Source of the DNA: Gemmatimonas groenlandica
GTDB lineage: Bacteria; Gemmatimonadota; Gemmatimonadetes; Gemmatimonadales; Gemmatimonadaceae
Direction: 5' to 3'
Length of the DNA: 64,000 nt
Assembly (NCBI RefSeq): GCF_013004105.1
Contig: NZ_CP053085.1
Coordinates: 4,340,001-4,404,000, forward strand
Shown: positions 1 to 64,000 of the stretch, piece after piece
Layout: every line of letters begins with the position of its first letter
How positions within the stretch are numbered: position 1 is the stretch's first letter
Made by a program: the position numbers and the translations under genes
Notes under the pieces: model-generated
Told to the model about the DNA's origin: nothing
Databases searched by the model: none
Seen by the model: the letters and a program-made list of their open reading frames with translations, nothing else

Positions 1-122
1 ACGGCTTCGACGCCCCAGAAGCAGCCACCGGCAAAGACGGCCGTCTGTAGCGTCGCGGCGCGCGCGGTCGAGGTAAGCGAAACGGTGGCCAGAAGAACCG
101 CCGCAATGAGTGTACGAACCAT
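1..122 (-). CDS. msrA: Peptide methionine sulfoxide reductase MsrA, exported, 5' part only
   Basis: Only the first 40 codons lie in the window; the gene runs off the left edge. The protein starts MVRTLIAAVL, has a hydrophobic signal-like stretch to about residue 23, then reads AVFAGGCFWGVEAV. GGCFWG around Cys34 is the MsrA active-site signature, with Cys as the nucleophile that reduces methionine-S-sulfoxide in proteins. The start is the ATG at 122, with GGGAG about 8 nt upstream. The signal peptide implies a periplasmic or envelope repair role. The family call is secure from the motif; the rest of the gene is unseen. Confidence 0.85.
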   Translation of the reverse strand, partial: MVRTLIAAVLLATVSLTSTARAATLQTAVFAGGCFWGVEA

Positions 123-220
123 GTCACGTCTCCCGAAAGGAATACTCGCGCAGCGCGGACCGCCCCGACTCCAGCACGCAGGCTGCAGAAGATAGCCGGA
201 ATCGGGGCGGGAAGTTCCCG

Positions 221-802
221 CTAGCGGCGCCGGCCACCACCGCGCGGTCCGCCCACGATGATGGGCACGCCGACGAAGCCGGTGTAGAACGGGCGGAAGC
301 CGAGGCCACCGTAGAACCCGCCGTAGCCGTAGCCACCGCCGTACATGAACGGGTCGAAGTACGGATAGCCGCGGGCATAGGCGTTCCTGTCATCCTTGGC
401 CGTCGCAGCCACTTCGAGCGGAGCGACCATCACGGACGCGTTGCCCTGTACGTCCTTGCACGCGCGCTTTTCCTTCTCGGCCTTGGCCACCAGCTTGCCG
501 CCGATCCAGAGTTCGAGCGGTTCCTTGGCCTTCGATTCAAGTTCGACCAGTTCGCGCGCGCCAAGCGTGAGCTTGGTGTGTTCGGTACCCTTCTCGACGG
601 CGTACTCGAGATCCACCGGCTTCGTGCCGTCGTTGCGGATCACGAAACGGTCTTCACACAGCTGCCCGAAGGTGACGTGGACGGCATCGTCGATCGCCGT
701 GCGCGACACCACGGCAATCTGCGCCGATGCGCGTGAGGAAACGGTGAGTGACCCAAGGGCGAGCGCGAGCAGCGCCGTCCATCGCGTGGAGTGGTGCGTC
801 AT
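221..802 (-). CDS. Exported protein with glycine/tyrosine-rich tail, unknown function
   Basis: The 193-residue protein begins MTHHSTRW and has a clear signal peptide ending near SSRASAQ. A middle part of about 110 residues looks like a small beta-rich domain with two cysteines (QLCED and RACKD) that could form a disulfide. The last 45 residues are rich in Gly, Tyr, Phe and Arg (MYGGGYGYGG, GGPRGGGRRR). I chose the ATG at 802 because AGAGAGG lies just upstream; an upstream in-frame start would add 27 residues in front of the signal peptide. The family is not recognised. It lies upstream of msrA on the same strand, 98 bp away. Confidence 0.7.
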   Translation of the reverse strand: MTHHSTRWTALLALALGSLTVSSRASAQIAVVSRTAIDDAVHVTFGQLCEDRFVIRNDGTKPVDLEYAVEKGTEHTKLTLGARELVELESKAKEPLELWIGGKLVAKAEKEKRACKDVQGNASVMVAPLEVAATAKDDRNAYARGYPYFDPFMYGGGYGYGGFYGGLGFRPFYTGFVGVPIIVGGPRGGGRRR

Positions 803-912
803 GGTGCCTCTCTCTGTGATATGTCGGGATGGCCCTTGGCGCGGAGATACCATCGCGCAGCGCGGGCTCCTGGAGAAAGACACGCGCCGTGGCGCGCTAC
901 CCTATTCCGGAT

Positions 913-1521
913 CTATGCCGACGCGTTGCGATCGGCGGCATCTTGCCGGCGCTGCGCTTCCTGCCAGTCCACGATGGGCGCGACACCGCGATCGTCGAGC
1001 GACAAACTCGCCATCGCGCGTTCCACGACCGGTGCGCCGAGTTCTGGCGGTAACGCCTGACCGAATGCCAGCTCGGCGCGGCGACACAGTCGCTCTTCAC
1101 GCGGCAGTTCGGCTTCCGTGCGATACACGCCCATCGCGTGCACGCGCGCATGCACGCCTTCGTGCAAGATCGACGAGGCCACCGGTGCCGCGCTGATATC
1201 GCGTCGCGCCAGAAACGTGAGTTCGGTGATGATCACGTTGTCCTGCGGAATGAAGGCGCCGCGGCAGGCGAAGCGCTCTACGCGGATGCCGCGGATGTCA
1301 CGCCGCAGATGCGCCAGGCGCCACGGCTGATACGTACCGATGAGCGCCAGTGATTCGTCGAGTCGCGCCAGCACGTCAGTTGTGTCGATGTCGGGGCGCG
1401 TGTTGATCACTTCGACAGGCACGCCGCGCAGCGTGGTGCGCACGATCTCGGGCGCAGAGCTGCTATCACCGGCGGCAGGGGCACCGAACATCGCAGCGAG
1501 TCGACTGAAGAATCCGGACAT
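913..1521 (-). CDS. Uncharacterised protein with HExxH metallopeptidase-like motif
   Basis: This 202-residue protein has no obvious signal peptide. Its most telling feature is ILHEGVHARVHAMG around residues 118-131: HEGVH is a zincin-type HExxH, followed after about a dozen residues by a Glu-rich stretch (TEAELPREERL) that could supply a third zinc ligand. The protein is short and lacks other domains I recognise, so proteolysis is inference only. The ATG at 1521 is preferred over an in-frame TTG three codons earlier. It is transcribed divergently from the acyl-CoA synthetase; the 116 bp between them holds nothing else I can identify. Confidence 0.6.
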   Translation of the reverse strand: MSGFFSRLAAMFGAPAAGDSSSAPEIVRTTLRGVPVEVINTRPDIDTTDVLARLDESLALIGTYQPWRLAHLRRDIRGIRVERFACRGAFIPQDNVIITELTFLARRDISAAPVASSILHEGVHARVHAMGVYRTEAELPREERLCRRAELAFGQALPPELGAPVVERAMASLSLDDRGVAPIVDWQEAQRRQDAADRNASA

Positions 1522-1637
1522 GACGGACAAGTATGGGGGAAAACCACTCTGGCGCGAGACCTTGGGCGCCGCAATCGTTCATCGACTGCCGATCCCGCTT
1601 CGTACCCCGTGGCCCGTGAAATGGCTGAGACCGCACT

Positions 1638-3566
1638 GTGACTGACTCTCCGAGCGCCTACGACCTCGCCTACGCCGCCGCCCAGGCCAATCCCGAGGAG
1701 TTCTGGGCCGAGGCAGCGATGGCGCTGCACTGGGACACACCCTGGGAGCGCGTGCTCGACGACCGGGCGGCACCACTGTACCGCTGGTTCAGCGGCGGGC
1801 AAATGAACACCTGCTTCAACGCCATCGACCGGCACGTGCTGAACGGTCGTGGTGCGCAGGCGGCGGTGATCTATGACAGCCCGGTCACCAGCACGAAGCG
1901 CACGATCAGTTACGCCGAGTTGCAAGAGGAAGTCGCGCGCTGTGCCGGCGTATTGCGCTCGATTGGCGTGGAGCAGGGCGATCGGGTGATCATCTACATG
2001 CCGATGACGCCGGAGACGCTCATCGGCATGTACGCCTGCGCCCGTATCGGCGCGGTGCATTCGGTGGTGTTCGGCGGCTTCGCGCCGCACGAACTGGCGG
2101 TCCGCATTGACGATGCACAGCCGAAGGTGGTACTCACGGCCAGCTGCGGCATTGAGGTGCAGCGCATCGTGCCGTACAAGCCGCTGCTGGATAAGGCGCT
2201 CGAGGTGGCGGCGCACAAGCCGGCGCATTGCGTGGTGCTGCAGCGCGAGGTGCATCGTTGCGATCTCACGCCCGATCGCGATATCGATTGGGCGGAGGCC
2301 ATGACCACCGCTGAGCCGGTACCCTGCGTGCCGGTGCTGGCCACCGATCCGTTGTACATCCTGTACACGTCGGGCACCACAGGTCAGCCCAAGGGCGTGG
2401 TGCGCGACAACGGCGGTCATGCCGTCGCGCTACTCTGGACGATGAAGCATGTGTACAACGTGGAACCGGGCGACGTGTTCTGGGCGGCGTCGGACTTCGG
2501 CTGGGCGGTGGGCCATTCGTACATCGTGTATGCGCCGTTACTGGCCGGTTGCACCACCGTAGTACACGAGGGCAAGCCGGTGGGCACGCCTGACGCGGGC
2601 GGCTTTTGGCGGGTCATCCAGGAACACAATGTGCGCGTGCTGTTCACGGCACCGACGGCATTCCGCGCCATCAAGCGCGAAGATCCCACCGGACTGTTCT
2701 ACGCCAAGTACGATGTGTCGTGCTTGCGGGCGTTGTTCCTCGCGGGCGAGCGTCTCGATCCCGACACGTATCACTGGGCGCGCGCGTTGCTGCAAACGCC
2801 GGTGATCGATCACTGGTGGCAAACGGAAACCGGCTGGCCGGTAGCGGCCAACTGTCTGGGGCTCACCAGCTTTCCAGTGAAACCTGGCTCGCCCACCAAG
2901 CCGGTGCCGGGCTACACCGTCGAGATTCTCGACGAAGACGGGCGCGCGCTGCCCTCGAACAAGGAGGGCGCGGTGGTGATCAAACTGCCGCTGCCACCCG
3001 GCACGTTGCCCACGCTCTGGCGTGATGATGCGCGCTACATCGAGACGTATCTCACGCGCTATCCCGGCTACTACCTCACCGGTGACGGCGGCTACATCGA
3101 CGAAGACGGCTACCTGTTCATCATGGGCCGCGTGGATGACATCATCATCGTGGCCGGACACAATCTGTCCACGGGCTCGATGGAGCAGGCGCTGTCGAGC
3201 CATCAGGACGTGGCCGAATGCGCGGTGGTCGGTGTGCGCGACGCGCTCAAGACCCAACTGCCGGTGGGACTCGTGGTATTGAAAGCCGGTGTGTTGCGGT
3301 CGGCCGCCGAGCTCTCGGCGGAGCTGGTGCAGCTGGTGCGCGATCAGGTAGGACCGGTGGCCAACCTCAAACAAGTGCTGGTGGTATCGCGTCTGCCGAA
3401 AACGCGATCGGGCAAGGTGCTGCGCAAGACGATGCGCGCGATCGCCGATGGTGACGCGTGGACGATGCCCCCCACAATCGATGAACCGGCCACACTCGAC
3501 GAGATCGCGTCGGCGTTTGCGACGATAGGGCTGGCACGCGGTCCGGGGTCGCCGATCGGCGGGTAG
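1638..3566 (+). CDS. prpE: Propionyl-CoA synthetase (PrpE-like AMP-forming acyl-CoA ligase)
   Basis: The 642-residue adenylate-forming enzyme should activate propionate (or acetate) with ATP and CoA. The P-loop-like YTSGTTGQPKG lies near residue 242, the adenylate motif WWQTETGWP near 392, YLTGDGG near 480, and the catalytic lysine in RSGKVLRK near 590. The stretch from GHSYIVYAPLLAG through TAPTAFRAIK matches PrpE/ACSS3-type enzymes better than classical Acs. The start is GTG at 1638; the nearby ATG at 1620 runs into a stop. The gene is alone, with no prp methylcitrate genes nearby. It ends 20 bp before a long palindrome (family A). Propionate is the likely substrate, but acetate is not excluded. 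Confidence 0.88.
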   Translation: MTDSPSAYDLAYAAAQANPEEFWAEAAMALHWDTPWERVLDDRAAPLYRWFSGGQMNTCFNAIDRHVLNGRGAQAAVIYDSPVTSTKRTISYAELQEEVARCAGVLRSIGVEQGDRVIIYMPMTPETLIGMYACARIGAVHSVVFGGFAPHELAVRIDDAQPKVVLTASCGIEVQRIVPYKPLLDKALEVAAHKPAHCVVLQREVHRCDLTPDRDIDWAEAMTTAEPVPCVPVLATDPLYILYTSGTTGQPKGVVRDNGGHAVALLWTMKHVYNVEPGDVFWAASDFGWAVGHSYIVYAPLLAGCTTVVHEGKPVGTPDAGGFWRVIQEHNVRVLFTAPTAFRAIKREDPTGLFYAKYDVSCLRALFLAGERLDPDTYHWARALLQTPVIDHWWQTETGWPVAANCLGLTSFPVKPGSPTKPVPGYTVEILDEDGRALPSNKEGAVVIKLPLPPGTLPTLWRDDARYIETYLTRYPGYYLTGDGGYIDEDGYLFIMGRVDDIIIVAGHNLSTGSMEQALSSHQDVAECAVVGVRDALKTQLPVGLVVLKAGVLRSAAELSAELVQLVRDQVGPVANLKQVLVVSRLPKTRSGKVLRKTMRAIADGDAWTMPPTIDEPATLDEIASAFATIGLARGPGSPIGG

Positions 3567-3586
3567 CGCCAGTCGCCGAAACTACA

Positions 3587-3760
3587 AACGGCAACGGCAA
3601 CGGCAACGGCAACGGCCAGAACACGGAGATCGCGGAAAGCACAGAACCAAAACAGATAAGCAAAAAGCGCGTTTCATCTTATCGGTGTTGATTCTGTGAT
3701 ATCGGTGTGATCCGTGTTCTGGCCGTTGCCGTTGCTGTTGCCGTTGCTGTTGCCGTTGCC
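3587..3760. repeat. Family A composite palindrome, copy A1
   Basis: This 174-bp imperfect inverted repeat fills the convergent gap between the prpE-like gene and fbp. The left arm is CGGCAA hexamers, then CCAGAACACGG and AACAGATAAGC. The right arm mirrors this with CTTATCGGTGTT, CCGTGTTCTGG, then about six GTTGCC/GTTGCT hexamers. The right hexamer tract is longer than the left. It has no ORF of its own: the repeated Ala-Val translation here is an artefact of the hexamers. It could act as a bidirectional terminator, but lacks a T-tract. Confidence 0.85.
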
Positions 3761-3772
3761 GACGCTTGCGAT

Positions 3773-4795
3773 CTACGCCTCGTCCAGCTCCCGGTGATAT
3801 CGCTCGATTCGCTCCACTTCCTCGCTAGCGCCGAATACGAAACCGCTGCGCTGGTGCAACCCCGTCGGCTGTTCGTCCATCATGCGGCGCTCACCGGTGC
3901 TAGCCATTCCGCCTGCCTGCTCGATGAGAAACGCAATGGGATTTGTCTCGTAAAGCATCCGAAGCCGACCGTGTTTCGTAGCCGACTTGCTGTCGCGCGG
4001 ATACAGAAACACCCCGCCGCGCATGAGGATGCGATGCGTTTCGGCCACCAGCGAGGCGATCCAGCGCATGTTGAAGTCCACGCCGCGAGGTCCTGATACG
4101 CCGGCCAGGCATTCGTCCACGTAGCGCTTCACGGCCGGCTCCCAGAAGCGGCTGTTCGATGCGTTGATGGCGAACTCGCGTGCCGACGGACCCACCCGCA
4201 GATGCGCATGACTCAGCACCCATTCACTGAGATCCGGATCCAGCGTAAAGGCGTGCGTGCCGCGTCCGATCGTGATCACCAGCATGGTACTGGGGCCATA
4301 CACGGCATAGCCGGCGCAGACTTGCGCGGAACCGGGCTGCAAGAAGTCGTCGAGCTTCGCGTGCGCACCGGGAGTCGGTGCGCGTAACACGGAGAAGATG
4401 CTGCCCACCGTCATGTTCACATCGATGTTCGACGACCCGTCGAGCGGATCGAAGAGCAACAGATACTTGCCGCGCGGATAGTGCGACGGGATGGCGTACG
4501 GGAGCTCGAGTTCCTCCGATGCCATGCCGGCCAGATGTCCGCCCCACTCGGTGGCGCGTAGAAAGAGGTCGTTGCTGGCAAGGTCGAGCGGCTTCTGCTC
4601 TTCACCGTGCACATTGCGCGAGCCGGCACCGCCCGCGTCGCCCTGCAGGGCGCCATGGGCCACGCGCCGTGCGATCGCCTTGCAAGCGAGCGCGATGTCG
4701 GTGACCAGCGCATCGAAGTCGCCCGTGGCCTCGGGGGCGCGTCGGCGATCCTCGATCAGAAATTGCGCGAGCGTGGCACGTCCGGCGACGGGCAT
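3773..4795 (-). CDS. fbp: Fructose-1,6-bisphosphatase, class I
   Basis: The 340-residue cytosolic enzyme hydrolyses fructose 1,6-bisphosphate to fructose 6-phosphate in gluconeogenesis. The metal-binding signature DPLDGSSNIDVN lies near residue 118. The sugar-phosphate region around NSRFWEPAVKRYV and the C-terminal GGVFLYPRD / KLR-like / YETNPIAFLIEQAGG blocks are typical of class I FBPase, and the length matches the family. The start is the ATG at 4795 with GGAG 9 nt upstream; the open frame continues 34 codons further but without family similarity. No Calvin-cycle genes are adjacent, so gluconeogenesis is the simplest role. Confidence 0.93.
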   Translation of the reverse strand: MPVAGRATLAQFLIEDRRRAPEATGDFDALVTDIALACKAIARRVAHGALQGDAGGAGSRNVHGEEQKPLDLASNDLFLRATEWGGHLAGMASEELELPYAIPSHYPRGKYLLLFDPLDGSSNIDVNMTVGSIFSVLRAPTPGAHAKLDDFLQPGSAQVCAGYAVYGPSTMLVITIGRGTHAFTLDPDLSEWVLSHAHLRVGPSAREFAINASNSRFWEPAVKRYVDECLAGVSGPRGVDFNMRWIASLVAETHRILMRGGVFLYPRDSKSATKHGRLRMLYETNPIAFLIEQAGGMASTGERRMMDEQPTGLHQRSGFVFGASEEVERIERYHRELDEA

Positions 4796-4896
4796 GGTAT
4801 TAGACTCCACAGAGTGATACGAGCCGCGCCGTGCGGCGCTGGTGAAGGTTCCGCGTATTCTAGCACCGCTCCCACGGTGCGGGGGTGATCGACTCA

Positions 4897-5358
4897 ATGG
4901 TGATTGCTGCGCTGTTGGCGCTTCTTGTGGCGCCGCACGTGACCGACACGGCGCCCTGCGCGGAAGCCGCGCGCTTTCTGCGCACCGAGCGGCACATGCT
5001 GGCCGAGGTCGAGGTCGATACGATCGACGACTGGCGCACCAAGAAGCGGGTAGCCGGGTGCCGGATTACCGCCGCCGGCGGGACAGAGATCGGCGTGAAC
5101 AAAGAGGCGGTCCGCTTTTACGAACTGCTGCGCGCGGCGAAGTGGGTGCGCACGCCTGACCCGCGGGATTCCCCGAACGAGGGATCGCTGCGGTTCCGCT
5201 GGGAGCAGTCGGATTGCCTGTTCAACATCAACGCCGAAGCCCTGCTCGGCACTGACGCCGAGCAGCGCGTGAACGACAAGCTGCAGGTTCCGGCGGGGCA
5301 GACGCGGTATCAGATCTTTGTGATGTGCATGCCCGCCATGGCAGCGGCGCCGCACTAG
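4897..5358 (+). CDS. Small exported protein, unknown function
   Basis: The 153-residue protein has an N-terminal hydrophobic stretch (VIAALLALLVAPHV), probably a signal peptide. Four cysteines in the mature part (APCAEA, VAGCRI, QSDCLF, VMCMP) suggest two disulfides. The family is not recognised. I prefer the ATG at 4897 because GGGGGTGA sits 8 nt upstream; a GTG at 4885 would add four residues. It is divergent from fbp (101 bp between starts) and convergent with the dehydratase across repeat A2. Confidence 0.6.
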   Translation: MVIAALLALLVAPHVTDTAPCAEAARFLRTERHMLAEVEVDTIDDWRTKKRVAGCRITAAGGTEIGVNKEAVRFYELLRAAKWVRTPDPRDSPNEGSLRFRWEQSDCLFNINAEALLGTDAEQRVNDKLQVPAGQTRYQIFVMCMPAMAAAPH

Positions 5359-5374
5359 GGTTCGCTCGTCGGTC

Positions 5375-5582
5375 GGGATACAAACGGAAACAGACTGTTC
5401 CTGACTGACACGGATACGAACCGGTAGGAACTGATAGCAACAGATCAAACAACAGAAACAATGAATGGTCGCCGCTCGCGAGCCGGATCGCGCGGTGATC
5501 ACGCGGAGCGGATCCATCGTGTCTGTTGCTATCCGTTCGTATCCGTGTCAGTCAGGAACCGTTTATTCTGTTGCTATCCCCG
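5375..5582. repeat. Family A variant palindrome, copy A2
   Basis: This is a palindrome of about 208 bp in the convergent gap between the small exported protein and the IlvD-family gene. It contains a perfect 25-nt inverted pair, 5397-5421 and 5535-5559 (core CTGACTGACACGGATACGAA), flanked by looser repeats of TAGCAACAGA and its complement. The 113-bp centre is not palindromic. It shares CACGGAT and GTTGCTATCC words with the other A copies, but not the CACAGATAAGC core, so it looks like a subfamily. Confidence 0.8.
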
Positions 5583-5600
5583 TAACACCGACGCGCGACC

Positions 5601-7304
5601 CTATCCGTCCATCGGCCACTCCACCGCGCCGGAGTGCGTCACCGCGCCCTGATGCGCCGGGCCGACCAGGCGGGTGTACTTCTCCAGCACCCCGCCGAGT
5701 CGCACCGGAACGGCCGCCGGCAATGCGGCCAGTCGCTCGGCCAATTCGGTGTCGCTGAGTTCCACCGTGATACGGCGCGCCACAGGCCGTGCGTCGATCG
5801 AGATGATATCTCCATCGCGCAGCAGGGCGATCGGGCCTCTATCGGCCGCTTCCGGCCCCGCATGGCCGATGCACAGGCCGCGGGTGGCTCCGCTGAAGCG
5901 GCCGTCGGTCAGCAAGGCCACGTCGGCCCCCATACCCTGACCGTAGATCAGCGCGGTGATGCCGAGCATCTCGCGCATGCCGGGGCCGCCGCGCGGGCCC
6001 TCGTTGCGAATCACCAGCACGTCTCCGCGGGCGTATTGCTGGTCGCGCACCGCCACCTGGGCGTGCTCCTCCGATTCGAACACCCGGGCGGGACCGCGAT
6101 GCACCAGGGTGGTGAGTCCCGCGGTCTTCAGTAGGGCGCCGTCAGGGCAGAGGTTACCGGTCAGCATGGTCACGCCGCCGTCGGTCGAGCGGGCGTTCGC
6201 CACCGTGCGTACCACGTCACCGTCGGGCAGCGCCGCGCTCTCGAGCTCCTTCGCCAGCGTGAGCCCCGTGTACGTGAGGCAGTCGCCGTGGAGTGCGCCC
6301 GCCTCGAGCAGCGCGCGCATGACCACGCCGGCGCCGCCCACGTGGTACAGGTCGCGCGCCAGAAATCGGCCGCCGGGTTGCAGGTCGGCGATCAGGGGCG
6401 TGCGCGCAAAGACCGCGGCCACGTCGTCCAGGTGGAAACGGATCCCGGCCTCGTGCGCGATCGCAGGTAGATGCAACGCGGCGTTGGTGGAACCGCCGGT
6501 AGCCGAGACCACGGCGCACGCGTTCTCCAGCGAGACGCGTGTGACGATGTCGCGCGGTAGCGGACCGTCGCCCATCACGGCCCTCATCAGCGCGACGCCG
6601 GCCCGACGCATGAGCGGGGCCCGCTCGCTGTACACAGCGGGAATCATGCTCGAGCCGATGGGGGCGAGCCCCAGCGCCTCCGACACCATGCCCATCGTAT
6701 TCGCGGTGAACTGACCGGCGCAGGACCCCGCCGTGGGCAGACACGAATGCGTGATCTCGCGCAGATCGTCGGGTGTCGCTTCGTTGGCGAGTACCTTGCC
6801 GATCATCTCGTACGTTTCGCCGATGTTCGTATCGCGTCCGCGGAAATGGCCCGGCAGCGCGGCGCCCCCATGCACGAACACGCCGGGCACATTGCAGCGT
6901 ACGATGCCCATCATGAGGCCGGGCAGATTCTTGTCGCATCCACCGATCGCGAAGATACCATCCCACTGATGTCCGCGAGTGGATGCCTCGACACTGTCGG
7001 CGATGATCTCGCGCGAAACCAGCGAGAAGCGCATACCGCTGTGCGCGATCGATAATCCATCCGACACCGACGCCACCGGACATTCGTGCGGCATGCCGCC
7101 TGCGGCGTAGATCCCCGTTTTCGCATGCAGGGCCTGATCGCGCAGCAACATGTTGCACGGGCTCATCTCGCCGCCCGTGTGAAACACGCCGATGTGCGGC
7201 CGCGCGATCTCGTCGTCATCCTGCCCGAGGGCGTGCAGAAACGCCCGCGTCGGTGCGCGCAGCATGCCCTCGTGAATGTTGGCCGAGCGGAAGCGCTTGG
7301 TCAT
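5601..7304 (-). CDS. IlvD/Edd-family dehydratase (dihydroxy-acid dehydratase-like)
   Basis: The 567-residue Fe-S dehydratase removes water from a 2,3-dihydroxy acid to give a 2-keto acid. Cluster-binding regions are seen as SPCN near residue 50, GGCDKNLPG near 122 and AGSCAGQFTANTM near 195. The C-terminal DGRFSGATRG and EGPRGGPGMREM blocks are strongly family-like. Real dihydroxy-acid dehydratases usually read GACGGMYTANTM, so the variant GSCAGQF hints at another substrate. The ATG at 7304 overlaps the upstream stop (ATGA). It is last in an operon with an SDR and a beta-hydroxyacid dehydrogenase; a sugar- or hydroxy-acid catabolic role is inferred, with isoleucine/valine synthesis as the alternative. 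Confidence 0.85.
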   Translation of the reverse strand: MTKRFRSANIHEGMLRAPTRAFLHALGQDDDEIARPHIGVFHTGGEMSPCNMLLRDQALHAKTGIYAAGGMPHECPVASVSDGLSIAHSGMRFSLVSREIIADSVEASTRGHQWDGIFAIGGCDKNLPGLMMGIVRCNVPGVFVHGGAALPGHFRGRDTNIGETYEMIGKVLANEATPDDLREITHSCLPTAGSCAGQFTANTMGMVSEALGLAPIGSSMIPAVYSERAPLMRRAGVALMRAVMGDGPLPRDIVTRVSLENACAVVSATGGSTNAALHLPAIAHEAGIRFHLDDVAAVFARTPLIADLQPGGRFLARDLYHVGGAGVVMRALLEAGALHGDCLTYTGLTLAKELESAALPDGDVVRTVANARSTDGGVTMLTGNLCPDGALLKTAGLTTLVHRGPARVFESEEHAQVAVRDQQYARGDVLVIRNEGPRGGPGMREMLGITALIYGQGMGADVALLTDGRFSGATRGLCIGHAGPEAADRGPIALLRDGDIISIDARPVARRITVELSDTELAERLAALPAAVPVRLGGVLEKYTRLVGPAHQGAVTHSGAVEWPMDG

Positions 7305-8203
7305 ACGGTGTGGTCGACGAACAGTTTGATGACGCGTGAGACATCGGGATCGGCGCCGATGCTTTCGACCTGGCTGGCTTCCAGCAACAGCGCCGCCGCG
7401 CGTGTTGCCATCGGCGCGTAGGCCCCGCACTCGCCAGCCAAGCGAACGACCTGGTCGATGTCCTTGCGGAAGGTTCCGAGTCCGCCGATGCGCGGCGCGT
7501 CCACACCCGATGCCATGCGAGGGCCGAAAACCTGCAGCGGCAAGGAGTCGGCAAAACCACCAGCCATCGCGCCGGGCAGTCGTGCCGCGTCGATGCCCGA
7601 TTTGTTCGCGAAGGCGAGCATCTCGGCGATCGTCACAAGATTGCAGGCCACGATCATCTGGTTGCAACTCTTGGTCAACTGACCGGCACCATGTCCGCCC
7701 ATGTGCGTCACCCGCTGCGACAGCGCGTCGAACACCGCGGCCGCGCGCGCGATGTCGTCGGCGTTTCCACCCGCGAACACGATGAGTCTGCCGGCGCGCG
7801 CCAGCGGCAGTCCACCCGACACCGGCGCATCGATCCATCGTGCACCGCAAGTGCCGGCCAATCGCTCGGCCATCTCACGCGTGGTATCGGGCGCGATGCT
7901 CGACAGATCGATCAGCAGCTGCCCCTCGCGCAGCACAGCGTCGATGCCCTGCGGTCCGAATACGACGTCGTGTACCGCGACGGTGTTGGTGAGACACAAG
8001 CACACGATATCGCAGGATTCGGCCAGCGCACGCGGCGATTCGGCCAACGTGGCGCCGAATTCCACCAGCGGCGTGGCCTTGTCGAGCGTGCGGTTCCACA
8101 CCGACACCGATAGGCCGCACTCGAGCAACCGCTGCACCATCGGCGTGCCGATGAGCCCTGTACCGATGAATCCGACGCGAGGTCGCGCCACGATATCAGG
8201 CAT
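7301..8203 (-). CDS. NAD(P)-dependent beta-hydroxyacid dehydrogenase (HIBADH/GarR family)
   Basis: The 300-residue protein belongs to the 3-hydroxyisobutyrate / tartronate-semialdehyde reductase family. The N-terminal Rossmann motif GFIGTGLIGTPM spans residues 11-22, the substrate loop DAPVSGG lies near 130, and the catalytic-lysine segment GHGAGQLTKSCNQ near 180, where family members usually have KxxNN. A C-terminal all-alpha domain ends at VDHTV. It is the middle gene of a tight operon, overlapping the SDR by 8 nt and the dehydratase by 4 nt. It probably interconverts a small 3-hydroxy acid and its semialdehyde; the exact substrate cannot be told. Confidence 0.86.
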   Translation of the reverse strand: MPDIVARPRVGFIGTGLIGTPMVQRLLECGLSVSVWNRTLDKATPLVEFGATLAESPRALAESCDIVCLCLTNTVAVHDVVFGPQGIDAVLREGQLLIDLSSIAPDTTREMAERLAGTCGARWIDAPVSGGLPLARAGRLIVFAGGNADDIARAAAVFDALSQRVTHMGGHGAGQLTKSCNQMIVACNLVTIAEMLAFANKSGIDAARLPGAMAGGFADSLPLQVFGPRMASGVDAPRIGGLGTFRKDIDQVVRLAGECGAYAPMATRAAALLLEASQVESIGADPDVSRVIKLFVDHTV

Positions 8204-8972
8204 AGAGATGCAACCCGTTGTCCATCCGAATCACTTCGCCCGTGATGCCGGGGGCACCCGCCACCAGGAAGTACGCCAACGCCGCCACTTCGGTCACCTC
8301 GAGCAACCGTGGCAACGCTTGCGTGACGAGATACTTCTCCTCAACGGCCTTGAGCTGCTCGCCGTCGAGCACGCGACTGGGCAGTCCGCCGCTTACGTAA
8401 CCGGGCGCGATAGCATTCACGCGAATGTGCGGCGCCAGCGCGCGTGCCAGCGACAGCGTGAGCGTACTCACCGCGCCCTTCGACGCGGCGTACGCCACAC
8501 TCGATCCCAGCCCCGCCGTGCCGGCGATACTCGAGAGATTGACCACCGCACCGCGTCCCGACTCGCGCAGCAGATCGCGACAGGCGCGGATCATGCGAAA
8601 GGTGCCGGTGAGATTCACGTCGTACGTGCGCGCAAATTCACTCTCCGGCAACGCGTCGAGATCGGCGTGCGGTATGAAGCGCGTCGTGCCAGCACAGTTC
8701 ACCAGTGCGTCGGTGCGTCCGAAGCGCTCGTGCATCGTGGCCGCGGCGGCGTGGCAGCTGTCGTCGCTGGTGACATTGAGCAGCACGACCTCCGCACGCG
8801 CCCCGAGCGCCGTGCATTCGCTGGCGACGGACTCGGCCGCGGCGCGGGTGTCGTCGTCGAGCGTGCAGATGCCGACGTCCCAGCCGTGGCTGGCGAAGGT
8901 GCGGGCGCAGGCGGCACCGATACCGGTGGCTGCGCCGGTGATGAGGCAGACGGGTCTTGCGGGGGAGGTCAT
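8196..8972 (-). CDS. Short-chain dehydrogenase/reductase (SDR)
   Basis: The 258-residue classical SDR has TGAATGIG at residues 13-20 for NAD(P) binding, NCAG near 97, the catalytic Ser in NLSSIAG near 150 and YAASK near 165 (Tyr/Lys pair), and ends in a typical dimer segment. The ATG at 8972 matches the usual family start; the longer frame upstream is not SDR-like. It is first in an operon with a beta-hydroxyacid dehydrogenase and an IlvD-type dehydratase, so it plausibly oxidises a sugar or hydroxy acid that feeds the next enzymes. It is divergent from the next gene by 68 bp. Confidence 0.88.
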   Translation of the reverse strand: MTSPARPVCLITGAATGIGAACARTFASHGWDVGICTLDDDTRAAAESVASECTALGARAEVVLLNVTSDDSCHAAAATMHERFGRTDALVNCAGTTRFIPHADLDALPESEFARTYDVNLTGTFRMIRACRDLLRESGRGAVVNLSSIAGTAGLGSSVAYAASKGAVSTLTLSLARALAPHIRVNAIAPGYVSGGLPSRVLDGEQLKAVEEKYLVTQALPRLLEVTEVAALAYFLVAGAPGITGEVIRMDNGLHLYA

Positions 8973-9040
8973 GCGGGAGAGCTTACCGGTGGGGAGGGGA
9001 ATCGTCCACTCGCCCGGCGAGACAATCCTTGGAGTGCAAC

Positions 9041-10306
9041 ATGCTGGAGACATCACGGTGGGTCCTGCTGGCCGTATTCGCGGGCACCATGGCTCTCGTG
9101 GCGCTGTCGGATGCCGTTCAACCGCGACCGCAACCCGCACGTCCTGCGTCGTTCCTGTACGTCTGGACGGGCGATGCCGATACCACGAGCTCGGACTTTT
9201 TGGCTGTGATCGATGTGCGACGGGGATCCGCCACGTACGCACAGGTCATTTCCACGGTGCCGGTCGGCGCGAAGGGGACAGGCCCGCACCACACCGAACA
9301 TCAGGTGGAGCGCGACGGCATCCTGTTCGCCAACGGCTTTGGCGCCGGACGCACCTTCCGCTTCGACGTGAACCAGGCGGCGAATCCCAAGCTGCTCGGC
9401 TCGTTCACCACCGTCGGTGAGTACAGCTTTCCGCACTCGTTCGTGCAACTCACCGGCGGGCATCTGCTGGGCACGTTTCAGGGACACGGTACCAACAACA
9501 CGCCGCCGGGCGGGTTGGTGGAGCTCGATCGACAGGGGCGGTTGGTGCGCGAAACCAGCGCTCGCTCCACCGGCTTCGATACGCTCGACATGCGGCCGTA
9601 TAGTCTCGCGGTGTTGCCGGCGATCGATCGCGTGGTCTCCACCAGCACCGACATGCTGGCCGACCATGGTGCGCACCTGCAGGTCTGGCGTCTCTCCGAT
9701 CTCGCGCTGCTGCATACGATCCCGCTGCCGAAAACCGCGGGTGGCGACGGGCACCAGCATGAAGGCGCACCGACAGGCAAGTACAACGAGCAGCACCATC
9801 TGTTCCCCGGCGAACCGCGCCCGCTGGCTGACGGCAAGACGGTGCTGCTGGCGACCTTCACCTGCGGATTCTATCGCGTGAGTGCGCTCGACTCGCCACA
9901 GCCGCGGGTCGAGTTCGTGAAAGCCTTCGGTGGACTCGACTGCGCGGTGCCCGTGCTGGTGGGGAACACGTGGGTGCAGACGATCCCCGACGAGCATGCC
10001 GTCGTGTCCCTCGACGTGAGCGATGCGATGCATCCGCGTGAGCTGTCACGCGCGAACTTCGACAGCACGTTCAAGCCGCACTGGATGGCGCTCGATGCTC
10101 CCTCCGGGCGCCTCGTCGTGAATGATGGAGAGTCGCAGCTACAGCTGGTCACGATGAATGCGGCCACCGGCGCGCTCGCCATCGATTCGACGTTTCGCGA
10201 TCGCGGCGCGAGGCAACCCGGCGTCCGCTTCGACCGCGCCACGTGGCCGCATGGCGCGACCGGTCCGGCGAAGGCGCACGGCAGCGTATTCTCCTGGGGA
10301 CGTTAG
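9041..10306 (+). CDS. Exported beta-propeller protein, selenium-binding-protein (SBP56)-like
   Basis: The 421-residue protein has an N-terminal signal or anchor (WVLLAVFAGTMALVAL). The rest resembles the SBP56/methanethiol oxidase propeller: GPHHTEHQ, NGFGAGRTFRFDV, FPHSFVQLTGGHLLGTFQGH and, near the C-terminus, FKPHWMALD. Histidines in HHTEH, GHQHEG and KPHW could bind a metal. The start at 9041 has GGAG 7 nt upstream. Its stop overlaps the start of the next gene (TAGTG), so the two are translationally coupled. The family assignment is from motif memory and is moderate. Confidence 0.62.
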   Translation: MLETSRWVLLAVFAGTMALVALSDAVQPRPQPARPASFLYVWTGDADTTSSDFLAVIDVRRGSATYAQVISTVPVGAKGTGPHHTEHQVERDGILFANGFGAGRTFRFDVNQAANPKLLGSFTTVGEYSFPHSFVQLTGGHLLGTFQGHGTNNTPPGGLVELDRQGRLVRETSARSTGFDTLDMRPYSLAVLPAIDRVVSTSTDMLADHGAHLQVWRLSDLALLHTIPLPKTAGGDGHQHEGAPTGKYNEQHHLFPGEPRPLADGKTVLLATFTCGFYRVSALDSPQPRVEFVKAFGGLDCAVPVLVGNTWVQTIPDEHAVVSLDVSDAMHPRELSRANFDSTFKPHWMALDAPSGRLVVNDGESQLQLVTMNAATGALAIDSTFRDRGARQPGVRFDRATWPHGATGPAKAHGSVFSWGR

Positions 10307-11169
10307 TGCATAGCCATCCCGAAATGCTGCATGGATATGCGCAAGCCAATGGCATTCGGCTGCACTACGTGGAGCGGGGTCGCGGACCGCTGGTGATCCT
10401 GCTGCATGGGTTCCCCGATTTCTGGTATAGCTGGCGGGACCAGATTCCCGCCCTGGCGGCGGCGGGATATCGCGTGGTCGCGCCCGACCTTCGTGGTTAC
10501 AACGAGAGCGAGCGGCCGCTCGGCGTCGAGGCGTACACCCTCGACGTGCTCGCCGCCGACGTGGCGGCCCTCGTGCTCGCGTTGGGTGCCGAACGCGCGA
10601 CCGTGGTCGGACACGACTGGGGCGGACTGGTGGCGTGGCACGTGGCCATGCATCACCCCGAGGTCGTGTCGTCGTTGGTGATCATGAACGCGCCGCACCC
10701 GCTCGCGTTTCGCCGTGAACTCAAACACAATTGGGCGCAGAAGCGGCGCTCGTGGTACATCGGCTTCTTTCAGTTGCCGTGGCTGCCCGAAGCGATGCTC
10801 ACGATGGGCAACCGGTGGCTCCTGCGCCGCGTGCTGCGTCGCGGCGGGCCCGCGCAAAACGAGGCGGAGCTCGCCGCGTACCTGGCCGCGTTCGACGGAC
10901 CGGGCGCGATGACAGCGGCGCTCAACTACTATCGCGCGCTACTCCAACTTCGGTCGAGGCGACCGGTCACGATTCAGGCGCCCACGCTGCTTATCTGGGG
11001 GCTGCGCGATCGCTTTCTGTTGCCCGTGCTTACGGAGGGCACCGAGGCGTGGGTGCCCAGGCTCGAGCGACACGAGGAGCCGCGTGCCCGACACTGGGTG
11101 CAGCATGATGCGGCGGCGTCGGTCAACGCACGACTGCTGGCGTTCCTGTCAGTGACCGCCACCGGCTGA
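10306..11169 (+). CDS. Alpha/beta hydrolase, epoxide hydrolase-like
   Basis: The 287-residue hydrolase carries the epoxide-hydrolase set. The oxyanion motif HGFPDFWYSW lies near residue 35, the nucleophile Asp in GHDWGG near 106, lid tyrosines in ALNYYRALL near 206, the acid in WGLRDRF near 230, and the His in ARHWVQHD near 265. It should open epoxides via an aspartyl ester; a haloalkane dehalogenase-like activity is less likely given HGFP plus the paired tyrosines. The start is the GTG at 10306, with GGGGA just upstream, overlapping the previous stop; the ATG 18 nt later is an alternative. It is coupled to the SBP56-like protein. Confidence 0.82.
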   Translation: MHSHPEMLHGYAQANGIRLHYVERGRGPLVILLHGFPDFWYSWRDQIPALAAAGYRVVAPDLRGYNESERPLGVEAYTLDVLAADVAALVLALGAERATVVGHDWGGLVAWHVAMHHPEVVSSLVIMNAPHPLAFRRELKHNWAQKRRSWYIGFFQLPWLPEAMLTMGNRWLLRRVLRRGGPAQNEAELAAYLAAFDGPGAMTAALNYYRALLQLRSRRPVTIQAPTLLIWGLRDRFLLPVLTEGTEAWVPRLERHEEPRARHWVQHDAAASVNARLLAFLSVTATG

Positions 11170-11282
11170 CGCGTTCGAGAGATCGATGCCGCGCACGGTG
11201 ACGTTGATGTTGCGGTGCCACGCTGGCGGCTTCCTAATCCATGCTCGAGATGGCGCGCCACGGCTGGGCCGCTGCGCCGCCG

Positions 11283-11969
11283 TCAGGCGGTGGCCGAGAC
11301 GAAGCCGCCGGTCGATTCGGCGAAGAGGGCGCTCGCCAGCGATGCGTGGACCGTGAACACCGCGTCGAGCCGCCGGCAGCCGACCGCCGTTGCTACCACA
11401 TCGAAAGACTGGCCGACGATGCGCACGACGCGATGCAGTGGCAGCTCGAGGCCGCTATACACACTGATGCCATCGAGCGAGAGATCGCGCATCCGCACAT
11501 CGATCGCGTCGGAGCGCCAGTCGACGTACATGATGGCCCAGTCGGACTTGCTGACGCGCGGAATGCCCCGGCGATCCATCGGCTTCCCACGCGAACCGGT
11601 GACCCGTACGGGCGCGAGCGGCGCGTGACAGCGCGCGCACCGCGTGTTCCGGTCGACGTGCGACGGCAGGCCAAGATGGCACATCGGACACACGTGGGCG
11701 GGTGGTGTCGGGTGTGCGGAGGCCGCTGGCTGGGCGGTGCCGTGCCGCGAGGCCGTGCGCGCCGCCCGTCGCGCATCATAGGCGGCGCGCTTTGCCGGAT
11801 CCGACAACACCGCGTACGCGTCGTTCAGCAGTACGGCCTCGTACTCGTTGCCGCCCACATCCGGATGACGGGTGGCGATCAACGCCCGATACGCGGCCTT
11901 GATGACCGCGGCAGGCGCATCCGGTTGCACGTGCAGCAGGCGATAGTGATTGCGTCGATTGGTCGTCAC
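11283..11969 (-). CDS. J-domain / zinc-ribbon / PilZ-domain protein
   Basis: The 228-residue protein has three parts. Residues 7-67 are a J domain with the essential HPD at 35-37 (TRHPDVGG), expected to stimulate an Hsp70 ATPase. Residues 94-114 hold two CxxC pairs (CPMC, CARC), a likely zinc ribbon. Residues 130-215 look like PilZ and contain both c-di-GMP determinants: RRGIPR (RRxxxR) at 133-138 and DLSLDG (DxSxxG) at 162-167. It starts with GTG at 11969, 6 nt after the old-yellow-enzyme gene, so the two are probably cotranscribed. A J protein controlled by c-di-GMP is inferred, not shown. Confidence 0.75.
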   Translation of the reverse strand: MTTNRRNHYRLLHVQPDAPAAVIKAAYRALIATRHPDVGGNEYEAVLLNDAYAVLSDPAKRAAYDARRAARTASRHGTAQPAASAHPTPPAHVCPMCHLGLPSHVDRNTRCARCHAPLAPVRVTGSRGKPMDRRGIPRVSKSDWAIMYVDWRSDAIDVRMRDLSLDGISVYSGLELPLHRVVRIVGQSFDVVATAVGCRRLDAVFTVHASLASALFAESTGGFVSATA

Positions 11970-11975
11970 GACCGT

Positions 11976-13049
11976 TTACCGGAGACGCGCGCGTTCGTAC
12001 TGCGGCGGCCAGGCAATGCTGGCGCCGAGCGTATGGGCGGCCATGAGCGGCCACCGCGGATTTCGCAGCAGTTCGCGCGCGAGGAACACCATGTCGGCGC
12101 TGCCGTCCGCGACAATCTGTTCGGCTTGTACCGCGTCGGTGATCAGGCCGACTGCAGCAGTCGCGATCCCAGCATCTGCGCGAATGCGACGCGCAAACGG
12201 GACCTGGTAGCCGGGCCCGATCGTGATCTGCTGATGCGACGCCAGCCCACCCGACGAGCAGTCGATGAGGTCGACGCCGCGGGCCTTCAACAGCACCGAC
12301 AGCTGCACCGATTCCTCGAGGTTCCATCCGCCCTCGGCCCAGTCGGTGGCCGAGATGCGGACGATCAGCGGCAGTTCGGTGGGCCATACGGCGCGCACCG
12401 CGTCGGTCACCTCGAGCGTGAGGCGAATGCGATTCTCGAAAGAACCGCCGTACGCGTCGGTGCGGTGGTTGGCGATCGGCGACATGAACTCGTGCAACAG
12501 ATAGCCGTGCGCGGCGTGCAGTTCGACGACCTGGAACCCGGCCTCGAGCGCGCGAATCGCCCCCGCGCGAAACGACGCGATCACGTGCGCGATGCCGTCA
12601 AGGGAAAGCGCATGCGGCGACGGATAGTCGGGCGAGAACGGCACGGCACTGGGCGCCATCACGTTGTCCCAGCCGCCCTCGGACACGGGCACCGCGCCGC
12701 CGGGCCGTTCCCACGGGCGGCGCGTGCTGGCCTTTCGCCCGGCGTGCGCAAGCTGAACACCCATTACGGCGCCTTGCGCGCGGCAAAAGTCGGTGATTCG
12801 TCGCAGCATAGGAATGTGCGCGTCATCCCAGATGCCTAAATCCTGCGGACTGATACGCCCTTCCGGCGTCACGGCCGTGGCTTCGGTGATCACGAGCCCC
12901 GCGCCGCCGGTGGCGAAGGCACCGAGGTGGACAAGATGCCAGTCGGACGCGAAGCCGTTGTCACTGGAGTACTGGCACATCGGCGACACGCCAACGCGAT
13001 TGCGCAGCGTGAGCGAGCGGAGGATGATCGGAGAGAAGAGGGCGGACAT
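11976..13049 (-). CDS. NADH:flavin oxidoreductase, YqjM/NamA-type old yellow enzyme
   Basis: This 357-residue FMN-dependent ene-reductase has the YqjM-type active-site MCQYSS around residues 24-29 (cysteine tuning FMN). The substrate-anion site HAAHGYLLHEFMSP lies near 180, followed by NHRTDAYGGSFENR and the phosphate-binding GLITDAVQAEQ near 310. It reduces activated C=C bonds with NAD(P)H in the cytosol; the natural substrate is unknown. The ATG at 13049 matches the family start. The J/PilZ gene follows directly downstream. Confidence 0.92.
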   Translation of the reverse strand: MSALFSPIILRSLTLRNRVGVSPMCQYSSDNGFASDWHLVHLGAFATGGAGLVITEATAVTPEGRISPQDLGIWDDAHIPMLRRITDFCRAQGAVMGVQLAHAGRKASTRRPWERPGGAVPVSEGGWDNVMAPSAVPFSPDYPSPHALSLDGIAHVIASFRAGAIRALEAGFQVVELHAAHGYLLHEFMSPIANHRTDAYGGSFENRIRLTLEVTDAVRAVWPTELPLIVRISATDWAEGGWNLEESVQLSVLLKARGVDLIDCSSGGLASHQQITIGPGYQVPFARRIRADAGIATAAVGLITDAVQAEQIVADGSADMVFLARELLRNPRWPLMAAHTLGASIAWPPQYERARLR

Positions 13050-13124
13050 GCGGGGAATCTAGGGAGAGCGTTTCGCGACGTGAGAAAATAGCGCTATCGC
13101 CACGGCGACAGCGAGTATCGCCGG

Positions 13125-13163
13125 GCTGCGGTGTAGCGGTGGCGGAAGATTCCACACCGCAGC
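13125..13163. other. Inverted repeat in intergenic region
   Basis: A perfect 10-bp inverted pair (GCTGCGGTGT / ACACCGCAGC) with a 19-nt spacer lies in the 189-bp divergent gap between the old-yellow-enzyme and amidohydrolase genes. It could be an operator, but the dyad is weak for its spacing and no promoter was assigned. Confidence 0.35.
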
Positions 13164-13238
13164 ATACTGGCGAGGACCGCGTGTCCGTGCCTTGCTGACC
13201 ACGCCGCCGTGCTGCCCAGCCCTCTCATCCCACAGGCC

Positions 13239-14609
13239 ATGATCCGTGCTCACGCACTCTGTGCTCACGCACTCCGTGCCGTCGCTGCGCTTGCGCTGAC
13301 GGCCTTCCCGCTCAGCGCATTTCCACTCGCGGCGCAGCAGGCCAATACCGTGGCGAGTACGGCCCCGATTCTCGCGATCAAAGCGGGCCGGCTCATCGAT
13401 CCGGCCACCGGGACGGTCGCCCTGAATCAGATTATCCTGGTGCAGAACCGTCGTTTTCTGGCGGTCGGCCCCTCGGTCGCGATCCCCAAGGATGCACAGG
13501 TGATCGACCTGTCCATGCTGACGGTGTTGCCGGGGCTCGTGGATGCGCACAACCACCTGGCGCTGACGTACAAGGAGGTGCCGGAGCGCAACAGCTACTA
13601 CATCACAACCATCCTCGACGACACGCCGCTCCGCGCGATTCAGGCCGTCTCCAACGGCATTCAGATGTTGTCGTCCGGCTTCACGATTGTGCGTGACATG
13701 GGCAACAACGGCAAGTACGCCGATATCGCACTCCGGCGAGGGATTGAGCAGGGCCTCGTGCCCGGTCCGACCATCATTCCGTCGGGTCTCATCATTAGCG
13801 GGATGGGCGGTCAGTTTTCTCCCAATCCTGAGATGGCCTTCGATCGGAAGATCGTCTACCCCGAGTACCTGGAAGCCGACACGCCGGACGAAATTGTCAA
13901 AGCGGTTCGACAGAACGCATTGGTCGGTGCGCGGGTGATCAAGATCTGTGTGGACTGCAAGCTGTGGGGATACTCCACCGACGAGATCAAGCTGGTGATC
14001 CGTGAAGCCGCGAAGGCCGGTCTCAAGGTCGAGGGTCACGTGCAGTCCGTGGCCGGCGCACACCGTGCCGTCGATGCCGGGATCTGGTCGATCGCCCATG
14101 ATAACGGCATGAACGACACGATTCACAAGATCATGGCGGAGAAGCGAATCTTCCGCGCGGGCACCGAGACGCCGCTCTCACTGGTTGGACACACCACCGA
14201 GGCACGCTACGCGCAAACGGTGTTGATGTTGCGCAATGCGTGGGAGAACAAGGTACCGATCACTTTCTCCACCGACGCCGACTACTACGTGCCGGGCAAA
14301 ACGCGTGGCGAAGTGGCTATCGAGTTCATTGAGACGTGGAAGGCTGCCCGCATTCCGGCGCCCGACATTCTTCGCGCCATGACGACCACCGGCTACGAGG
14401 TGAGCGAGACGACGACCACACGCGGCCCCATCAAGCCGGGCATGTGGGCCGATCTGATCGCCGTGCCCGGTAACCCGCTCCAGTCGATCGATGCGCTGCG
14501 CGACGTGAAGTTCGTGCTCAAGAACGGCATGGTGTTCAAGAAGGACGGCGTGATGACACCGGAGGCCTTCTTCAACGGTGGCCCGGTGAACGGCGCCAAC
14601 GCGCGGTAA
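13239..14609 (+). CDS. Exported metal-dependent amidohydrolase
   Basis: The 456-residue protein has a signal peptide (about 32 residues, ending near LAAQQA). The TIM-barrel metal motif DAHNHL lies near residue 103, with later ligands in KVEGHVQS near 270 and probably STDADYY near 345. The C-terminal composite sheet shows the family ending GPIKPGMWADLIAVPGNP, common in imidazolonepropionase-like and prolidase-like amidohydrolases. It hydrolyses an unidentified amide or peptide in the periplasm. The ATG at 13239 is preferred over a GTG ten codons earlier because it puts the signal peptide at the N-terminus. It is monocistronic and convergent with the Rieske gene. Confidence 0.86.
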   Translation: MIRAHALCAHALRAVAALALTAFPLSAFPLAAQQANTVASTAPILAIKAGRLIDPATGTVALNQIILVQNRRFLAVGPSVAIPKDAQVIDLSMLTVLPGLVDAHNHLALTYKEVPERNSYYITTILDDTPLRAIQAVSNGIQMLSSGFTIVRDMGNNGKYADIALRRGIEQGLVPGPTIIPSGLIISGMGGQFSPNPEMAFDRKIVYPEYLEADTPDEIVKAVRQNALVGARVIKICVDCKLWGYSTDEIKLVIREAAKAGLKVEGHVQSVAGAHRAVDAGIWSIAHDNGMNDTIHKIMAEKRIFRAGTETPLSLVGHTTEARYAQTVLMLRNAWENKVPITFSTDADYYVPGKTRGEVAIEFIETWKAARIPAPDILRAMTTTGYEVSETTTTRGPIKPGMWADLIAVPGNPLQSIDALRDVKFVLKNGMVFKKDGVMTPEAFFNGGPVNGANAR

Positions 14610-14643
14610 CGACCGAGCACGGGGCGCACCGAGCGGCGCGGGT

Positions 14644-15729
14644 TCAGGTCAGGAATTCGTGCAGCAGCGAGTGGAAATGGTGCACCCCGTTCTCGTGGCG
14701 CGCCGAGTAGCGGCCGCGATCGTACACGCGCGATCGCAAATTGCGCTGTACCGTCTCGCAGATCTCGATGTCTTCGTCCTGCACCTCGGCGCTGAAGGCC
14801 ATCAACTTCGTCCATGAGGGATCCGTCGACGCGTCTGCCGGCGGATTGGTGGCGTACCAGTCGAACACCACCTTGCAGCGATCGTGGCCCATGGGAATCA
14901 CGACATTCGTCTGCATCTGCCCGAGATACACGTTCAGCATGATGTTGGGAAACATCCACACGTACACGGCCTCGGGTGAATCGGTGGTGGACGGATCGTA
15001 GATGCGACCCGGATTGCCACCGTGCACGGGCCGCAACGGTGCGTGCTGGATGGAGAAGTACCGGTGTGGCTCCACGCGGTAGTTGTCCATGTCGAGCTCC
15101 TTGTGCAGGCCGGGATGCACGACCGGGACGTGATAGCCTTCGAGGAAGTTGTCCACGTACACCTTCCAGTTGCAGGCGATCTCCCAGCTTCGCGACGTGA
15201 CGTACTGCATGTGCTCGCAACCGAACGCCTGCACCCGCTGCGGGATGTCCTCCATCATGTCGGCGAGTGGCGGTGCTTTGCCGTCGAGGTTCGCGAACAC
15301 GAGTGGTCCCCACGTCGTGACCTTCACTGGCACGAGCTGCATGTCGGCGGGGCGGAACGATTCCACGCCTTCCATGCCCGGCGCGCGCTGCAACGCGCCG
15401 TCGAGTCCATACGTCCAGCCGTGATACCGGCACTGCAGCGTGTTGCGCTTGCCGCAACCGTGCGCCACCGGACCCGCACGATGCAGGCACACATTGTGAA
15501 AGCCGCGCAGCGTCTCGCCGTCGCGCAGGACGACGATGCTGTCGTTCCCGACCTGTGCGGTCAGGAACTGCCCGTGTTCGGCCACCTGGTCCACGCGTCC
15601 CACGAGCTGCCAGCTGTGCGCGAAGACACGCTCCATCTCGAGCTCGAGATACACCGGATCGTTGTACAAGCGCGCCGGAATGGTCGCGGCGCGCTCGATG
15701 TTCGGATCGAATGGGAAGACGAGAGCCAT
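14644..15729 (-). CDS. Rieske non-heme iron oxygenase, large subunit
   Basis: The 361-residue protein resembles choline/carnitine- or ring-hydroxylating oxygenase alpha subunits. The Rieske [2Fe-2S] ligands are CLHRAG near residue 79 and CRYHGW near 99 (CxH-17-CxxH pattern). The mononuclear iron site is in NWKVYVDNFLEGYHVPVVH near 187-205. It uses O2 and reducing power to hydroxylate or demethylate a substrate that cannot be inferred. No ferredoxin or reductase gene is adjacent, so electrons must come from elsewhere. It lies 9 bp after the propeller-phosphoesterase gene and is probably cotranscribed. Confidence 0.9.
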   Translation of the reverse strand: MALVFPFDPNIERAATIPARLYNDPVYLELEMERVFAHSWQLVGRVDQVAEHGQFLTAQVGNDSIVVLRDGETLRGFHNVCLHRAGPVAHGCGKRNTLQCRYHGWTYGLDGALQRAPGMEGVESFRPADMQLVPVKVTTWGPLVFANLDGKAPPLADMMEDIPQRVQAFGCEHMQYVTSRSWEIACNWKVYVDNFLEGYHVPVVHPGLHKELDMDNYRVEPHRYFSIQHAPLRPVHGGNPGRIYDPSTTDSPEAVYVWMFPNIMLNVYLGQMQTNVVIPMGHDRCKVVFDWYATNPPADASTDPSWTKLMAFSAEVQDEDIEICETVQRNLRSRVYDRGRYSARHENGVHHFHSLLHEFLT

Positions 15730-15738
15730 CCCGACAAG

Positions 15739-18216
15739 CTACCAGCTTCGCAGCACTTCCGCGGCGGACATGCGCGTTGGGCCGGGGTAGGGGTGGGCGG
15801 GTCCCTTGATGCTCCGCCACAGGATCCGGTTGAACAGATCCTCCTCGGCCACGTCCTCGTAACGCAGATCGAGCTGTCGTGACTCGTCGGCGCCGCGGCC
15901 ACGGCCGGGATTGCGGTCGGTGAGCGGCACGGACGGCGTCAGGGCGCGATACGGCCTCACGTCGGGTGACGTGCGCCAGATCTCCCGAAGCGGTCGGCCG
16001 TAGTGGTCGAACGGGGACAGCGCATCCAAGCCGAGAATCGTCTCCATGGTCGCGATCACGTCGGTCGTGTTCACAAACCGGCGATGCAGCCCCGCCCTCG
16101 CCCACGGTGAGATGACCAGTAGCACCGAGCGGTGCGAATCGACATGATCGGGGCCGGCCTGCGCGTCGTCCTCCAGCACGAATACCGCGGTCTTTTCCCA
16201 GAAGGCGGTGTTGGAGAGGGCCTCGATCATGCGGCCGAGCGCCAAGTCGTTATCCGCCATGTACGCCTGCGGTGTCGGCTTGCCGGCCGACGCTCCAGAC
16301 GTGTGGTCGTTCGGAAGGCGGACGATCTGCAATCGCGGCATCGCGCCAGCGGCGGCGAATCCCTGCAATTCAGAAATCCACACATCCGCCCGTCGCTGAT
16401 CGGGAATGTCCAGATCGTATCCGGGAAACGCGCGGCTGGTATTGGCGCGCAGGAAGGGCTTGAGACCGCGATAGCCTGCCGGCGCCGCGCCGGTAGTCCT
16501 CTCAGGGGCAACGAACTCACCAAAATTCCGGAAGGTGATCCCCTTTCGCTGGGCAAGGTCCCAGAGGTATCCGTTGGCTGGCTCCGCGGCGTCGTCGTCG
16601 CCGTCGTCCAAGGGCACGCGACCGCGATTGGTGCCCTCGTAGTCGTAGCTGCGACCGCGCGACGAGTAGTTGGATGGCACCGTCTTCTGCGTATAGTCGG
16701 TCGTGTACGCCGCCATGCTCCAGTTGTGTCCGTCGGCGCTCACCTCGGCGTTCACGAAGAAGCGATCGAACAGACCGAAGCGTTCGGCGAGGGCATGGTG
16801 ATTCGGAGAATTCGAACGCGGGAAAAACACGAGGCTCGTGTCACCGTCGCCCTGAGGCAGGTCTCCCAGCACCTGGTCGTACGTGCGGTTCTCCTTGATC
16901 ACATAGATCACGTGCGTGACCGGCGGCATGCCCGCCGCGGTCGCCCGATTTTCCCAGTGGTTGGCGCGCACGACGCGGGCCGAAAGTTGCTCGAGCCTAC
17001 TGCCGCCAAGGTCGGCCACCGCGAGACGGGTGATCGTTCCGTTGATCTGTCCGGCGGTGTAGCTCACGGCCCTCGCGGCGGCGTCGGTCGCGCCCGGCTG
17101 CGGTAGTCGCGGATTCGGTGCCGTGCCGCGTCCCTTGGCGTCGACCACGTGCAGCGTGTCACCGACGATCGCGGCGGCGACCGGATACCACCCCACGGGC
17201 GCACGCCCTAACAGCGAGTCTTTCACGCCGCTGCCGCGTCCAGCCGTTGCGGCGCTAAGCGCGAACACCGCCACGGCATTGTTGTCACCTTCCGTGACGT
17301 AGAGTGTGGCGCCGTCACCGGAGAGCTGAAGTCCCATCGGGGTGCTGCCTTGCCCCAGATTGGCCGGCGTCGGGTCGCGCAGCGTGCTGACCACCGTGCG
17401 GCGGCGGGTGTCGACCACGCTGATGGCGTCGGTGGACGCCGACACCGCGAAAAGTCGCTCCCCATTCGCAGAGAGCAGCAGCGTAGACGGATGACGTTCC
17501 ACCGGAATACGCGTTTCGGCCACGAGACCGTCCGGATGCTCGCGGAACACATGCACATCGCGTGTTCCCCAACTCGACACGAAGACGTCGCCGTTCGCTC
17601 CGACGACTACCGCATACGGATAGCGTCCCGACGCCACGCGTTGGATGACGGCGCCCGAGGCGAGGTCGACGATGGCCACCGAGTCGGCCAGATTCTCGGT
17701 GACATAGAGACGTCGTCCGTCTCGGCTCACGGCGAGTCCCGCCGGGTAGCTCGTGCCGGACGCGCGCGCATTCCACTTCGTGCGGATGGTGAGCGAGTCT
17801 TTTCGCGCGAGTCGTTTGCCGTTCCAGCCATAGCGATAGACCGCATCCGTGTTTCCGCCGGATGCGTACAGCGTGCGTCCATCGGGCGAGAAGGCGAGCC
17901 CGATGAATGCGGCCGACTGCTCGGCGGTTTGCACGACGGCACCCGTGCGCCGGTCGACTACCTGAACGCCCTGCTGTCGCCAACCATTGAGGAGCAGCAG
18001 CAGATATGCCGAGTCCGGTGACGCGACGACGGCGAGCGGAAAGCTGCCTACGTCGGACCGGGCGCCGGCGGGGTCGAGCATGGCGCCAGTCGGAAGGCGT
18101 TGCGGTTCCGCGGCGTTGGTCGGCGCCGAATCGGACGAGACTTGCGAACAGGCGCTACAGGCGAACGCCACGGCGCTGACGCCGACGGCGCGCGCGAGGA
18201 AGTCAGAGTATCCCAT
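15739..18216 (-). CDS. Lipoprotein with YncE-like beta-propeller and PF04185-type phosphoesterase domain
   Basis: This 825-residue protein begins with a lipobox-like signal (VAFACSACSQ). Residues of about 50-410 form a YVTN/YncE-like propeller with repeats such as GLAFSPDGRTLYASG and GLAVSRDGRRLYVTEN. From about 430 a phosphoesterase/phospholipase C-like domain starts (THVIYVIKENRTYDQ), with HNWSMAAY, LPNDHT and a C-terminal DDAQAGPDHVDSHRS segment supplying likely metal ligands. It is surface or periplasmic and may release phosphate from an organic phosphoester. The start at 18216 places the lipobox correctly. The Rieske gene follows 9 bp later; no functional link is evident. Confidence 0.83.
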   Translation of the reverse strand: MGYSDFLARAVGVSAVAFACSACSQVSSDSAPTNAAEPQRLPTGAMLDPAGARSDVGSFPLAVVASPDSAYLLLLLNGWRQQGVQVVDRRTGAVVQTAEQSAAFIGLAFSPDGRTLYASGGNTDAVYRYGWNGKRLARKDSLTIRTKWNARASGTSYPAGLAVSRDGRRLYVTENLADSVAIVDLASGAVIQRVASGRYPYAVVVGANGDVFVSSWGTRDVHVFREHPDGLVAETRIPVERHPSTLLLSANGERLFAVSASTDAISVVDTRRRTVVSTLRDPTPANLGQGSTPMGLQLSGDGATLYVTEGDNNAVAVFALSAATAGRGSGVKDSLLGRAPVGWYPVAAAIVGDTLHVVDAKGRGTAPNPRLPQPGATDAAARAVSYTAGQINGTITRLAVADLGGSRLEQLSARVVRANHWENRATAAGMPPVTHVIYVIKENRTYDQVLGDLPQGDGDTSLVFFPRSNSPNHHALAERFGLFDRFFVNAEVSADGHNWSMAAYTTDYTQKTVPSNYSSRGRSYDYEGTNRGRVPLDDGDDDAAEPANGYLWDLAQRKGITFRNFGEFVAPERTTGAAPAGYRGLKPFLRANTSRAFPGYDLDIPDQRRADVWISELQGFAAAGAMPRLQIVRLPNDHTSGASAGKPTPQAYMADNDLALGRMIEALSNTAFWEKTAVFVLEDDAQAGPDHVDSHRSVLLVISPWARAGLHRRFVNTTDVIATMETILGLDALSPFDHYGRPLREIWRTSPDVRPYRALTPSVPLTDRNPGRGRGADESRQLDLRYEDVAEEDLFNRILWRSIKGPAHPYPGPTRMSAAEVLRSW

Positions 18217-18298
18217 CCCATGAGAATGCGCGGCACCGACGGCGCCGACGAGGGGGGATTCCGTGGTGTGACGACATTGATGCGAACGCCTGTGCGGA

Positions 18299-20380
18299 TC
18301 AGGGCAACGCGAAAGCGACGTAGGTGCCCCCACTCGGCGCGCCGTTCTTACCGCCACCACAGGCGATCACGAGGTACTGCTTACCGTCCACCATGTACGT
18401 ACTCGGCGTGGCGTTGCCGGCAGCCGGTAGCTTCGCCTCCCACAACAGTCGGCCGTTGCGCTTGTCGTAGGCGCGGATCTTGTTGTCGTACGTGGTGGCG
18501 GCAATGATCAGCAGACCATTCTCGGTCACGATGGCGCCACCGTAGTTGTCGGTGCCGGTGTTCTTGATGCCCTTGGCGGCCAGCTTCGGATATTCACCGA
18601 AGGGGATCGACCACTTGATCGTGCCGGCATTCAGGTCGATCGCGTTGAGCGTGCCCCAGGGCGGCTTGATGCCGGGATAGCCTTCGTGGTCGAGGAAGAT
18701 GTCGAAGAACGCGGTGCGATACGGCAGCATGTACGGCGTGGTTCCCACTAGCGCGGCCGAGTTGTCCTTGCCGGTGAGCAGGTAGTTCACGATGTCGTTC
18801 ACCGCACCGCCCTCGAGTGCGGTGCCGAAGGCCGGCATGCGACCGGTGCCTTCCTTGATGATCGTGGCCAGCTGCTCTTTCGATCGACGCTTGGCGATAT
18901 CCATGAGCGTGGGACCGGCAGCCGAGCCTTGCATCTTCTCACCGTGACAGCCGGCGCAGTTCGCGGCGTACAGTGACTTGTCGCTGCGCGGCACGAGCTT
19001 GAGCAACCACGCCATCTCGTTCGAGTTCACGTAGAGCAGGCCGGTGGTCGGGTCGAACGCGGGGCCGCCCCACTCGCCGCCGCCGTCCACGCCGGGGTAC
19101 ACGATGGTTCCCTGGGTATTCGGCGCGTCGAAGGGATGCCCCGTTTTGTATTCGTTGAACGTCTTGAGCGCGGCAGCGCGCGCGGCGGGCGTGCGATTGG
19201 TGAGATCGTTGCGCGTGAGCTGTTGCCGCGCGAATGGCGCCGGCATGGTGGGGAAGAACTGCGAGGCTGCCGGTTTGTCGTCACCAAGCGCGATGCCCGG
19301 CATCTTCTGCTCTTCCACGGGGAACAACGGGGTGCCCTTTTCGCGCTCGAACAGCCAAGTGTGTCCTGTCTTCGTGATCTGGGCGACGGCGTCGATCTTC
19401 CGGCCGCCGCGTGTGATCGTCACCAGTGCGGGTGCCGCGGGCAGATCGCGATCCCACAGGTCGTGTTTGAGCACCTGGTAGTGCCAGACGTACTTGCCAG
19501 TGCGCGCGTCGAGGGCGAGCACGCTGTTGGCGTACAGGTTGTCGCCGAGTCGGTTGGCACCGTAGAAGTCGTACGAGGCCGAGCCGGTGGCGGCGAACAC
19601 CATGGCGCGCTTGGTGTCGATGGTCACGCCGGCCCATGCATTGGCGCCACCGGCAATCTTCCACGCATCGGGAGGCCACGTTTCGTAGCCGGGTTCACCG
19701 GGATGCGGGATCGTGTGAAAGCTCCAGCGCAGCTTGCCGGTGTTGATGTCGAAGGCGCGAATGTCGCCCGGCGCGCTGGGGAGCGCCTCCGGCACGGAAC
19801 TGCCGATAATGAGCAGATCCTCGAACACCACGCCCGGCGTGCTGGCGCTTACCGAGAGCCCTTCCACCGGCCGACCCAGTCCCTGTCGCAGGTCGACCCA
19901 TCCGCTGTCGCCGAACGTCTTGATGGGGCGACCGGTCTTGCGATCGAGCGCGTAGAGCCGATTACGATAGTTGAAGATCACGCGATCGCCGGTGACGACG
20001 ACGCCACGATGGCGGATGCGCGACGTGGGCGCGGCCCCGTTGTTGGGATCGAAGCGCCAGATCGGCGCACCAGTCGCGGCATTGAGCGCGATGACGTGGA
20101 GCTTCGGTGTGGTGGCGTACATCACGCCGTCGATCACGATCGGATTCGCCTGCATCTCCGAGCCGGTGAACTCGTCCTTCGTCTCGAACGTCCACGCCAC
20201 TTTCAGCTGCTTCACGTTGGCCGGCGAAATCTGACTCAGCGTACTGTAATGCGTGTGATCCTCGCTGCCGCCGTACACGGGCCAGTCGGCGGAGCGCCCG
20301 GTCGTCTGGGCCTGCAGCGTGGTCGCGGCAAGGAGGAGCGGGATGAGGGCACGGGACATGAGGCGCTGGGCAGAGGACAT
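18299..20380 (-). CDS. PQQ-dependent dehydrogenase with internal cytochrome c domain
   Basis: The 693-residue quinoprotein has a signal peptide (MSRALIPLLLAATTLQAQ) and then the eight-bladed propeller of membrane/periplasmic glucose- or alcohol-type dehydrogenases (SADWPVYGGSEDHTHYSTL, ITKTGHTWLFERE, KHDLWDRDLPAAP). A c-type haem motif CAGCH with a downstream GRMPAFG lies inside the propeller near residues 470-535, so electrons pass from PQQ to haem within one chain. It oxidises a sugar or alcohol in the periplasm. The start at 20380 is uncertain: neither it nor the second ATG (20359) has a clear ribosome site. It is divergent from the HI0933-like gene. Confidence 0.9.
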   Translation of the reverse strand: MSSAQRLMSRALIPLLLAATTLQAQTTGRSADWPVYGGSEDHTHYSTLSQISPANVKQLKVAWTFETKDEFTGSEMQANPIVIDGVMYATTPKLHVIALNAATGAPIWRFDPNNGAAPTSRIRHRGVVVTGDRVIFNYRNRLYALDRKTGRPIKTFGDSGWVDLRQGLGRPVEGLSVSASTPGVVFEDLLIIGSSVPEALPSAPGDIRAFDINTGKLRWSFHTIPHPGEPGYETWPPDAWKIAGGANAWAGVTIDTKRAMVFAATGSASYDFYGANRLGDNLYANSVLALDARTGKYVWHYQVLKHDLWDRDLPAAPALVTITRGGRKIDAVAQITKTGHTWLFEREKGTPLFPVEEQKMPGIALGDDKPAASQFFPTMPAPFARQQLTRNDLTNRTPAARAAALKTFNEYKTGHPFDAPNTQGTIVYPGVDGGGEWGGPAFDPTTGLLYVNSNEMAWLLKLVPRSDKSLYAANCAGCHGEKMQGSAAGPTLMDIAKRRSKEQLATIIKEGTGRMPAFGTALEGGAVNDIVNYLLTGKDNSAALVGTTPYMLPYRTAFFDIFLDHEGYPGIKPPWGTLNAIDLNAGTIKWSIPFGEYPKLAAKGIKNTGTDNYGGAIVTENGLLIIAATTYDNKIRAYDKRNGRLLWEAKLPAAGNATPSTYMVDGKQYLVIACGGGKNGAPSGGTYVAFALP

Positions 20381-20441
20381 GGCGTGAGAATGCGCTAGCT
20401 TACCTGTTGAACAGCAGTTCCTCAACAGGCGTGGAGTGCGT

Positions 20442-21668
20442 ATGCGGCGGGTGATTGTAATCGGGGCAGGGGCGGCCGGGTCGATGGCGGCCATCTTTGC
20501 GGCGTCAGAAGGCGCGGACACGCTGTTGATCGAGGGAACGCGTGACGGCGGTCGTAAGATCCTGATCAGCGGTGGCGGTCGCTGCAATGTGCTCCCGTTG
20601 CGGGTCGACGAGTCGCGTTTCGTGACGGATTCCTCACCAAATCTGCTCAAGAAGATCGTACGCGCCTGGCCGCTGGCCGAGCAGCGCGCCTTCTTCGAGG
20701 ACACTCTGGGCATCCCCCTCGAGGAAGAGACCGAGTCCGTCAAGCTCTTCCCCGCCTCGCATAAGGCGCGCGACGTACGCGATGGCCTGCTGGACTACGC
20801 GCGTAAAGTGGGCGTGCGTCTGCGCATGGAATCGCGAGTGGTGGACATCGCGCCGGTGAACGGGGCCTGGGAGGTGACGGTCGACGACGGTACGGTGCTC
20901 AAGGCCGAAGCCGTGATCGTGGCCACCGGCGGTCTCTCCGTCCCGAACACGGGCAGCGATGGGGCAGGGCTCAACATGCTCAAGGCCCTCGGCCACACGA
21001 TGCACCCCACCTACGCCGCGCTCACGCCACTCACCACCACCGACGCCGCCTTCAACGGCCTTTCGGGCATTTCCCTCACGGTGTCGCTGACGGCCAAGAG
21101 TGCACTCCAGCAGGCCACCTGGCGCGGCGGATTTCTGTTCACGCACCATGGGTACAGCGGCCCCTCTGTGCTCAACGTGTCACACGTGGCGGTGCGCGCC
21201 CGCGCCGGGCATGCACCCAGTGCCAAGGTGCACGTGCAGTGGACGGCGCTCGGCGAGAGGGAATGGGAAGAGGCGCTCAAGCCGCACGGCGCGCGTACGG
21301 TGACCGGCGCGCTGCGGGCCGAGATGCCCGATCGCCTCGCGTCGGCGCTGCTGGCCAAGGCCAAAGTGGAGCCCACCCGACCGCTCACCGAACTGCGTCG
21401 GGATGAACGCCTGCGGCTCATCGACATCCTGGTGCGCGGTGACCTGCCTTGGCATGGCGACGAGGGCTACAAGAAGGCCGAGGTGATGGGCGGCGGCGTG
21501 GCGTTGAGTGAAATCGATCCGCGCACGATGGAGAGTCGTCGACACAAAGGACTATTCCTATGCGGCGAAGTGCTCGACGCGTTCGGTCCGATCGGTGGCT
21601 ACAACTTCTTGTGGGCGTGGGCCACGGGGCGGTCGGCGGGCGTTTCCGCCGCAGCTATGGCCGTTTGA
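20442..21668 (+). CDS. HI0933/YhiN-family FAD-dependent oxidoreductase
   Basis: The 408-residue flavoprotein has the dinucleotide motif VIGAGAAGSMAA at the N-terminus, then GGRKILISGGGRCN, diagnostic of the HI0933/BaiN-like family. The C-terminal GGVALSEIDPRTMES, GLFLCGEVLDAFGPIGGYNF and WAWATGRSAG complete the FAD site. Function in most bacteria is unknown; some relatives reduce bile-acid-like enones. I start at the ATG at 20442, with GTGGAG 6 nt upstream, rather than the GTG at 20436. Confidence 0.9.
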   Translation: MRRVIVIGAGAAGSMAAIFAASEGADTLLIEGTRDGGRKILISGGGRCNVLPLRVDESRFVTDSSPNLLKKIVRAWPLAEQRAFFEDTLGIPLEEETESVKLFPASHKARDVRDGLLDYARKVGVRLRMESRVVDIAPVNGAWEVTVDDGTVLKAEAVIVATGGLSVPNTGSDGAGLNMLKALGHTMHPTYAALTPLTTTDAAFNGLSGISLTVSLTAKSALQQATWRGGFLFTHHGYSGPSVLNVSHVAVRARAGHAPSAKVHVQWTALGEREWEEALKPHGARTVTGALRAEMPDRLASALLAKAKVEPTRPLTELRRDERLRLIDILVRGDLPWHGDEGYKKAEVMGGGVALSEIDPRTMESRRHKGLFLCGEVLDAFGPIGGYNFLWAWATGRSAGVSAAAMAV

Positions 21669-21681
21669 CTTCCCACCGACC

Positions 21682-21842
21682 AGCAACAGCCTGAACACGG
21701 ATTGAAAAACGATGGCACTGATCACACAGATAAGCCGCCGCGCGCGTGATTCAGGCTTCGTGGATTCATCGCTTTTGCTTATCTGTGATGTCCGTGATAT
21801 CCCTTTGAGATCCGTGTTCCCGCTGTTGCTGTTGTCGTTGCC
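21682..21842. repeat. Family A composite palindrome, copy A3
   Basis: This 161-bp palindrome lies between two plus-strand genes. Left words AGCAACAGC, GAACACGGAT and CACAGATAAGC mirror GCTTATCTGTG (21777-21787), ATCCGTGTTC and GCTGTTGCTGTTG. The inner 11-bp pair CACAGATAAGC is perfect. The central 41 bp are not palindromic. It ends 20 bp before the EVE-domain gene and so could influence its mRNA leader. Confidence 0.82.
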
Positions 21843-21862
21843 AGCCCCATACCGTGGTCCTG

Positions 21863-22477
21863 ATGCCCGAAAAAAAGTCTCCCGTCAAGAAGGCGCCCGC
21901 TAAGAAGGCACCCGTCAAGAAGTCGCCCGCCAAGAAAGCGGCGCCGAAGTCGATGCCGTACGAGAAGGGTGCCTGGGCCGCCGCGTTCTCGGCGCGCGCG
22001 CCGGGTGAGATGCGGTATTGGCTGATCAAGAGCGAGCCGGATGTGTTCTCGTTCGATGATCTGCTGGCGGCGCCCAAGCAGACCACGTGCTGGGACAGCG
22101 TGCGCAACTCGAGCGCGCGCAACTTTCTGCGCGACGGCATGAAGAAAGGGGATCTCGCGTTCTACTATCACTCGAACGCGGAGCCGTCGGCGATCGTCGG
22201 CATTTGCGAAGTGGTGCGTGAGGGCTATCCCGATCACACGGCGCTCGATCCGTCGCACGATTACTACGATGCCGACTCGAACGCGGCGACGCCCACGTGG
22301 TTCATGGTCGATGTGAAAGCGGTGAAGAAGTTGGCCAATCCCGTGGGGTTGCCGGAGATCAAGAACAGTGCGGCGCTTAGCGAGATGGCGCTGGTGAAGG
22401 TCGGTCGCCTCTCGGTGGTGCCGGTGCGGCCCAACGAGTGGGAGACGGTCATCGCGATGAGTGAAGGACGTTCGTAA
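21863..22477 (+). CDS. EVE-domain protein with lysine/alanine/proline-rich N-terminal tail
   Basis: The 204-residue protein has an N-terminal tail of about 30 residues made of KKAP/KKSP repeats, like histone H1 or bacterial HU tails. The EVE (PUA-like) domain follows (residues ~50-200): MRYWLIKSEPDVFSFDDL, CWDSVRNSSARNFLR, GDLAFYYHSN, VGICEVVREGYPD, and a closing segment ending PVRPNEWETVIAMSE. EVE domains bind modified cytosine in DNA or RNA bases; the tail would add nonspecific nucleic-acid binding. The ATG at 21863 starts the tail directly. The binding role is family knowledge, not shown here. Confidence 0.88.
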   Translation: MPEKKSPVKKAPAKKAPVKKSPAKKAAPKSMPYEKGAWAAAFSARAPGEMRYWLIKSEPDVFSFDDLLAAPKQTTCWDSVRNSSARNFLRDGMKKGDLAFYYHSNAEPSAIVGICEVVREGYPDHTALDPSHDYYDADSNAATPTWFMVDVKAVKKLANPVGLPEIKNSAALSEMALVKVGRLSVVPVRPNEWETVIAMSEGRS

Positions 22478-22507
22478 CACGCATTCCACCCGATTCGGAG
22501 GCTCTTG

Positions 22508-25500
22508 ATGTCCCGCTCGCCCTGGCGATTCAGCGCGCTGTGCGCTGCCGCAATCGCTACCACCGCCCCGTTCGTCGCCCAGGGACAAGGCGCCGCCCCT
22601 CGCGCCGGTGCACGCGCTCCGGAGAAGCCCCTGCCGCTCGAAGTGGGCCGCACGTTCTCCCTCGACACGCGCGAAGGCACCTGGCTATCGCTCGATGTGA
22701 GCCCAGACGGCTCCACGATTGCCTTCGACATGCTCGGCGATCTGTACACCATGCCGTTCGCCGGGGGTGACGCGACGCGCATCACCAGCGGGATGGCGTT
22801 CGATGCGCAGCCGCGCTTCAGCCCCGATGGCAAGTCGATCGTGTTCATCTCCGATCGCGAAGGTGCCGATAACGTGCACGCGGTGGACCTCGCTACGAAG
22901 ACGGTGAAGGCCATCACGCGCGGCAAGACGAACGTGTATCTGTCGGCCGAGTGGTCGCCCGATGGCAAGTACATCGTGGCCAGCAAGGGTGGGTTCCGCG
23001 GTGGACTCCCCACGCTCTGGATGTATCACGCCGACGGTGGCAACGGCATGTCGTTGTACACGGCACCGCCGAACGCGGCGCCGGGTACCGCGGTGCAGCA
23101 GGCCGGTGCCGCCTTCAGCGCTGACGGGAAGTCGATCTGGTACACGCAGCGTACCGGCGCCTGGAACTACAACTCGCAGTTCCCGCAGTATCAGATCTAC
23201 GTGTACAACCGCGACACCGGCGAGCGCGAAGTGCAGTCGACGCGCTACGGATCGGCCGTGCGCCCCACGCTGAGCCCTGATGGCAAGTGGTTGGTGTACG
23301 GCTCACGTTACGAAGACAAGACCGGACTCCGCGTGCGCGAACTCGCTACCGGCGAAGAGCGCTGGTTGGCCTATCCGACGCAACGCGACGAGATGGAATC
23401 GCGCGCGCCACTGGACGCCCTCCCCGGCATGAGCTTTACGCCCGACTCGAAGGAGTTGATCGCGAGTTACGCCAACAAGATCTGGCGCGTGGCGATCGAC
23501 GGCAGCGGGCAAACGGAGATTCCGTTTCGCGTGCAGGCCACGGTCGAAGCCGGGCCGGAGCTGGCGTTCAAGTATCCGATCTCTGACAGCGCGCAGTTCA
23601 CCGTACGGCAGATACGCGACGCCGTGCCAAGTCCCGATGGCAAGCAGCTCGCGTTCATTGCGCTCGAGAAGTTGTACGTGATGGACTACCCGGGCGGCAC
23701 GCCGCGGCGCGTCTCCACGTTGAACACGATCGAGTCGGAGCCGGCCTGGTCGCCCGACGGCAAGTCGCTGGCGTGGGTCACGTGGTCCGACGACGGCGGA
23801 CGCCTGTACAAGACCGCGGTGTCACCGCGAGCTGCGGCCCCGGTGTTGCTGAGCAAAGTGGTCGGAACGCTGCGTCAGCCGGTGTGGTCGCCGAACGGTA
23901 CGCGCATCGTGCTCACGCAGACCGCCGCGCAGGGTCGTCGTGATCAGACCGGCGTGACGGCGCCCACGAACATCGTGTGGTATCCCGCCACGCCCACCGC
24001 CGTCGGGGGCAGTGAGCCCACGCTGATCGCGCGGGCTGCCGGTCGCAGCGTGCCGCACTTCTCGAAGGACACGTCGCGCATCTACCTGTCATCCAACGCG
24101 AACGGACTCGTGTCGATCCGCTGGGATGGCAGCGACGAACAGCGGCACCTGCGCGTGACCGGGCCCGCCGCCGGCGGCAACGTGGACGATCACGACGTAA
24201 ATCCGTCGGAACTCATGTTGCAGCGCGACGCCGAGGAGCCCAACACGCCGGGCCCGTCGGCGACACTCACGCTCATGTCGCCCAGCGGCGACGTGGCGTT
24301 GGCGCAGATAAATCAGGATTTCTACACGGTGGTCGTGCCGCCTCGCGGAACGCAGCCGTCGGTGAGCGTGGCCGATCCGAACACGGCCGCCGTGCCGGTG
24401 AAGCGACTCACCGATATCGGTGGACAGTTCCCGGCGTGGAGCAGCAACGGCAAGCGCGTGCACTGGTCGATCGGCAATGCGCACGTGGTATACGATCTTG
24501 ACTCGGCGGCGGTGCGTGACGCTGCGATCGCCGCGTCGCGCCGTGACTCCACCGTGGCCGATAGTCTGCGTCCGCGGCCGTACGCGCCTGCCGAGAAGCG
24601 CGTGCTGGTGCAGGCCACGCGCGACATCCCTCGGGGGACCGTGGTGCTGCGCAACGCGCGCATGATCACCATGAAGGGTGACGAAATCATCGCCCGTGGT
24701 GACCTCGTCATCACGAGCAATCGCATCACCGCGGTTGGCGCCTCGGGCAGCGTGACCGTGCCTGCTGGGGCGACCGAGATGGATCTGGCCGGCGCCACCG
24801 TGATCCCCGGCTTCGTCGACACGCATGCGCACCTGCGCGCCGAACGCGGCACCATTCACGAAACGCAGCCGTGGGCGTATCTGGCGAATCTCGCGTACGG
24901 CGTGACCACCACGCGCGATCCGCAAACCGCCACGACCGACGTGCTCACATATCAGGACATGGTCGATGCCGGTCAGATCATCGGCCCGCGGATCTTCTCC
25001 ACAGGCCCCGGCATTTTCGATCGCGATCTCATCCGCGACCAGGAGCATGCGCGCAGCATCCTCAAGCGCTACAGCAGCTACTACGACACCAAGACGATCA
25101 AGATGTACGTGGCCGGCGTGCGTCAGACACGCCAGTGGATCATCAAGGCGGCGCGCGAGCAGCAGCTCATGCCCACCACGGAAGGCTCGCTCGACGTGAA
25201 GCTCAATCTCAGCGAGACGATCGACGGTTATCCCGGCCTCGAGCACTCGATGGGCATCGTGCCGCTCGGAAGCGACGTCACGAAGTTCATGGCGTGGTCG
25301 AATCGCACGTACACGCCCACGCTGCTGGTGAATTACGGCGGTCCGTGGGGCGAGAACTACTTCTACACGAAGGAGAATCCGTACGGCGACCCCAAGCTCC
25401 AGCGCTTCACCGCGTACGAGGAGCTGGCGCTCAAGACGCGTCGTCGCATGGCGTCGATGCCCGGTGGTGGCACGGCCGGCGGCTGGTTCCGCGATGAGGA

Positions 25501-25918
25501 GTACATCTTCCCGCAGTTGGCCACGGAAGCCACCAAGATCCTCCGCGCTGGTGGACGGCTCGGCATCGGCAGTCACGGCCAGCTGCAGGGACTCGGCTAC
25601 CACTGGGAGCTGTGGGCCATGGCGAGCGGTGGCATGACGCCGATGGAAGCGCTGCGCACCGCCACGGCGATGGGCGCGCAGGCGATCGGACTGCAAGGCG
25701 ACGTGGGCTCGATCGAAGTCGGCAAGCTCGCCGATCTGGTGGTGCTCGATGCCGATCCGCTGGTCAACCTGCGCAACACCCTCAAGATCAAGTTCGTCAT
25801 GAAGAACGGCCGGATGTACGACGGTAATACGCTGGCCGAGACGTACCCGACCAAGCGTGATGGTCCGGTGGTCCCCAACCGTCCTATCGCGCCGGCTACG
25901 AAGGCGGGTTCGAAGTAG
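22508..25918 (+). CDS. Exported TolB-like propeller / amidohydrolase fusion
   Basis: This 1136-residue secreted protein has a signal peptide ending near FVAQGQG. The N-terminal ~650 residues hold PD40/TolB propeller repeats (LDVSPDGSTIAFD, FSPDGKSIVFISDREG, WSPDGKYIVAS and similar). From about residue 715 an amidohydrolase follows: ARMITMKGDEII, then metal motif DTHAHLRAE near 775, and the closing VGSIEVGKLADLVVLDADP and VMKNGRMYDG. The propeller may gate or position peptide substrate, as in tricorn-like enzymes. A GGAGG 7 nt before the ATG at 22508 fixes the start. It is followed by a strong hairpin. Confidence 0.9.
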   Translation: MSRSPWRFSALCAAAIATTAPFVAQGQGAAPRAGARAPEKPLPLEVGRTFSLDTREGTWLSLDVSPDGSTIAFDMLGDLYTMPFAGGDATRITSGMAFDAQPRFSPDGKSIVFISDREGADNVHAVDLATKTVKAITRGKTNVYLSAEWSPDGKYIVASKGGFRGGLPTLWMYHADGGNGMSLYTAPPNAAPGTAVQQAGAAFSADGKSIWYTQRTGAWNYNSQFPQYQIYVYNRDTGEREVQSTRYGSAVRPTLSPDGKWLVYGSRYEDKTGLRVRELATGEERWLAYPTQRDEMESRAPLDALPGMSFTPDSKELIASYANKIWRVAIDGSGQTEIPFRVQATVEAGPELAFKYPISDSAQFTVRQIRDAVPSPDGKQLAFIALEKLYVMDYPGGTPRRVSTLNTIESEPAWSPDGKSLAWVTWSDDGGRLYKTAVSPRAAAPVLLSKVVGTLRQPVWSPNGTRIVLTQTAAQGRRDQTGVTAPTNIVWYPATPTAVGGSEPTLIARAAGRSVPHFSKDTSRIYLSSNANGLVSIRWDGSDEQRHLRVTGPAAGGNVDDHDVNPSELMLQRDAEEPNTPGPSATLTLMSPSGDVALAQINQDFYTVVVPPRGTQPSVSVADPNTAAVPVKRLTDIGGQFPAWSSNGKRVHWSIGNAHVVYDLDSAAVRDAAIAASRRDSTVADSLRPRPYAPAEKRVLVQATRDIPRGTVVLRNARMITMKGDEIIARGDLVITSNRITAVGASGSVTVPAGATEMDLAGATVIPGFVDTHAHLRAERGTIHETQPWAYLANLAYGVTTTRDPQTATTDVLTYQDMVDAGQIIGPRIFSTGPGIFDRDLIRDQEHARSILKRYSSYYDTKTIKMYVAGVRQTRQWIIKAAREQQLMPTTEGSLDVKLNLSETIDGYPGLEHSMGIVPLGSDVTKFMAWSNRTYTPTLLVNYGGPWGENYFYTKENPYGDPKLQRFTAYEELALKTRRRMASMPGGGTAGGWFRDEEYIFPQLATEATKILRAGGRLGIGSHGQLQGLGYHWELWAMASGGMTPMEALRTATAMGAQAIGLQGDVGSIEVGKLADLVVLDADPLVNLRNTLKIKFVMKNGRMYDGNTLAETYPTKRDGPVVPNRPIAPATKAGSK

Positions 25919-25958
25919 TCGCAGCGGGTCCGTAGGCCATTGTCAGAACCTGAGACTA

Positions 25959-25993
25959 TCCTGGAGTCATGCGCTTTCCGCATGACTCCAGGA
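25959..25993. terminator. Perfect 15-bp hairpin, probable terminator of the TolB-amidohydrolase gene
   Basis: TCCTGGAGTCATGCG and its exact reverse complement are separated by a 5-nt loop (CTTTC). It lies 40 bp after the amidohydrolase stop and 35 bp before recC. No T-run follows, so efficient intrinsic termination is uncertain; it may protect a 3' end or act as an attenuator ahead of recC. Confidence 0.7.
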
Positions 25994-26028
25994 CGTCGAC
26001 GGGCTCTTCACACGTTAGAATCCCAATC

Positions 26029-29000
26029 ATGAATGTGTATATCGCCCCGCGACTGGGCGTGCTGCGCGACCATCTGATCGCGCGACTGCAGGCGGCGCCT
26101 CTTCCGCCGCGCGACACGGAAATCATCGTGGTGCAAAGTCAGGGTATGCGGCAATGGCTCACGCTTGCGATGGCCGACGCGCTGGGCTGTGCGGGTTCGG
26201 TGGAACTGCCGTTCCCCGCGCGCTTCGTACGCTCGCTGGCCGCCTCCGTGGGGATGTCGGAGCGCGACGTCGATCCCTTCTCGCGCGAGTCGATGACCTG
26301 GCGGGTGGATGACCTGCTGCGTGACGTGGATCCGGGTGACCAGCGCTATACGGCATTGTCCCGCTATCTCGGCGACGGTGACGACCGGATGCGCTTCGGA
26401 CTCGCCGCTCAAGTCGCCGCGCGGTTCGACGACTATCAGCTGTTTCGGCATGATCTGCTCGAGGCGTGGGAGCGCGGCGAGCACCCGCTCAACTCGCCGC
26501 ATGAGCGCTGGCAGGCGGCGCTTTGGCGTGCATTGTGCGCGAATGGCGCGGAACACGGGGCGCGCCGGCTCACGCGACTGTTGGCGCATATCCATGCGGC
26601 CCCGCCGGGTTCACTGTCGTTGCCGGCTCGGGTCTCCGTGTTCGGCGTGAGCTCGCTGCCGCCTCGCATCATCGAACTGCTGGCAGCGATCGCGCGGCAC
26701 ACCGAGGTCACGGTGTATGCCGCGCTGCTGCCCGATCATGCGGCGTCGGCGGAGACGACACCGCATCCGCTGGCCAAGGCATTCGGCAGTCAAGGGCAAG
26801 TTCTGCAGCGCCTACTGGTGGCGCAGGGCGCTACGGTGACGGCACTGCACGACGAGTCGGCCAGCGGCTCGGCTACGCTGCTCGCGCTACTGCAACAGGA
26901 AATGGCGAGTGCGGGCGATCGTCGCGCGAATGGCTCGAGCGAGCTGACGCTTTCGGCCGACGACACTTCGCTGCGCGTGCACGCGGCGCACGGGAAGCTG
27001 CGCGAGCTCGAGATCATTCGCGATCAGATCGGCCACGCATTCGTGACCGATCGCACGCTCAGGCCGCACGACGTGCTGCTGCTGGTGCCGGACATCAGCG
27101 ACTGGGCCCCCCTCGTGCAGTCGGTATTCGGCGCGAACGACGGATCGGTGACCCTTCCGTTCACCGTGGCCGATCGCCGCCGTCGCGACGAATCGGTGGC
27201 CGCCGCGGTGCTGCGGCTGCTCTCGCTCGAGGGCGGTCGCCTCACGCATTCCGAAGTGTTCGGCGTGCTGGAACAGCCGGCGATACACACCGCAGCCGGC
27301 CTCGACGACGGGCAGGTGGAGTATCTCGCGCAGATCACGCGCGAGGCCAACGTGCGCTGGGGGTACGACGACGAGGCACTGGCGCGTCTCGCGCTGCCGG
27401 CAGCCGACATGCCGACATGGCGCACCGGACTCGATCGGTTGCTGCTGGGGCAGATGGCCGGTGCGTTTCCGGAACTCGTGCTGGGCGTGCTGCCGCAAGC
27501 CGGCGACACGGTGGGCGATCCCGCAGCGATCGCGGCGCTGTCGCAGTGGATCGATATGCTCGCGGTGACGCTGCAGTCCTGGCGACAGTCGCGATCGATC
27601 GCCGACTGGTCGGCCGCCTTGTCGGAATTCCTCGACCTCGTCGTGCAGCCCACGTCGGCCGACGAGCGCGAGGGGCTGAACACGGTACGCCTGGTGATGC
27701 AGGCCCTCTCCACCACGGCCGAGCAGACGGGGTACACCGCGCTCGTCCCGTTCAGCGTGGTGCGCGACTGGCTCGAGCAGGAGCTCGCCGACGACAGCTT
27801 TGGCTCCGGCTTTCTCAGCGGCCGACTCACGGTGGCCGCGCTCAAACCAATGCGCAGCGTGCCGTTCAAGGTGATCGCCGTGGCCGGCCTCGACGACGCG
27901 GCATTCCCGCGACGCGACCGTCGCCCGGCGTTCGACTTGCTGTCGTGCGAAGCGCGCGACGGTGATCGCAATCTGCGCGACGATGACCGCCAGCTCTTTC
28001 TCGATCTGCTGATGGCGGCCGAGTCGCGCGTGGTGCTCACCTACAGTGGAAACGACCCCCGCGACAACGCGGCGCGGGCGCCATCGATCGTGGTCGACGA
28101 GTTGCTCGACCATCTCGATCGACGCACCAATGGAAGCGCACGGGCCAAGCTCGTGCTGCGGCATCCGCTGCAGGCGTTCAGCGATCGCTATGTCAGCACC
28201 GACGACCCACGTTTGATCTCGTTCTCACCGTTGGCAGGCAAGGCGTCGGTCCCGGCGGATGCTGATGGCTTTCCGTTCTTCGTGGACACGGTGCCCGATC
28301 TCGTGAATGATGACGTGGCCGAGATCTCGCTGCGCAACCTGACCAGCTTCTGGAGTAATCCGTCGCAGTGGTTCTGCGAACAGGTGTTGCGTCTGCGTCT
28401 TCCCGACGCCGGTGCGACCGACAGCCCGGACAGTGAGCTACACTGGCTCAACAAGTTGAAGCAGGGCGGTGTGCGCGCCGACATTCTGCGGTCGGTAATG
28501 ACTGGCCGTCGAGATGTGGAGTGGATGCAGCGTCAGCTGGTGGCGGTCGGCAAGCTGCCACCCGGCGCCCTCGGCGCGTCGTGGTTCACGCGCCTGGAGA
28601 ACGAAGCGCGACCGGTGATCGACGCGCTGCCCGAGGGTGCCCGCACCAGCGCCGCGCTCACGGTACTCGGCACCGACTGGTGTATCACCGGTGCGGTGGA
28701 GGGCGTGATCGAGAACGCCCGCTACGTCGTGCGCACGGGGAGCGTGTCGGCACGGCACCGGATCGTGGCGTGGGTGGAGCACGTCGTGATGTGTGCGGCG
28801 AGGCAGCAGGGGGCTGAGGTACCGGGTACCACGGTACTCACGTATCCCGACAGCAAGAAGGAGAAGGCGATCGTCGAGTCGATGATCGAAGTGCCGAACG
28901 CTACCGACGTATTGGACGGCTGGATCAGTGCCATGCACGACGCGAGGCGGGCTCCGTTGCCGTTCTTTCCGAATGCGGCCGAGGCGTATCGGGCATCCAT

Positions 29001-29250
29001 GGTGCACAACGCCAAGATCGCGCTCAATCCGAAGTCGCGCGCCAAGGCGCAGCTCCCCATCAAGAAGGCCGTGGCCGCGTTCAGGGGAAACGACTTCGGT
29101 GCCCCCGGCGACGAGTCGGATCCGTATCTGCAGTTGTGCTTCCGGGACACACTGGCGTTTGATGCGTCCGACGCGGAGTTCGTGCGCCTCACGACCATGC
29201 TGTTCGAACCATCGTGGTCGCCGCACATGGTGGCGGGGGCCGGCCTATGA
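26029..29250 (+). CDS. recC: Exodeoxyribonuclease V subunit gamma (RecC)
   Basis: The 1073-residue protein is the chi-scanning, inactivated-helicase subunit of RecBCD, which resects double-strand breaks for RecA. Family features include the N-terminal MNVYIAPRLGVLRDHL, VQSQGMRQWLTLAMAD and GCAGSVELPFPARF, FRVS-like FGVSSLPPRIIELL near 205, and MRSVPFKVIAVAGLDDAAFPRRD near 610. There is no Walker A, as expected for RecC. The start at 26029 gives the canonical N-terminus. It is first of four overlapping genes; its stop overlaps the recB start (ATGA). A strong hairpin lies just upstream. Confidence 0.93.
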   Translation: MNVYIAPRLGVLRDHLIARLQAAPLPPRDTEIIVVQSQGMRQWLTLAMADALGCAGSVELPFPARFVRSLAASVGMSERDVDPFSRESMTWRVDDLLRDVDPGDQRYTALSRYLGDGDDRMRFGLAAQVAARFDDYQLFRHDLLEAWERGEHPLNSPHERWQAALWRALCANGAEHGARRLTRLLAHIHAAPPGSLSLPARVSVFGVSSLPPRIIELLAAIARHTEVTVYAALLPDHAASAETTPHPLAKAFGSQGQVLQRLLVAQGATVTALHDESASGSATLLALLQQEMASAGDRRANGSSELTLSADDTSLRVHAAHGKLRELEIIRDQIGHAFVTDRTLRPHDVLLLVPDISDWAPLVQSVFGANDGSVTLPFTVADRRRRDESVAAAVLRLLSLEGGRLTHSEVFGVLEQPAIHTAAGLDDGQVEYLAQITREANVRWGYDDEALARLALPAADMPTWRTGLDRLLLGQMAGAFPELVLGVLPQAGDTVGDPAAIAALSQWIDMLAVTLQSWRQSRSIADWSAALSEFLDLVVQPTSADEREGLNTVRLVMQALSTTAEQTGYTALVPFSVVRDWLEQELADDSFGSGFLSGRLTVAALKPMRSVPFKVIAVAGLDDAAFPRRDRRPAFDLLSCEARDGDRNLRDDDRQLFLDLLMAAESRVVLTYSGNDPRDNAARAPSIVVDELLDHLDRRTNGSARAKLVLRHPLQAFSDRYVSTDDPRLISFSPLAGKASVPADADGFPFFVDTVPDLVNDDVAEISLRNLTSFWSNPSQWFCEQVLRLRLPDAGATDSPDSELHWLNKLKQGGVRADILRSVMTGRRDVEWMQRQLVAVGKLPPGALGASWFTRLENEARPVIDALPEGARTSAALTVLGTDWCITGAVEGVIENARYVVRTGSVSARHRIVAWVEHVVMCAARQQGAEVPGTTVLTYPDSKKEKAIVESMIEVPNATDVLDGWISAMHDARRAPLPFFPNAAEAYRASMVHNAKIALNPKSRAKAQLPIKKAVAAFRGNDFGAPGDESDPYLQLCFRDTLAFDASDAEFVRLTTMLFEPSWSPHMVAGAGL

Positions 29251-32200
29251 TGCCTTTCAACGCGCTGCGTGTGGCGCTGGAGCCCGGCATCACGCTCGTG
29301 GAAGCCAGCGCTGGCACGGGAAAGACGTTCGCGATCACCCGACTCGTGCTGCGGCTGCTCCTCGAACGCAAGGTGGAGCATCTCGGACAGGTTCTCGTGG
29401 TCACGTTCACCGAGAAGGCGACCCAGGAACTGATCGGCCGCATTCGTGCGGTGTTGCGCGATGCCGATCGCGTCTGGTCCGATACGCCGCCGCCGCGCGA
29501 CGCCGGCAACGACGACCTGTTCGTCTTGCGAGAGCTGCACGGAAGCGCCGGTGCGCCCATTGTACGCGCCGCTCTCGGTGCGCTCGACGAGCTCGGCGTG
29601 TCCACCATTCACGGCTTTTGTCACCGCGTGCTCTCCGAGAGCGCGTTGGAAAGTCGCGTACATTTCGGCGGTACGTTCCTCGAAGACGACACCGAGATCC
29701 TGCAGCGACTCACGCAGGATTGGCTGCGCCGGCGCGTGCTGCATGACCCGGAAGTGGCCGCGCTGATTTCCGATGACGGGGACGATCCGCTGGCGTGGAT
29801 CCGGAATCTGGTGCGGCCGTACCTGCGGCATCCGCGTACCACGATCGACGCTGCGCCCGAGTTCGCGCCCCAGCTGCTGAAGGACTTCGTGCTCACTGTG
29901 GCGAAGGCATTCGAGCAGGAGAAGCAGGCGCGTCACCTGATGGGCTTCGACGATCTCCTGCGCCGGCTGCACGATATTCTGGTGGCCGAAGGATCGGGGG
30001 GGCTGCTGGCCTCGCGTATCCGCGAACGCTTCCGCGTGGCGCTGATCGATGAATTCCAGGATACCGATCCCACCCAGTTCCCAATCTTCTCGATGGCATT
30101 CAGTGGGTCTCCGCTGTTCCTGATTGGCGATCCGAAGCAATCCATCTTCGCGTTCCGGAACGCCGATGTGCATGCCTATCTCAAGGCTGCCGCGAACATC
30201 GAACGCCGCTACACCTTGCTCACGAATTTCCGCAGCACCGATGCGATGGTTCGTGGCGTCACGCAGCTCTTTCGGAACAACCGCGAGCCGTTCGCCTGCA
30301 GCCCCGACCTGATCGGTGTGCCCGAGGTCACGGCGGCAAATCAGGTGCGCATTCCCGAAGCCATCGCGGATGACGGCGGGCACGCGTTGGAGTGGATGTG
30401 GGTGGGCGAGATGCACAACACGTCGAAGAACAGCATCGCGAAAGAACAGGGCGCTTCGCTGGCTATTTTGGCGGTCACCGTAGAAATGCAGCGCCTGATG
30501 GCCAACGGCCTCGGCGCGGCTCAGATGGCCGTACTGGTGCGCACCAATGCCGAGGCACAGGAAATCAAAATGTCGCTCGATGCGGCGGGCATTCCATGTG
30601 TCGTGGGCGCGAATCAGGATGTGCTGGCCAGTGACGAAGCTGATGAACTCGTGCGGCTGGCTGAAGCGATTGCCACGCCGCGCGACGGTGCGGCGGTTCG
30701 GGCGGCGATGGCCACGCGCCTCTGGGGATGCGACGCGGTGGCGGTGGCGGATACCCTGCGCAACGACGGGAACGGCGCCTGGAACGGTGTGCTCGATCGG
30801 CTGGTTCGGGCGCGAACGATGTGGTTGCGACATGGTGGCGCTACGGCGCTGGCGTGGTTGATGAACGAGTGCGGTGCCACGGCGCGACTGCTGTCGCTGG
30901 TCGATGGCGACCGCCGAGTCACGAACGTGCGGCATGTCCTCGAGATTCTGCAGGAGGCCGACGCAGTCTCGGCGCTCACGCCCGACGCGGTGCTCGGCTG
31001 GGTGGCGAGCGAGCGCGGTTCCGCTATCACGCCCGAACGTCGCGAAATGCGGCTGGAAAGCGATGCCGATGCCGTGCAGATCCTCACCATTCACAAGGCC
31101 AAAGGCCTGCAGTGGCCTGTCGTGTTCTGCCCCACGCTCTGGCGCACGAAGTCGTTCGCGCCGAAGGCACTCGATGTACCGTACTCGCTCACGCCGCTCG
31201 ACGACGGGATGGTGCTCGATATCGGTTCGCCTTCGCAGGCACTGCGCAGTGAACAGAAGGCGCTCGAACAGCTCGGTGAAGATCTGCGTCTCACGTACGT
31301 GGCGCTGACGCGTGCCGAGTCCCGATGCTACGTGACGTGGGGCACGTTCTCCGACGCCGCCGCGTCGCCGCTCGGTTGGCTCATTCAGGGCACTGGTGAC
31401 ACGGTGGAGCGGGAGCCGATCGATACGCTGATCGCCGCCAGCGTCGGTACGATGGGTATCGCCGACGTGGTCTTGGAGGCACCGTCGACGCGGTCACCGG
31501 CCCCGGCCAAGCCGCCCGAACGCCGCGCAGCGCTCACGTTCGCGACGGCGCCGGGTCAGCTGGCCATCTGGCGCAGCAGCAGTTTCACCGTGCTCACACG
31601 CAACGTGTCGCACGTGGACAGCCGTGACGTCGACGACATCCTGCAACCCGATGAGGCGCGTCGCACCGCCATGCATGTGGCGGGCTTTCGCGGTGTGCCG
31701 GCCGGTGCCGATATCGGTAACGTGCTACACGGCCTGTTCGAGCACACCGACTTCACGAATCCGGACGCGACCACCGACGCGGCCGTGCAGGACGCCCTTC
31801 GCGCGTACGGCGTGACGGTGCCACGCGATGGACGGTGGACTCCGACGCACATCCGCGAGATGATCGACACGGTCTGTCGCGCCGAAATTCCCGACGCGGG
31901 CTTCGCGCTGAGCGCGGTGCCGACTGCAGCTACGTTGCGCGAGTGGCGCTTTGCCATGCCCGTGCGGGATTTCTCGATGGCGGCGGTGGCGAGCGCGCTC
32001 GAGACGCAAGGCTCAGACCACGCACGCGAGTACGCGCCGATGTTGAGACGGCTGCGTGACGATCAGTTCCGTGGCTATCTCACCGGCTCGATCGACCTCG
32101 CCTTTGAGCACGCGGGGCGCTGGCACATTCTCGACTGGAAATCGAACTGGCTCGGCGCCAACGACGCTGACTATACCCCCGCTGCGCTCGGGCACGCGAT

Positions 32201-32423
32201 GCACGCGGCGCACTACACCCTGCAGTATCACGTGTATCTGGTGGCACTCCATCGGCACCTGCGGGCGCGCCAAGCTGGATACAATGCGCGCAACCACTGG
32301 GGACAGGTCACCTACGCGTTCCTGCGCGGTATCGCCGCGACCGGACACGACGGCTGGTTCACCGATGCGCCGACACCCGAGCTGCTGCACGCGCTCGATC
32401 GCGCCTTTGGAGGCACGCCATGA
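29247..32423 (+). CDS. recB: Exodeoxyribonuclease V subunit beta (RecB)
   Basis: The 1058-residue UvrD-like 3'-5' helicase and nuclease subunit has Walker A in EASAGTGKTFAITRLV near residue 20-28. Motif II LIDEFQDTDPTQF lies near 265, TIHKAKGLQWPVVF near 612, and YVALTRAESRCYV near 685. The C-terminal RecB nuclease domain shows GSIDLAFEHAGRWHILDWKSNW, containing the catalytic Asp and Lys. It is somewhat shorter than the E. coli protein (1180). The ATG at 29247 overlaps the recC stop, preceded by GGGGG; a second ATG follows at once. Confidence 0.94.
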   Translation: MMPFNALRVALEPGITLVEASAGTGKTFAITRLVLRLLLERKVEHLGQVLVVTFTEKATQELIGRIRAVLRDADRVWSDTPPPRDAGNDDLFVLRELHGSAGAPIVRAALGALDELGVSTIHGFCHRVLSESALESRVHFGGTFLEDDTEILQRLTQDWLRRRVLHDPEVAALISDDGDDPLAWIRNLVRPYLRHPRTTIDAAPEFAPQLLKDFVLTVAKAFEQEKQARHLMGFDDLLRRLHDILVAEGSGGLLASRIRERFRVALIDEFQDTDPTQFPIFSMAFSGSPLFLIGDPKQSIFAFRNADVHAYLKAAANIERRYTLLTNFRSTDAMVRGVTQLFRNNREPFACSPDLIGVPEVTAANQVRIPEAIADDGGHALEWMWVGEMHNTSKNSIAKEQGASLAILAVTVEMQRLMANGLGAAQMAVLVRTNAEAQEIKMSLDAAGIPCVVGANQDVLASDEADELVRLAEAIATPRDGAAVRAAMATRLWGCDAVAVADTLRNDGNGAWNGVLDRLVRARTMWLRHGGATALAWLMNECGATARLLSLVDGDRRVTNVRHVLEILQEADAVSALTPDAVLGWVASERGSAITPERREMRLESDADAVQILTIHKAKGLQWPVVFCPTLWRTKSFAPKALDVPYSLTPLDDGMVLDIGSPSQALRSEQKALEQLGEDLRLTYVALTRAESRCYVTWGTFSDAAASPLGWLIQGTGDTVEREPIDTLIAASVGTMGIADVVLEAPSTRSPAPAKPPERRAALTFATAPGQLAIWRSSSFTVLTRNVSHVDSRDVDDILQPDEARRTAMHVAGFRGVPAGADIGNVLHGLFEHTDFTNPDATTDAAVQDALRAYGVTVPRDGRWTPTHIREMIDTVCRAEIPDAGFALSAVPTAATLREWRFAMPVRDFSMAAVASALETQGSDHAREYAPMLRRLRDDQFRGYLTGSIDLAFEHAGRWHILDWKSNWLGANDADYTPAALGHAMHAAHYTLQYHVYLVALHRHLRARQAGYNARNHWGQVTYAFLRGIAATGHDGWFTDAPTPELLHALDRAFGGTP

Positions 32424-34144
32424 GTGTGGATCTCCACCGCACTGCATTCTTCGATGCTGCCGTCGAGCAGTACCTGCTCTCCACCAGTGACCGTGTCCTT
32501 GGCGAGGTCACGCGCCGACGGGCTGGCCTGTCTGGTGAAACGGCCGTACCCATCGCTGTGGCGGTCGCGCTGCTTGCACGTGCGCGCGACGACGGCCACA
32601 GCGCGCTGTCGCTGAGCGATCTCGCTACCGAAGCGACGGAGCTGGCCCGCGAGCTCGCCACGGAGGTCGGCGCCGACGACTGCTGCGCGCAGATACGCGA
32701 ACGCGATGCCGCCTGGTGGCGCACGATGCTGGAAGCGGTACCTTCGGTTGTGCTGCCCGCGAACAGTGCTCTCGCATCGCCGCTGGTGCTACACGGCTCG
32801 ATGTTGCAATTCCGGCGGTACTTCGACGCCGAACAGCGCATCGCCGCGCGCATTCACGCATCGCTGAGCCGCAGTGAACCGACGTTTCGCGTGATCACCG
32901 GTGGCCCGGGCACGGGAAAGACGACGCGCATCGCGGCATTGCTCGTCGAAACGCTCGAGCGAGAGCCGGAGCTGCGCGTGGCGCTCGCCGCGCCTACCGG
33001 TAAGGCGGCCTCCCGGCTCTCTGAGTCGATTCGTCTGCGACTCGATGCCATGGAGGCGTCGCCCGAGGTGCGTGCGCGTGTGCCACAGGACGCGCGCACG
33101 GTGCACCGGTTGCTCGGCTATCAACCCGATCGCGATCGCTTCTGGTCGCGCGCCGGTACGCCGCTGCCGTACGACCTCGTGATTCTCGACGAAGCCAGCA
33201 TGGTGGACGTGCTGCTCATGGATGCACTCGTGGCCGCCCTTCCGGTACACGCCACGCTGCTGCTGGTGGGTGACCAGGATCAGCTGGCCAGCGTGGAAGC
33301 GGGGGACGTGCTGGGGGCGATCTGTCGCGTCGCGCAGGACCTCGGCGTAGGCAACCCACTCCACGACCGCGTGGAGCGTCTCACCCGCAGCTACCGGTTC
33401 GAAGCGCACCCCGCCATTGGCAATGCCGCCGCCGCCATTCTGGCCGGCGATGCCACGGCACTCGCGGCCGTTGTGCACGATACCGAACGGCCCGACGTCC
33501 GTTGGGCACCGGCACCGCACGATCGGGCCGAACTGCTGTCGCTGCTCGTGCCGCATGTGGAAGCGTGTCTCGCTGCTGCCACGCCAGCCGCGGCCCTCAC
33601 GGCCCTCGATGGATTCCGCGTGCTCTGCGCCGAGCGTGAAGGCACCTGGGGAGTGTCCGGCATCAACGCCGAGGTCGAGCGCTGGCTGCGCAGTCAGGGT
33701 ACCGTCATCACGGAGCGCTGGTATCATCGGCGTCCGGTGATGGTGATGGCGAATGACTACGGTACGCAGGTGTTCAACGGCGACGTGGGCGTGGCCTGGG
33801 AAGACGACGGCGAAATGCTCGTGCACTTCCCAGCCCCAGAGGGGGTGACGCGCGCCATTCAGCCGGCGCGTTTGCCCGAAACACAGACGGCATGGGCCAT
33901 GACCGTGCATAAGGCGCAGGGCTCGGAGTTCACGAACGTGATCATCATGCTGCCCGCCAAAGGCAGTCGGGTGCTGGGACGTGAGCTGCTGTACACCGCG
34001 GTAACGCGTGCACGGCAGCAGGTGCTGATCGTCGGCGATGAGTCGGTGATGCGATCGGCCGTGTCCCGCACGGTGCGCCGAGGCAGTGGACTCGAGGCAT
34101 TGTTGCGCCAGGCGACGTGTCGCGAGAGCGCGACCCATGGGTGA
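32420..34144 (+). CDS. recD: Exodeoxyribonuclease V subunit alpha (RecD)
   Basis: The 574-residue 5'-3' SF1B helicase has Walker A GGPGTGKTT near residue 160, motif Ia APTGKAASRL, Walker B LDEASMVDV near 255, motif III LLVGDQDQLASVEAGDVL, and motif V/VI MTVHKAQGSEF and YTAVTRARQQVLIVGD near the C-terminus. The length fits short RecD of the RecBCD type, not RecD2. The start ATG overlaps the recB stop (ATGA), so all three subunits are translated in balance. Its 3' end overlaps rmuC by 8 nt. Confidence 0.94.
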   Translation: MSVDLHRTAFFDAAVEQYLLSTSDRVLGEVTRRRAGLSGETAVPIAVAVALLARARDDGHSALSLSDLATEATELARELATEVGADDCCAQIRERDAAWWRTMLEAVPSVVLPANSALASPLVLHGSMLQFRRYFDAEQRIAARIHASLSRSEPTFRVITGGPGTGKTTRIAALLVETLEREPELRVALAAPTGKAASRLSESIRLRLDAMEASPEVRARVPQDARTVHRLLGYQPDRDRFWSRAGTPLPYDLVILDEASMVDVLLMDALVAALPVHATLLLVGDQDQLASVEAGDVLGAICRVAQDLGVGNPLHDRVERLTRSYRFEAHPAIGNAAAAILAGDATALAAVVHDTERPDVRWAPAPHDRAELLSLLVPHVEACLAAATPAAALTALDGFRVLCAEREGTWGVSGINAEVERWLRSQGTVITERWYHRRPVMVMANDYGTQVFNGDVGVAWEDDGEMLVHFPAPEGVTRAIQPARLPETQTAWAMTVHKAQGSEFTNVIIMLPAKGSRVLGRELLYTAVTRARQQVLIVGDESVMRSAVSRTVRRGSGLEALLRQATCRESATHG

Positions 34145-35336
34145 TCCGATTGCGATGCTCACGCTGGCGTGCGCGGCGCTCGCGGTCGTACTGCTGCTGT
34201 TGGTGCTTTTCCGCGCGAAGGCTGCCGCCGATCCGGAGGTGGCCCGTCGTGAATTGCGTGAAGAGCTGCGCAGTGCGCGCGACGAAGCGCGGGTGTCGGC
34301 GCGTGAGCTGCGAGAAGAAGTCACCAAGTCTATCGACGCCACACAGTCGTCGCTCGACCGCGTGCGCGGCACGCTCGATCAGCGCGTGCGTGAGTTGCAG
34401 GAAGGCAATGAGCGCAAGCTCGATGAAATGCGCCGCACCGTCGACGAAAAGCTGCACGATACGCTCGAGAAACGCCTCGGCGAGTCGTTCAAACTCGTCA
34501 GCGATCGTCTCGACACCGTGCACAAGGGACTCGGCGAGATGCAGCATCTTGCCACCGGTGTGGGTGACCTCAAGCGCGTCCTCACCAACGTGAAGGCGCG
34601 CGGCACGTGGGCCGAAGTGCAGCTTGGGGCTATTCTCGAGCAGGTCCTCACGCCGGAGCAGTACGACAAGAACGTGTGCATCCGGCTGGACACTGCGGAG
34701 CGGGTGGAGTTTGCGGTGCGGTTGCCGGGACCAGTGGACGATCCGGCCAGCTGCGTGTGGCTGCCGATCGATTCCAAGTTTCCGCAGGAAGACTGGCTGC
34801 GACTGCAGGACGCGTCAGATCAGGGCGACGTCGCGGCGGTGCAGGCAGCCAGTGATGCGCTCATGCGAACCGTGCGCGGGTCGGCCAAGGAGATTCACGA
34901 CAAGTACGTGCATCCGCCGGCCAGCACCGACTTCGCGATCATGTTTCTGGCCACCGAAGGACTGTTCGCCGAAGTGCTGCGGCACCCGTCGCTGGTGAGC
35001 GATCTGCAGCAGCAGTATCGCGTGGTGGTGGCGGGGCCGACCACTCTGGCGGCGATTCTCACCAGTCTGCGCATGGGCTTTCAGACGCTCGTCGTCGAGC
35101 AGCGCGCGGCTGAGGTGTGGCGTGTGCTCGGCGCGGTAAAAACCGAATTCGGCAAGTTCGGTGATGTGCTCAACAAGGTGCAACGGCAGCTCAACACGGC
35201 CAGTCGCACGATCGAGGAAACCGGTCAGCGCAGCCGGGCGATGGAGAAGAAGCTGCGCGCCGCCGAGCGGTTGCCGGAGGCGGAGGCGGCGTCGCTGTTG
35301 GAGCTGCCGTCTACGGACGCTTTTCCCCCACAATGA
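34137..35336 (+). CDS. rmuC: DNA recombination protein RmuC
   Basis: The 399-residue protein has an N-terminal membrane helix (residues ~7-26, ACAALAVVLLLLVLF) and a long charged coiled coil to about 150. The RmuC core follows: VKARGTWAEVQLGAILEQ, PIDSKFPQEDW and HPPASTDFAIMFLATEGL. RmuC is linked to limiting inversions and processing DNA ends. It overlaps recD by 8 nt, giving a four-gene recCBD-rmuC operon. The ATG at 34137 is chosen; one six codons later is also possible. Its last 26 bp overlap the convergent SpeE-like gene. Confidence 0.92.
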   Translation: MGDPIAMLTLACAALAVVLLLLVLFRAKAAADPEVARRELREELRSARDEARVSARELREEVTKSIDATQSSLDRVRGTLDQRVRELQEGNERKLDEMRRTVDEKLHDTLEKRLGESFKLVSDRLDTVHKGLGEMQHLATGVGDLKRVLTNVKARGTWAEVQLGAILEQVLTPEQYDKNVCIRLDTAERVEFAVRLPGPVDDPASCVWLPIDSKFPQEDWLRLQDASDQGDVAAVQAASDALMRTVRGSAKEIHDKYVHPPASTDFAIMFLATEGLFAEVLRHPSLVSDLQQQYRVVVAGPTTLAAILTSLRMGFQTLVVEQRAAEVWRVLGAVKTEFGKFGDVLNKVQRQLNTASRTIEETGQRSRAMEKKLRAAERLPEAEAASLLELPSTDAFPPQ

Positions 35337-35982
35337 GCTCATGCTCCGCGCCCTTCTTGCCGTGGGCGCGGCTCTTTTCGGTGGTCACGGTGAGTCCGTT
35401 GCGTCGCAGCGCCTTCGCGAAGGCGGGATCGGCGTCGGCCGACCAGTAGATGACGCGTCCACCCGGACGCAGGGCCGCGATCGCCGCTTGTATGCCTGCA
35501 TCGGCATATAGCTTGGCGTTCCCCTTCGTGGTCAGCGACTCGGCGCCGTTGTCTACGTCCAGCATGATGGCGTCGAACGCGCCAACGTGTTCGCGCAACA
35601 GCGGCAGCACGTCGCCCAGGCGGATATCCACGCGCGGATCGTTCATGGCCGCGCCGGCGAGCGCGAACTCGGGGTTCCGGTTCCACGCGATCACCTCGGG
35701 GACGATCTCGGCCACCACGACCTTGGCATCGGCGCCCAGTCGCTCGAGGGCGGCGCGCATGGTAAAGCCGAAGCCGAGTCCGCCCACCAGCACGCGCACA
35801 TCCCGGCGATCGGCCAACCCGCGGCAGGCCAGTGCAGCCAGCTGCACTTCCGACTGGGAACGGCGCGTCGACATCAGCTCGATGCCATCGATGCGCAGCA
35901 GGAACGCGCCGTCGTGGCGGTACAGCGTAAGGACCGTGCCGTCGGGGGCGGCGGCTTCGGCGAGGCGTTCGTATGGCTTCAC
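35311..35982 (-). CDS. Spermidine-synthase-like (SpeE fold) methyltransferase-family protein
   Basis: The 223-residue protein has the Rossmann motif RVLVGGLGFGFTMRAALE near residue 63, VVVAEIVPEVIAWN near 90 (acidic ligand for the nucleoside), and FDAIMLDVDNGAES near 137 in place of the polyamine-site acidic residues. It is shorter than true spermidine synthases and lacks their N-terminal beta domain, so it is best called SpeE-like with unknown substrate. The start appears to be GTG at 35982. It is convergent with rmuC with a 26-bp overlap, and divergent from the phosphatase. Confidence 0.8.
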   Translation of the reverse strand: MKPYERLAEAAAPDGTVLTLYRHDGAFLLRIDGIELMSTRRSQSEVQLAALACRGLADRRDVRVLVGGLGFGFTMRAALERLGADAKVVVAEIVPEVIAWNRNPEFALAGAAMNDPRVDIRLGDVLPLLREHVGAFDAIMLDVDNGAESLTTKGNAKLYADAGIQAAIAALRPGGRVIYWSADADPAFAKALRRNGLTVTTEKSRAHGKKGAEHELIVGEKRP

Positions 35983-36073
35983 GGAGGACTTGCTCGCGCA
36001 GGGTGAGCTATGGAGCTTGAAGAGGAGTCGTATCGACAGCGAAGTGTATCACCGAGCCCTGTTCCGGTCAGTA

Positions 36074-36625
36074 ATGTCCCGTCCGATCGACAATTCCTAC
36101 GTGGTACCGGGGACCGCGCTGCTGGCCGGCGAGTATCCCGGCATGCGCTTCGGCACGCCGCACGGTGTCCGGGACGCGAAGTTGCAGCAGTTCCTCGACG
36201 TGGGCGTCACGGCCTTCGTGGATCTCACGCATCCCGACGACCCGCTCGATCTCTACATCGGGCGACTCCGCGAACTCGCGGCCGAACGCGGGGTGGAGGT
36301 CGTGCACGACTACCTCTCCATCGTCGACATGGATGTGTGCGACGACGTGTTCATGCGGCGCGTGCTCGACACGATCGACGAACGCCTCGCGCAGGGCCAT
36401 CGTGTGTATGTGCACTGCTGGGGCGGGGTCGGGCGCACGGGGATGACGGTAGGGTGCTGGCTCGTGCGCAACGGACGCAGCGGCGACGAGGCGCTGACCG
36501 AAGTGAAAACGCTGTTCGCGACCATGTCGCCGGCGAAGGTGGCGTACTTCGGCCCCGACGGCTCGCCACAGACCGACGCGCAACGCGCGGTCGTGCGGGC
36601 GTGGATGGAACCATCGACGGAGTGA
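36074..36625 (+). CDS. Cysteine-based protein tyrosine / dual-specificity phosphatase
   Basis: The 183-residue phosphatase has the P-loop VHCWGGVGRTG near residues 113-123 (HCxxGxxR; Cys nucleophile, Arg phosphate binder). The putative general acid lies in LTHPDDP near 55. The C-terminal part is helical with an AQRAVVRAWM ending. It dephosphorylates an unknown cytosolic protein or small phosphoester. The ATG at 36074 gives a compact domain; the frame stays open far upstream but only as antisense of the SpeE-like gene. The acetyltransferase follows after 7 bp and is likely cotranscribed. Confidence 0.85.
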   Translation: MSRPIDNSYVVPGTALLAGEYPGMRFGTPHGVRDAKLQQFLDVGVTAFVDLTHPDDPLDLYIGRLRELAAERGVEVVHDYLSIVDMDVCDDVFMRRVLDTIDERLAQGHRVYVHCWGGVGRTGMTVGCWLVRNGRSGDEALTEVKTLFATMSPAKVAYFGPDGSPQTDAQRAVVRAWMEPSTE

Positions 36626-36632
36626 TCGCGTG

Positions 36633-37166
36633 ATGAACCAGACGCCCGTGACATTGCACGCCATTTCGGTAGCCGACCTGGAGACGGTGGCCGCGCTGCA
36701 CTGTGCCAGCTGGCGCAGTGCCTATCGTGGCATCCTTTCCGATGCGTACCTCGACGGCGATCTGCTCACTGATCGCCTCGAAGTGTGGCACCTCAAGCTG
36801 GCGATGATGACCGACCGGCAATTCGGATGGTTGGCCAGGCACGACGGCGAGCCGGTGGGCTTTGCCTTCGCGACGCTCGACGAGGATCCCACGTGGGGCA
36901 CCTTGGTGGACAACTTGCACCTGCTGCCGTCGCATCAGGGGGTGGGCATCGGTCGGGGACTGCTCACCGCCGTGGCGCGTGGTGCACACGCGCACGCCAC
37001 GCACCCCGGACTGTATCTCTGGTGCTACGACGCGAACACGCGGGCCCGCGCCTTCTACGAACATCTCGGTGCCGAAGCCGTCGAGCAGATCATGTACGCG
37101 GCGCCCGACGGTCGGTCGCATCCCGAGTGGCGCTACGCCTGGCGTGCTACGCCATTCGCGCCATGA
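36633..37166 (+). CDS. GNAT-family N-acetyltransferase
   Basis: The 177-residue protein has the GNAT fold. N-terminal ALHCASWRSAYRGILSDAYL is typical of a RimI-like subfamily. The acetyl-CoA site is VDNLHLLPSHQGVGIGRGLL near residues 90-110 (Q/R-x-x-G-x-G/A pattern), and NTRARAFYEHLGA near 140 closes the domain. The substrate is unknown. An upstream GGAG favours the ATG at 36633; GTG at 36630 adds one residue. Its 3' end overlaps the convergent helicase gene by 20 bp. Confidence 0.88.
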   Translation: MNQTPVTLHAISVADLETVAALHCASWRSAYRGILSDAYLDGDLLTDRLEVWHLKLAMMTDRQFGWLARHDGEPVGFAFATLDEDPTWGTLVDNLHLLPSHQGVGIGRGLLTAVARGAHAHATHPGLYLWCYDANTRARAFYEHLGAEAVEQIMYAAPDGRSHPEWRYAWRATPFAP

Positions 37167-38769
37167 ACTCGACCACGCGCTGATCGCAACGCATGTCGCC
37201 GGCGCCGATCGGTGACTCGAGCGTCATCCCTTCCATCGTGCGACAACGACTGAGCGCGACGTATGTCTGCCCGGGCGAGAAGGCACCGCGGCCAAGGTGC
37301 ACGTGCACGCGATCGAAGGTCAGTCCCTGACTCTTGTGAATCGTGACGGCCCAGGCGAGTTGCAGCGGCATCTGCTTGTAGCGTCCAACGACCTTCTGCC
37401 GGATTTCGTCGGCCTCGTCGTCGTACCAGTACTCGAGCTGCTGCCACTCCTGCGCGTCGACGGTGACGATGGCGCCGCTGTCGAGCTTTACGAGCACACC
37501 CGTGGCGCTGATGGCCTGCACTTCGCCCAGTGAACCGTTCACCCAGTTCTCCTCGGGATCGTTCTTCACGAACATCACGCGCGCCCCGCGCTTGAGCACG
37601 AGCGGATCGGGGGCTGGATCCTGCTTGAACGTGCCCGTGCCGACTTGCGACCCGAACGTGCCGCTTCGTTCGGCCGAAAATGTGGCCGGCGCGTCGTCGA
37701 GTGCATCGAGTCGCCGTTTATTCACCCGTTCGGCGTCCAGCCGTCGCGCCGTGAGAATGATCGTCTCGTCGAGTTCGTCGTCGGTGGCGCGATCGATGCG
37801 CGTGTGCAGCAGCCGATAGTCGTCGCCGCTGGGCGTCGCCGTACGCACGCGATCGAGCAGCGCGATCCACACGGGATCGCGCTGGCGATACACCGTGCGG
37901 AATTCGATGGTGGAGAGCGGGTCGTACTTGAACACGGCCGCGTCGAAGAAGTGCGGCGTGTCGTACCAGAGGTCGCCAAAGGCGCCCGCTTGCTCCTTCG
38001 ATACGATCGGCGGCAGCTGAAACGGATCGCCGAACATCACGATGCGCACGCCACCGAAGGGCAGGTCATTGCCCTTCGCCATGCGCATCGCGACATCGAT
38101 GGCGTCGACCACGTCGGCGCGCACCATCGAGATCTCGTCGATGATGAGCATGTCGAGCTTACGGGCCACCTGCAGCCATTTGCCGCCCTGAATGTCGCGC
38201 GCCGTGAGCGGCTTGAGCGGAAAGCGGAAGAAGGAGTGAATCGTCTGACCGCCGGCGTTGAGCGCGGCGAGCCCGGTGGGCGCCAGCACCACGCACTTGG
38301 ACCCTTGGGCGGCGGCGAGCTGTCGCAGTACCGTGCTCTTGCCGGTGCCGGCCCGCCCGGTCACGAACAGCGGACGCGGGTCGCGCACATCGAGCAGATC
38401 GTACAACTCGGCGAGCTCAGCACTACCGCCGCTCTCGGCGACGGCCATGCGTCGCGCCGCCTGCACCGCCTTGCGCGGCATGGGTGCCTTCTCCGGCGGC
38501 AGCGTGGCGAGATAGGCGCGATATTTGTCGAAGGCCGACTGACAGAGATCCTGCTCGCGCACGCGCTCCAGCTTGGTGCGCACAGCATCCCGCACAAACT
38601 TGCGCAGCTCGTTGCGCTCGAGGCTGTAGAACTGCGCGAACCCGTCGCCCGGCCGCTTCTCGTCGAACACCAGCAGATCCCCGTCTCGCATGAAGCGCAG
38701 CAGGTGGAGACCGGCGTCGGTGTGCAGCGGCGCGGCAGGCGCCGAAGGGGCAGGGGGCAGAGACGACAT
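37147..38769 (-). CDS. Pif1-like SF1B DNA helicase / AAA ATPase
   Basis: The 540-residue helicase has Walker A GRAGTGKSTVLR near residue 140, APTGLAALNAGGQTIHSF (motif Ia), Walker B LIIDEISMVRADV near 210, and GDPFQLPPI near 250. It ends with the 2B/SH3-like part TIHKSQGLTFDRVHVHLG and YVALSRC. An N-terminal ~120 residues with basic and helical character precede the motor. Pif1 helicases unwind 5'-3' and resolve R-loops and G-quadruplexes. The ATG at 38769 is the best start; upstream sequence overlaps the CsbD promoter region. Confidence 0.9.
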   Translation of the reverse strand: MSSLPPAPSAPAAPLHTDAGLHLLRFMRDGDLLVFDEKRPGDGFAQFYSLERNELRKFVRDAVRTKLERVREQDLCQSAFDKYRAYLATLPPEKAPMPRKAVQAARRMAVAESGGSAELAELYDLLDVRDPRPLFVTGRAGTGKSTVLRQLAAAQGSKCVVLAPTGLAALNAGGQTIHSFFRFPLKPLTARDIQGGKWLQVARKLDMLIIDEISMVRADVVDAIDVAMRMAKGNDLPFGGVRIVMFGDPFQLPPIVSKEQAGAFGDLWYDTPHFFDAAVFKYDPLSTIEFRTVYRQRDPVWIALLDRVRTATPSGDDYRLLHTRIDRATDDELDETIILTARRLDAERVNKRRLDALDDAPATFSAERSGTFGSQVGTGTFKQDPAPDPLVLKRGARVMFVKNDPEENWVNGSLGEVQAISATGVLVKLDSGAIVTVDAQEWQQLEYWYDDEADEIRQKVVGRYKQMPLQLAWAVTIHKSQGLTFDRVHVHLGRGAFSPGQTYVALSRCRTMEGMTLESPIGAGDMRCDQRVVEFMARMA

Positions 38770-38929
38770 GCTGCAAAATAGTCGGTCGTGGGCGCGTGAT
38801 TCTCCGCACGTTTCCCCCCGCTGGCACGGTGAATGCTCCCTCATCATCCCGGGCGCAGTCGGTGCCCCATTGCTGGCCAACGCGCAGGCGAACTGTGCCG
38901 CCGCCAGCCGCCATTCAGCGGAGGATGTC

Positions 38930-39187
38930 ATGACGGATAAGAAACGACCAGATGATCTCGACCTGAACGAGGAAGGCCTGCTCAACCGCGCCAAGGGTGC
39001 GGCGGAAGAGGCCAAGGGCCGCGCCCGCAACGCGATGGGCGGACTGACCGGCGACGGTGGCCAGCAGCTCAAGGGCATGGGCGAGGAGCTCAAGGGCAAG
39101 GCGCAGCAGACCTTGGGTAAGGCGCAGCAGAAGCTCGACGATGTGCTCGACCGCAACGACCGCAACATCAACAAGGCGAGGGAGTAG
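38930..39187 (+). CDS. CsbD-family stress protein
   Basis: The 85-residue hydrophilic protein has repeated KGxAEEAKGRARNA and LKGKAQQTLGKAQQK segments, the CsbD/YjbJ signature of small, abundant, stress-induced proteins that are largely unstructured or helical. A strong GGAGG lies 6 nt before the ATG at 38930. A perfect 15-bp hairpin follows 79 bp after the stop. The molecular role of the family is unknown; general stress regulation is expected, but no specific promoter is visible. Confidence 0.88.
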   Translation: MTDKKRPDDLDLNEEGLLNRAKGAAEEAKGRARNAMGGLTGDGGQQLKGMGEELKGKAQQTLGKAQQKLDDVLDRNDRNINKARE

Positions 39188-39266
39188 CGCGCCCGCTGGA
39201 GCGGCGCGGTGCTGAGCCCATAGCCGACGCCCAGCGTAGCTATTGCGGCGACGCAAGTTGAGGGAT

Positions 39267-39303
39267 CCGGGGCGTCAGCGCTGACAGTGCGCTGACGCCC
39301 CGG
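39267..39303. terminator. Perfect 15-bp hairpin after the CsbD gene
   Basis: CCGGGGCGTCAGCGC pairs exactly with GCGCTGACGCCCCGG around a 7-nt loop (TGACAGT), followed by TGCTTTATT. It is GC-rich with a modest T-bearing tail, so it is a plausible terminator for the csbD transcript. It lies 38 bp before the DinB-like gene. Confidence 0.75.
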
Positions 39304-39341
39304 TGCTTTATTGGCGCTTCCCCCGCACTGGAAGCGCTCTC

Positions 39342-39908
39342 ATGCCGATCATCGACGTACCCGAAGACAAGCCAGTCCGCCATCCCGAGTATGTCTACAT
39401 GGACTACGCTCGGCACCTGTCCGGAAGGCTGCGGCGCACCATCACCGGCCCGATGTGGCACGGTCCCTCCCTGCGCGAAGCATTGGATGGCATGAACGCC
39501 GCCGAAGCGGTGGAGCGCCCCATTCGCAGCATGAAAACCGTGTGGGAGATCGTGTTGCACGTCACGGCGCGGGCCGAACGGGCGCGATTGCGCATGGATG
39601 GGCTGGCGCTCGAAGAGCCGTCGCCGGAATCGGACTGGCCTCGTATTCCCATCCCGTGCACGGCCGCAGCCTGGGAATACTCTCAGGCCCAGATGGCGAA
39701 CGCCTATCGCGCGATGGCCGTGCGCGTCTGCGAGGTCATGTCGTCCGGCTTTCTCAAGGTCGTTGAGAAGCAGAGCTACAACATCGCCACCATGGCTGAT
39801 GGCGTGGCCGAACACGGTGCCTATCATGCCGGGCAGATCGTGTTGCTGCGCAAGGAGATCCGATCACGCCGACCACGCGGCGCGAACGTCACCGATCTGA
39901 TGTGGTGA
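39342..39908 (+). CDS. DinB-like (DUF664/DinB_2) four-helix protein
   Basis: The 188-residue protein has the helical DinB pattern. A possible metal-binding triad is suggested by the His in EIVLHVTARAERARL near residue 70 and the His residues in GVAEHGAYHAGQIVLLRK near 160, matching the HxxxH near the family C-terminus. DinB-like proteins are metal-binding thiol-dependent enzymes such as bacillithiol transferases; the role here is unknown. The ATG at 39342 is preferred over an upstream in-frame start that falls within the hairpin region. Confidence 0.78.
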   Translation: MPIIDVPEDKPVRHPEYVYMDYARHLSGRLRRTITGPMWHGPSLREALDGMNAAEAVERPIRSMKTVWEIVLHVTARAERARLRMDGLALEEPSPESDWPRIPIPCTAAAWEYSQAQMANAYRAMAVRVCEVMSSGFLKVVEKQSYNIATMADGVAEHGAYHAGQIVLLRKEIRSRRPRGANVTDLMW

Positions 39909-39924
39909 CGTTCGCCCGCGCGGC

Positions 39925-41421
39925 CTACTTGTTCGCCGCCGGCACGCTGCCTTTGCGATAGTCGAGTGCCGGTTTCTGCGTGCCCAACACGGTGCTATAG
40001 GTGAAGCCCGCGCCGCGCCGCGTATCGAGCTCCGCCTTCGCCGCCGCGATCGTGGCCGGCGTCGCGAATAGCTCGGCGCCGGTCAACGCCATCGTCTTCG
40101 CGGCCACCATCATGCCCTTCGCGCCGATGCTCATGCCGCCGGCGGCGACGGCCTGCCATGAATGCGCCGCCGTACCCGGCACCCACGTGGCCGCCGATAG
40201 CTGCACCGTGGGGACCACCCAGCTCACATCACCTACATCGGTGGATGCTGAGCCTGCCGCGCCGATGATAAGCGGCTTGATCAGTGCGGTGTTCGTGAGC
40301 GGCTGCGGCATGAACTGCGGCGACTTCTGCAGCTGTTCGGCGAATGTACGCTCCGCCGGCGTGAGGGTGTAGCCGCCAACCCGCTCGAGCATGCGCTGCT
40401 GCACCTTAGCCAGCGTTTCGTTCGGCAGCAGCGAGTACACCGAACCGGTGAGCTGCAATTCGTAGGTCGTGCCGGTGCCCACTGCCGCGCCCTTGGCCGC
40501 GTTCACGACGCGTGACCAGACGTCGTTCACGACATTCATGTCGACATGCCGCACGTAGTAGTACACCTCGGCTTCGTCGGGCACGACATTCGGCGCGCGT
40601 CCGCCGTCAGTGATGACGTAGTGAATGCGCGTGCCGTCGGGGATATGCTCGCGCAGATAGTTCGACATCACGTTCATCACTTCCACGCCGTCGAGGGCGG
40701 ACCGTCCGCGCTCGGGCGCGGCTGCCGCGTGCGCGCTGATGCCCTTAAAGTGGAACTTGCCGCTGATGTTGGCCATCGTGCGCTCGCCGGTGATCGAGTT
40801 CTCGTCACCCGGATGCCACGCGATCACCGCATCGACGTCGTTGAACACGCCGTCACGCACCATGTACACTTTGCCCGATCCACCTTCTTCGGCCGGCGTG
40901 CCGATCATGCGCAACGTGCCCTTCACGTTGTTCGTCTGCATCCAATCCTTGAGCGCAATCGCCGCTGCCGTGCTCGCGGTGCCGAACAGATGATGTCCGC
41001 AACCGTGCCCGGGGCCGCCAGCGATGAGCGGGTTGCGCGACGGCGCGGCGTCCTGGGAAAGACCGGGTAGCGCGTCGAATTCGCCGAGCAGGGCGATCAC
41101 TGGCTTGCCGCTGCCGTATTCGGCCACAAATGCCGTGGGCTCGCCGGCCACGCCAGCGGTGATCGTGAAGCCCGCCGTCTTGAGTTCAGACTGCAGCAGC
41201 GCGGTGCTCTTCACTTCCATGAAGCCGACTTCCGCGAAGCCCCAGATCTGCTTGGCGACATCGGCGTAATGATCGGCCTTCGTGTCGAGCGCGGTCAGCA
41301 TCGCCGTCGTGTTCGGCGCGCCGGCAGCCGCCTTCGCCTTCTGGGCGGAAAGGGACGTCGCGGCAGCGCCGTGGCAGAGCAGGGCGACAGCGGCGGAGGT
41401 GGCATAGCGGCCAAGCGTCAT
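39925..41421 (-). CDS. Exported M20-family amidohydrolase (AbgB-like)
   Basis: The 498-residue protein has a signal peptide ending near SLSAQ. M20 peptidase features are QIWGFAEVGFMEVKS, LGEFDALPGLSQ, GHGCGHHLFG (metal ligands) near residue 138, GTPAEEGGSGK near 178, and a dimerisation domain with HFKGISAHAAAAPERGRSALDG. The C-terminus carries AHSWQAVAAGGMSIGAKGM. It resembles the aminobenzoyl-glutamate hydrolase subunit AbgB and probably cleaves an N-acyl amino acid outside the cytoplasm. Its start overlaps the KAS III stop by one base (TGATG), implying coupled translation. Confidence 0.9.
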   Translation of the reverse strand: MTLGRYATSAAVALLCHGAAATSLSAQKAKAAAGAPNTTAMLTALDTKADHYADVAKQIWGFAEVGFMEVKSTALLQSELKTAGFTITAGVAGEPTAFVAEYGSGKPVIALLGEFDALPGLSQDAAPSRNPLIAGGPGHGCGHHLFGTASTAAAIALKDWMQTNNVKGTLRMIGTPAEEGGSGKVYMVRDGVFNDVDAVIAWHPGDENSITGERTMANISGKFHFKGISAHAAAAPERGRSALDGVEVMNVMSNYLREHIPDGTRIHYVITDGGRAPNVVPDEAEVYYYVRHVDMNVVNDVWSRVVNAAKGAAVGTGTTYELQLTGSVYSLLPNETLAKVQQRMLERVGGYTLTPAERTFAEQLQKSPQFMPQPLTNTALIKPLIIGAAGSASTDVGDVSWVVPTVQLSAATWVPGTAAHSWQAVAAGGMSIGAKGMMVAAKTMALTGAELFATPATIAAAKAELDTRRGAGFTYSTVLGTQKPALDYRKGSVPAANK

Positions 41422-42557
41422 CAGACAGTCCTCGATTCAGCGAACACAGGTTCCATGAGTCCGCGCAGCGACCGGCCGTGCGGATCTTGCTTAGCCCGAA
41501 TCTCATTGACGAGTTCGAGCGCGGTCTGTTCGCATGGCGGCATCACGATCGATGATTCGCCAAGCGGTGTGGTACGTGAGCCCCAGCGCACGAGGAGTGC
41601 ACCGAAAGTGAGGCCACCACCGAATCCGGGCATCAGCAGCAGGCTACCTGGCTTCACGCGCCCCTCCTTGAGCGCGTCGACCAGGCTGACGGGTACGGTG
41701 GCCGCGCTCATGTTGCCGTACCTGTGCACGGTGACCATCACGCGATCCATCTCGATACCGGTGTACTTCGCCACCGCTTCGATGATACGCAAATTGGCTT
41801 GGTGCGGCACGACCAGATCGATGTCGTCGGCCGATACGTTCGCTTCGCGCAGGACTCGCGCGGCCGCCTCGCTCATGCCGTGCACGGCGCGCTTGAAGAT
41901 GACCTGTCCGTCGAAGTCCCAGAGCGTATCGCCAAGGGAAACATCCCGGTTCGCGTACCCGCAGCCGATGCCGCGCACGCGCAGACTCTGACGCGCCTCG
42001 GCATCGCACCCCAGCACGGTACCGATCACGCCTTCTTCGCTGTCGGTCGCTTGCAGCACGACAGCCGCCGCGCCGTCGCCGAAGAGCACCGCCACGTTGC
42101 GATTGCTCCAGTCCATGTAGCGGCTGATGAGCTCCACGCCGATCACGATGGCGTTGCGCACCACGCCGGTCTGGATCATCGCGGTGGCGGTAGACAATCC
42201 GTACAGGAAACTCGTACAGGCGGTGTTCACATCCATCGCCGCGGCACGCGTGGCGCCGAGCGCGATCTGCACCCCGGAGGCGCTGTTGGGCACCGCCTCT
42301 TCGTTGCTGCAGCCACCATAGATGATGAGGTCCACCTCACCCGCCTCGAGTCCTGCACAGGCGAGGGCGCGGGCGGAGGCGATGGTGGCCATTTCGATGG
42401 CCGAGATGTGCGACACGCGGCGTTCCTTCATGCCGGTGCGCTGTGTGATCCACTCGTCGGAGGTCTCGAGAAAGGTCGAGAGATCGTCGTTGGTCAGGAT
42501 GGCAGGCGGGAGCGCTTCGCCCCAGCCTGTGATTGCGGCATGGCGCGCTGGCGTCAT
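41421..42557 (-). CDS. 3-oxoacyl-ACP synthase III (KAS III / FabH-like)
   Basis: This 378-residue thiolase-fold condensing enzyme has the catalytic triad: Cys in NTACTSFLYG near residue 112, His in VVPHQANLRI near 250, and Asn in HRYGNMSAAT near 282. The closing glycine-rich loop is MPGFGGGLTFGALLVRW. An unusual ~45-residue C-terminal extension (TTPLGESSIVMPPCEQ to the end) follows the normal end of FabH. There are no other fatty-acid genes here, so this may be an accessory KAS III rather than the housekeeping FabH. It is first in a pair with the M20 amidohydrolase. Confidence 0.88.
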   Translation of the reverse strand: MTPARHAAITGWGEALPPAILTNDDLSTFLETSDEWITQRTGMKERRVSHISAIEMATIASARALACAGLEAGEVDLIIYGGCSNEEAVPNSASGVQIALGATRAAAMDVNTACTSFLYGLSTATAMIQTGVVRNAIVIGVELISRYMDWSNRNVAVLFGDGAAAVVLQATDSEEGVIGTVLGCDAEARQSLRVRGIGCGYANRDVSLGDTLWDFDGQVIFKRAVHGMSEAAARVLREANVSADDIDLVVPHQANLRIIEAVAKYTGIEMDRVMVTVHRYGNMSAATVPVSLVDALKEGRVKPGSLLLMPGFGGGLTFGALLVRWGSRTTPLGESSIVMPPCEQTALELVNEIRAKQDPHGRSLRGLMEPVFAESRTV

Positions 42558-42739
42558 TGCACGGGTAGGTGAGTCGTTCGTAATGGACTGCGGTGTCGGC
42601 GTCGAGCGCTCGCGGGAGGGAGGCGAGCCGACGGACTGATCGTTGAACGCTAGGGTCGGATGGCGTGCGCCACAAGAACACTGAGTAACGGATTTCCGAT
42701 TTTGGCGACGCTTTGGTGGCCTGGAAATACATTTTCGAG

Positions 42740-44095
42740 ATGCCCATCCGACTGCTCTCCCGACATCGCGTGCCGACGCTCCGCCGCGCCCTAGTGGCGG
42801 TGGTTGCAGCGGCCCTGCTCCCGAAGGCCGCCGCCGCCCAGACCCCCGTGATTTTTGTACACGGCAACGGCGACCACGCCGGGCTGTGGGACAACGTGAT
42901 CTGGCGATTCGAATCGAACGGGTATCCAGCGTCGCGGCTGTTCGCGGTGGATCTGCCCAATCCGTCGTCCTCGAGCACGCTCACGGCGGTGGAGCTGAAT
43001 CGCTCCACGCCCGAGGAGCAGACCGCGGCGCTGGCCGCGTTCGTGACGCGCGTGCTGCTCACGACCGGAGCGAACAAGGTGGCATTAGTGGGGAGTTCGC
43101 GCGGCGGCATGACGATCCGCAACTACGTGCGCTTCGGCGGCGGCGCGGCGCATGTCTCGCACGTGATCACCGGGGGCACACCGAACCATGGTGTATTCGC
43201 GATTCCCACGGTGCAGCCCGACGGCGAATTCAACGGGGCCGGCCCCTATCTGCGCGCCCTGAATCGCGGCACTGAGGTGGTGCCGGGGGTGAAGTTCCTC
43301 GCCCTTCGCTCGGACTCGCTAGACAAGTACGCGCAGGCCGACGGCGCGGGCCTCGGCATGAAGGGAACGGCCACCAACGTGGATGCCAGGGGGCCGGCGT
43401 TGCGCGGTGCGCTGAACGTGGTGCTGCCCGGCACGGACCATCGCGAAGTGGCCTTTGGACCTGCCGCATTCCGCGCCCAGTACCGCTTCATCACCGGTCG
43501 CGCGCCGACCCACATGGACATTGTGCCCGACACGGTTGCACTGCTTGAGGGCATGATCAGTGGCAACGTGAACGCGAGTCCAACCAACCTGCCGCTCGCG
43601 AATGCCGTGATCACGGTGCACGCGGTCGACGCAGCCACCGGCCAGCGCATCGGCGCACCAGTGTACCGCGCGGTCACGTCGCACACGGGACGCTGGGGTC
43701 CGTTCCGCGCGTCACCGACCGCGCGCTACGAGTTCGAGCTGGCGAGTCCCGATAGCGCGGTGATCCTGCACGTATTCCGCATGCCGTTCCCACGTTCCAG
43801 TCGTGTGGTGAATTTCCGGTTTCCCACCCCGCCGGCCACGCGCGCTGACAGCGTGAGCGTACTCATTGCCCGTCCACGCGGCTATCTCGGCCTCGGCCGC
43901 GACACCGTGGAGTTCGACGGCACGCGCGCCACCGGGATCCCGCCCGGCGTGCCAACAGTGGATCGCGCCATTCGCTGGTTCGGTGCCCGCGAACCGATCA
44001 CGGTGCGCACGCGCGTCAATGGCGAGACGATCGTGGTGCGCACCCAGCCTGGTGACAAACGCCGCTTGGTGTCGGCGGAATTTCAGCGGGAGTAG
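42740..44095 (+). CDS. Exported lipase/esterase-like alpha/beta hydrolase
   Basis: The 451-residue protein has a signal peptide ending near KAAAAQ. The oxyanion-hole motif VIFVHGNGDHAGLWD lies near residue 40. The nucleophile elbow KVALVGSSRGGMTIRNYV lies near 125 (G-x-S-x-G with Ser), and the catalytic His is probably GTDHREV near 235. The ~190-residue C-terminal part is beta-rich (repeated NAVITVHAVDAATGQ, RADSVSVLIA) and may be a carbohydrate- or surface-binding module. It resembles bacterial triacylglycerol lipases or PHB-depolymerase-like enzymes. The ATG at 42740 is used; a TTG nine codons earlier is less likely. It ends 1 bp before palindrome A4. Confidence 0.82.
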   Translation: MPIRLLSRHRVPTLRRALVAVVAAALLPKAAAAQTPVIFVHGNGDHAGLWDNVIWRFESNGYPASRLFAVDLPNPSSSSTLTAVELNRSTPEEQTAALAAFVTRVLLTTGANKVALVGSSRGGMTIRNYVRFGGGAAHVSHVITGGTPNHGVFAIPTVQPDGEFNGAGPYLRALNRGTEVVPGVKFLALRSDSLDKYAQADGAGLGMKGTATNVDARGPALRGALNVVLPGTDHREVAFGPAAFRAQYRFITGRAPTHMDIVPDTVALLEGMISGNVNASPTNLPLANAVITVHAVDAATGQRIGAPVYRAVTSHTGRWGPFRASPTARYEFELASPDSAVILHVFRMPFPRSSRVVNFRFPTPPATRADSVSVLIARPRGYLGLGRDTVEFDGTRATGIPPGVPTVDRAIRWFGAREPITVRTRVNGETIVVRTQPGDKRRLVSAEFQRE

Positions 44096-44096
44096 T

Positions 44097-44261
44097 GAAC
44101 TGCAAAAGCAACAGCCGGAACACGGATATACGGAAACGGCACAGACAACGCACAGATAAGCGAAACGGCGCCGAGAGTATTCCTCTCGGCGCCGTTCGCT
44201 TATCTGTGTTGGTTCGGTGTATTCCGTGCCATCCGTGTTCTGGCTGTTGCTTTTGCAGTTC
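44097..44261. repeat. Family A composite palindrome, copy A4 (most complete)
   Basis: This 165-bp element fills the whole convergent gap between the lipase and TonB receptor genes. The outer 20-nt arms (44097-44116 and 44242-44261) are perfect reverse complements. Internal words GGAACACGGAT, CACAGATAAGCG and a central AACGGCGCCGAGAG stem around a 5-nt loop (TATTC) continue the pairing with a few bulges. The left arm starts 1 bp after one stop codon and the right arm reaches the other stop, so both mRNAs would end in a very long hairpin. Confidence 0.92.
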
Positions 44262-46777
44262 TAGAAGCGCCGCGAAACCTGCACCGTCACGAAGCGCGGC
44301 GCACCGGCGATGAACGTCGGGATGCCAAACGCGCCGCCGGTGTTACCGGCGTCGATGATGTACTGCTGATCGAACAGATTGCGCGCGATCACAGTGAGCT
44401 CGGTGCGATCGTCGGGCAGGCGCAAGCCGCCGCGCACGTTGAACAGCAGCTGGCCCTTCTCCGAGATCGCGGGAAGGTTGGTGTCCTCGAAGAACACCTT
44501 GCCGCGATACGTGGTATTCGGCGAGACGTACAGCTGGCCGAAGCGCCGCTTCGTGGCGTCGAGATTGATGCCGGCCGAGTAGCTGTGCATCGGCGTGAGG
44601 CGGAAGCGATTACCGGCGCGCGCCTGCGTGTTGCCATTGGCGTCGGTGCTGTCGAACTTCGCATCGGTATATCCCACCGTGGCGAACACCGACGTCTGGG
44701 CGTTCACCTGACCACGCACGCTGCCTTCGAAGCCCCAGGCCTTGGCGCGTCCGGCGTCGAGTGTCTCGCTCACCAGTCCCGTCGGTGTGAGGCGGGTGAT
44801 CGACGTCTGGAAGTTGTTGTAGCGGTAGTCGAATGCGCTTAGGTCGAACTGCGCACGACCGCCGGCGAACTCACCTTTGATACCACCTTCCGTGCTGAGC
44901 ACCGTCTCTTCGCTGAGCGTGCGCACGCCGGCCGCGTTGACCACCACCACGTTCGGGCGGCGTCCCTTCGAGAACGAGGCGTAGCCCATGTAGTTGCGAC
45001 CGAAATCGTAGTTCGCGATCGCACGGCCAACGGCGGAGCGAAATACGCCCGTGCCCTCCTTTCGGCCGTTCGTCGGCGCGAAGAGATTGTTCGGCGCGGC
45101 GCGCAGCAGGGCGCCGAGCGAACCGGGTGTGGCGCTGTTCTGCACTTCGTACGCGTTCTCGACCTGTTCGTACGTGCCGCGCACACCGGCGGTGAGGCTG
45201 AGGCGCGAGATGCGGTAGGTCGCATCGGCGAAGACGTCGGCCGCCGTCGTCTGTCCGAAGTTCTGGTACTGCTCGGTATGCGACGTCTTGAACGGGAGCC
45301 CCGTCGACGGATTGTTGACGATGCTCAAGTTGGCCGACCCGTTCGCGGTCACGATCGGCTGCCCAGTGAGCAGCGCGAAGAGGCTGCGCTCATCAGTGCT
45401 GAAGGGCACGCGCTGACTGCCGCGCTCCCAGAACCCGCTCGCGCCGGCGAAGCCGGTGAGCCTGCCGCCGCGATCGTACGCGAAGCGCAGTTCCTGACTG
45501 GCCTGACTGCCTTCCGCGACTTCGCGGAACTGCAGCACGGGCGCCAGCGTGCCGTCAGCGTCGAACGCTTCGTCGCTGTAGAAGCGACGACCGGCCGAGA
45601 TGCTGGTGAGCGTCCACGCCGGCGAGAGTTGCTGATTGTAGAGGACGGTGAGGCCGCCGACCTGGCGGTTGATACCCGGCGAGTCGCCACCATTGAGGCC
45701 GGCGCGCGCGAACGGCGTGGCATCGCCAGCTGGCGGCGCGAAGCGCGTGCTCTTGAACGATGTGCCGGGCGAATCATCCGTTTGCGCGTTGGCGATGATG
45801 TCGACGGTCGACGACGTCGTCGGCAGCCACCGCAACGACGCGCGCACGGCGCCGGTGTTCTTACCGTTCAGCGTGCCGCCCGCGGCGTTTGTGATGAAGC
45901 CGTCGCGCTTGTTGTAGATCGCGGCCACGCGTCCGAACAGCTTCCCGTCTACCAGCGGCGCGTTCACCATACCGTTCGCGTACAGCTCGTTGAACGTGCC
46001 GCCGCCGATCGCCACCGACGATTCGCGCTTGTTCACGGCCTTGTTCTGAATGACGTGCACGGCCCCGATCTGGGCACCGCGTCCGAACAGCGTGCCCTGA
46101 GGGCCCTTCAGGACTTCCACGCGTTCGAGGTCGAACAGCTCCACCACGGAGCCACGCGACTTGGATATCGACACGCCGTCCTGGAACACCGACACGCGAG
46201 GCTCGACGTAGCTGGTGCCGTCGTCGGAGGTGATGCCGCGAATCACGAAGCCCGGGTTGTTCGGGCTTTGCAATTGCACGTTGAGGCCCGGCACATATGC
46301 CGAGAGGGCGTCGAACTGCTGGATGCTCTGCTTAGTCAGGAAGTCCGCCGTGAGCGCCGTGACGGCGACCGGCACGTCCTGCGCCGACTCACTACGCTTT
46401 TGCGCGGTGATCGCGACCTGCTGCAGGGTGGTGGTCGAGCGCTTGAGCGCGAGGTTCCCGCGAATGGTCTGTCCGGCAACAACGCGCAGCTGCACGCTGT
46501 CCGGGAGCAGGCCGATCGCACGCGCGACGATCCAATAGGTGCCCACCGGCAGGTCGCTGATCTGGTACCGTCCCGCGACATCTGTGGTCGCACGGGCGTC
46601 TCGGCCGCTCACCGAGATCGTCGCCCGTTCCACAGGAAGATTTCCCTCGGCCGTCGAGACGGATCCGGCAACCGTTCCACCGGATTGCGCCGCGAGCGCA
46701 ACGGGCGAGGCGATGAGGAGCGCGGCGAGTGAAAGGGGCCAGTTGGTGCGTGGCCATGACGACTTCATGATGATCAT
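44261..46777 (-). CDS. TonB-dependent outer-membrane receptor with regulatory N-domain
   Basis: The 838-residue outer-membrane protein has a signal peptide ending near VALAAQ, then a CarboxypepD-regulatory-like domain (residues ~35-110: GTVAGSVSTAEG, TTDVAGRYQISDLPVGTY). The TonB box/plug region follows (QDVPVAVTALTADFL, PGFVIRGITSDDG, GPQGTLFGRGAQIG), then a long beta-barrel ending in aromatic RRF. It imports an unidentified large nutrient or siderophore using TonB energy. The start is uncertain between 46777 and 46768. Its stop touches repeat A4; repeat A5 lies 141 bp upstream, between this gene and the divergent protease. Confidence 0.92.
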   Translation of the reverse strand: MIIMKSSWPRTNWPLSLAALLIASPVALAAQSGGTVAGSVSTAEGNLPVERATISVSGRDARATTDVAGRYQISDLPVGTYWIVARAIGLLPDSVQLRVVAGQTIRGNLALKRSTTTLQQVAITAQKRSESAQDVPVAVTALTADFLTKQSIQQFDALSAYVPGLNVQLQSPNNPGFVIRGITSDDGTSYVEPRVSVFQDGVSISKSRGSVVELFDLERVEVLKGPQGTLFGRGAQIGAVHVIQNKAVNKRESSVAIGGGTFNELYANGMVNAPLVDGKLFGRVAAIYNKRDGFITNAAGGTLNGKNTGAVRASLRWLPTTSSTVDIIANAQTDDSPGTSFKSTRFAPPAGDATPFARAGLNGGDSPGINRQVGGLTVLYNQQLSPAWTLTSISAGRRFYSDEAFDADGTLAPVLQFREVAEGSQASQELRFAYDRGGRLTGFAGASGFWERGSQRVPFSTDERSLFALLTGQPIVTANGSANLSIVNNPSTGLPFKTSHTEQYQNFGQTTAADVFADATYRISRLSLTAGVRGTYEQVENAYEVQNSATPGSLGALLRAAPNNLFAPTNGRKEGTGVFRSAVGRAIANYDFGRNYMGYASFSKGRRPNVVVVNAAGVRTLSEETVLSTEGGIKGEFAGGRAQFDLSAFDYRYNNFQTSITRLTPTGLVSETLDAGRAKAWGFEGSVRGQVNAQTSVFATVGYTDAKFDSTDANGNTQARAGNRFRLTPMHSYSAGINLDATKRRFGQLYVSPNTTYRGKVFFEDTNLPAISEKGQLLFNVRGGLRLPDDRTELTVIARNLFDQQYIIDAGNTGGAFGIPTFIAGAPRFVTVQVSRRF

Positions 46778-46917
46778 GTGTGACTCAAGGTGTTGAGGAG
46801 AGACGACACCGAGAGAACGCCAGCGCATGTCACGCTTTGGCGACGGACGCGGTCGTAGCGCGGTAACGCCTGCGTGACGATCGGGAGCGCGACGATCATG
46901 ACGAAGGGGACCGCACC

Positions 46918-47087
46918 GGCAACTGCCAGAGCACGGAGACCACGGAATTCACCGAACCAACACAGATAGGCAACGAGCGCCTCATCGTGATCATCGCCGT
47001 AGGCTTATCCGTGCTGGTTCGGTGTGATCGGTGCCATCCGTGTTCTGGCTGTTGCTGTTGCTGTTGCTGTTGCCGTTGCCGTTGCTG
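46918..47087. repeat. Family A composite palindrome, copy A5
   Basis: This 170-bp copy lies in the 418-bp divergent gap between the TonB receptor and the zinc protease. Left words GGCAACTGCCAGAGCACGG and GAACCAACACAGATAGGC pair with GGCTTATCCGTGCTGGTTC and CCGTGTTCTGGC. The right end extends into six GTTGCT/GTTGCC hexamers (47050-47087) with little left counterpart. The other ~250 bp of the gap (46778-46917 and 47088-47195) must hold the two promoters; none was assigned with confidence. Confidence 0.84.
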
Positions 47088-47195
47088 ATTTCGACGCCAA
47101 TGCCGCCCGCATTCCCCGCCCTTGCGGATAGCGCGCCCCTCTCTGCCGGTGCTACAATCGAGAGTTCGCCGAACCTCCACCTCGTCCCGCGCCAC

Positions 47196-49649
47196 ATGTC
47201 CCAGCTCTGCCCACGTTCGCTGCCGCAATGGTTTGCCGCCGCGGCGGTCGCCCTGACCGGCGTCACGTCTGTGCTCCACGCCCAAGCACCTGACGCCCCG
47301 TTCCTGCGCGTGCGCGTGGACGAAGCGCGCAATCGCGCCCTGCTCGATATCCCCGCCGGACAGATGGGCAAGGATTTCCTGCATCAAGTCACCCTCACGA
47401 CCGGACTCGGACAGAGCAACGGCCCCGGTCTCGACCGTGCCCAGATGGGGCAGAGCGTGGTGGTGCGCCTCGAGCGACGCGGCAATCGCGTGCTGATGGT
47501 GCGCGACAACTGGAGCGTGCGGGCCCCGAACGGTGACGCCGGCAACAAGCAGGCGGCGTCCGACGCCTTTCCGCGGTCGGTGGTGGCCTCGTTCACCGTC
47601 GACGGCGAAAAGGACGGCATGACGACCGTTGATGCGACGTCGCTCTTCCTGGCGGACGCGTACGGCGTGGCCGACGCGCTCCGCGGCGGTGCAGGGCCGG
47701 GCGGCGTCGGTGCCGGCGGCTCGGCCGGCGTCTATCGCGTGGATGCCACCCGCAGCTGGCTCGATACCGCGCGCACCAAGGCCTTTCCGAAGAATGCCGA
47801 AGTGCACGCCATCCTCACCTTCGTGAGCGACGCTCCCGGCGGACTCGCGCGCCGTGCCGCACCCGATCCGAAAGCCATGACCTTCGAGGAGCACCACTCA
47901 CTGGTCGTGCTCCCCGATCCCACCAGCTACCGTCCGCGCAACTTCGATCCGCGCTTCGGCTACGGCGGGACGCAGTTCGCCGATCTCTCGCAGGGTTTCG
48001 ACGGCACCTATCGCTCGGGCTTCATCAACCGCTGGCGTCTCGTGCCCAAGGATCCTGCGGCGTATCGTCGCGGCGAGCTCGTGGAGCCGGTCACGCCGGT
48101 CACGTACTACCTCGACCCCGGTGTGCCGCCGCAGTACCGCGAAGCGCTGCGGCAGGGAGGCAACTGGTGGGCCAAAGTGTTCGAAGCCGCCGGCTTCAAG
48201 AACGCCTTCCGCGTCCTCGATCTGCCGGCCGGCGCCGACCCGATGGACGCCCGATACAACATGCTGATGTGGGTGCACCGCTCCGGTCCCGGCCCGAGCG
48301 TGGGCCCGAGCTACAGCGATCCGCGAACCGGTGAGATCATCCGCGCCATCGTGCGCATGGACGCCTGGCGCTCGCTGGTCGACTACAACATCTGGGCCGG
48401 CACAGTGCCCGCCTCCGGTCCGCGCGGCCCGAATGTGGACGCCGAGACGTTCGCGATGTCGCGCCGCCGTCAGCACGCCGCCCACGAGATCGGCCACACG
48501 CTCGGCTTGTCGCACAACTACATCGCGCATTCGCAGGGCCGGACGTCGGTGATGGACTATCCGTATCCGCTGATCACGCTCGCCGCCGATGGCACGCCCG
48601 ATCTGCGCGACGCGTACCGTAAAGGCCCCGGCGCCTGGGACACGCTCGCCATTAAGCTGGGTTACACCTGGTACGCCGACAGCGCGTCGGAAGCGAAGGG
48701 ACTCGACGCGATCATGAAGGATGGTCTCGCGCGCAACGTGCGTTTCATCAACGACCAGTACGCCAACGCCAACGGATCGATTCCGGAAGTGACGCGCTGG
48801 GTGGAAGGCGCCACGATGTTCGACGCCGTCGAGCGCACGTCGAAGTTGCGTCGCGTGCTGATGGACAAGTTCGACGAGCGCGCGATCAAGCCGGGCGAGC
48901 CGATGGCGCTGCTCAACATGCGCTTCGCCCATGTGTATCTGCATCACCGTTACTCACTGGAAGGCCTCGCCAAGAACATCGGCGGTATGGACTTCACGTT
49001 CACGCTGCGCGGCGACGGACAGACGCCGACCACGATCGTGCCCGCAGCGACCCAGCGTCGCGCGCTCACGATGGCGCTCGACGCCATTCAGCCGAGTGAG
49101 CTTACGGTCCCCGAGCGCGTACAGAAGATGATCCCGCCCGCGCCGCCGGGTTTCAATGCCGACATGACGTGGATCGACAGCAACGGCGGCACCACGTTCG
49201 ACGCCGTCACGCTGGCCGGTGGACTGGCAACGGAAGTGATCGGCTATCTGCTCGACCGCGAGCGCCTCGCGCGTGTCGTGCTGATCGCGGGACGTGACAA
49301 CGCCGCGCTCTCGCTCGACGAAGTACTACGCGCCGTCGTGCAGCGCACGTGGGGCAGCACCGCCGCGACCGCGGCCGCCGAGAAGGCCGTGCAACGCGCC
49401 GCCCAGCGCGCCGCCGTCGACGCGATCCTTGACCTTGCCGGCGACAAGCGTGCCATGCCCGACGTGCGTGCCGCCGCGCTGATGCATCTCAAGGCGCTCG
49501 ACACGCAGCTCGCCGGCATGACGTCGGCCGACGCCGCGGTGCAAGCCCACGTGGCCTCCGCGCGTCACGACATCGCGACGTTCATGGACGGCAACGACGA
49601 CCCGAGCGCGCGACCGAGGTTCCCGGTGATTGTACTACCGTGGCCGTAA
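47196..49649 (+). CDS. Exported zinc-dependent metalloprotease (DUF5117/DUF4953 type)
   Basis: The 817-residue protein has a signal peptide ending near SVLHAQ. It follows the DUF5118/5117-DUF4953 architecture: an N-terminal beta domain, VTYYLDPGVPPQYREALRQG, then the metzincin-type zinc site HAAHEIGHTLGLSHNY near residue 430-445 (HExxHxxGxxH) with Met-turn VMDYPYP near 455. The helical C-terminal ~250 residues end in VIVLPWP. It degrades proteins or peptides outside the cytosol. The ATG at 47196 is chosen because it begins the signal peptide; the frame upstream runs through repeat A5 and is spurious. Repeat B1 follows 7 bp after its stop. Confidence 0.9.
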   Translation: MSQLCPRSLPQWFAAAAVALTGVTSVLHAQAPDAPFLRVRVDEARNRALLDIPAGQMGKDFLHQVTLTTGLGQSNGPGLDRAQMGQSVVVRLERRGNRVLMVRDNWSVRAPNGDAGNKQAASDAFPRSVVASFTVDGEKDGMTTVDATSLFLADAYGVADALRGGAGPGGVGAGGSAGVYRVDATRSWLDTARTKAFPKNAEVHAILTFVSDAPGGLARRAAPDPKAMTFEEHHSLVVLPDPTSYRPRNFDPRFGYGGTQFADLSQGFDGTYRSGFINRWRLVPKDPAAYRRGELVEPVTPVTYYLDPGVPPQYREALRQGGNWWAKVFEAAGFKNAFRVLDLPAGADPMDARYNMLMWVHRSGPGPSVGPSYSDPRTGEIIRAIVRMDAWRSLVDYNIWAGTVPASGPRGPNVDAETFAMSRRRQHAAHEIGHTLGLSHNYIAHSQGRTSVMDYPYPLITLAADGTPDLRDAYRKGPGAWDTLAIKLGYTWYADSASEAKGLDAIMKDGLARNVRFINDQYANANGSIPEVTRWVEGATMFDAVERTSKLRRVLMDKFDERAIKPGEPMALLNMRFAHVYLHHRYSLEGLAKNIGGMDFTFTLRGDGQTPTTIVPAATQRRALTMALDAIQPSELTVPERVQKMIPPAPPGFNADMTWIDSNGGTTFDAVTLAGGLATEVIGYLLDRERLARVVLIAGRDNAALSLDEVLRAVVQRTWGSTAATAAAEKAVQRAAQRAAVDAILDLAGDKRAMPDVRAAALMHLKALDTQLAGMTSADAAVQAHVASARHDIATFMDGNDDPSARPRFPVIVLPWP

Positions 49650-49656
49650 TTCACGG

Positions 49657-49886
49657 ACAAACCGCGCTAAGAATCGACCGCGCTAAGAGTGAACGGCGCT
49701 AAGAGTCAAGCACGCGAAGAGTAAGGGGCGTAAACGACGAACCGCGCCAACAGCCAAGAGCTCAAAGCTCAGCACTGTTGGCGCGGTTTGCCTTTCCCGC
49801 CCTTCATTCTTGGCGCCCCCTACCTTAGCGCCGTTCACGCTTAGCGCCGTTCACTTTTAGCGCCGTTGACTCTTCGCGCCGTTTGT
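49657..49886. repeat. Family B composite palindrome, copy B1
   Basis: This 230-bp palindrome lies between the zinc protease and a small exported gene. The left arm holds tandem 16-bp units of the type ACGGCGCTAAGAGTGA (about five, partly decayed). The centre is a perfect 14-bp stem (49740-49753 with 49775-49788) enclosing a second small stem. The right arm has the reverse-complement units, core ACTCTTAGCGCCGT. No ORF. The rest of the 326-bp gap holds only the ribosome site of the next gene. Confidence 0.9.
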
Positions 49887-49975
49887 TTTCACGGTGCTCT
49901 ACGTCCATCCGACGCAACCCTTCTCGCCTTCGCCGTGACTCATGCGGTAACCCGCCTACCTTTGGAGCTAACTTC

Positions 49976-50428
49976 ATGAAGATCCCGCTGTGCGTTGCGT
50001 TCGTGGCCCTGGCCCTCGCGAATAGTCCGGTGGCCGCGCAGTCCTCCCTCGTCGGCCACTGGGATATCGACTACGAGCGTGGACGTCGCATCGAGAACGA
50101 CGTCGTCACCCCGGTCATGGGAAAAGCCACGCTCACCATCGCGCTGCAGGGCGACTCGCTCGTGGCCACGCTCCAGCCCACGCCGCGGCCGGACGGCACG
50201 CCCGTGCCTGCCGCCACGATGTCCGCGAAGCCGTCGGCCTCCGGCGTCGTGTTCGTGCAGAAGCAGATCGTGCAGCTCAACGTCGATGGCGAAGTGCGAC
50301 CGCAGGAAGCCACCGTCACCTGGACGCTGCAGGCGACCGGCGATGTGCTGTCCGGCACACTACTCCGCGCGCTGCCGATGATGCCGGAAGCACCGAGCCC
50401 GACTGCGGTTACTGGCAAGAGGATGTAA
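49976..50428 (+). CDS. Small exported protein, unknown function
   Basis: The 150-residue protein has a signal peptide (MKIPLCVAFVALALANSPVAAQ). The mature ~128 residues look like a single beta-sandwich or barrel: LVGHWDIDYERG, KATLTIALQGDSLVATLQP, ATVTWTLQATGDVLSGTLLR. The pattern recalls lipocalin-like or DUF-type small secreted proteins that measure treated versus control, but no family is certain. GGAG lies 9 nt before the ATG at 49976. It is the only gene between palindromes B1 and B2. Confidence 0.7.
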   Translation: MKIPLCVAFVALALANSPVAAQSSLVGHWDIDYERGRRIENDVVTPVMGKATLTIALQGDSLVATLQPTPRPDGTPVPAATMSAKPSASGVVFVQKQIVQLNVDGEVRPQEATVTWTLQATGDVLSGTLLRALPMMPEAPSPTAVTGKRM

Positions 50429-50435
50429 AGGATGA

Positions 50436-50606
50436 ACGGCGCTAAGAGTGAAAAGCGCTAAGAGTCAACGGCGCCAAGAATCAACGGCGCTAAGAGTGAA
50501 CGGCGCCAACCACGCCGGCGCCGTTGGCTGTTTCGCCCCTTATTCTTAGCGCGGTTCATTCTTAGCGCCGTTCATTCCTAGCGCCGTTGATTCTTAGCGC
50601 CCCTCG
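50436..50606. repeat. Family B composite palindrome, copy B2
   Basis: This 171-bp copy has four 16-bp left units at 50436, 50452, 50468 and 50484 (core GCGCTAAGAGT, spacing exactly 16). A central 9-bp perfect stem follows (50499-50507 with 50517-50525), then three reverse-complement units at 50549, 50565 and 50581. It begins 7 bp after one stop codon and ends 11 bp before the Nudix start, so it lies within or next to that gene's leader. Confidence 0.92.
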
Positions 50607-50617
50607 CCGGTGACAAC

Positions 50618-51031
50618 ATGAGGTTCCCCCGCATCGGCGTCGCCGTCATTGTGGTCCGCGACGGACAGGTCTTGGTTGGCCGGCGGCTCGGCGGCACGCA
50701 GGGGCACAACACGTGGCAGTTCCCCGGCGGCCATCTCGAGTTCGGCGAATCCATCGCGGCCTGTGCCGTGCGCGAGGTCGCCGAAGAGACCGGACTCGAT
50801 GTCACCGTGACCGGCGTCGGTCCGTTCACCAATGACTTCTTCGAGGCGGCGGGCAAGCACTACGTCACGCTTTTTGTGCTCGCGACGGCGCAGGTCGGTT
50901 CACCCCGCGTGCTGGAGCCGGAGAAATGCGCCGAATGGCGCTGGTGCTCGTGGGATGCCATTCCCGAGCCACGCTTTCTCTCCGTTCAGCATCTGCTTGA
51001 GCAGGGCTTTCGCCCGCCCGGCGTTGTGTAG
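50618..51031 (+). CDS. Nudix hydrolase
   Basis: The 137-residue protein has a complete Nudix box, GGHLEFGESIAACAVREVAEETGL, near residues 38-61 (GX5EX7REUXEEXGU), preceded by HNTWQFPGG. This arrangement is close to NUDT15/MutT-type nucleotide-pool sanitisers, which hydrolyse (deoxy)nucleoside triphosphate analogues; the substrate here is not proven. The ATG at 50618 has GGTGA 6 nt upstream. The start lies 11 bp after palindrome B2, whose fold could affect translation. Confidence 0.92.
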   Translation: MRFPRIGVAVIVVRDGQVLVGRRLGGTQGHNTWQFPGGHLEFGESIAACAVREVAEETGLDVTVTGVGPFTNDFFEAAGKHYVTLFVLATAQVGSPRVLEPEKCAEWRWCSWDAIPEPRFLSVQHLLEQGFRPPGVV

Positions 51032-51104
51032 GCCGCCGCTCTTTTCCTGCAGGACCTAATGCTTCCGTAGTGTTCTGTTGCTGCTCGTATAGTGCGTCGA
51101 AAAT

Positions 51105-52142
51105 CTAGGGTACGACGACCGTCCGAACCGGCGCTTCGTGGCGAGCCAAGGCGTCGAGCACCGCGTTGATGTCGCGCGCCTGCAGCGGCACGGTGTTCGT
51201 GACCACGTCCGCGAGGTTGAGAATGCCCTTGTCGGCCATCTCGACCAGTTCGTACAGCTCGCTCAGGAGATGGTCGTTCGAACCAATCAGCTCCGCCTCG
51301 CGGCCGATCAGGTCGCGGTAGGTGTCCACCGAGAGATTGATGTCGGACAAGCCCACCACCACCGCGCGACCGAGCGGGGCGAGCGACTGAAGCGCCGTCC
51401 GCATCGTATCCGGCGCGCCGACCAGCTCCAGCGCCACGTCGACGCCGCGCCCGTTCGTCATCGCGCGCACCTGAGCGACCACCTCGTCGGGCGAGAGATT
51501 GGCGCCCCGGATGGTCCGCGCGCCGAAACGTTCGGCCAGCGCCAGCTTCAAGGGGTCGCGGTCTACCGCGATCACATCGGAGGCCCCGAGCGCCCGGGCG
51601 AGCTGCACCGCCGACATCCCCAACCCCCCGGCGCCGACCACCAGCACCGATTCGCCGACCTTGAGCCGACCTTTGCGGAGGGCGTGCAGTGAGGTGGCCG
51701 ACGAGCACATCATGACCGCCCCCTGCTCGAAGGGCACGCGATGGGGCAGTGGTACGGCATTCCGGGCCGGGACCGCGATGTACTCGGCCCAGCCGCCGTC
51801 GGTGAAGTGCCCGAGCATCTTGACCGTGGCGCAGAACTGCTCGCGACCGGCGAGGCAATCGTCGCACTGCCCGCAGGTGACCAGATAGTGCAGGCAGACC
51901 GCGTCGCCGACGTTGTGATTGAGCACGTGCTGACCAACGGCGGCGATCTCGCCGGCCACCTCGTGACCGAGCGTGAGGGGCAGCGGTTCGACGCGCGAGC
52001 GCCCGGCTCGATAGTGCACGTCGGAGTGGCAGATGCCGGCGGCGCGAACGCGCACGAGCACGTCACCGGGACCGCAGTGCGGCATCGGGACTTCGGCGTC
52101 TTCGACGAGGTGGCCGGGAGCGGGGAGACGAACAGCACGCAT
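51105..52142 (-). CDS. Zinc-dependent alcohol dehydrogenase (MDR family)
   Basis: The 345-residue dehydrogenase has catalytic-zinc ligands in GICHSD near residue 38 and GHEVAG near 60. The structural-zinc cluster CGQCDDCLAGREQFC lies near 90-104, and the NAD(P) motif VVGAGGLGMSAVQLAR near 170, followed by VIAVDRD, whose Asp favours NAD. It oxidises an alcohol or polyol in the cytosol. The ATG at 52142 follows AGGAC. It lies 97 bp after infA on the same strand, and converges with the Nudix gene. Confidence 0.92.
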   Translation of the reverse strand: MRAVRLPAPGHLVEDAEVPMPHCGPGDVLVRVRAAGICHSDVHYRAGRSRVEPLPLTLGHEVAGEIAAVGQHVLNHNVGDAVCLHYLVTCGQCDDCLAGREQFCATVKMLGHFTDGGWAEYIAVPARNAVPLPHRVPFEQGAVMMCSSATSLHALRKGRLKVGESVLVVGAGGLGMSAVQLARALGASDVIAVDRDPLKLALAERFGARTIRGANLSPDEVVAQVRAMTNGRGVDVALELVGAPDTMRTALQSLAPLGRAVVVGLSDINLSVDTYRDLIGREAELIGSNDHLLSELYELVEMADKGILNLADVVTNTVPLQARDINAVLDALARHEAPVRTVVVP

Positions 52143-52238
52143 AAACGGTCCTGAACGGAGTGACCGGGCGGCTATCTGATCGTTGCCCGCATGCCGCGCA
52201 GTGCGAATCCGCACTGCGCTTGCATTGACGTGACGGAG

Positions 52239-52454
52239 CTACTTGTGGCGGAACGTAATGCGGCCGCGGCTCAGGTCATACGGCGAGACTTCGACCGTAA
52301 CCTTGTCACCGGCGAGGATACGGATGCGGAACTTGCGCATCTTTCCCGCCATGGTGGCCAGCAACGAATGTCCGTTTTCGAGATCGACACGGAACATCGC
52401 GCTGGGTAGAACGTCCGACACGACTCCCTCGAATTCGATGGCGTCTTCCTTCAT
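52239..52454 (-). CDS. infA: Translation initiation factor IF-1
   Basis: The 71-residue OB-fold protein matches IF-1 across its length ([57 protein letters not shown]). It binds the ribosomal A site during initiation. The ribosome site AGGAGG sits 5 nt before the ATG. It is not in a ribosomal-protein operon but next to an unknown gene and a cold-shock gene, as with stand-alone or second infA copies. Whether another infA exists cannot be judged from this window. Confidence 0.96.
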
Positions 52455-52483
52455 AGAACCTCCTTGGTCATGCGCACGTCGTA

Positions 52484-53041
52484 CTAGGTCGTGGAACCGG
52501 AGTCGATCGGCGCGTCCTGCAGGAGCGCCTCAAGAGCCGTCCGGAGTTGTTCGATACAGCGGCCCGCGAGCTCGAGAGACGCATAGCCTTCGCGTTCCAG
52601 CGACTCCGGATGCCAATGCCACGTGGCTTCGCTCGTGGCGGAGGGGAGACAGGTCTCTTCCCAGACCGACTGCGGCGTGGCCGGCACCTGGCGCCATCCG
52701 CGACGCTCGGGGGCGTGCTCACCGCGCGGCGCGATCACACCACGCCAGACGATGCACAGCAGCTGGCCGGCGGCCGGGACATCCGTGCCGTTGCGCAGCC
52801 ACGCAACCGTAAGGGCGACGGGGCCGAGCTGGACGATGCAGCGATCGGGGGACAGGCGAACCGTGGGCGGTTCGATGGACGTCTGGACCGCGAGCACCTT
52901 GGTGGCGGCGACGAGTCCTTCGGACAAACGAGCAAACTCGCGCGTGCAGACAGCCTGCGCGCGGTGTGAAGACAAGAAAGAAGTGCGAGCAGCTGTATCG
53001 CGCGGATCAAACGCGCGTTCGGCGGGTGCGCTCTCAATCAT
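52484..53041 (-). CDS. Uncharacterised protein between cspA and infA
   Basis: This 185-residue soluble protein has no signal peptide or membrane segment. The N-terminal half has basic helices ([21 protein letters not shown]). The middle is beta-rich ([31 protein letters not shown]). A Trp-rich patch [10 protein letters not shown] precedes a C-terminal helix ending in acidic [13 protein letters not shown]. The family is not recognised. The ATG at 53041 has GGGA upstream; an earlier in-frame start would fall in the cspA terminator. infA starts 29 bp downstream, suggesting joint expression with translation or cold-shock functions. Confidence 0.6.
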
Positions 53042-53069
53042 GCGTGGTTCCCGGTGAGAGGGGACAACG

Positions 53070-53116
53070 CCGAAGCGCCGTGTGGCGGACAGATGTCCGG
53101 GCACACGGCGCTTCGG
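53070..53116 (-). terminator. Double hairpin after the cold-shock gene
   Basis: A perfect 15-bp stem (CCGAAGCGCCGTGTG with its complement) has a 17-nt loop that itself contains a GGACA/TGTCC stem. It lies 60 bp after the cspA stop and 29 bp before the start of the unknown gene. It probably terminates or stabilises the cspA mRNA. Confidence 0.75.
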
Positions 53117-53176
53117 GTCGTCATGCGTGATTCGTATTACGCGAAGCACTCATGACGAAGGGGCTGGACGCCCGAA

Positions 53177-53389
53177 TTAGCGACCCATCCGCGTGACGTT
53201 CTCAGCGGCCGGACCCTTCTGGCCCTGCACGATGTCGAACTCAACGGTTTCGCCTTCGGTCAACGACTTGAAGCCGCCGCCCTGAATGGCAGAATGGTGA
53301 ACGAAGCAATCCTTCTGTCCGTTCGCCGGGGTGATAAAGCCGAAGCCCTTGGCGTCGTTGAACCACTTGACTGTGCCGGTCGTACGCAT
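53177..53389 (-). CDS. cspA: Cold-shock protein, CspA family
   Basis: The 70-residue single cold-shock domain has RNP1 KGFGFI and RNP2-like CFVHHSAI, plus [12 protein letters not shown] at the N-terminus and the closing KGPAAENV. It binds single-stranded RNA/DNA as a chaperone. The family often reads DVFVH where this protein has DCFVH. AGGAG lies 7 nt before the ATG. An upstream noncoding stretch of about 140 bp could be a regulatory leader of the kind found on cspA mRNAs. Confidence 0.95.
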
Positions 53390-53530
53390 CGCGATACTCC
53401 TGTTTCTGATTTGGTGCTGGTGTCAGTCGGAGCACGCGGACAGACGAGCCGATGCAGAACGGAACCAACCACCTGGTACTCGTGATCAACCTCACGACGG
53501 TCGCCACCACTCGGTGACTACGATGCAAAC
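53390..53530 (-). promoter_or_regulatory. Probable cspA leader region
   Basis: No ORF is supported between the cspA start and the T-rich terminator upstream. Its length suits a thermosensing 5' leader, but no cold-box was recognised and no promoter could be assigned with confidence. Confidence 0.35.
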
Positions 53531-53559
53531 AAAAAAAGACCCGCTCGATTTGGCAGGCC
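53531..53559 (-). terminator. Putative intrinsic terminator, minus strand
   Basis: Read on the minus strand, GGCCTGC and GCGGGTC form a 7-bp stem (two G-U pairs) around 8 nt, followed directly by seven T residues. This would end transcripts coming from tetR, about 250 bp downstream of its stop. The region 53560-53810 between holds no supported gene. Confidence 0.5.
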
Positions 53560-53810
53560 CGTTTCTATCGGAACTTGTCCATACGCCGAGGCGCATGCAT
53601 CGCTTCAGAGAAGGTACAATGTCTTCCCCGGAAACGCAAACAATACTCCAACTATTTTTCAGGATCCCGGCCGCCTAGCTCCATGTGGCACGGTGACTTG
53701 CCTCCATCCACGAGCGGCCTCGAGGATACCGCGACTGCCCGCAATGTCGAGTTCGCCGGATTCCCGACGTCTGGGGCTCGTGCTTCAGCCCCGCCACGCC
53801 GCACACTCTA

Positions 53811-54371
53811 TCAGCGTGTCGAGAACGTTCCGCGAATAGCAGCCAGCGCTCGCGCGAACGGCGCAACGTCTCCGGTGGCCGCGCAGAGCACGAGCGCCCC
53901 TTCGATGCGCACCACCGCGTCCTCGGCGCGGGCCTCGGCGACCTTCGGGGTCAGGCCCGCCTCGCGGCCCAGTCCCTCGATCGACTCCATCCAGCGCACG
54001 AAGATTCCGCGCAGCGGGCGCTGAAATCGACTCCGGTCGGCGCTCGCCGTCATGCGCTCGAGCAGGCAGGCCTTGCGACCTCCGTCATAGAACGCGTCGA
54101 TGACGGCGAGCATTCGCGACAGTTTGGCGTTGGGTGTCCCCGGACCCGCCAGCGGCGCGAAGAGCGCCTGTTCAAGCGACTGGGCCAAGTGGGCAAGCAC
54201 TTCGCTCGCCATCTCTTCCTTCCCACCGGGGAAATAGTGGTAGAGACTCGACTTGCCGAGACCGGTGGCTGCAGCGATGTCGGCAATCGATGCGCCGTCG
54301 TATCCCAGGCGTCGAAAGGTGTCCGACAGGCGATCAAGGAGTTCGGGTTTCGTGAGTGTGGTCGAAGCCAT
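53811..54371 (-). CDS. TetR-family transcriptional regulator
   Basis: The 186-residue repressor has an N-terminal helix-turn-helix, YDGASIADIAAATGLGKSSLYHYFPGGKEEM (residues ~24-53), and a C-terminal ligand domain with LLERMTASAD and EDAVVRIEGALVL, typical of the YxaF/LmrA subgroup. It is divergent from the AhpD-like operon, with two palindromes in the 104-bp gap that it probably binds. The ligand is unknown; the AhpD-like partner suggests reactive or oxidising compounds. Confidence 0.92.
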   Translation of the reverse strand: MASTTLTKPELLDRLSDTFRRLGYDGASIADIAAATGLGKSSLYHYFPGGKEEMASEVLAHLAQSLEQALFAPLAGPGTPNAKLSRMLAVIDAFYDGGRKACLLERMTASADRSRFQRPLRGIFVRWMESIEGLGREAGLTPKVAEARAEDAVVRIEGALVLCAATGDVAPFARALAAIRGTFSTR

Positions 54372-54397
54372 GCCGAATCCTAGCGCGAGACAGGGGG

Positions 54398-54443
54398 TTG
54401 CGGAACCCGAACGATCGTTCTATTGTACCGAACGTTCGGTACA
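54398..54443 (+). promoter_or_regulatory. Promoter with two palindromic operators, upstream of the AhpD-like gene
   Basis: TTGCGG (54398-54403) and TATTGT (54421-54426) are 17 bp apart. Palindrome GAACGATCGTTC (54409-54420) lies in the spacer. The perfect 20-bp palindrome TGTACCGAACGTTCGGTACA (54424-54443) covers the -10 and start region. Their centres are 19 bp apart. This is the layout expected for TetR autorepression and control of the divergent operon. Confidence 0.75.
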
Positions 54444-54475
54444 GTTTAGCGCAACCCCACTTCATGGAGTTCCCC

Positions 54476-55021
54476 ATGCCCCGTATTCAGCCCGTCGATC
54501 CTACTGCCGCCACCGGCGCCGCCGCCGAACAGCTCGCCGCTACGCGTAAGGCCTTCGGGGCGACGCCGAACATGTTCCTCACCGCAGCCCAGTCACCCGC
54601 CACGCTCACGGCCTTGAACAGCCTCTTCGGCACACTCGGCAAGGGGCTGCTTGGCGGAAAGATCGGTGAACGCATCGCGATCGCTGTCGCCCAGCAGAAC
54701 GGCTGCAAATACTGCTTGTCGGCGCATACGGCGATCGGCGGGATGCACGGCGTCGCCGCCGCCGAACTCGATGCCGCGCGCCACGGCGCGTCGGCTGATC
54801 CCAAGGCATCAGCCGCCATTGCGCTGGCGCTGGCGATTCTGCACACCAGCGGACGCGTCGACGACGCCGTGCTTGCCGCAGCGCGGCTCGCGGGCCTCTC
54901 TGACAGCGAGATCGTGGAAACCGTGGCGCACGTGGCGCTCAACGTGTTCACCAACTCACTCAACAACCTCGCCGACACCGATGTCGACTTTCCGCTGGTC
55001 TCCCTCGCGACGGCCGCGTGA
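54476..55021 (+). CDS. AhpD-like carboxymuconolactone-decarboxylase-family protein
   Basis: The 181-residue protein has the AhpD-type redox motif [11 protein letters not shown] near residue 82 (CxxC followed by His). It lies in the alpha-helical core with [13 protein letters not shown], a pattern of peroxidase-related alkylhydroperoxidase-like enzymes. It probably reduces peroxides or nitrogen oxides using its thiol pair. GGAG lies 7 nt before the ATG at 54476. It is first gene of an operon with overlapping stop/start (TGATG) to the NTF2-like gene, behind the twin-operator promoter. Confidence 0.88.
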
Positions 55022-55455
55022 TGTCGATGCCAGCCATGCCGGCGCTGGTCCCGCCCTTCAACGCCGAGACCGCGCGTCTCAAAGTGCACATGGCGGAGCA
55101 GGCGTGGAACAGTCGAGACGCCGGGCGCGTGTCGATGGCGTACACGGAGGACTCCGAGTGGCGCAATCGCTCGGTGTTCCTGCGTGGTCGTCCGGCCATC
55201 CGCGAATTTCTGACCGCGAAGTGGGCCCGCGAACACGAGTACCGCTTACGCAAAGAACTCTGGGCATTCGGTGACGACCGTATCGCCGTCCGCTTTCGTT
55301 ACGAGTGGCACGATGACGCCGGGCAGTGGTGGCGCTCGCACGGTAACGAGATGTGGGAATTCAACGCCGAGGGACTCATGGCGAGACGCTTCGCCAGCAT
55401 CAACGATGAAGCCATTCGCGAAGAGGATCGGGAGCTCCACGAGGGCACACGCTGA
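55021..55455 (+). CDS. NTF2-like protein, DUF1348 family
   Basis: The 144-residue single-domain protein has an N-terminal helix [32 protein letters not shown] and beta strands with [34 protein letters not shown] and ASINDEAI, matching DUF1348 (SnoaL/NTF2 fold). A cone-shaped pocket could bind a small ligand; no catalytic role is established. The start overlaps the AhpD-like stop and its stop overlaps the MOSC start, so the three are coupled. Confidence 0.85.
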
Positions 55456-56093
55456 TGGCGCTCACGGTTGCGGGGCTGTGGCGATATCCGGTCAAGACAC
55501 TGGCCGGAGAAGTGCTCGATGACGCGTGGGTCGATGACGACGGCATTCGCGGCGATCGCATCGTCCATGTCCGGGGGCCGGAGGGCGTCCGTACGTCGCG
55601 ACGGCAGTATCAGCTCCTCGGACTGCACGGGACGCTCGGCGCCGATGGGATACCGTTGGTGAACGGTGAGCCATGGCAGTCCGAGGCGGCGGCGGCAGCT
55701 GTTCGGGAGGCCGCGGGGGCGGACGCATGGCTTGCCGCTTACACCGGCGTCGAGCGCTTTGACGTGTTGCCGCTGCTGGTCGCGACCGATGGCGCGGTGC
55801 AGGAATTCGGCCGCGATATCCGGCGGCTCCGTCCAAACCTCCTCGTTGGCGGCGTGCCGGGCATGGCCGAGCGCGAATGGGAGGGACGGTATCTGCACAT
55901 CGGCACCGTGGTCATCCGCCTCGACTCTCTGCGCGCACGCTGCCCCATGACTACGGTCGATCCCGATGCGATCACGCGTGACCCAGAGGTCCTTCGCGAT
56001 ATCGGGCGACGATTCGGTGGCAAGCTCGCGCTGAACGCGGAGGTCGTGCAGCCAGGCAGAATCCGTCTCCACGACGTGATTCACCTGGTGTGA
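55455..56093 (+). CDS. MOSC-domain protein
   Basis: The 212-residue protein has an N-terminal MOSC beta-barrel (AGLWRYPVKTLAGEVLDDAWV) and a core with GIRGDRIVHVRGP. A conserved cysteine segment RARCPMTTVDPD lies near residue 160, where mARC-type proteins bind molybdenum cofactor. It may be a molybdenum-dependent reductase of N-oxygenated compounds. Overlap with the NTF2-like gene makes it third in the TetR-controlled operon. The function within that operon is inferred. Confidence 0.87.
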   Translation: MALTVAGLWRYPVKTLAGEVLDDAWVDDDGIRGDRIVHVRGPEGVRTSRRQYQLLGLHGTLGADGIPLVNGEPWQSEAAAAAVREAAGADAWLAAYTGVERFDVLPLLVATDGAVQEFGRDIRRLRPNLLVGGVPGMAEREWEGRYLHIGTVVIRLDSLRARCPMTTVDPDAITRDPEVLRDIGRRFGGKLALNAEVVQPGRIRLHDVIHLV

Positions 56094-56141
56094 ACCCGAG
56101 CCGCGCATCCCGGCAGATCGGTGGGGCGGCTATACTCCACC

Positions 56142-56729
56142 ATGGCACGAATTTCCCGGGATCGAGATGACGTCCACATCGCTCTGCTGCGTGGCGTCAA
56201 TGTTGGTGGTTCGAAAAAGGTGCCGATGCTGGAGCTCCGCGAGCTCGCACGCAGCATCGGCTTCGGCAATCCGCGCACGCTGCTGAACAGCGGTAATCTG
56301 GTGTATGCCGCGCACGGTAAGCCGACGGAAGAAGCGGCGATCGCGCTCGAGCAGGGCATTCTGCAGCGCATGAAAGTGTCGACGCGCGTCGTCGTGGTCA
56401 CCGCCGCGGAGCTCGACACGATCCTCGACGAGAATACCATCGATGGCGAAGACGTCGACCCGAGCCGCCTGTTCGTATCGATCTGGCGCGAGTTCTACGA
56501 CCGGCAGGCGCTGTTGCCGCTCCTCGAGCAGGACTGGGGAGAAGAACAGCTGCACGTCGGATCGCGGGCCGCGTATCAGCATGCGCCCGAGGGCGCCACG
56601 GAGAGTCCACTCGTCGACGCCGTCGCGAAGCTGCTCGGTGACCGCGTGACGGCGCGCAACTGGAATACCATCGGCAAGCTGCAGTCGCTGGTAGACGATG
56701 TCGCGGCGGCCGCGAACGAAGACGCGTAG
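56142..56729 (+). CDS. DUF1697 family protein
   Basis: The 195-residue protein matches DUF1697: HIALLRGVNVGGSKKVPMLELRELARSIGFGNPRTLLNSGNLVY at the N-terminus and KLLGDRVTARNWNTIGKL near the C-terminus. The function of the family is unknown. It starts 48 bp after the MOSC gene, so readthrough is possible. The ATG at 56142 is preferred; a GTG at 56121 would add seven residues. Confidence 0.9.
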   Translation: MARISRDRDDVHIALLRGVNVGGSKKVPMLELRELARSIGFGNPRTLLNSGNLVYAAHGKPTEEAAIALEQGILQRMKVSTRVVVVTAAELDTILDENTIDGEDVDPSRLFVSIWREFYDRQALLPLLEQDWGEEQLHVGSRAAYQHAPEGATESPLVDAVAKLLGDRVTARNWNTIGKLQSLVDDVAAAANEDA

Positions 56730-56750
56730 TTGGAGACCAGCGCGGACGAA

Positions 56751-57344
56751 ATGCCGGCCCCCGGCGCCGCGCCCGCGCTGAAGCTCCGCGTGCTATACCC
56801 GGTGCTCGTGCTGGCGCTCGGTGCTGCACTCCTACTGCGATTGCGGCCCGCGACATTCAGCGCGCGTGAGCAGGCTGCGGTGCAGCGCGCCGCGCTGCTG
56901 GCGCTGTTCGACGCACGGGAACACGCAAAGCGACTCGTGTTCTGGAGCGACACCACACACTTGTCGCCCACATTGCAACTGCTGCGCGACTCCGGGGTCC
57001 CGTTCGAGGCACAACCACCCGATACCGCGGCCCTCGCACTGCCCTTGCCGGTGCATCTGGAGTCGTTGGCGACACTCGAGCAGCAGTTTCGCGCCGAGCC
57101 CGATGGATGGGAGGCGTGGTTCGCGCGCTATCCGGCCAGCAGCGGACTCGTGGCCCTCACGCGTCCGACCCTGCTCGCGCAGAGCCCCGACGGTACCCAG
57201 CGCGACGCGCTCAGTGTGGCCGTGATTGTGGCGCGCACCTGCGGTGAGCACTGCCACTCGGCGTGGCGTGTCACCTTGATACGCGATCGGCGAAATGTGT
57301 GGCAGGTGCGCGCCATCGAGCCCCTCACGCTGCCGCGCGACTGA
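56751..57344 (+). CDS. Single-pass membrane protein, unknown function
   Basis: The 197-residue protein has one N-terminal transmembrane helix (LRVLYPVLVLALGAALLLRL) and a ~165-residue exterior part with a Cys pair TCGEHCHSAWRVTL near the end. No family was recognised. The start is uncertain: ATG at 56751, or TTG at 56730 abutting the DUF1697 stop. The 114 bp after it hold no other gene. Confidence 0.6.
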   Translation: MPAPGAAPALKLRVLYPVLVLALGAALLLRLRPATFSAREQAAVQRAALLALFDAREHAKRLVFWSDTTHLSPTLQLLRDSGVPFEAQPPDTAALALPLPVHLESLATLEQQFRAEPDGWEAWFARYPASSGLVALTRPTLLAQSPDGTQRDALSVAVIVARTCGEHCHSAWRVTLIRDRRNVWQVRAIEPLTLPRD

Positions 57345-57458
57345 GGGCGACCGCCGTTGCGGGTAGCGCCTTCGCGCGCCGCCCCGCACTATATCGACGG
57401 CGGGTAGCCCAGTTCTCGTTGGAGATCACTCCCCGCGCCACCTACGTCCGAGACGCGT

Positions 57459-57989
57459 ATGCTCAAGACTGTCGGCATCATTCTGCTGGTCCTGCTTGGC
57501 GCGCTACTGCTCATGGCATCCCGTCAGCCGGATGCGTTCGCCATCGAGCGTGCGGTGGTCATCGCCGCGCCGCCGGAGGTGATCTTCCCGAAGATCGCCG
57601 ATCTGCATCAGTGGGCCCCGTGGTCGCCGTACGAGAAGCTCGATCCGCAAATGAAGAAGGTGTTCAACGGCACGCCTGGTGCCGCGGGCGCCAGCTATTA
57701 CTGGAGCGGCAACTCCAAGGCCGGCGAAGGCACGATGACCGTGCGCGAGCTGATGCCGCCCTCGAAGATCACGATGCAGCTCGATATGCTGAAGCCGATC
57801 GAAGGACACAACGTGGTCGAGTTCAACCTCGAGCCAGCCTCTGGCGGCACGCGGGTCACGTGGGCGATGCGGGGTCCGAATACCTTGTTATCGAAGGTGA
57901 TCGGCTTGTTCATGAACATGGACACGATGATCGGCAAAGACTTCGAAGACGGATTGGTCACGCTCAAGACACGGGTGGAGGCGAAGTGA
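57459..57989 (+). CDS. SRPBCC (polyketide cyclase-like) membrane-anchored protein
   Basis: The 176-residue protein begins with a transmembrane helix (IILLVLLGALLLMA) and continues with an SRPBCC/START-like hydrophobic-pocket domain: VVIAAPPEVIFPKIADLHQWAPWSPYEKLD, SYYWSGN, MTVRELMPPSKITMQLDML and a closing amphipathic helix DTMIGKDFEDGLVTLK. It likely binds a small hydrophobic ligand at the membrane. Its stop overlaps the next start (GTGA). Confidence 0.88.
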   Translation: MLKTVGIILLVLLGALLLMASRQPDAFAIERAVVIAAPPEVIFPKIADLHQWAPWSPYEKLDPQMKKVFNGTPGAAGASYYWSGNSKAGEGTMTVRELMPPSKITMQLDMLKPIEGHNVVEFNLEPASGGTRVTWAMRGPNTLLSKVIGLFMNMDTMIGKDFEDGLVTLKTRVEAK

Positions 57990-58438
57990 AATCGTTCGGC
58001 ATCGCCCTCGCGGGCTACATCCTGATGTTCGTGGTTCTCTTCGCCACACTCACGGCGGTGTATTTCGCGCTCGGCACGGAGCGCACGTTTCTGCCCGGTA
58101 GCTACGCCGTGACGCCGCTCTGGATCGCGGTGTTTTGCTTCTTTCAGTTCGATTCCGGGCTGGTGGCGGGCATCGTGGTGTCGAAGCTGTCCCGCGATCG
58201 CAAAGTGCCGCTCATTCTCGCGGGCATGACGCTCGCGTTCGGCATTCTCATGGCACTTCCGGCGATCACGAGCGGCGTGAACGCGACCGTGGCACGCGAC
58301 GGCTCGCTCACCAACATGGAGGCGATGATGCAGGCGCAGACACCGGTGTGGATTCAGCTGATCGCCCCGGCGCTCGCCGCGCTCGGTGTGACCGCCGGTG
58401 CGACGCTGATGTCCTTGGTCGGGCAGCGTCGCTCGTGA
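57986..58438 (+). CDS. Four-helix membrane protein, unknown function
   Basis: The 150-residue protein has four predicted transmembrane segments (ALAGYILMFVVLFATLTAVYF, TPLWIAVFCFFQFDSGLVAGIVV, LILAGMTLAFGILMALPAI, WIQLIAPALAALGVTAGATLM). It starts at GTG 57986 with GGAGG 5 nt upstream, overlapping the SRPBCC stop; its own stop overlaps the next GTG. The family is not recognised. The tight coupling suggests it works with the SRPBCC protein. Confidence 0.72.
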   Translation: MKSFGIALAGYILMFVVLFATLTAVYFALGTERTFLPGSYAVTPLWIAVFCFFQFDSGLVAGIVVSKLSRDRKVPLILAGMTLAFGILMALPAITSGVNATVARDGSLTNMEAMMQAQTPVWIQLIAPALAALGVTAGATLMSLVGQRRS

Positions 58439-59052
58439 GTGCATCGGTTGAATCGTTGTGGAAGTCGGAGCAGGAAGACCGATGGCAGGCGGCACTTGCC
58501 GGTTACGACGCCGCGATCGCCGCCGTACCGTCGGGACGGCTGGTCGAACACGATGTGTGGTATCGCACCGAGCTGCCGGCGCTGATCGCGGCGCGCACCC
58601 CAGGCTACGTGTCGCACGAGGAGATGGTGCGCATCACCGAGTGGAAGATGGCGCGCGGCGTCTGGCGCGCACCGAATCTCGTGCTGGTGCGTGGCAACAC
58701 CCCCGACGCGGTCGTCGAGGCAAGCCGGTCGGCGTGGGAGCAGATTCCGCACCCCACCAAGCCGGTTACCGCTCTGGTGGCGCTCAAGGGCGTCGGTGCT
58801 GCCACCGCGTCTGCACTGCTCGCCGTGATGGCGCCCACGGTGTATCCGTTCTTCGACGAGGACGTCGCGGCGCAGGTGCCGCAGCTCGGAGCGGTGGCGT
58901 GGACCAACGGGTACTACGCCAAGTACGCCGTGGCGCTGCGTGAGCGATCGGCGCAGCTGTCGGCGACGTTCACGCAGGTGTTCACCCCGGTGATGGTGGA
59001 GCGAGCGCTCTGGGCCACGCGCGACGTGTCTCGTCGCATGCCGACGTCGTGA
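58435..59052 (+). CDS. Uncharacterised helix-hairpin-helix-like protein
   Basis: The 205-residue protein is helical and soluble. The segment VTALVALKGVGAATASALLAVMAPTVYPFFDEDVAA near residues 116-145 resembles an HhH motif (LKGVGxxTA) followed by the Asp-containing turn of DNA glycosylases, but catalytic residues and the iron-sulfur loop are not visible. MVRITEWKMARGVWRAPNLVLVRGN precedes it. It starts at GTG 58435 overlapping the membrane protein. DNA binding is a guess from the motif. Confidence 0.7.
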   Translation: MSASVESLWKSEQEDRWQAALAGYDAAIAAVPSGRLVEHDVWYRTELPALIAARTPGYVSHEEMVRITEWKMARGVWRAPNLVLVRGNTPDAVVEASRSAWEQIPHPTKPVTALVALKGVGAATASALLAVMAPTVYPFFDEDVAAQVPQLGAVAWTNGYYAKYAVALRERSAQLSATFTQVFTPVMVERALWATRDVSRRMPTS

Positions 59053-59062
59053 TGATGTCGTG

Positions 59063-60445
59063 ATGACGACTGATGTGGTGATCTGTGGGGCCGGTATCGC
59101 CGGCATCGCCACGGCGCATGCGCTCGCCGTGACGCATTGTGTGCGCAACGTGCTGCTGGTCGATGAGCGCGCCCCGCTCACCTTGACCAGCGACAAGAGC
59201 ACCGAGGCGTATCGCAACTGGTGGCCGGGCCCCGACGATGCGATGGTGCGGCTGATCGATCGCAGCATCGATCTCCTCGAGCAGTGGTCGGACGCCAGTG
59301 ACGATCGATTCGGACTCAATCGCCGCGGGTATCTGTACGCGACGCGCGATCCGGCGACGGCAGACCGTTTCGCTGCTGATGCGGCGCGGGCGAGTGCACA
59401 GGGGGCCGGCCCGATTCGCGTCTATCGCTCGATGGCCGATGCTGCGCCGTATCGTCGGAGTCCGCACCGCGGCTTTCGTGGCGTCCCCGATGGCGCCGAC
59501 CTCTTTCTCGATTCCCACGCGATTCGTCAGCACTTCCCATGGATGCATCCCGATATCGTCGCGGTCCTGCACGCGCGCCGGTGTGGCTGGTTCAGTGGGC
59601 AGCAGCTCGGCATGTATCTGCTCGAGGAAGCGAAGGCGGCCGGTGTCCAGCTGCTGAGCGGGCGTGTGGAGCGCGTGGTACACGCGTCGGGCGCCGTGGA
59701 GGCGGTGGACGTGGCGCACGCGGATGGCACGCGAACGCAGATCCGGACCCCTGTGTTCGTGAATGCGGCCGGCCCGTATGCCGCGCCGGTGGGCGCGTTG
59801 GTGGGCGCGGAGCTTCCGCTGTTTTCGGAGGCGCACTACAAGATCGCCATCGAGGACACCGCCGGGGTGATCGACCGCGACACGGGTCTGGTGATTCTCG
59901 ATGATGCGCAGCTTCTCGCGTGGGGCGACGACGAGCGCGAAGAGCTGGCCGCGGACGACGCCACCCGATGGCTGACCGAGCCGATGCCGGCCGGCATTCA
60001 TCTGCGACCGGAAGGGTACGGCGCGAGTCGTACGGTGCTGATGCTGTGGGATTACCACAGCGCGCATCGGTTCAGCGTGCCGGAGTATCCGATGCCTGAC
60101 GACGCGCTCTATCCCGAGCTCGTGCTGCGCGGCATGACGTCGCTGGCCCCTGGGCTTGCCGCGTATCTCGAGCGATTGCCGCATGCGTACGTGGACGGCG
60201 GCTACTACACCAAGACGGCCGAGAACCGGCCGCTGGTAGGCCCTAGCGGCGCACACGGCGCGTTCGTGTGCGCGGCGTTCTCGGGCTTCGGTCTCATGGC
60301 CGCACCGGCCTGCGGTGAACTGCTCGCCGCGCAGATCATCGGTGCCACGCGGCCTCCTTACGAGCGGGCATTTCTGCCCACACGCTACGACGATCCGGCG
60401 TATGTCGCGCTGTTGGCCAACTGGGGTAGCACGGGGCAGCTGTAG
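59063..60445 (+). CDS. FAD-dependent amine/amino-acid oxidoreductase (DAO family)
   Basis: The 460-residue flavoprotein has the N-terminal FAD motif VVICGAGIAGIATAHAL (residues ~5-21). The substrate domain is of sarcosine/glycine-oxidase type, with LTSDKSTEAYRNWWPGP, VNAAGPYAAPVGALVG, and a C-terminal FAD-closing segment YYTKTAENRPLVGP with FSGFGLMAAPACGELLA. It oxidises an amine or secondary amino acid; the substrate is unknown. ATG at 59063 is 10 bp after the preceding stop; GTG at 59060 is possible. Confidence 0.88.
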   Translation: MTTDVVICGAGIAGIATAHALAVTHCVRNVLLVDERAPLTLTSDKSTEAYRNWWPGPDDAMVRLIDRSIDLLEQWSDASDDRFGLNRRGYLYATRDPATADRFAADAARASAQGAGPIRVYRSMADAAPYRRSPHRGFRGVPDGADLFLDSHAIRQHFPWMHPDIVAVLHARRCGWFSGQQLGMYLLEEAKAAGVQLLSGRVERVVHASGAVEAVDVAHADGTRTQIRTPVFVNAAGPYAAPVGALVGAELPLFSEAHYKIAIEDTAGVIDRDTGLVILDDAQLLAWGDDEREELAADDATRWLTEPMPAGIHLRPEGYGASRTVLMLWDYHSAHRFSVPEYPMPDDALYPELVLRGMTSLAPGLAAYLERLPHAYVDGGYYTKTAENRPLVGPSGAHGAFVCAAFSGFGLMAAPACGELLAAQIIGATRPPYERAFLPTRYDDPAYVALLANWGSTGQL

Positions 60446-60456
60446 CGCGGTGATGC

Positions 60457-62154
60457 CTACGGTCGCGGCGCGTTGCGCTTGACCTGCTCGTCCATGATGC
60501 GCAGCAGTTCCTGATTGCTCCACGGCTGCCAGCCGTGCGGCTTGAGTGGACGGCCGTAGTCGAACTTGCCGGCGTAGTACGGGCCCTTGCCCGGCTCCTT
60601 CGTGCTTTCGAGAAATGTCTCGAAGCGGTACACGCCGAGGTTGAGGAAGTAGTTGTCCATGTCACCGACGGCCACGTGCAACTTGCCGACCAGTCTTGGG
60701 CCAATGGTGGGCCAATTCCGCTCCACGTAATCGCGCAGGTCGTAGCCGTTGGTGCGCATCGCCTCGGCGACGCTCTTGTCGATCACACCGGTGCGCTTGT
60801 CCCACAGCGACTTGGGGTATCCATCGGCTCCCACCGGCGCCCAGGCGGCTTGCCAGCCATCCCACTGACCGGCTGAACGGCCCTTGGTCGCGATCACCAG
60901 TTCGGCGGTGTTCTCTTCGCGCATGGTGAGTTCGGTCATGCCTTCCGGTGAGCGACTGGACGGCACCTCGCGCGGCAGCCACGAGCGCTCGTTCATGACG
61001 AACGCATTCGAGTCGGCGTAGACGTTGCCGAACTGATAATTGCGGAAGTCGAGCTGGTCGGGATACAGCGACCACGCGCCACCGAACACGTCGGGATAGT
61101 GTACCTGCAGCGCGAGCACATCCCATCCACCGGTGGAGCCACCGGTCAGCGTGCGCGCGTAGGACGACGGAATGGTGCGGTAGCGCCTGTCGATCTCGGG
61201 AATCAACTCCTGCGTGATGGCGTCGCCGTACGGGCCATTGTTGGCCGAGTTGAGCACGTAGCTGTCGTCGTAGAACGGCGTGGGGTGCTGAATGAATACG
61301 GCGATGAACTCGGGTACCTTGCCCGCGGTCCACGCCTGCTGGAATTCACAGCCCGGTTCACGCGCGCTCCGCACGAGTCGCGCTGCCTTGGCCTGTGCGG
61401 TCTCGGGTGTGTCGCATCCATCGAAGGTGAAGCCGAACGGTGCCCGCTCGCTGAAGTGACCGACGGTGTACACCACCGGATAGCGCTTGGTGGTGTTCTG
61501 CTCGTAACCCTTGGGCAACAGCACCACCGCACCGAGTGGCATCTCGTGATTCCAGAAGGCGCTGACCTTCTTCGACGTCATCGTGAACCGCTTTACCCAC
61601 GGCGAATCGGTGAGCGAGGCAACGGGCGGCAGGACCTTGGTGAGCGACAGCGAGATCACCGGATTCGTGGCCGGGTCGATGCGCAGCTTCTGCACCGCGC
61701 TCACGAGCGAGCCGGGCGCGTTGTTGAAGCGTTGGCCTTCCCACGCATCCATGTGCGCCCAGATCGTATGTCCGTCGGCGCGCGCAAACTTGGTGTACGG
61801 CAGGATCATGCCCCGCACGAAGTACTCGCCCGCGGGCAGCTGTTTCAGCGACGCCACCGGAAAGCCCAGCGTCGAGCCATCAATCGTGGCCACGTCGCCG
61901 GGACGCAGTCCCTCGACATCGACGCCGAAAAATGGTTCGCTGCCGCGACTGGAGCTGGCTTGCTGCCGCGGTTCGCTGCGATCGGTACGCGCGATGAAGA
62001 AGAAGGCGCGGCCGGTGATCGGGCCCGAGGCAACCGACGCGTCGAAGCGGAGTTGCACTGTCTGTGCGGCGGCGGGTGCGGTGATCAGGGCGACGCCGGC
62101 GGCTAGCCGTGCGGTAAAGCATGCGGTGAAACGGGGGAAGCGAAACATCGACAT
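60457..62154 (-). CDS. Exported esterase (alpha/beta hydrolase, esterase D-like)
   Basis: The 565-residue protein has a signal peptide ending near APAAAQ. It has an N-terminal beta-sandwich domain (residues ~30-200), then an esterase domain with LGAVVLLPKGYEQNTTKRYPVVYTVGHF, the nucleophile elbow TLTGGSTGGWDVLALQ near residue 337, and a catalytic His probably in KPHGWQPWSN near 545. It hydrolyses a carbohydrate or other ester in the envelope. It lies 5 bp after the SnoaL-like lipoprotein gene and shares its operon. Confidence 0.85.
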   Translation of the reverse strand: MSMFRFPRFTACFTARLAAGVALITAPAAAQTVQLRFDASVASGPITGRAFFFIARTDRSEPRQQASSSRGSEPFFGVDVEGLRPGDVATIDGSTLGFPVASLKQLPAGEYFVRGMILPYTKFARADGHTIWAHMDAWEGQRFNNAPGSLVSAVQKLRIDPATNPVISLSLTKVLPPVASLTDSPWVKRFTMTSKKVSAFWNHEMPLGAVVLLPKGYEQNTTKRYPVVYTVGHFSERAPFGFTFDGCDTPETAQAKAARLVRSAREPGCEFQQAWTAGKVPEFIAVFIQHPTPFYDDSYVLNSANNGPYGDAITQELIPEIDRRYRTIPSSYARTLTGGSTGGWDVLALQVHYPDVFGGAWSLYPDQLDFRNYQFGNVYADSNAFVMNERSWLPREVPSSRSPEGMTELTMREENTAELVIATKGRSAGQWDGWQAAWAPVGADGYPKSLWDKRTGVIDKSVAEAMRTNGYDLRDYVERNWPTIGPRLVGKLHVAVGDMDNYFLNLGVYRFETFLESTKEPGKGPYYAGKFDYGRPLKPHGWQPWSNQELLRIMDEQVKRNAPRP

Positions 62155-62159
62155 GGCGG

Positions 62160-62732
62160 TCAGTGCTGGTGCGAAGGCGGCGGCGGTGCCGCGAAGGGAA
62201 CTTCCGACGCCAGCCCCGGCGCCGTGGATTCAGGAGTGTCGGAGAGATGTTCCTGCACGATGCGCCAGCGTCCGTTCTCGCGGCGCCAGAGCATCGTCCA
62301 CGCGCCGCTCACGGTGTGTGGCGTGCCTTGCGGCGTAGTGTGCGGAATGCTGTACACGAGCGTGAGCACGGCGGCGTCGCGCGTGATCACGTCGACGTAG
62401 GTGGAACCCAGTACGAAGCGCGGGTTCTGCATGTTGCGACCCACGCGCTGCCAGAATCCGGCGATCTCGGCGGCCAGAGTGTCGCGCGCGGTGCTCACCC
62501 GCCCGGCCACCGCGGAGATGACACGTCCGCTGTCCGGGTACAGGCTGAGCAGCCGTGCGGCGGGGTCGGGCTTCGACAAGTCGTAGGCGTCGGTCACGAG
62601 GGCGCTCAGCGTGTCGGCGATCGCGCGTCGGTCAGCCGCCGAGACGCGGAGCGGGTCGGTGCACGCGGTCAGCATCGACAGGACGGCGGCGGCGGCGCCG
62701 ACAGCGAACAGGCGGTGGATGAGTGGGCGCAT
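62160..62732 (-). CDS. SnoaL/DUF4440-like lipoprotein
   Basis: The 190-residue protein has a lipoprotein signal (AVLSMLTACTDP, Cys near 24). It is followed by an NTF2-like domain with AIADTLSALVTDAYDLSKPDPAARLLSLYPDSGRVIS, VLTLVYSIPHTTPQGTPHTVSGAWTMLWRRENGRWRIVQEHLSD, the hallmark strand pattern of SnoaL-like proteins. A His-rich tail (PPPPSHQH) ends it. The ATG at 62732 places the lipobox; the frame upstream is not coding-like. It is first in a pair with the esterase. Confidence 0.82.
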   Translation of the reverse strand: MRPLIHRLFAVGAAAAVLSMLTACTDPLRVSAADRRAIADTLSALVTDAYDLSKPDPAARLLSLYPDSGRVISAVAGRVSTARDTLAAEIAGFWQRVGRNMQNPRFVLGSTYVDVITRDAAVLTLVYSIPHTTPQGTPHTVSGAWTMLWRRENGRWRIVQEHLSDTPESTAPGLASEVPFAAPPPPSHQH

Positions 62733-63020
62733 CGTGGCGTGGGGAACGGGTGCCCGATTGGAACGGTGGACGGCTCTCCGTGAGGATAACGAGGGCGGTC
62801 TCATGCCGCTCCCGCTGTTTGGGACCTGTCCACGTTCCCGCGCAGAGGACACCGGTTGTCACCGTTTGAGGACGGTTGGTCGCGCGGAAAAGCGAAGTTC
62901 CCTCTGGCAGCGCGCCGACACCAACTGGCGCGGTCATTGCTGTGCACCTTGGTATCGGGATCACACGGCAGGCGCCGCGTGGATGCCCGTCTGCCATGGC
63001 CCGGCGGCCAGGAGGAGCGC

Positions 63021-63734
63021 GTGCGGAAGACGATGAAGACGGCGGCGGTCGTATCAGGAATGGCCGCGGTGTTCGCGCTGGGGGGCTGTGGTGGAGAACG
63101 CGATCAGGCGGCCATGACGGCCGACCTCGAACGTGACTTGCAGTTGGCGACGGCCGCCGAGCGCCCACGGACGGCGGTGGTGTCGGCGCTCGAGGGCGGC
63201 CCGACTGGCGCGCCCAGCGGTGACCAGGTGGGACGTCGCGATGCCGTGCCCACGCCGCGACGCACCGCGCGCCCCACGCCGAGCGCACCGATCACGGAAA
63301 CGGTCACGCCGGACGCGGTGAGCGAAGCGCCCGCCCCGGCCGTCGTAACGACCGAGCGCGTGGAGCCCACGCCCGCGCCGAGCCCTGAGCCCGGTGTGCA
63401 GGCCCCGCCGGATTTATCGACCGAAGCTGCCGTCACCTCGGGCCCATCGGCCAGCGGCAACGAAGACGCTGGCCGCGATCGCGGCACCGGCAGCGGCAAC
63501 GTCGGTAACGGCGACAGTGGACGTCGCGGCGGAGGATGGGGCGGCATCATCGGTGTCGTGATCCGCGGCGGCGGTGCCGGCGACGATCACTGCGAAGAGC
63601 ATGACCGCCGGCGCAACGGCGGCCGCATTGGCACCCGCGTGGGCGGCAACGGCGGCATCATCGGCACCGTGATCGGTGAAGTGATCGACCGAGGACGAGC
63701 GCCGGTCGGGACGCCGCAAAGATGGCCGCGCTGA
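63021..63734 (+). CDS. Proline/glycine-rich lipoprotein, unknown function
   Basis: The 237-residue protein has a signal with lipobox VFALGGCGG. The middle is Pro/Thr/Ala-rich (RTARPTPSAPITET, TPAPSPEPGVQAPP), likely an extended linker. The C-terminus is Gly-rich with GWGGIIGVVIRGG and NGGIIGTVIGEVI, two near-repeats. I chose GTG at 63021 because GGAGGAG lies 4-9 nt upstream; the ATG four codons later is the alternative. No family was recognised. The nearby 288 bp upstream (62733-63020) hold nothing else I can support. Confidence 0.68.
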   Translation: MRKTMKTAAVVSGMAAVFALGGCGGERDQAAMTADLERDLQLATAAERPRTAVVSALEGGPTGAPSGDQVGRRDAVPTPRRTARPTPSAPITETVTPDAVSEAPAPAVVTTERVEPTPAPSPEPGVQAPPDLSTEAAVTSGPSASGNEDAGRDRGTGSGNVGNGDSGRRGGGWGGIIGVVIRGGGAGDDHCEEHDRRRNGGRIGTRVGGNGGIIGTVIGEVIDRGRAPVGTPQRWPR

Positions 63735-63747
63735 TGGTCACGGGCAG

Positions 63748-64000
63748 ACGGCGCTAGGAATAGACAGCGCTAAGAGTAAACAACGCTAAGAGTAAACAAC
63801 GCTAAGAGTAAACAACGCTAAGAGTAAACAACGCTAAGAGTTAGGGGCGCTAAGAGTTAGGGGCGCTAAGAGTTAGGGGCGCTAAGAGTTAGGGGCGCTA
63901 AGAGTTAGGAGCGACGGGGAGAATACGCGTGACCGCACGGGGTGGTCGGCGCGGTTCGCCGTGTCGCTCTTTCCTTTTCGCGCCGTTTATTCTTGGCGCC
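63748..64000. repeat. Family B composite palindrome, copy B3 (cut by window end)
   Basis: Ten consecutive 16-bp units fill 63748-63907 at exact 16-bp spacing. One is decayed (GCTAGGAATAG), then come copies of ACAACGCTAAGAGTAA, then four of GGGGCGCTAAGAGTTA. A central region with a 7-bp GAGCGAC/GTCGCTC stem follows. The right arm begins at TTCGCGCCG and TTCTTGGCGCC and runs off the window. It starts 13 bp after the lipoprotein stop. Confidence 0.9.

What the first reader, a model, noticed from the sequence alone, without database searches (positions are those of the whole stretch)
49657..50606. Family B: long palindromes assembled from tandem 16-bp units
Copies B1 and B2 each have a left arm of repeated ACGGCGCTAAGAGTGA-type units at exactly 16-bp steps, a perfect central stem, and a right arm of the same units reverse-complemented. 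A palindrome whose arms are themselves tandem arrays is not an ordinary terminator or REP. Unit number differs between copies, so arms may grow by slippage or unequal exchange while staying complementary. I know of no described family with this layout; that is a statement of memory, not a search.
Basis: partly seen in the sequence, partly recalled or inferred. Interest (0 to 1): 0.78.

Follow-up and report, generated by a model that had tools for sequence, protein, structure and literature searches.

The report
Gene-less hairpin elements with tandem-repeat arms
The two long palindromes are gene-less copies of an apparently mobile hairpin element whose full versions carry a small four-helix-bundle gene of unknown function between arms of short tandem repeats; such elements turn up in several bacterial phyla and I found no description of them outside ribosomal RNA genes.

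Summary
Confirmed: B1 and B2 are palindromes with arms of 16-bp tandem units; a third copy straddles the window's right end, and the genome holds about 14 elements. The surprise is what they belong to. One genomic copy (E6) carries a 23S_rRNA_IVP / four-helix-bundle (4HB) gene between the same arms. Across Gemmatimonadota, 18 of 21 4HB genes in four genomes and 23 of 27 from other genera lie between inverted arms, usually tandem arrays (about 1% in controls). So do 14 of 15 plasmid-borne 4HB genes, mainly cyanobacterial. Arms of a given 4HB element recur as gene-less palindromes almost only in its own genome. Nearly identical Nostoc plasmids show arms plus gene present or absent between a stop codon and the next start, and one site holds a gene-less tandem-arm hairpin. 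Best reading: B1/B2 are non-autonomous members of a mobile hairpin-element class related to the intervening sequences of 23S rRNA genes; not REP/RAYT elements or ordinary terminators. Insertion units are shown; movement in trans by the 4HB protein, and the chemistry, are inferred. I found no description outside rRNA genes in the open-access library; subscription literature was not searchable.

The parts
49655..49739 (+). B1 left arm: about four 16-bp units (cores at 49665, 49681, 49697, 49713) plus degenerate units
   Evidence: starts 5 bp after the stop codon of the upstream gene
49740..49788 (.). B1 central stem-loop AACCGCGCCAACAG...CTGTTGGCGCGGTT, conserved in seven species with a paired T-A to C-G change in this genome
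49804..49886 (-). B1 right arm: 4-5 units, reverse complement
50430..50499 (+). B2 left arm: four 16-bp units starting at 50436
   Evidence: starts 1-2 bp after the stop of the upstream gene
50500..50539 (.). B2 centre with short GC-rich stem
50540..50605 (-). B2 right arm: four units, reverse complement
   Evidence: ends 13 bp before the NUDIX start codon
63748..63907 (+). Third copy (E11), left arm: ten units at 16-bp steps, two unit sub-types
63908..64000 (.). Third copy, centre and beginning of the right arm; the element continues about 52 bp beyond the window
47031..49649 (+). Upstream gene (large ORF, zinc-metalloprotease-like HExxH sequence); its 3' end carries the palindrome in seven species
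49976..50428 (+). Small secreted-looking ORF between B1 and B2 (no Pfam match); absent at this place in the relatives examined
50618..51031 (+). NUDIX hydrolase gene downstream of B2

Best explanation
B1 and B2 are ORF-less, non-autonomous members of a class of mobile hairpin elements. The full element is a four-helix-bundle gene (TIGR02436 / PF05635, the 23S rRNA-intervening-sequence protein family) between two inverted arms made mostly of short tandem repeats (7 bp commonly, 16 bp here). Shown: the layout in several phyla; insertion units that carry arms and gene together, seen by presence and absence in near-identical plasmids; a niche next to stop codons; gene-less copies that share arms with a 4HB element almost only within the same genome. 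Inferred: the 4HB protein recognises its own arms and mobilises gene-less copies in trans, much as an autonomous transposon mobilises MITEs; the folded hairpin, as single-stranded DNA or RNA, is the substrate; slots beside stop codons are where insertions are tolerated or aimed; arm length changes by slippage. If transcribed, the hairpin is probably cut by RNase III, as shown for rRNA intervening sequences.
For: E6 in this genome has a PF05635 gene between arms of the same 16-bp unit; its orthologs in G015 and G024, and in G020 with that species' own unit, keep gene and arms. Inverted arms flank 14 of 19 genus loci, 23 of 27 loci of other genera and 18 of 21 loci of four genomes, against 0.8-1% of controls, and 14 of 15 plasmid loci score above 200 shuffles. 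Arms of 4HB elements hit gene-less inverted pairs almost only in their own genome: 138 own against 1 foreign for G000, 22 against 0 for G029. Filled, empty and gene-less states of the same sites exist in Nostoc plasmids, and empty sites have no arms. Both element forms sit beside stop codons.
Against: No movement was observed and the 4HB protein has no known catalytic activity. Target duplications are at best 3 bp and unproven. Some 4HB genes lack detectable arms (3 of 21; L360). The 16-bp palindromes lie at orthologous sites in many species, so most are old. In sister species the same sites hold the other unit, which simple insertion does not explain. No strand bias of wobble pairs supports an RNA intermediate.
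Confidence: 0.75

Rival explanations
1. The palindromes are resident structures, such as bidirectional transcription terminators or mRNA 3'-end stabilisers, and 4HB genes are separate parasites that home into hairpin loops, as rRNA intervening sequences replaced tetraloops.
For: Elements abut stop codons, often between convergent genes, and never lie in divergent gaps. Central stems are locus-specific and conserved. An IS256-type element sits in the centre of E5, so palindrome centres do receive insertions. Known rRNA IVSs replaced tetraloops.
Against: In Nostoc plasmids the empty sites have no arms at all, so arms arrive with the gene. There is no U-tract at B1 or B2. 4HB arms and gene-less copies share their unit within a genome.
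Confidence: 0.13
2. REP/BIME-like repeats mobilised by a RAYT (TnpA-REP) transposase.
For: Dispersed intergenic palindromes, several to tens per genome.
Against: No Y1_Tnp gene in G000, G015, G017 or G028, all carriers; Y1_Tnp occurs in G005, G006, G009, G016 and G018, which lack the repeat. Units are tandem arrays, not 20-40 bp single hairpins.
Confidence: 0.03
3. MITEs of an ordinary DDE transposon whose terminal inverted repeats carry tandem transposase-binding sites (bacterial foldback elements).
For: Inverted arms with internal tandem repeats resemble eukaryotic foldback elements; insertion units exist.
Against: The gene found between matching arms is 4HB again and again, not a transposase. 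The only transposase seen inside a palindrome (E5) is an IS256-type element with its own ends and an 8-bp repeat CGGTTCTG.
Confidence: 0.06
4. Local products of replication slippage and template switching at hairpins, with no mobile element involved.
For: One-sided arrays, unequal unit counts and local expansion (right arm of E2).
Against: The same unit at about 14 unlinked loci per genome, differing as a set between species groups, and whole-unit insertions in Nostoc need spread between loci.
Confidence: 0.03

Closest known systems
Intervening sequences (IVS) of bacterial 23S rRNA genes with the S23p / four-helix-bundle ORF (PMC4990558)
   Same: Stem-loop element with complementary ends, a PF05635-family ORF inside in some, sporadic distribution, selfish; ORF-less forms exist
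   Different: IVSs lie in helices of rRNA genes; these lie between protein genes, have tandem-array arms and come with same-unit gene-less palindromes elsewhere in the genome
REP/BIME elements and RAYTs
   Same: Dispersed intergenic palindromes near gene ends
   Different: Arms are tandem arrays of up to hundreds of bp; no correlation with RAYT genes
MITEs and eukaryotic foldback elements (Drosophila FB, Galileo; from memory)
   Same: Non-autonomous, long inverted arms built of tandem repeats
   Different: The associated gene is 4HB, not a transposase; no established target duplication
TAACTGA heptamer direct repeats of Beggiatoaceae and cyanobacteria (PMC4679880) and cyanobacterial STRR heptamers (from memory)
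   Same: Intergenic 7-bp tandem arrays of unknown origin
   Different: Described as direct repeats; S23 or four-helix proteins are not mentioned in that paper
Avd of diversity-generating retroelements
   Same: Related small helical-bundle protein (NF033474 hit below its cut-off)
   Different: No reverse transcriptase or template/variable repeats were seen at the loci examined

Membership tests
23S rRNA intervening sequence (IVS) | Located inside a 23S (or 16S) rRNA gene | tested here: not met
   B1, B2 and E6 lie between protein genes; no Rfam match in the window
23S rRNA intervening sequence (IVS) | Complementary ends forming a long stem | tested here: met
23S rRNA intervening sequence (IVS) | S23p / PF05635 ORF in coding members | tested here: met
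   E6 protein, PF05635 E = 2.5e-17; B1 and B2 themselves have none
23S rRNA intervening sequence (IVS) | Excision from the transcript by RNase III | not testable with these tools
   needs RNA work
REP/RAYT | RAYT (Y1_Tnp) gene in carrier genomes | tested here: not met
Intrinsic terminator | Short GC-rich hairpin followed by a run of T | tested here: not met
   Stems of about 175-235 bp; no T-run follows either palindrome
MITE of a DDE transposon | Autonomous relative with a transposase between the same ends | tested here: not met
   The gene between the same arms in E6 is 4HB; no transposase with these ends was seen in the loci read
MITE of a DDE transposon | Target-site duplication of fixed length | tested here: inconclusive
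   3-bp CTA and ATG at two Nostoc sites; unresolved for B1/B2
Diversity-generating retroelement (Avd) | Avd equivalog above its curated cut-off | tested here: not met
   32 bits against a cut-off of 80 for a related 4HB protein; no hit for the E6 protein
Known RNA family (Rfam) | Match at the gathering score | tested here: not met

The most novel reading that the evidence does not exclude
A class of bacterial mobile elements present in several phyla, built as a four-helix-bundle gene between inverted tandem-repeat arms, inserts beside stop codons and spreads gene-less hairpins in trans. The dispersed 4HB genes (TIGR02436), the 23S rRNA intervening sequences and many short tandem hairpin repeats would be parts of this one system.
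Probability: 0.5. Interest if true: 0.9.

Novelty: new variant of a known kind. Interest (0 to 1): 0.82.

Why it matters
Genes named 'four helix bundle protein' (TIGR02436 / S23) occur in many bacteria with no known role, and the origin of short tandem hairpin repeats in intergenic DNA is unexplained. Linking the two gives both a testable function: a small protein, without any recognised transposase, tied to its own family of hairpins. It would extend rRNA intervening sequences to a general mobile-element class, with insertions even inside CRISPR-cas operons, and offers a natural system for how palindromes spread and change their unit.

Tried and rejected
RAYT/REP: no correlation. Phage or plasmid origin of the 16-bp unit: no hits in viral contigs, plasmids or phages. 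Rfam: none. My first reading, that the arms were ends of large cargo transposons because E2 and E7 hold about 5 and 2.4 kb of genes, was dropped for E2: G017 has the same locus as a compact palindrome, so the genes are a later insert or a separate event; the interior of E7 is shared with G025 and remains unclear. 'Restricted to seven genomes' was wrong: sisters G020 and G027 carry a related unit. RNA-strand selection by wobble asymmetry: no signal. Paper searches for the repeat motifs and for tandem arms with 4HB returned nothing on this layout.

Full report
OBSERVATION. B1 and B2 are as described: 16-bp units in register, palindromic, far beyond chance (folds z = -13.05 and -11.26). A third copy begins at 63748 and ends about 52 bp beyond the window. 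The genome (one 5.18-Mb contig; the window is 4340001-4404000) has about 14 such places.

ANATOMY. Compact elements run roughly (AACGGCGCTAAGARTS)n, a variant unit AACGGCGCTAAGGTAA with a 15-bp step, a degenerate unit, a central stem, then the mirror image; several end in AACTGC/GCAGTT. Central stems are locus-specific and conserved between orthologs: that of B1 in seven species, with a paired T-A to C-G change in G000, and that of E4 in G000, G014 and G024. A group of copies shares a similar centre (GCGAATCAGTGCTCAGCGCG type) at different loci. Arms turn over faster.

SETTING. In G000 the elements begin mostly 1-15 bp after a stop codon, fill convergent or co-directional gaps, and none lies in a divergent gap (gene calls come from my own simple finder, so distances are approximate and a few neighbours are uncertain).

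DISTRIBUTION. The unit pair was found only in the genus Gemmatimonas among 119 genomes of relatives (three isolated hits elsewhere are a different 8-bp repeat) and in an exact scan of about 85,000 species genomes. Sister species G020 and G027 hold arrays of a related 16-bp unit (CGTYAGGA core); G027 has them at the B1, E4 and E5 sites and both at E6, sometimes with opposite nesting. Thus the unit differs as a set between species groups. A unit-blind scan finds other tandem-arm palindromes (8-20 bp units) in G000, G021 and G029, with none in block-shuffled DNA.

THE LINK. E6 carries a PF05635 / TIGR02436 four-helix-bundle gene between arms of the 16-bp unit. That family is in 28 of 30 Gemmatimonas genomes and 105 of 200 genomes of the phylum. 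Flanks were scored for inverted repeats within 500 bp: at least 35 in 14 of 19 genus loci, against 0.8% of random intervals and 1% of similar ORFs; 23 of 27 loci from other genera; 18 of 21 in a set taken from four genomes irrespective of score. The sets overlap slightly, and the first two were the best-scoring 4HB genes. Arms are commonly 7-bp tandem arrays (GGAGTCA, CGGAAGC, GGTATCA), though some arms are inverted repeats with little tandem order. 4HB elements mostly sit in convergent gaps with outer ends near stop codons, as the gene-less elements do.

SATELLITES. Arms of 4HB elements searched against stretches of three genomes hit almost only their own: 138 hits for G000 arms in 464 kb of G000, 1 in 400 kb of G021 plus G029; 22 and 0 for G029 arms. 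Most of the G000 hits come from the E6 family, but the 306k and 2497k families of G000 and two families of G029 behave alike. The 306k family gives six inverted pairs 12-46 bp apart, with no room for the gene. B1 and B2 are such satellites of E6.

MOBILITY. Plasmid 4HB genes come mainly from Cyanobacteria, with Azospirillum, Riemerella and Gemmatirosa among others. In 14 of 15 regions the gene lies between inverted arms, mostly tandem, that score above all of 200 shuffles. Some sit between genes of operons: cas6 and cas4, cas10 and cmr3, ribonucleotide reductase beta and alpha. Nostoc plasmids with about 93-95% identical backbones give filled and empty sites: at site A, TTCTAGGTTATG is interrupted by arms plus gene, leaving the next start intact; site B likewise; at the TraM site some native sequence is also replaced. 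At the TraM site of L380 the place is held by a gene-less tandem-arm hairpin, a direct analogue of B1/B2. These empty sites contain no arms, so arms and gene come as one unit.

MECHANISM. Shown: layout, insertion units, niche, satellites. Inferred: recognition of its own arms by the 4HB protein, movement in trans, a folded intermediate, slippage of arms. No catalytic activity is known for the protein; host functions may do the chemistry. Wobble counts give no sign that the structure is kept for one RNA strand.

COMPARISON. The nearest known thing is the intervening sequence of 23S rRNA genes: a stem-loop, S23p ORF, RNase III excision, selfish, unknown protein function. Position in rRNA is not met. 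REP/RAYT is not met. Paper searches of the open-access library found no description of 4HB elements with tandem arms outside rRNA; subscription papers were not searchable, so novelty is provisional.

LIMITS. Many relatives are fragmented metagenome bins, and the repeats break contigs. The inverted-repeat threshold was set by me. Target duplications are unresolved. Only fifteen plasmid loci were examined. The link between 4HB protein and arms is by position and sequence sharing, not by experiment.

Noticed in passing
L049 about 5790-7160 (genome 2817790-2819160): An IS256-like transposase gene (my reading of the ORF, no family search run) sits in the centre of palindrome E5 with inverted ends and an 8-bp direct repeat CGGTTCTG; palindrome centres may be insertion targets.
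   Followed up: partly
L046 5251-10430 (genome 2004250-2009430): About 5 kb with several ORFs lies between the two arms of E2 in G000, while G017 has the same locus as a compact palindrome.
   Followed up: partly
L051 6366-8960 (genome 2943366-2945960): Arms of E7 enclose about 2.4 kb with three minus-strand genes; much of this interior is shared with G025.
   Followed up: partly
G000 2044324, 2125953, 2973293, 2988385, 4437577: Other tandem-arm palindromes with 9-10 bp units (ACGCGAAGA, CGCAGAG) whose 4HB partner, if any, was not identified.
   Followed up: no
window 49650-50618 and orthologs: The genes just downstream of B1 differ between species: small ORF plus B2 in G000, nitroreductase-like gene in five species, nothing in G015, where one palindrome joins protease and NUDIX genes.
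   Followed up: partly
L354, L360, L365: Four-helix-bundle genes sit inside CRISPR-cas gene clusters on cyanobacterial plasmids (cas6/cas4 twice, cas10/cmr3 once).
   Followed up: partly
L369 930-1180: Dolichospermum, with nearly identical cas6 and cas4 flanks, has a different palindrome (GTAGGTTGGGTTG type) where Anabaena sp. 90 has the 4HB element.
   Followed up: no
L376 850-1453: Nostoc N6 plasmid: the 4HB element at site A looks truncated and joined to further repeat blocks, apparently a decaying copy.
   Followed up: no
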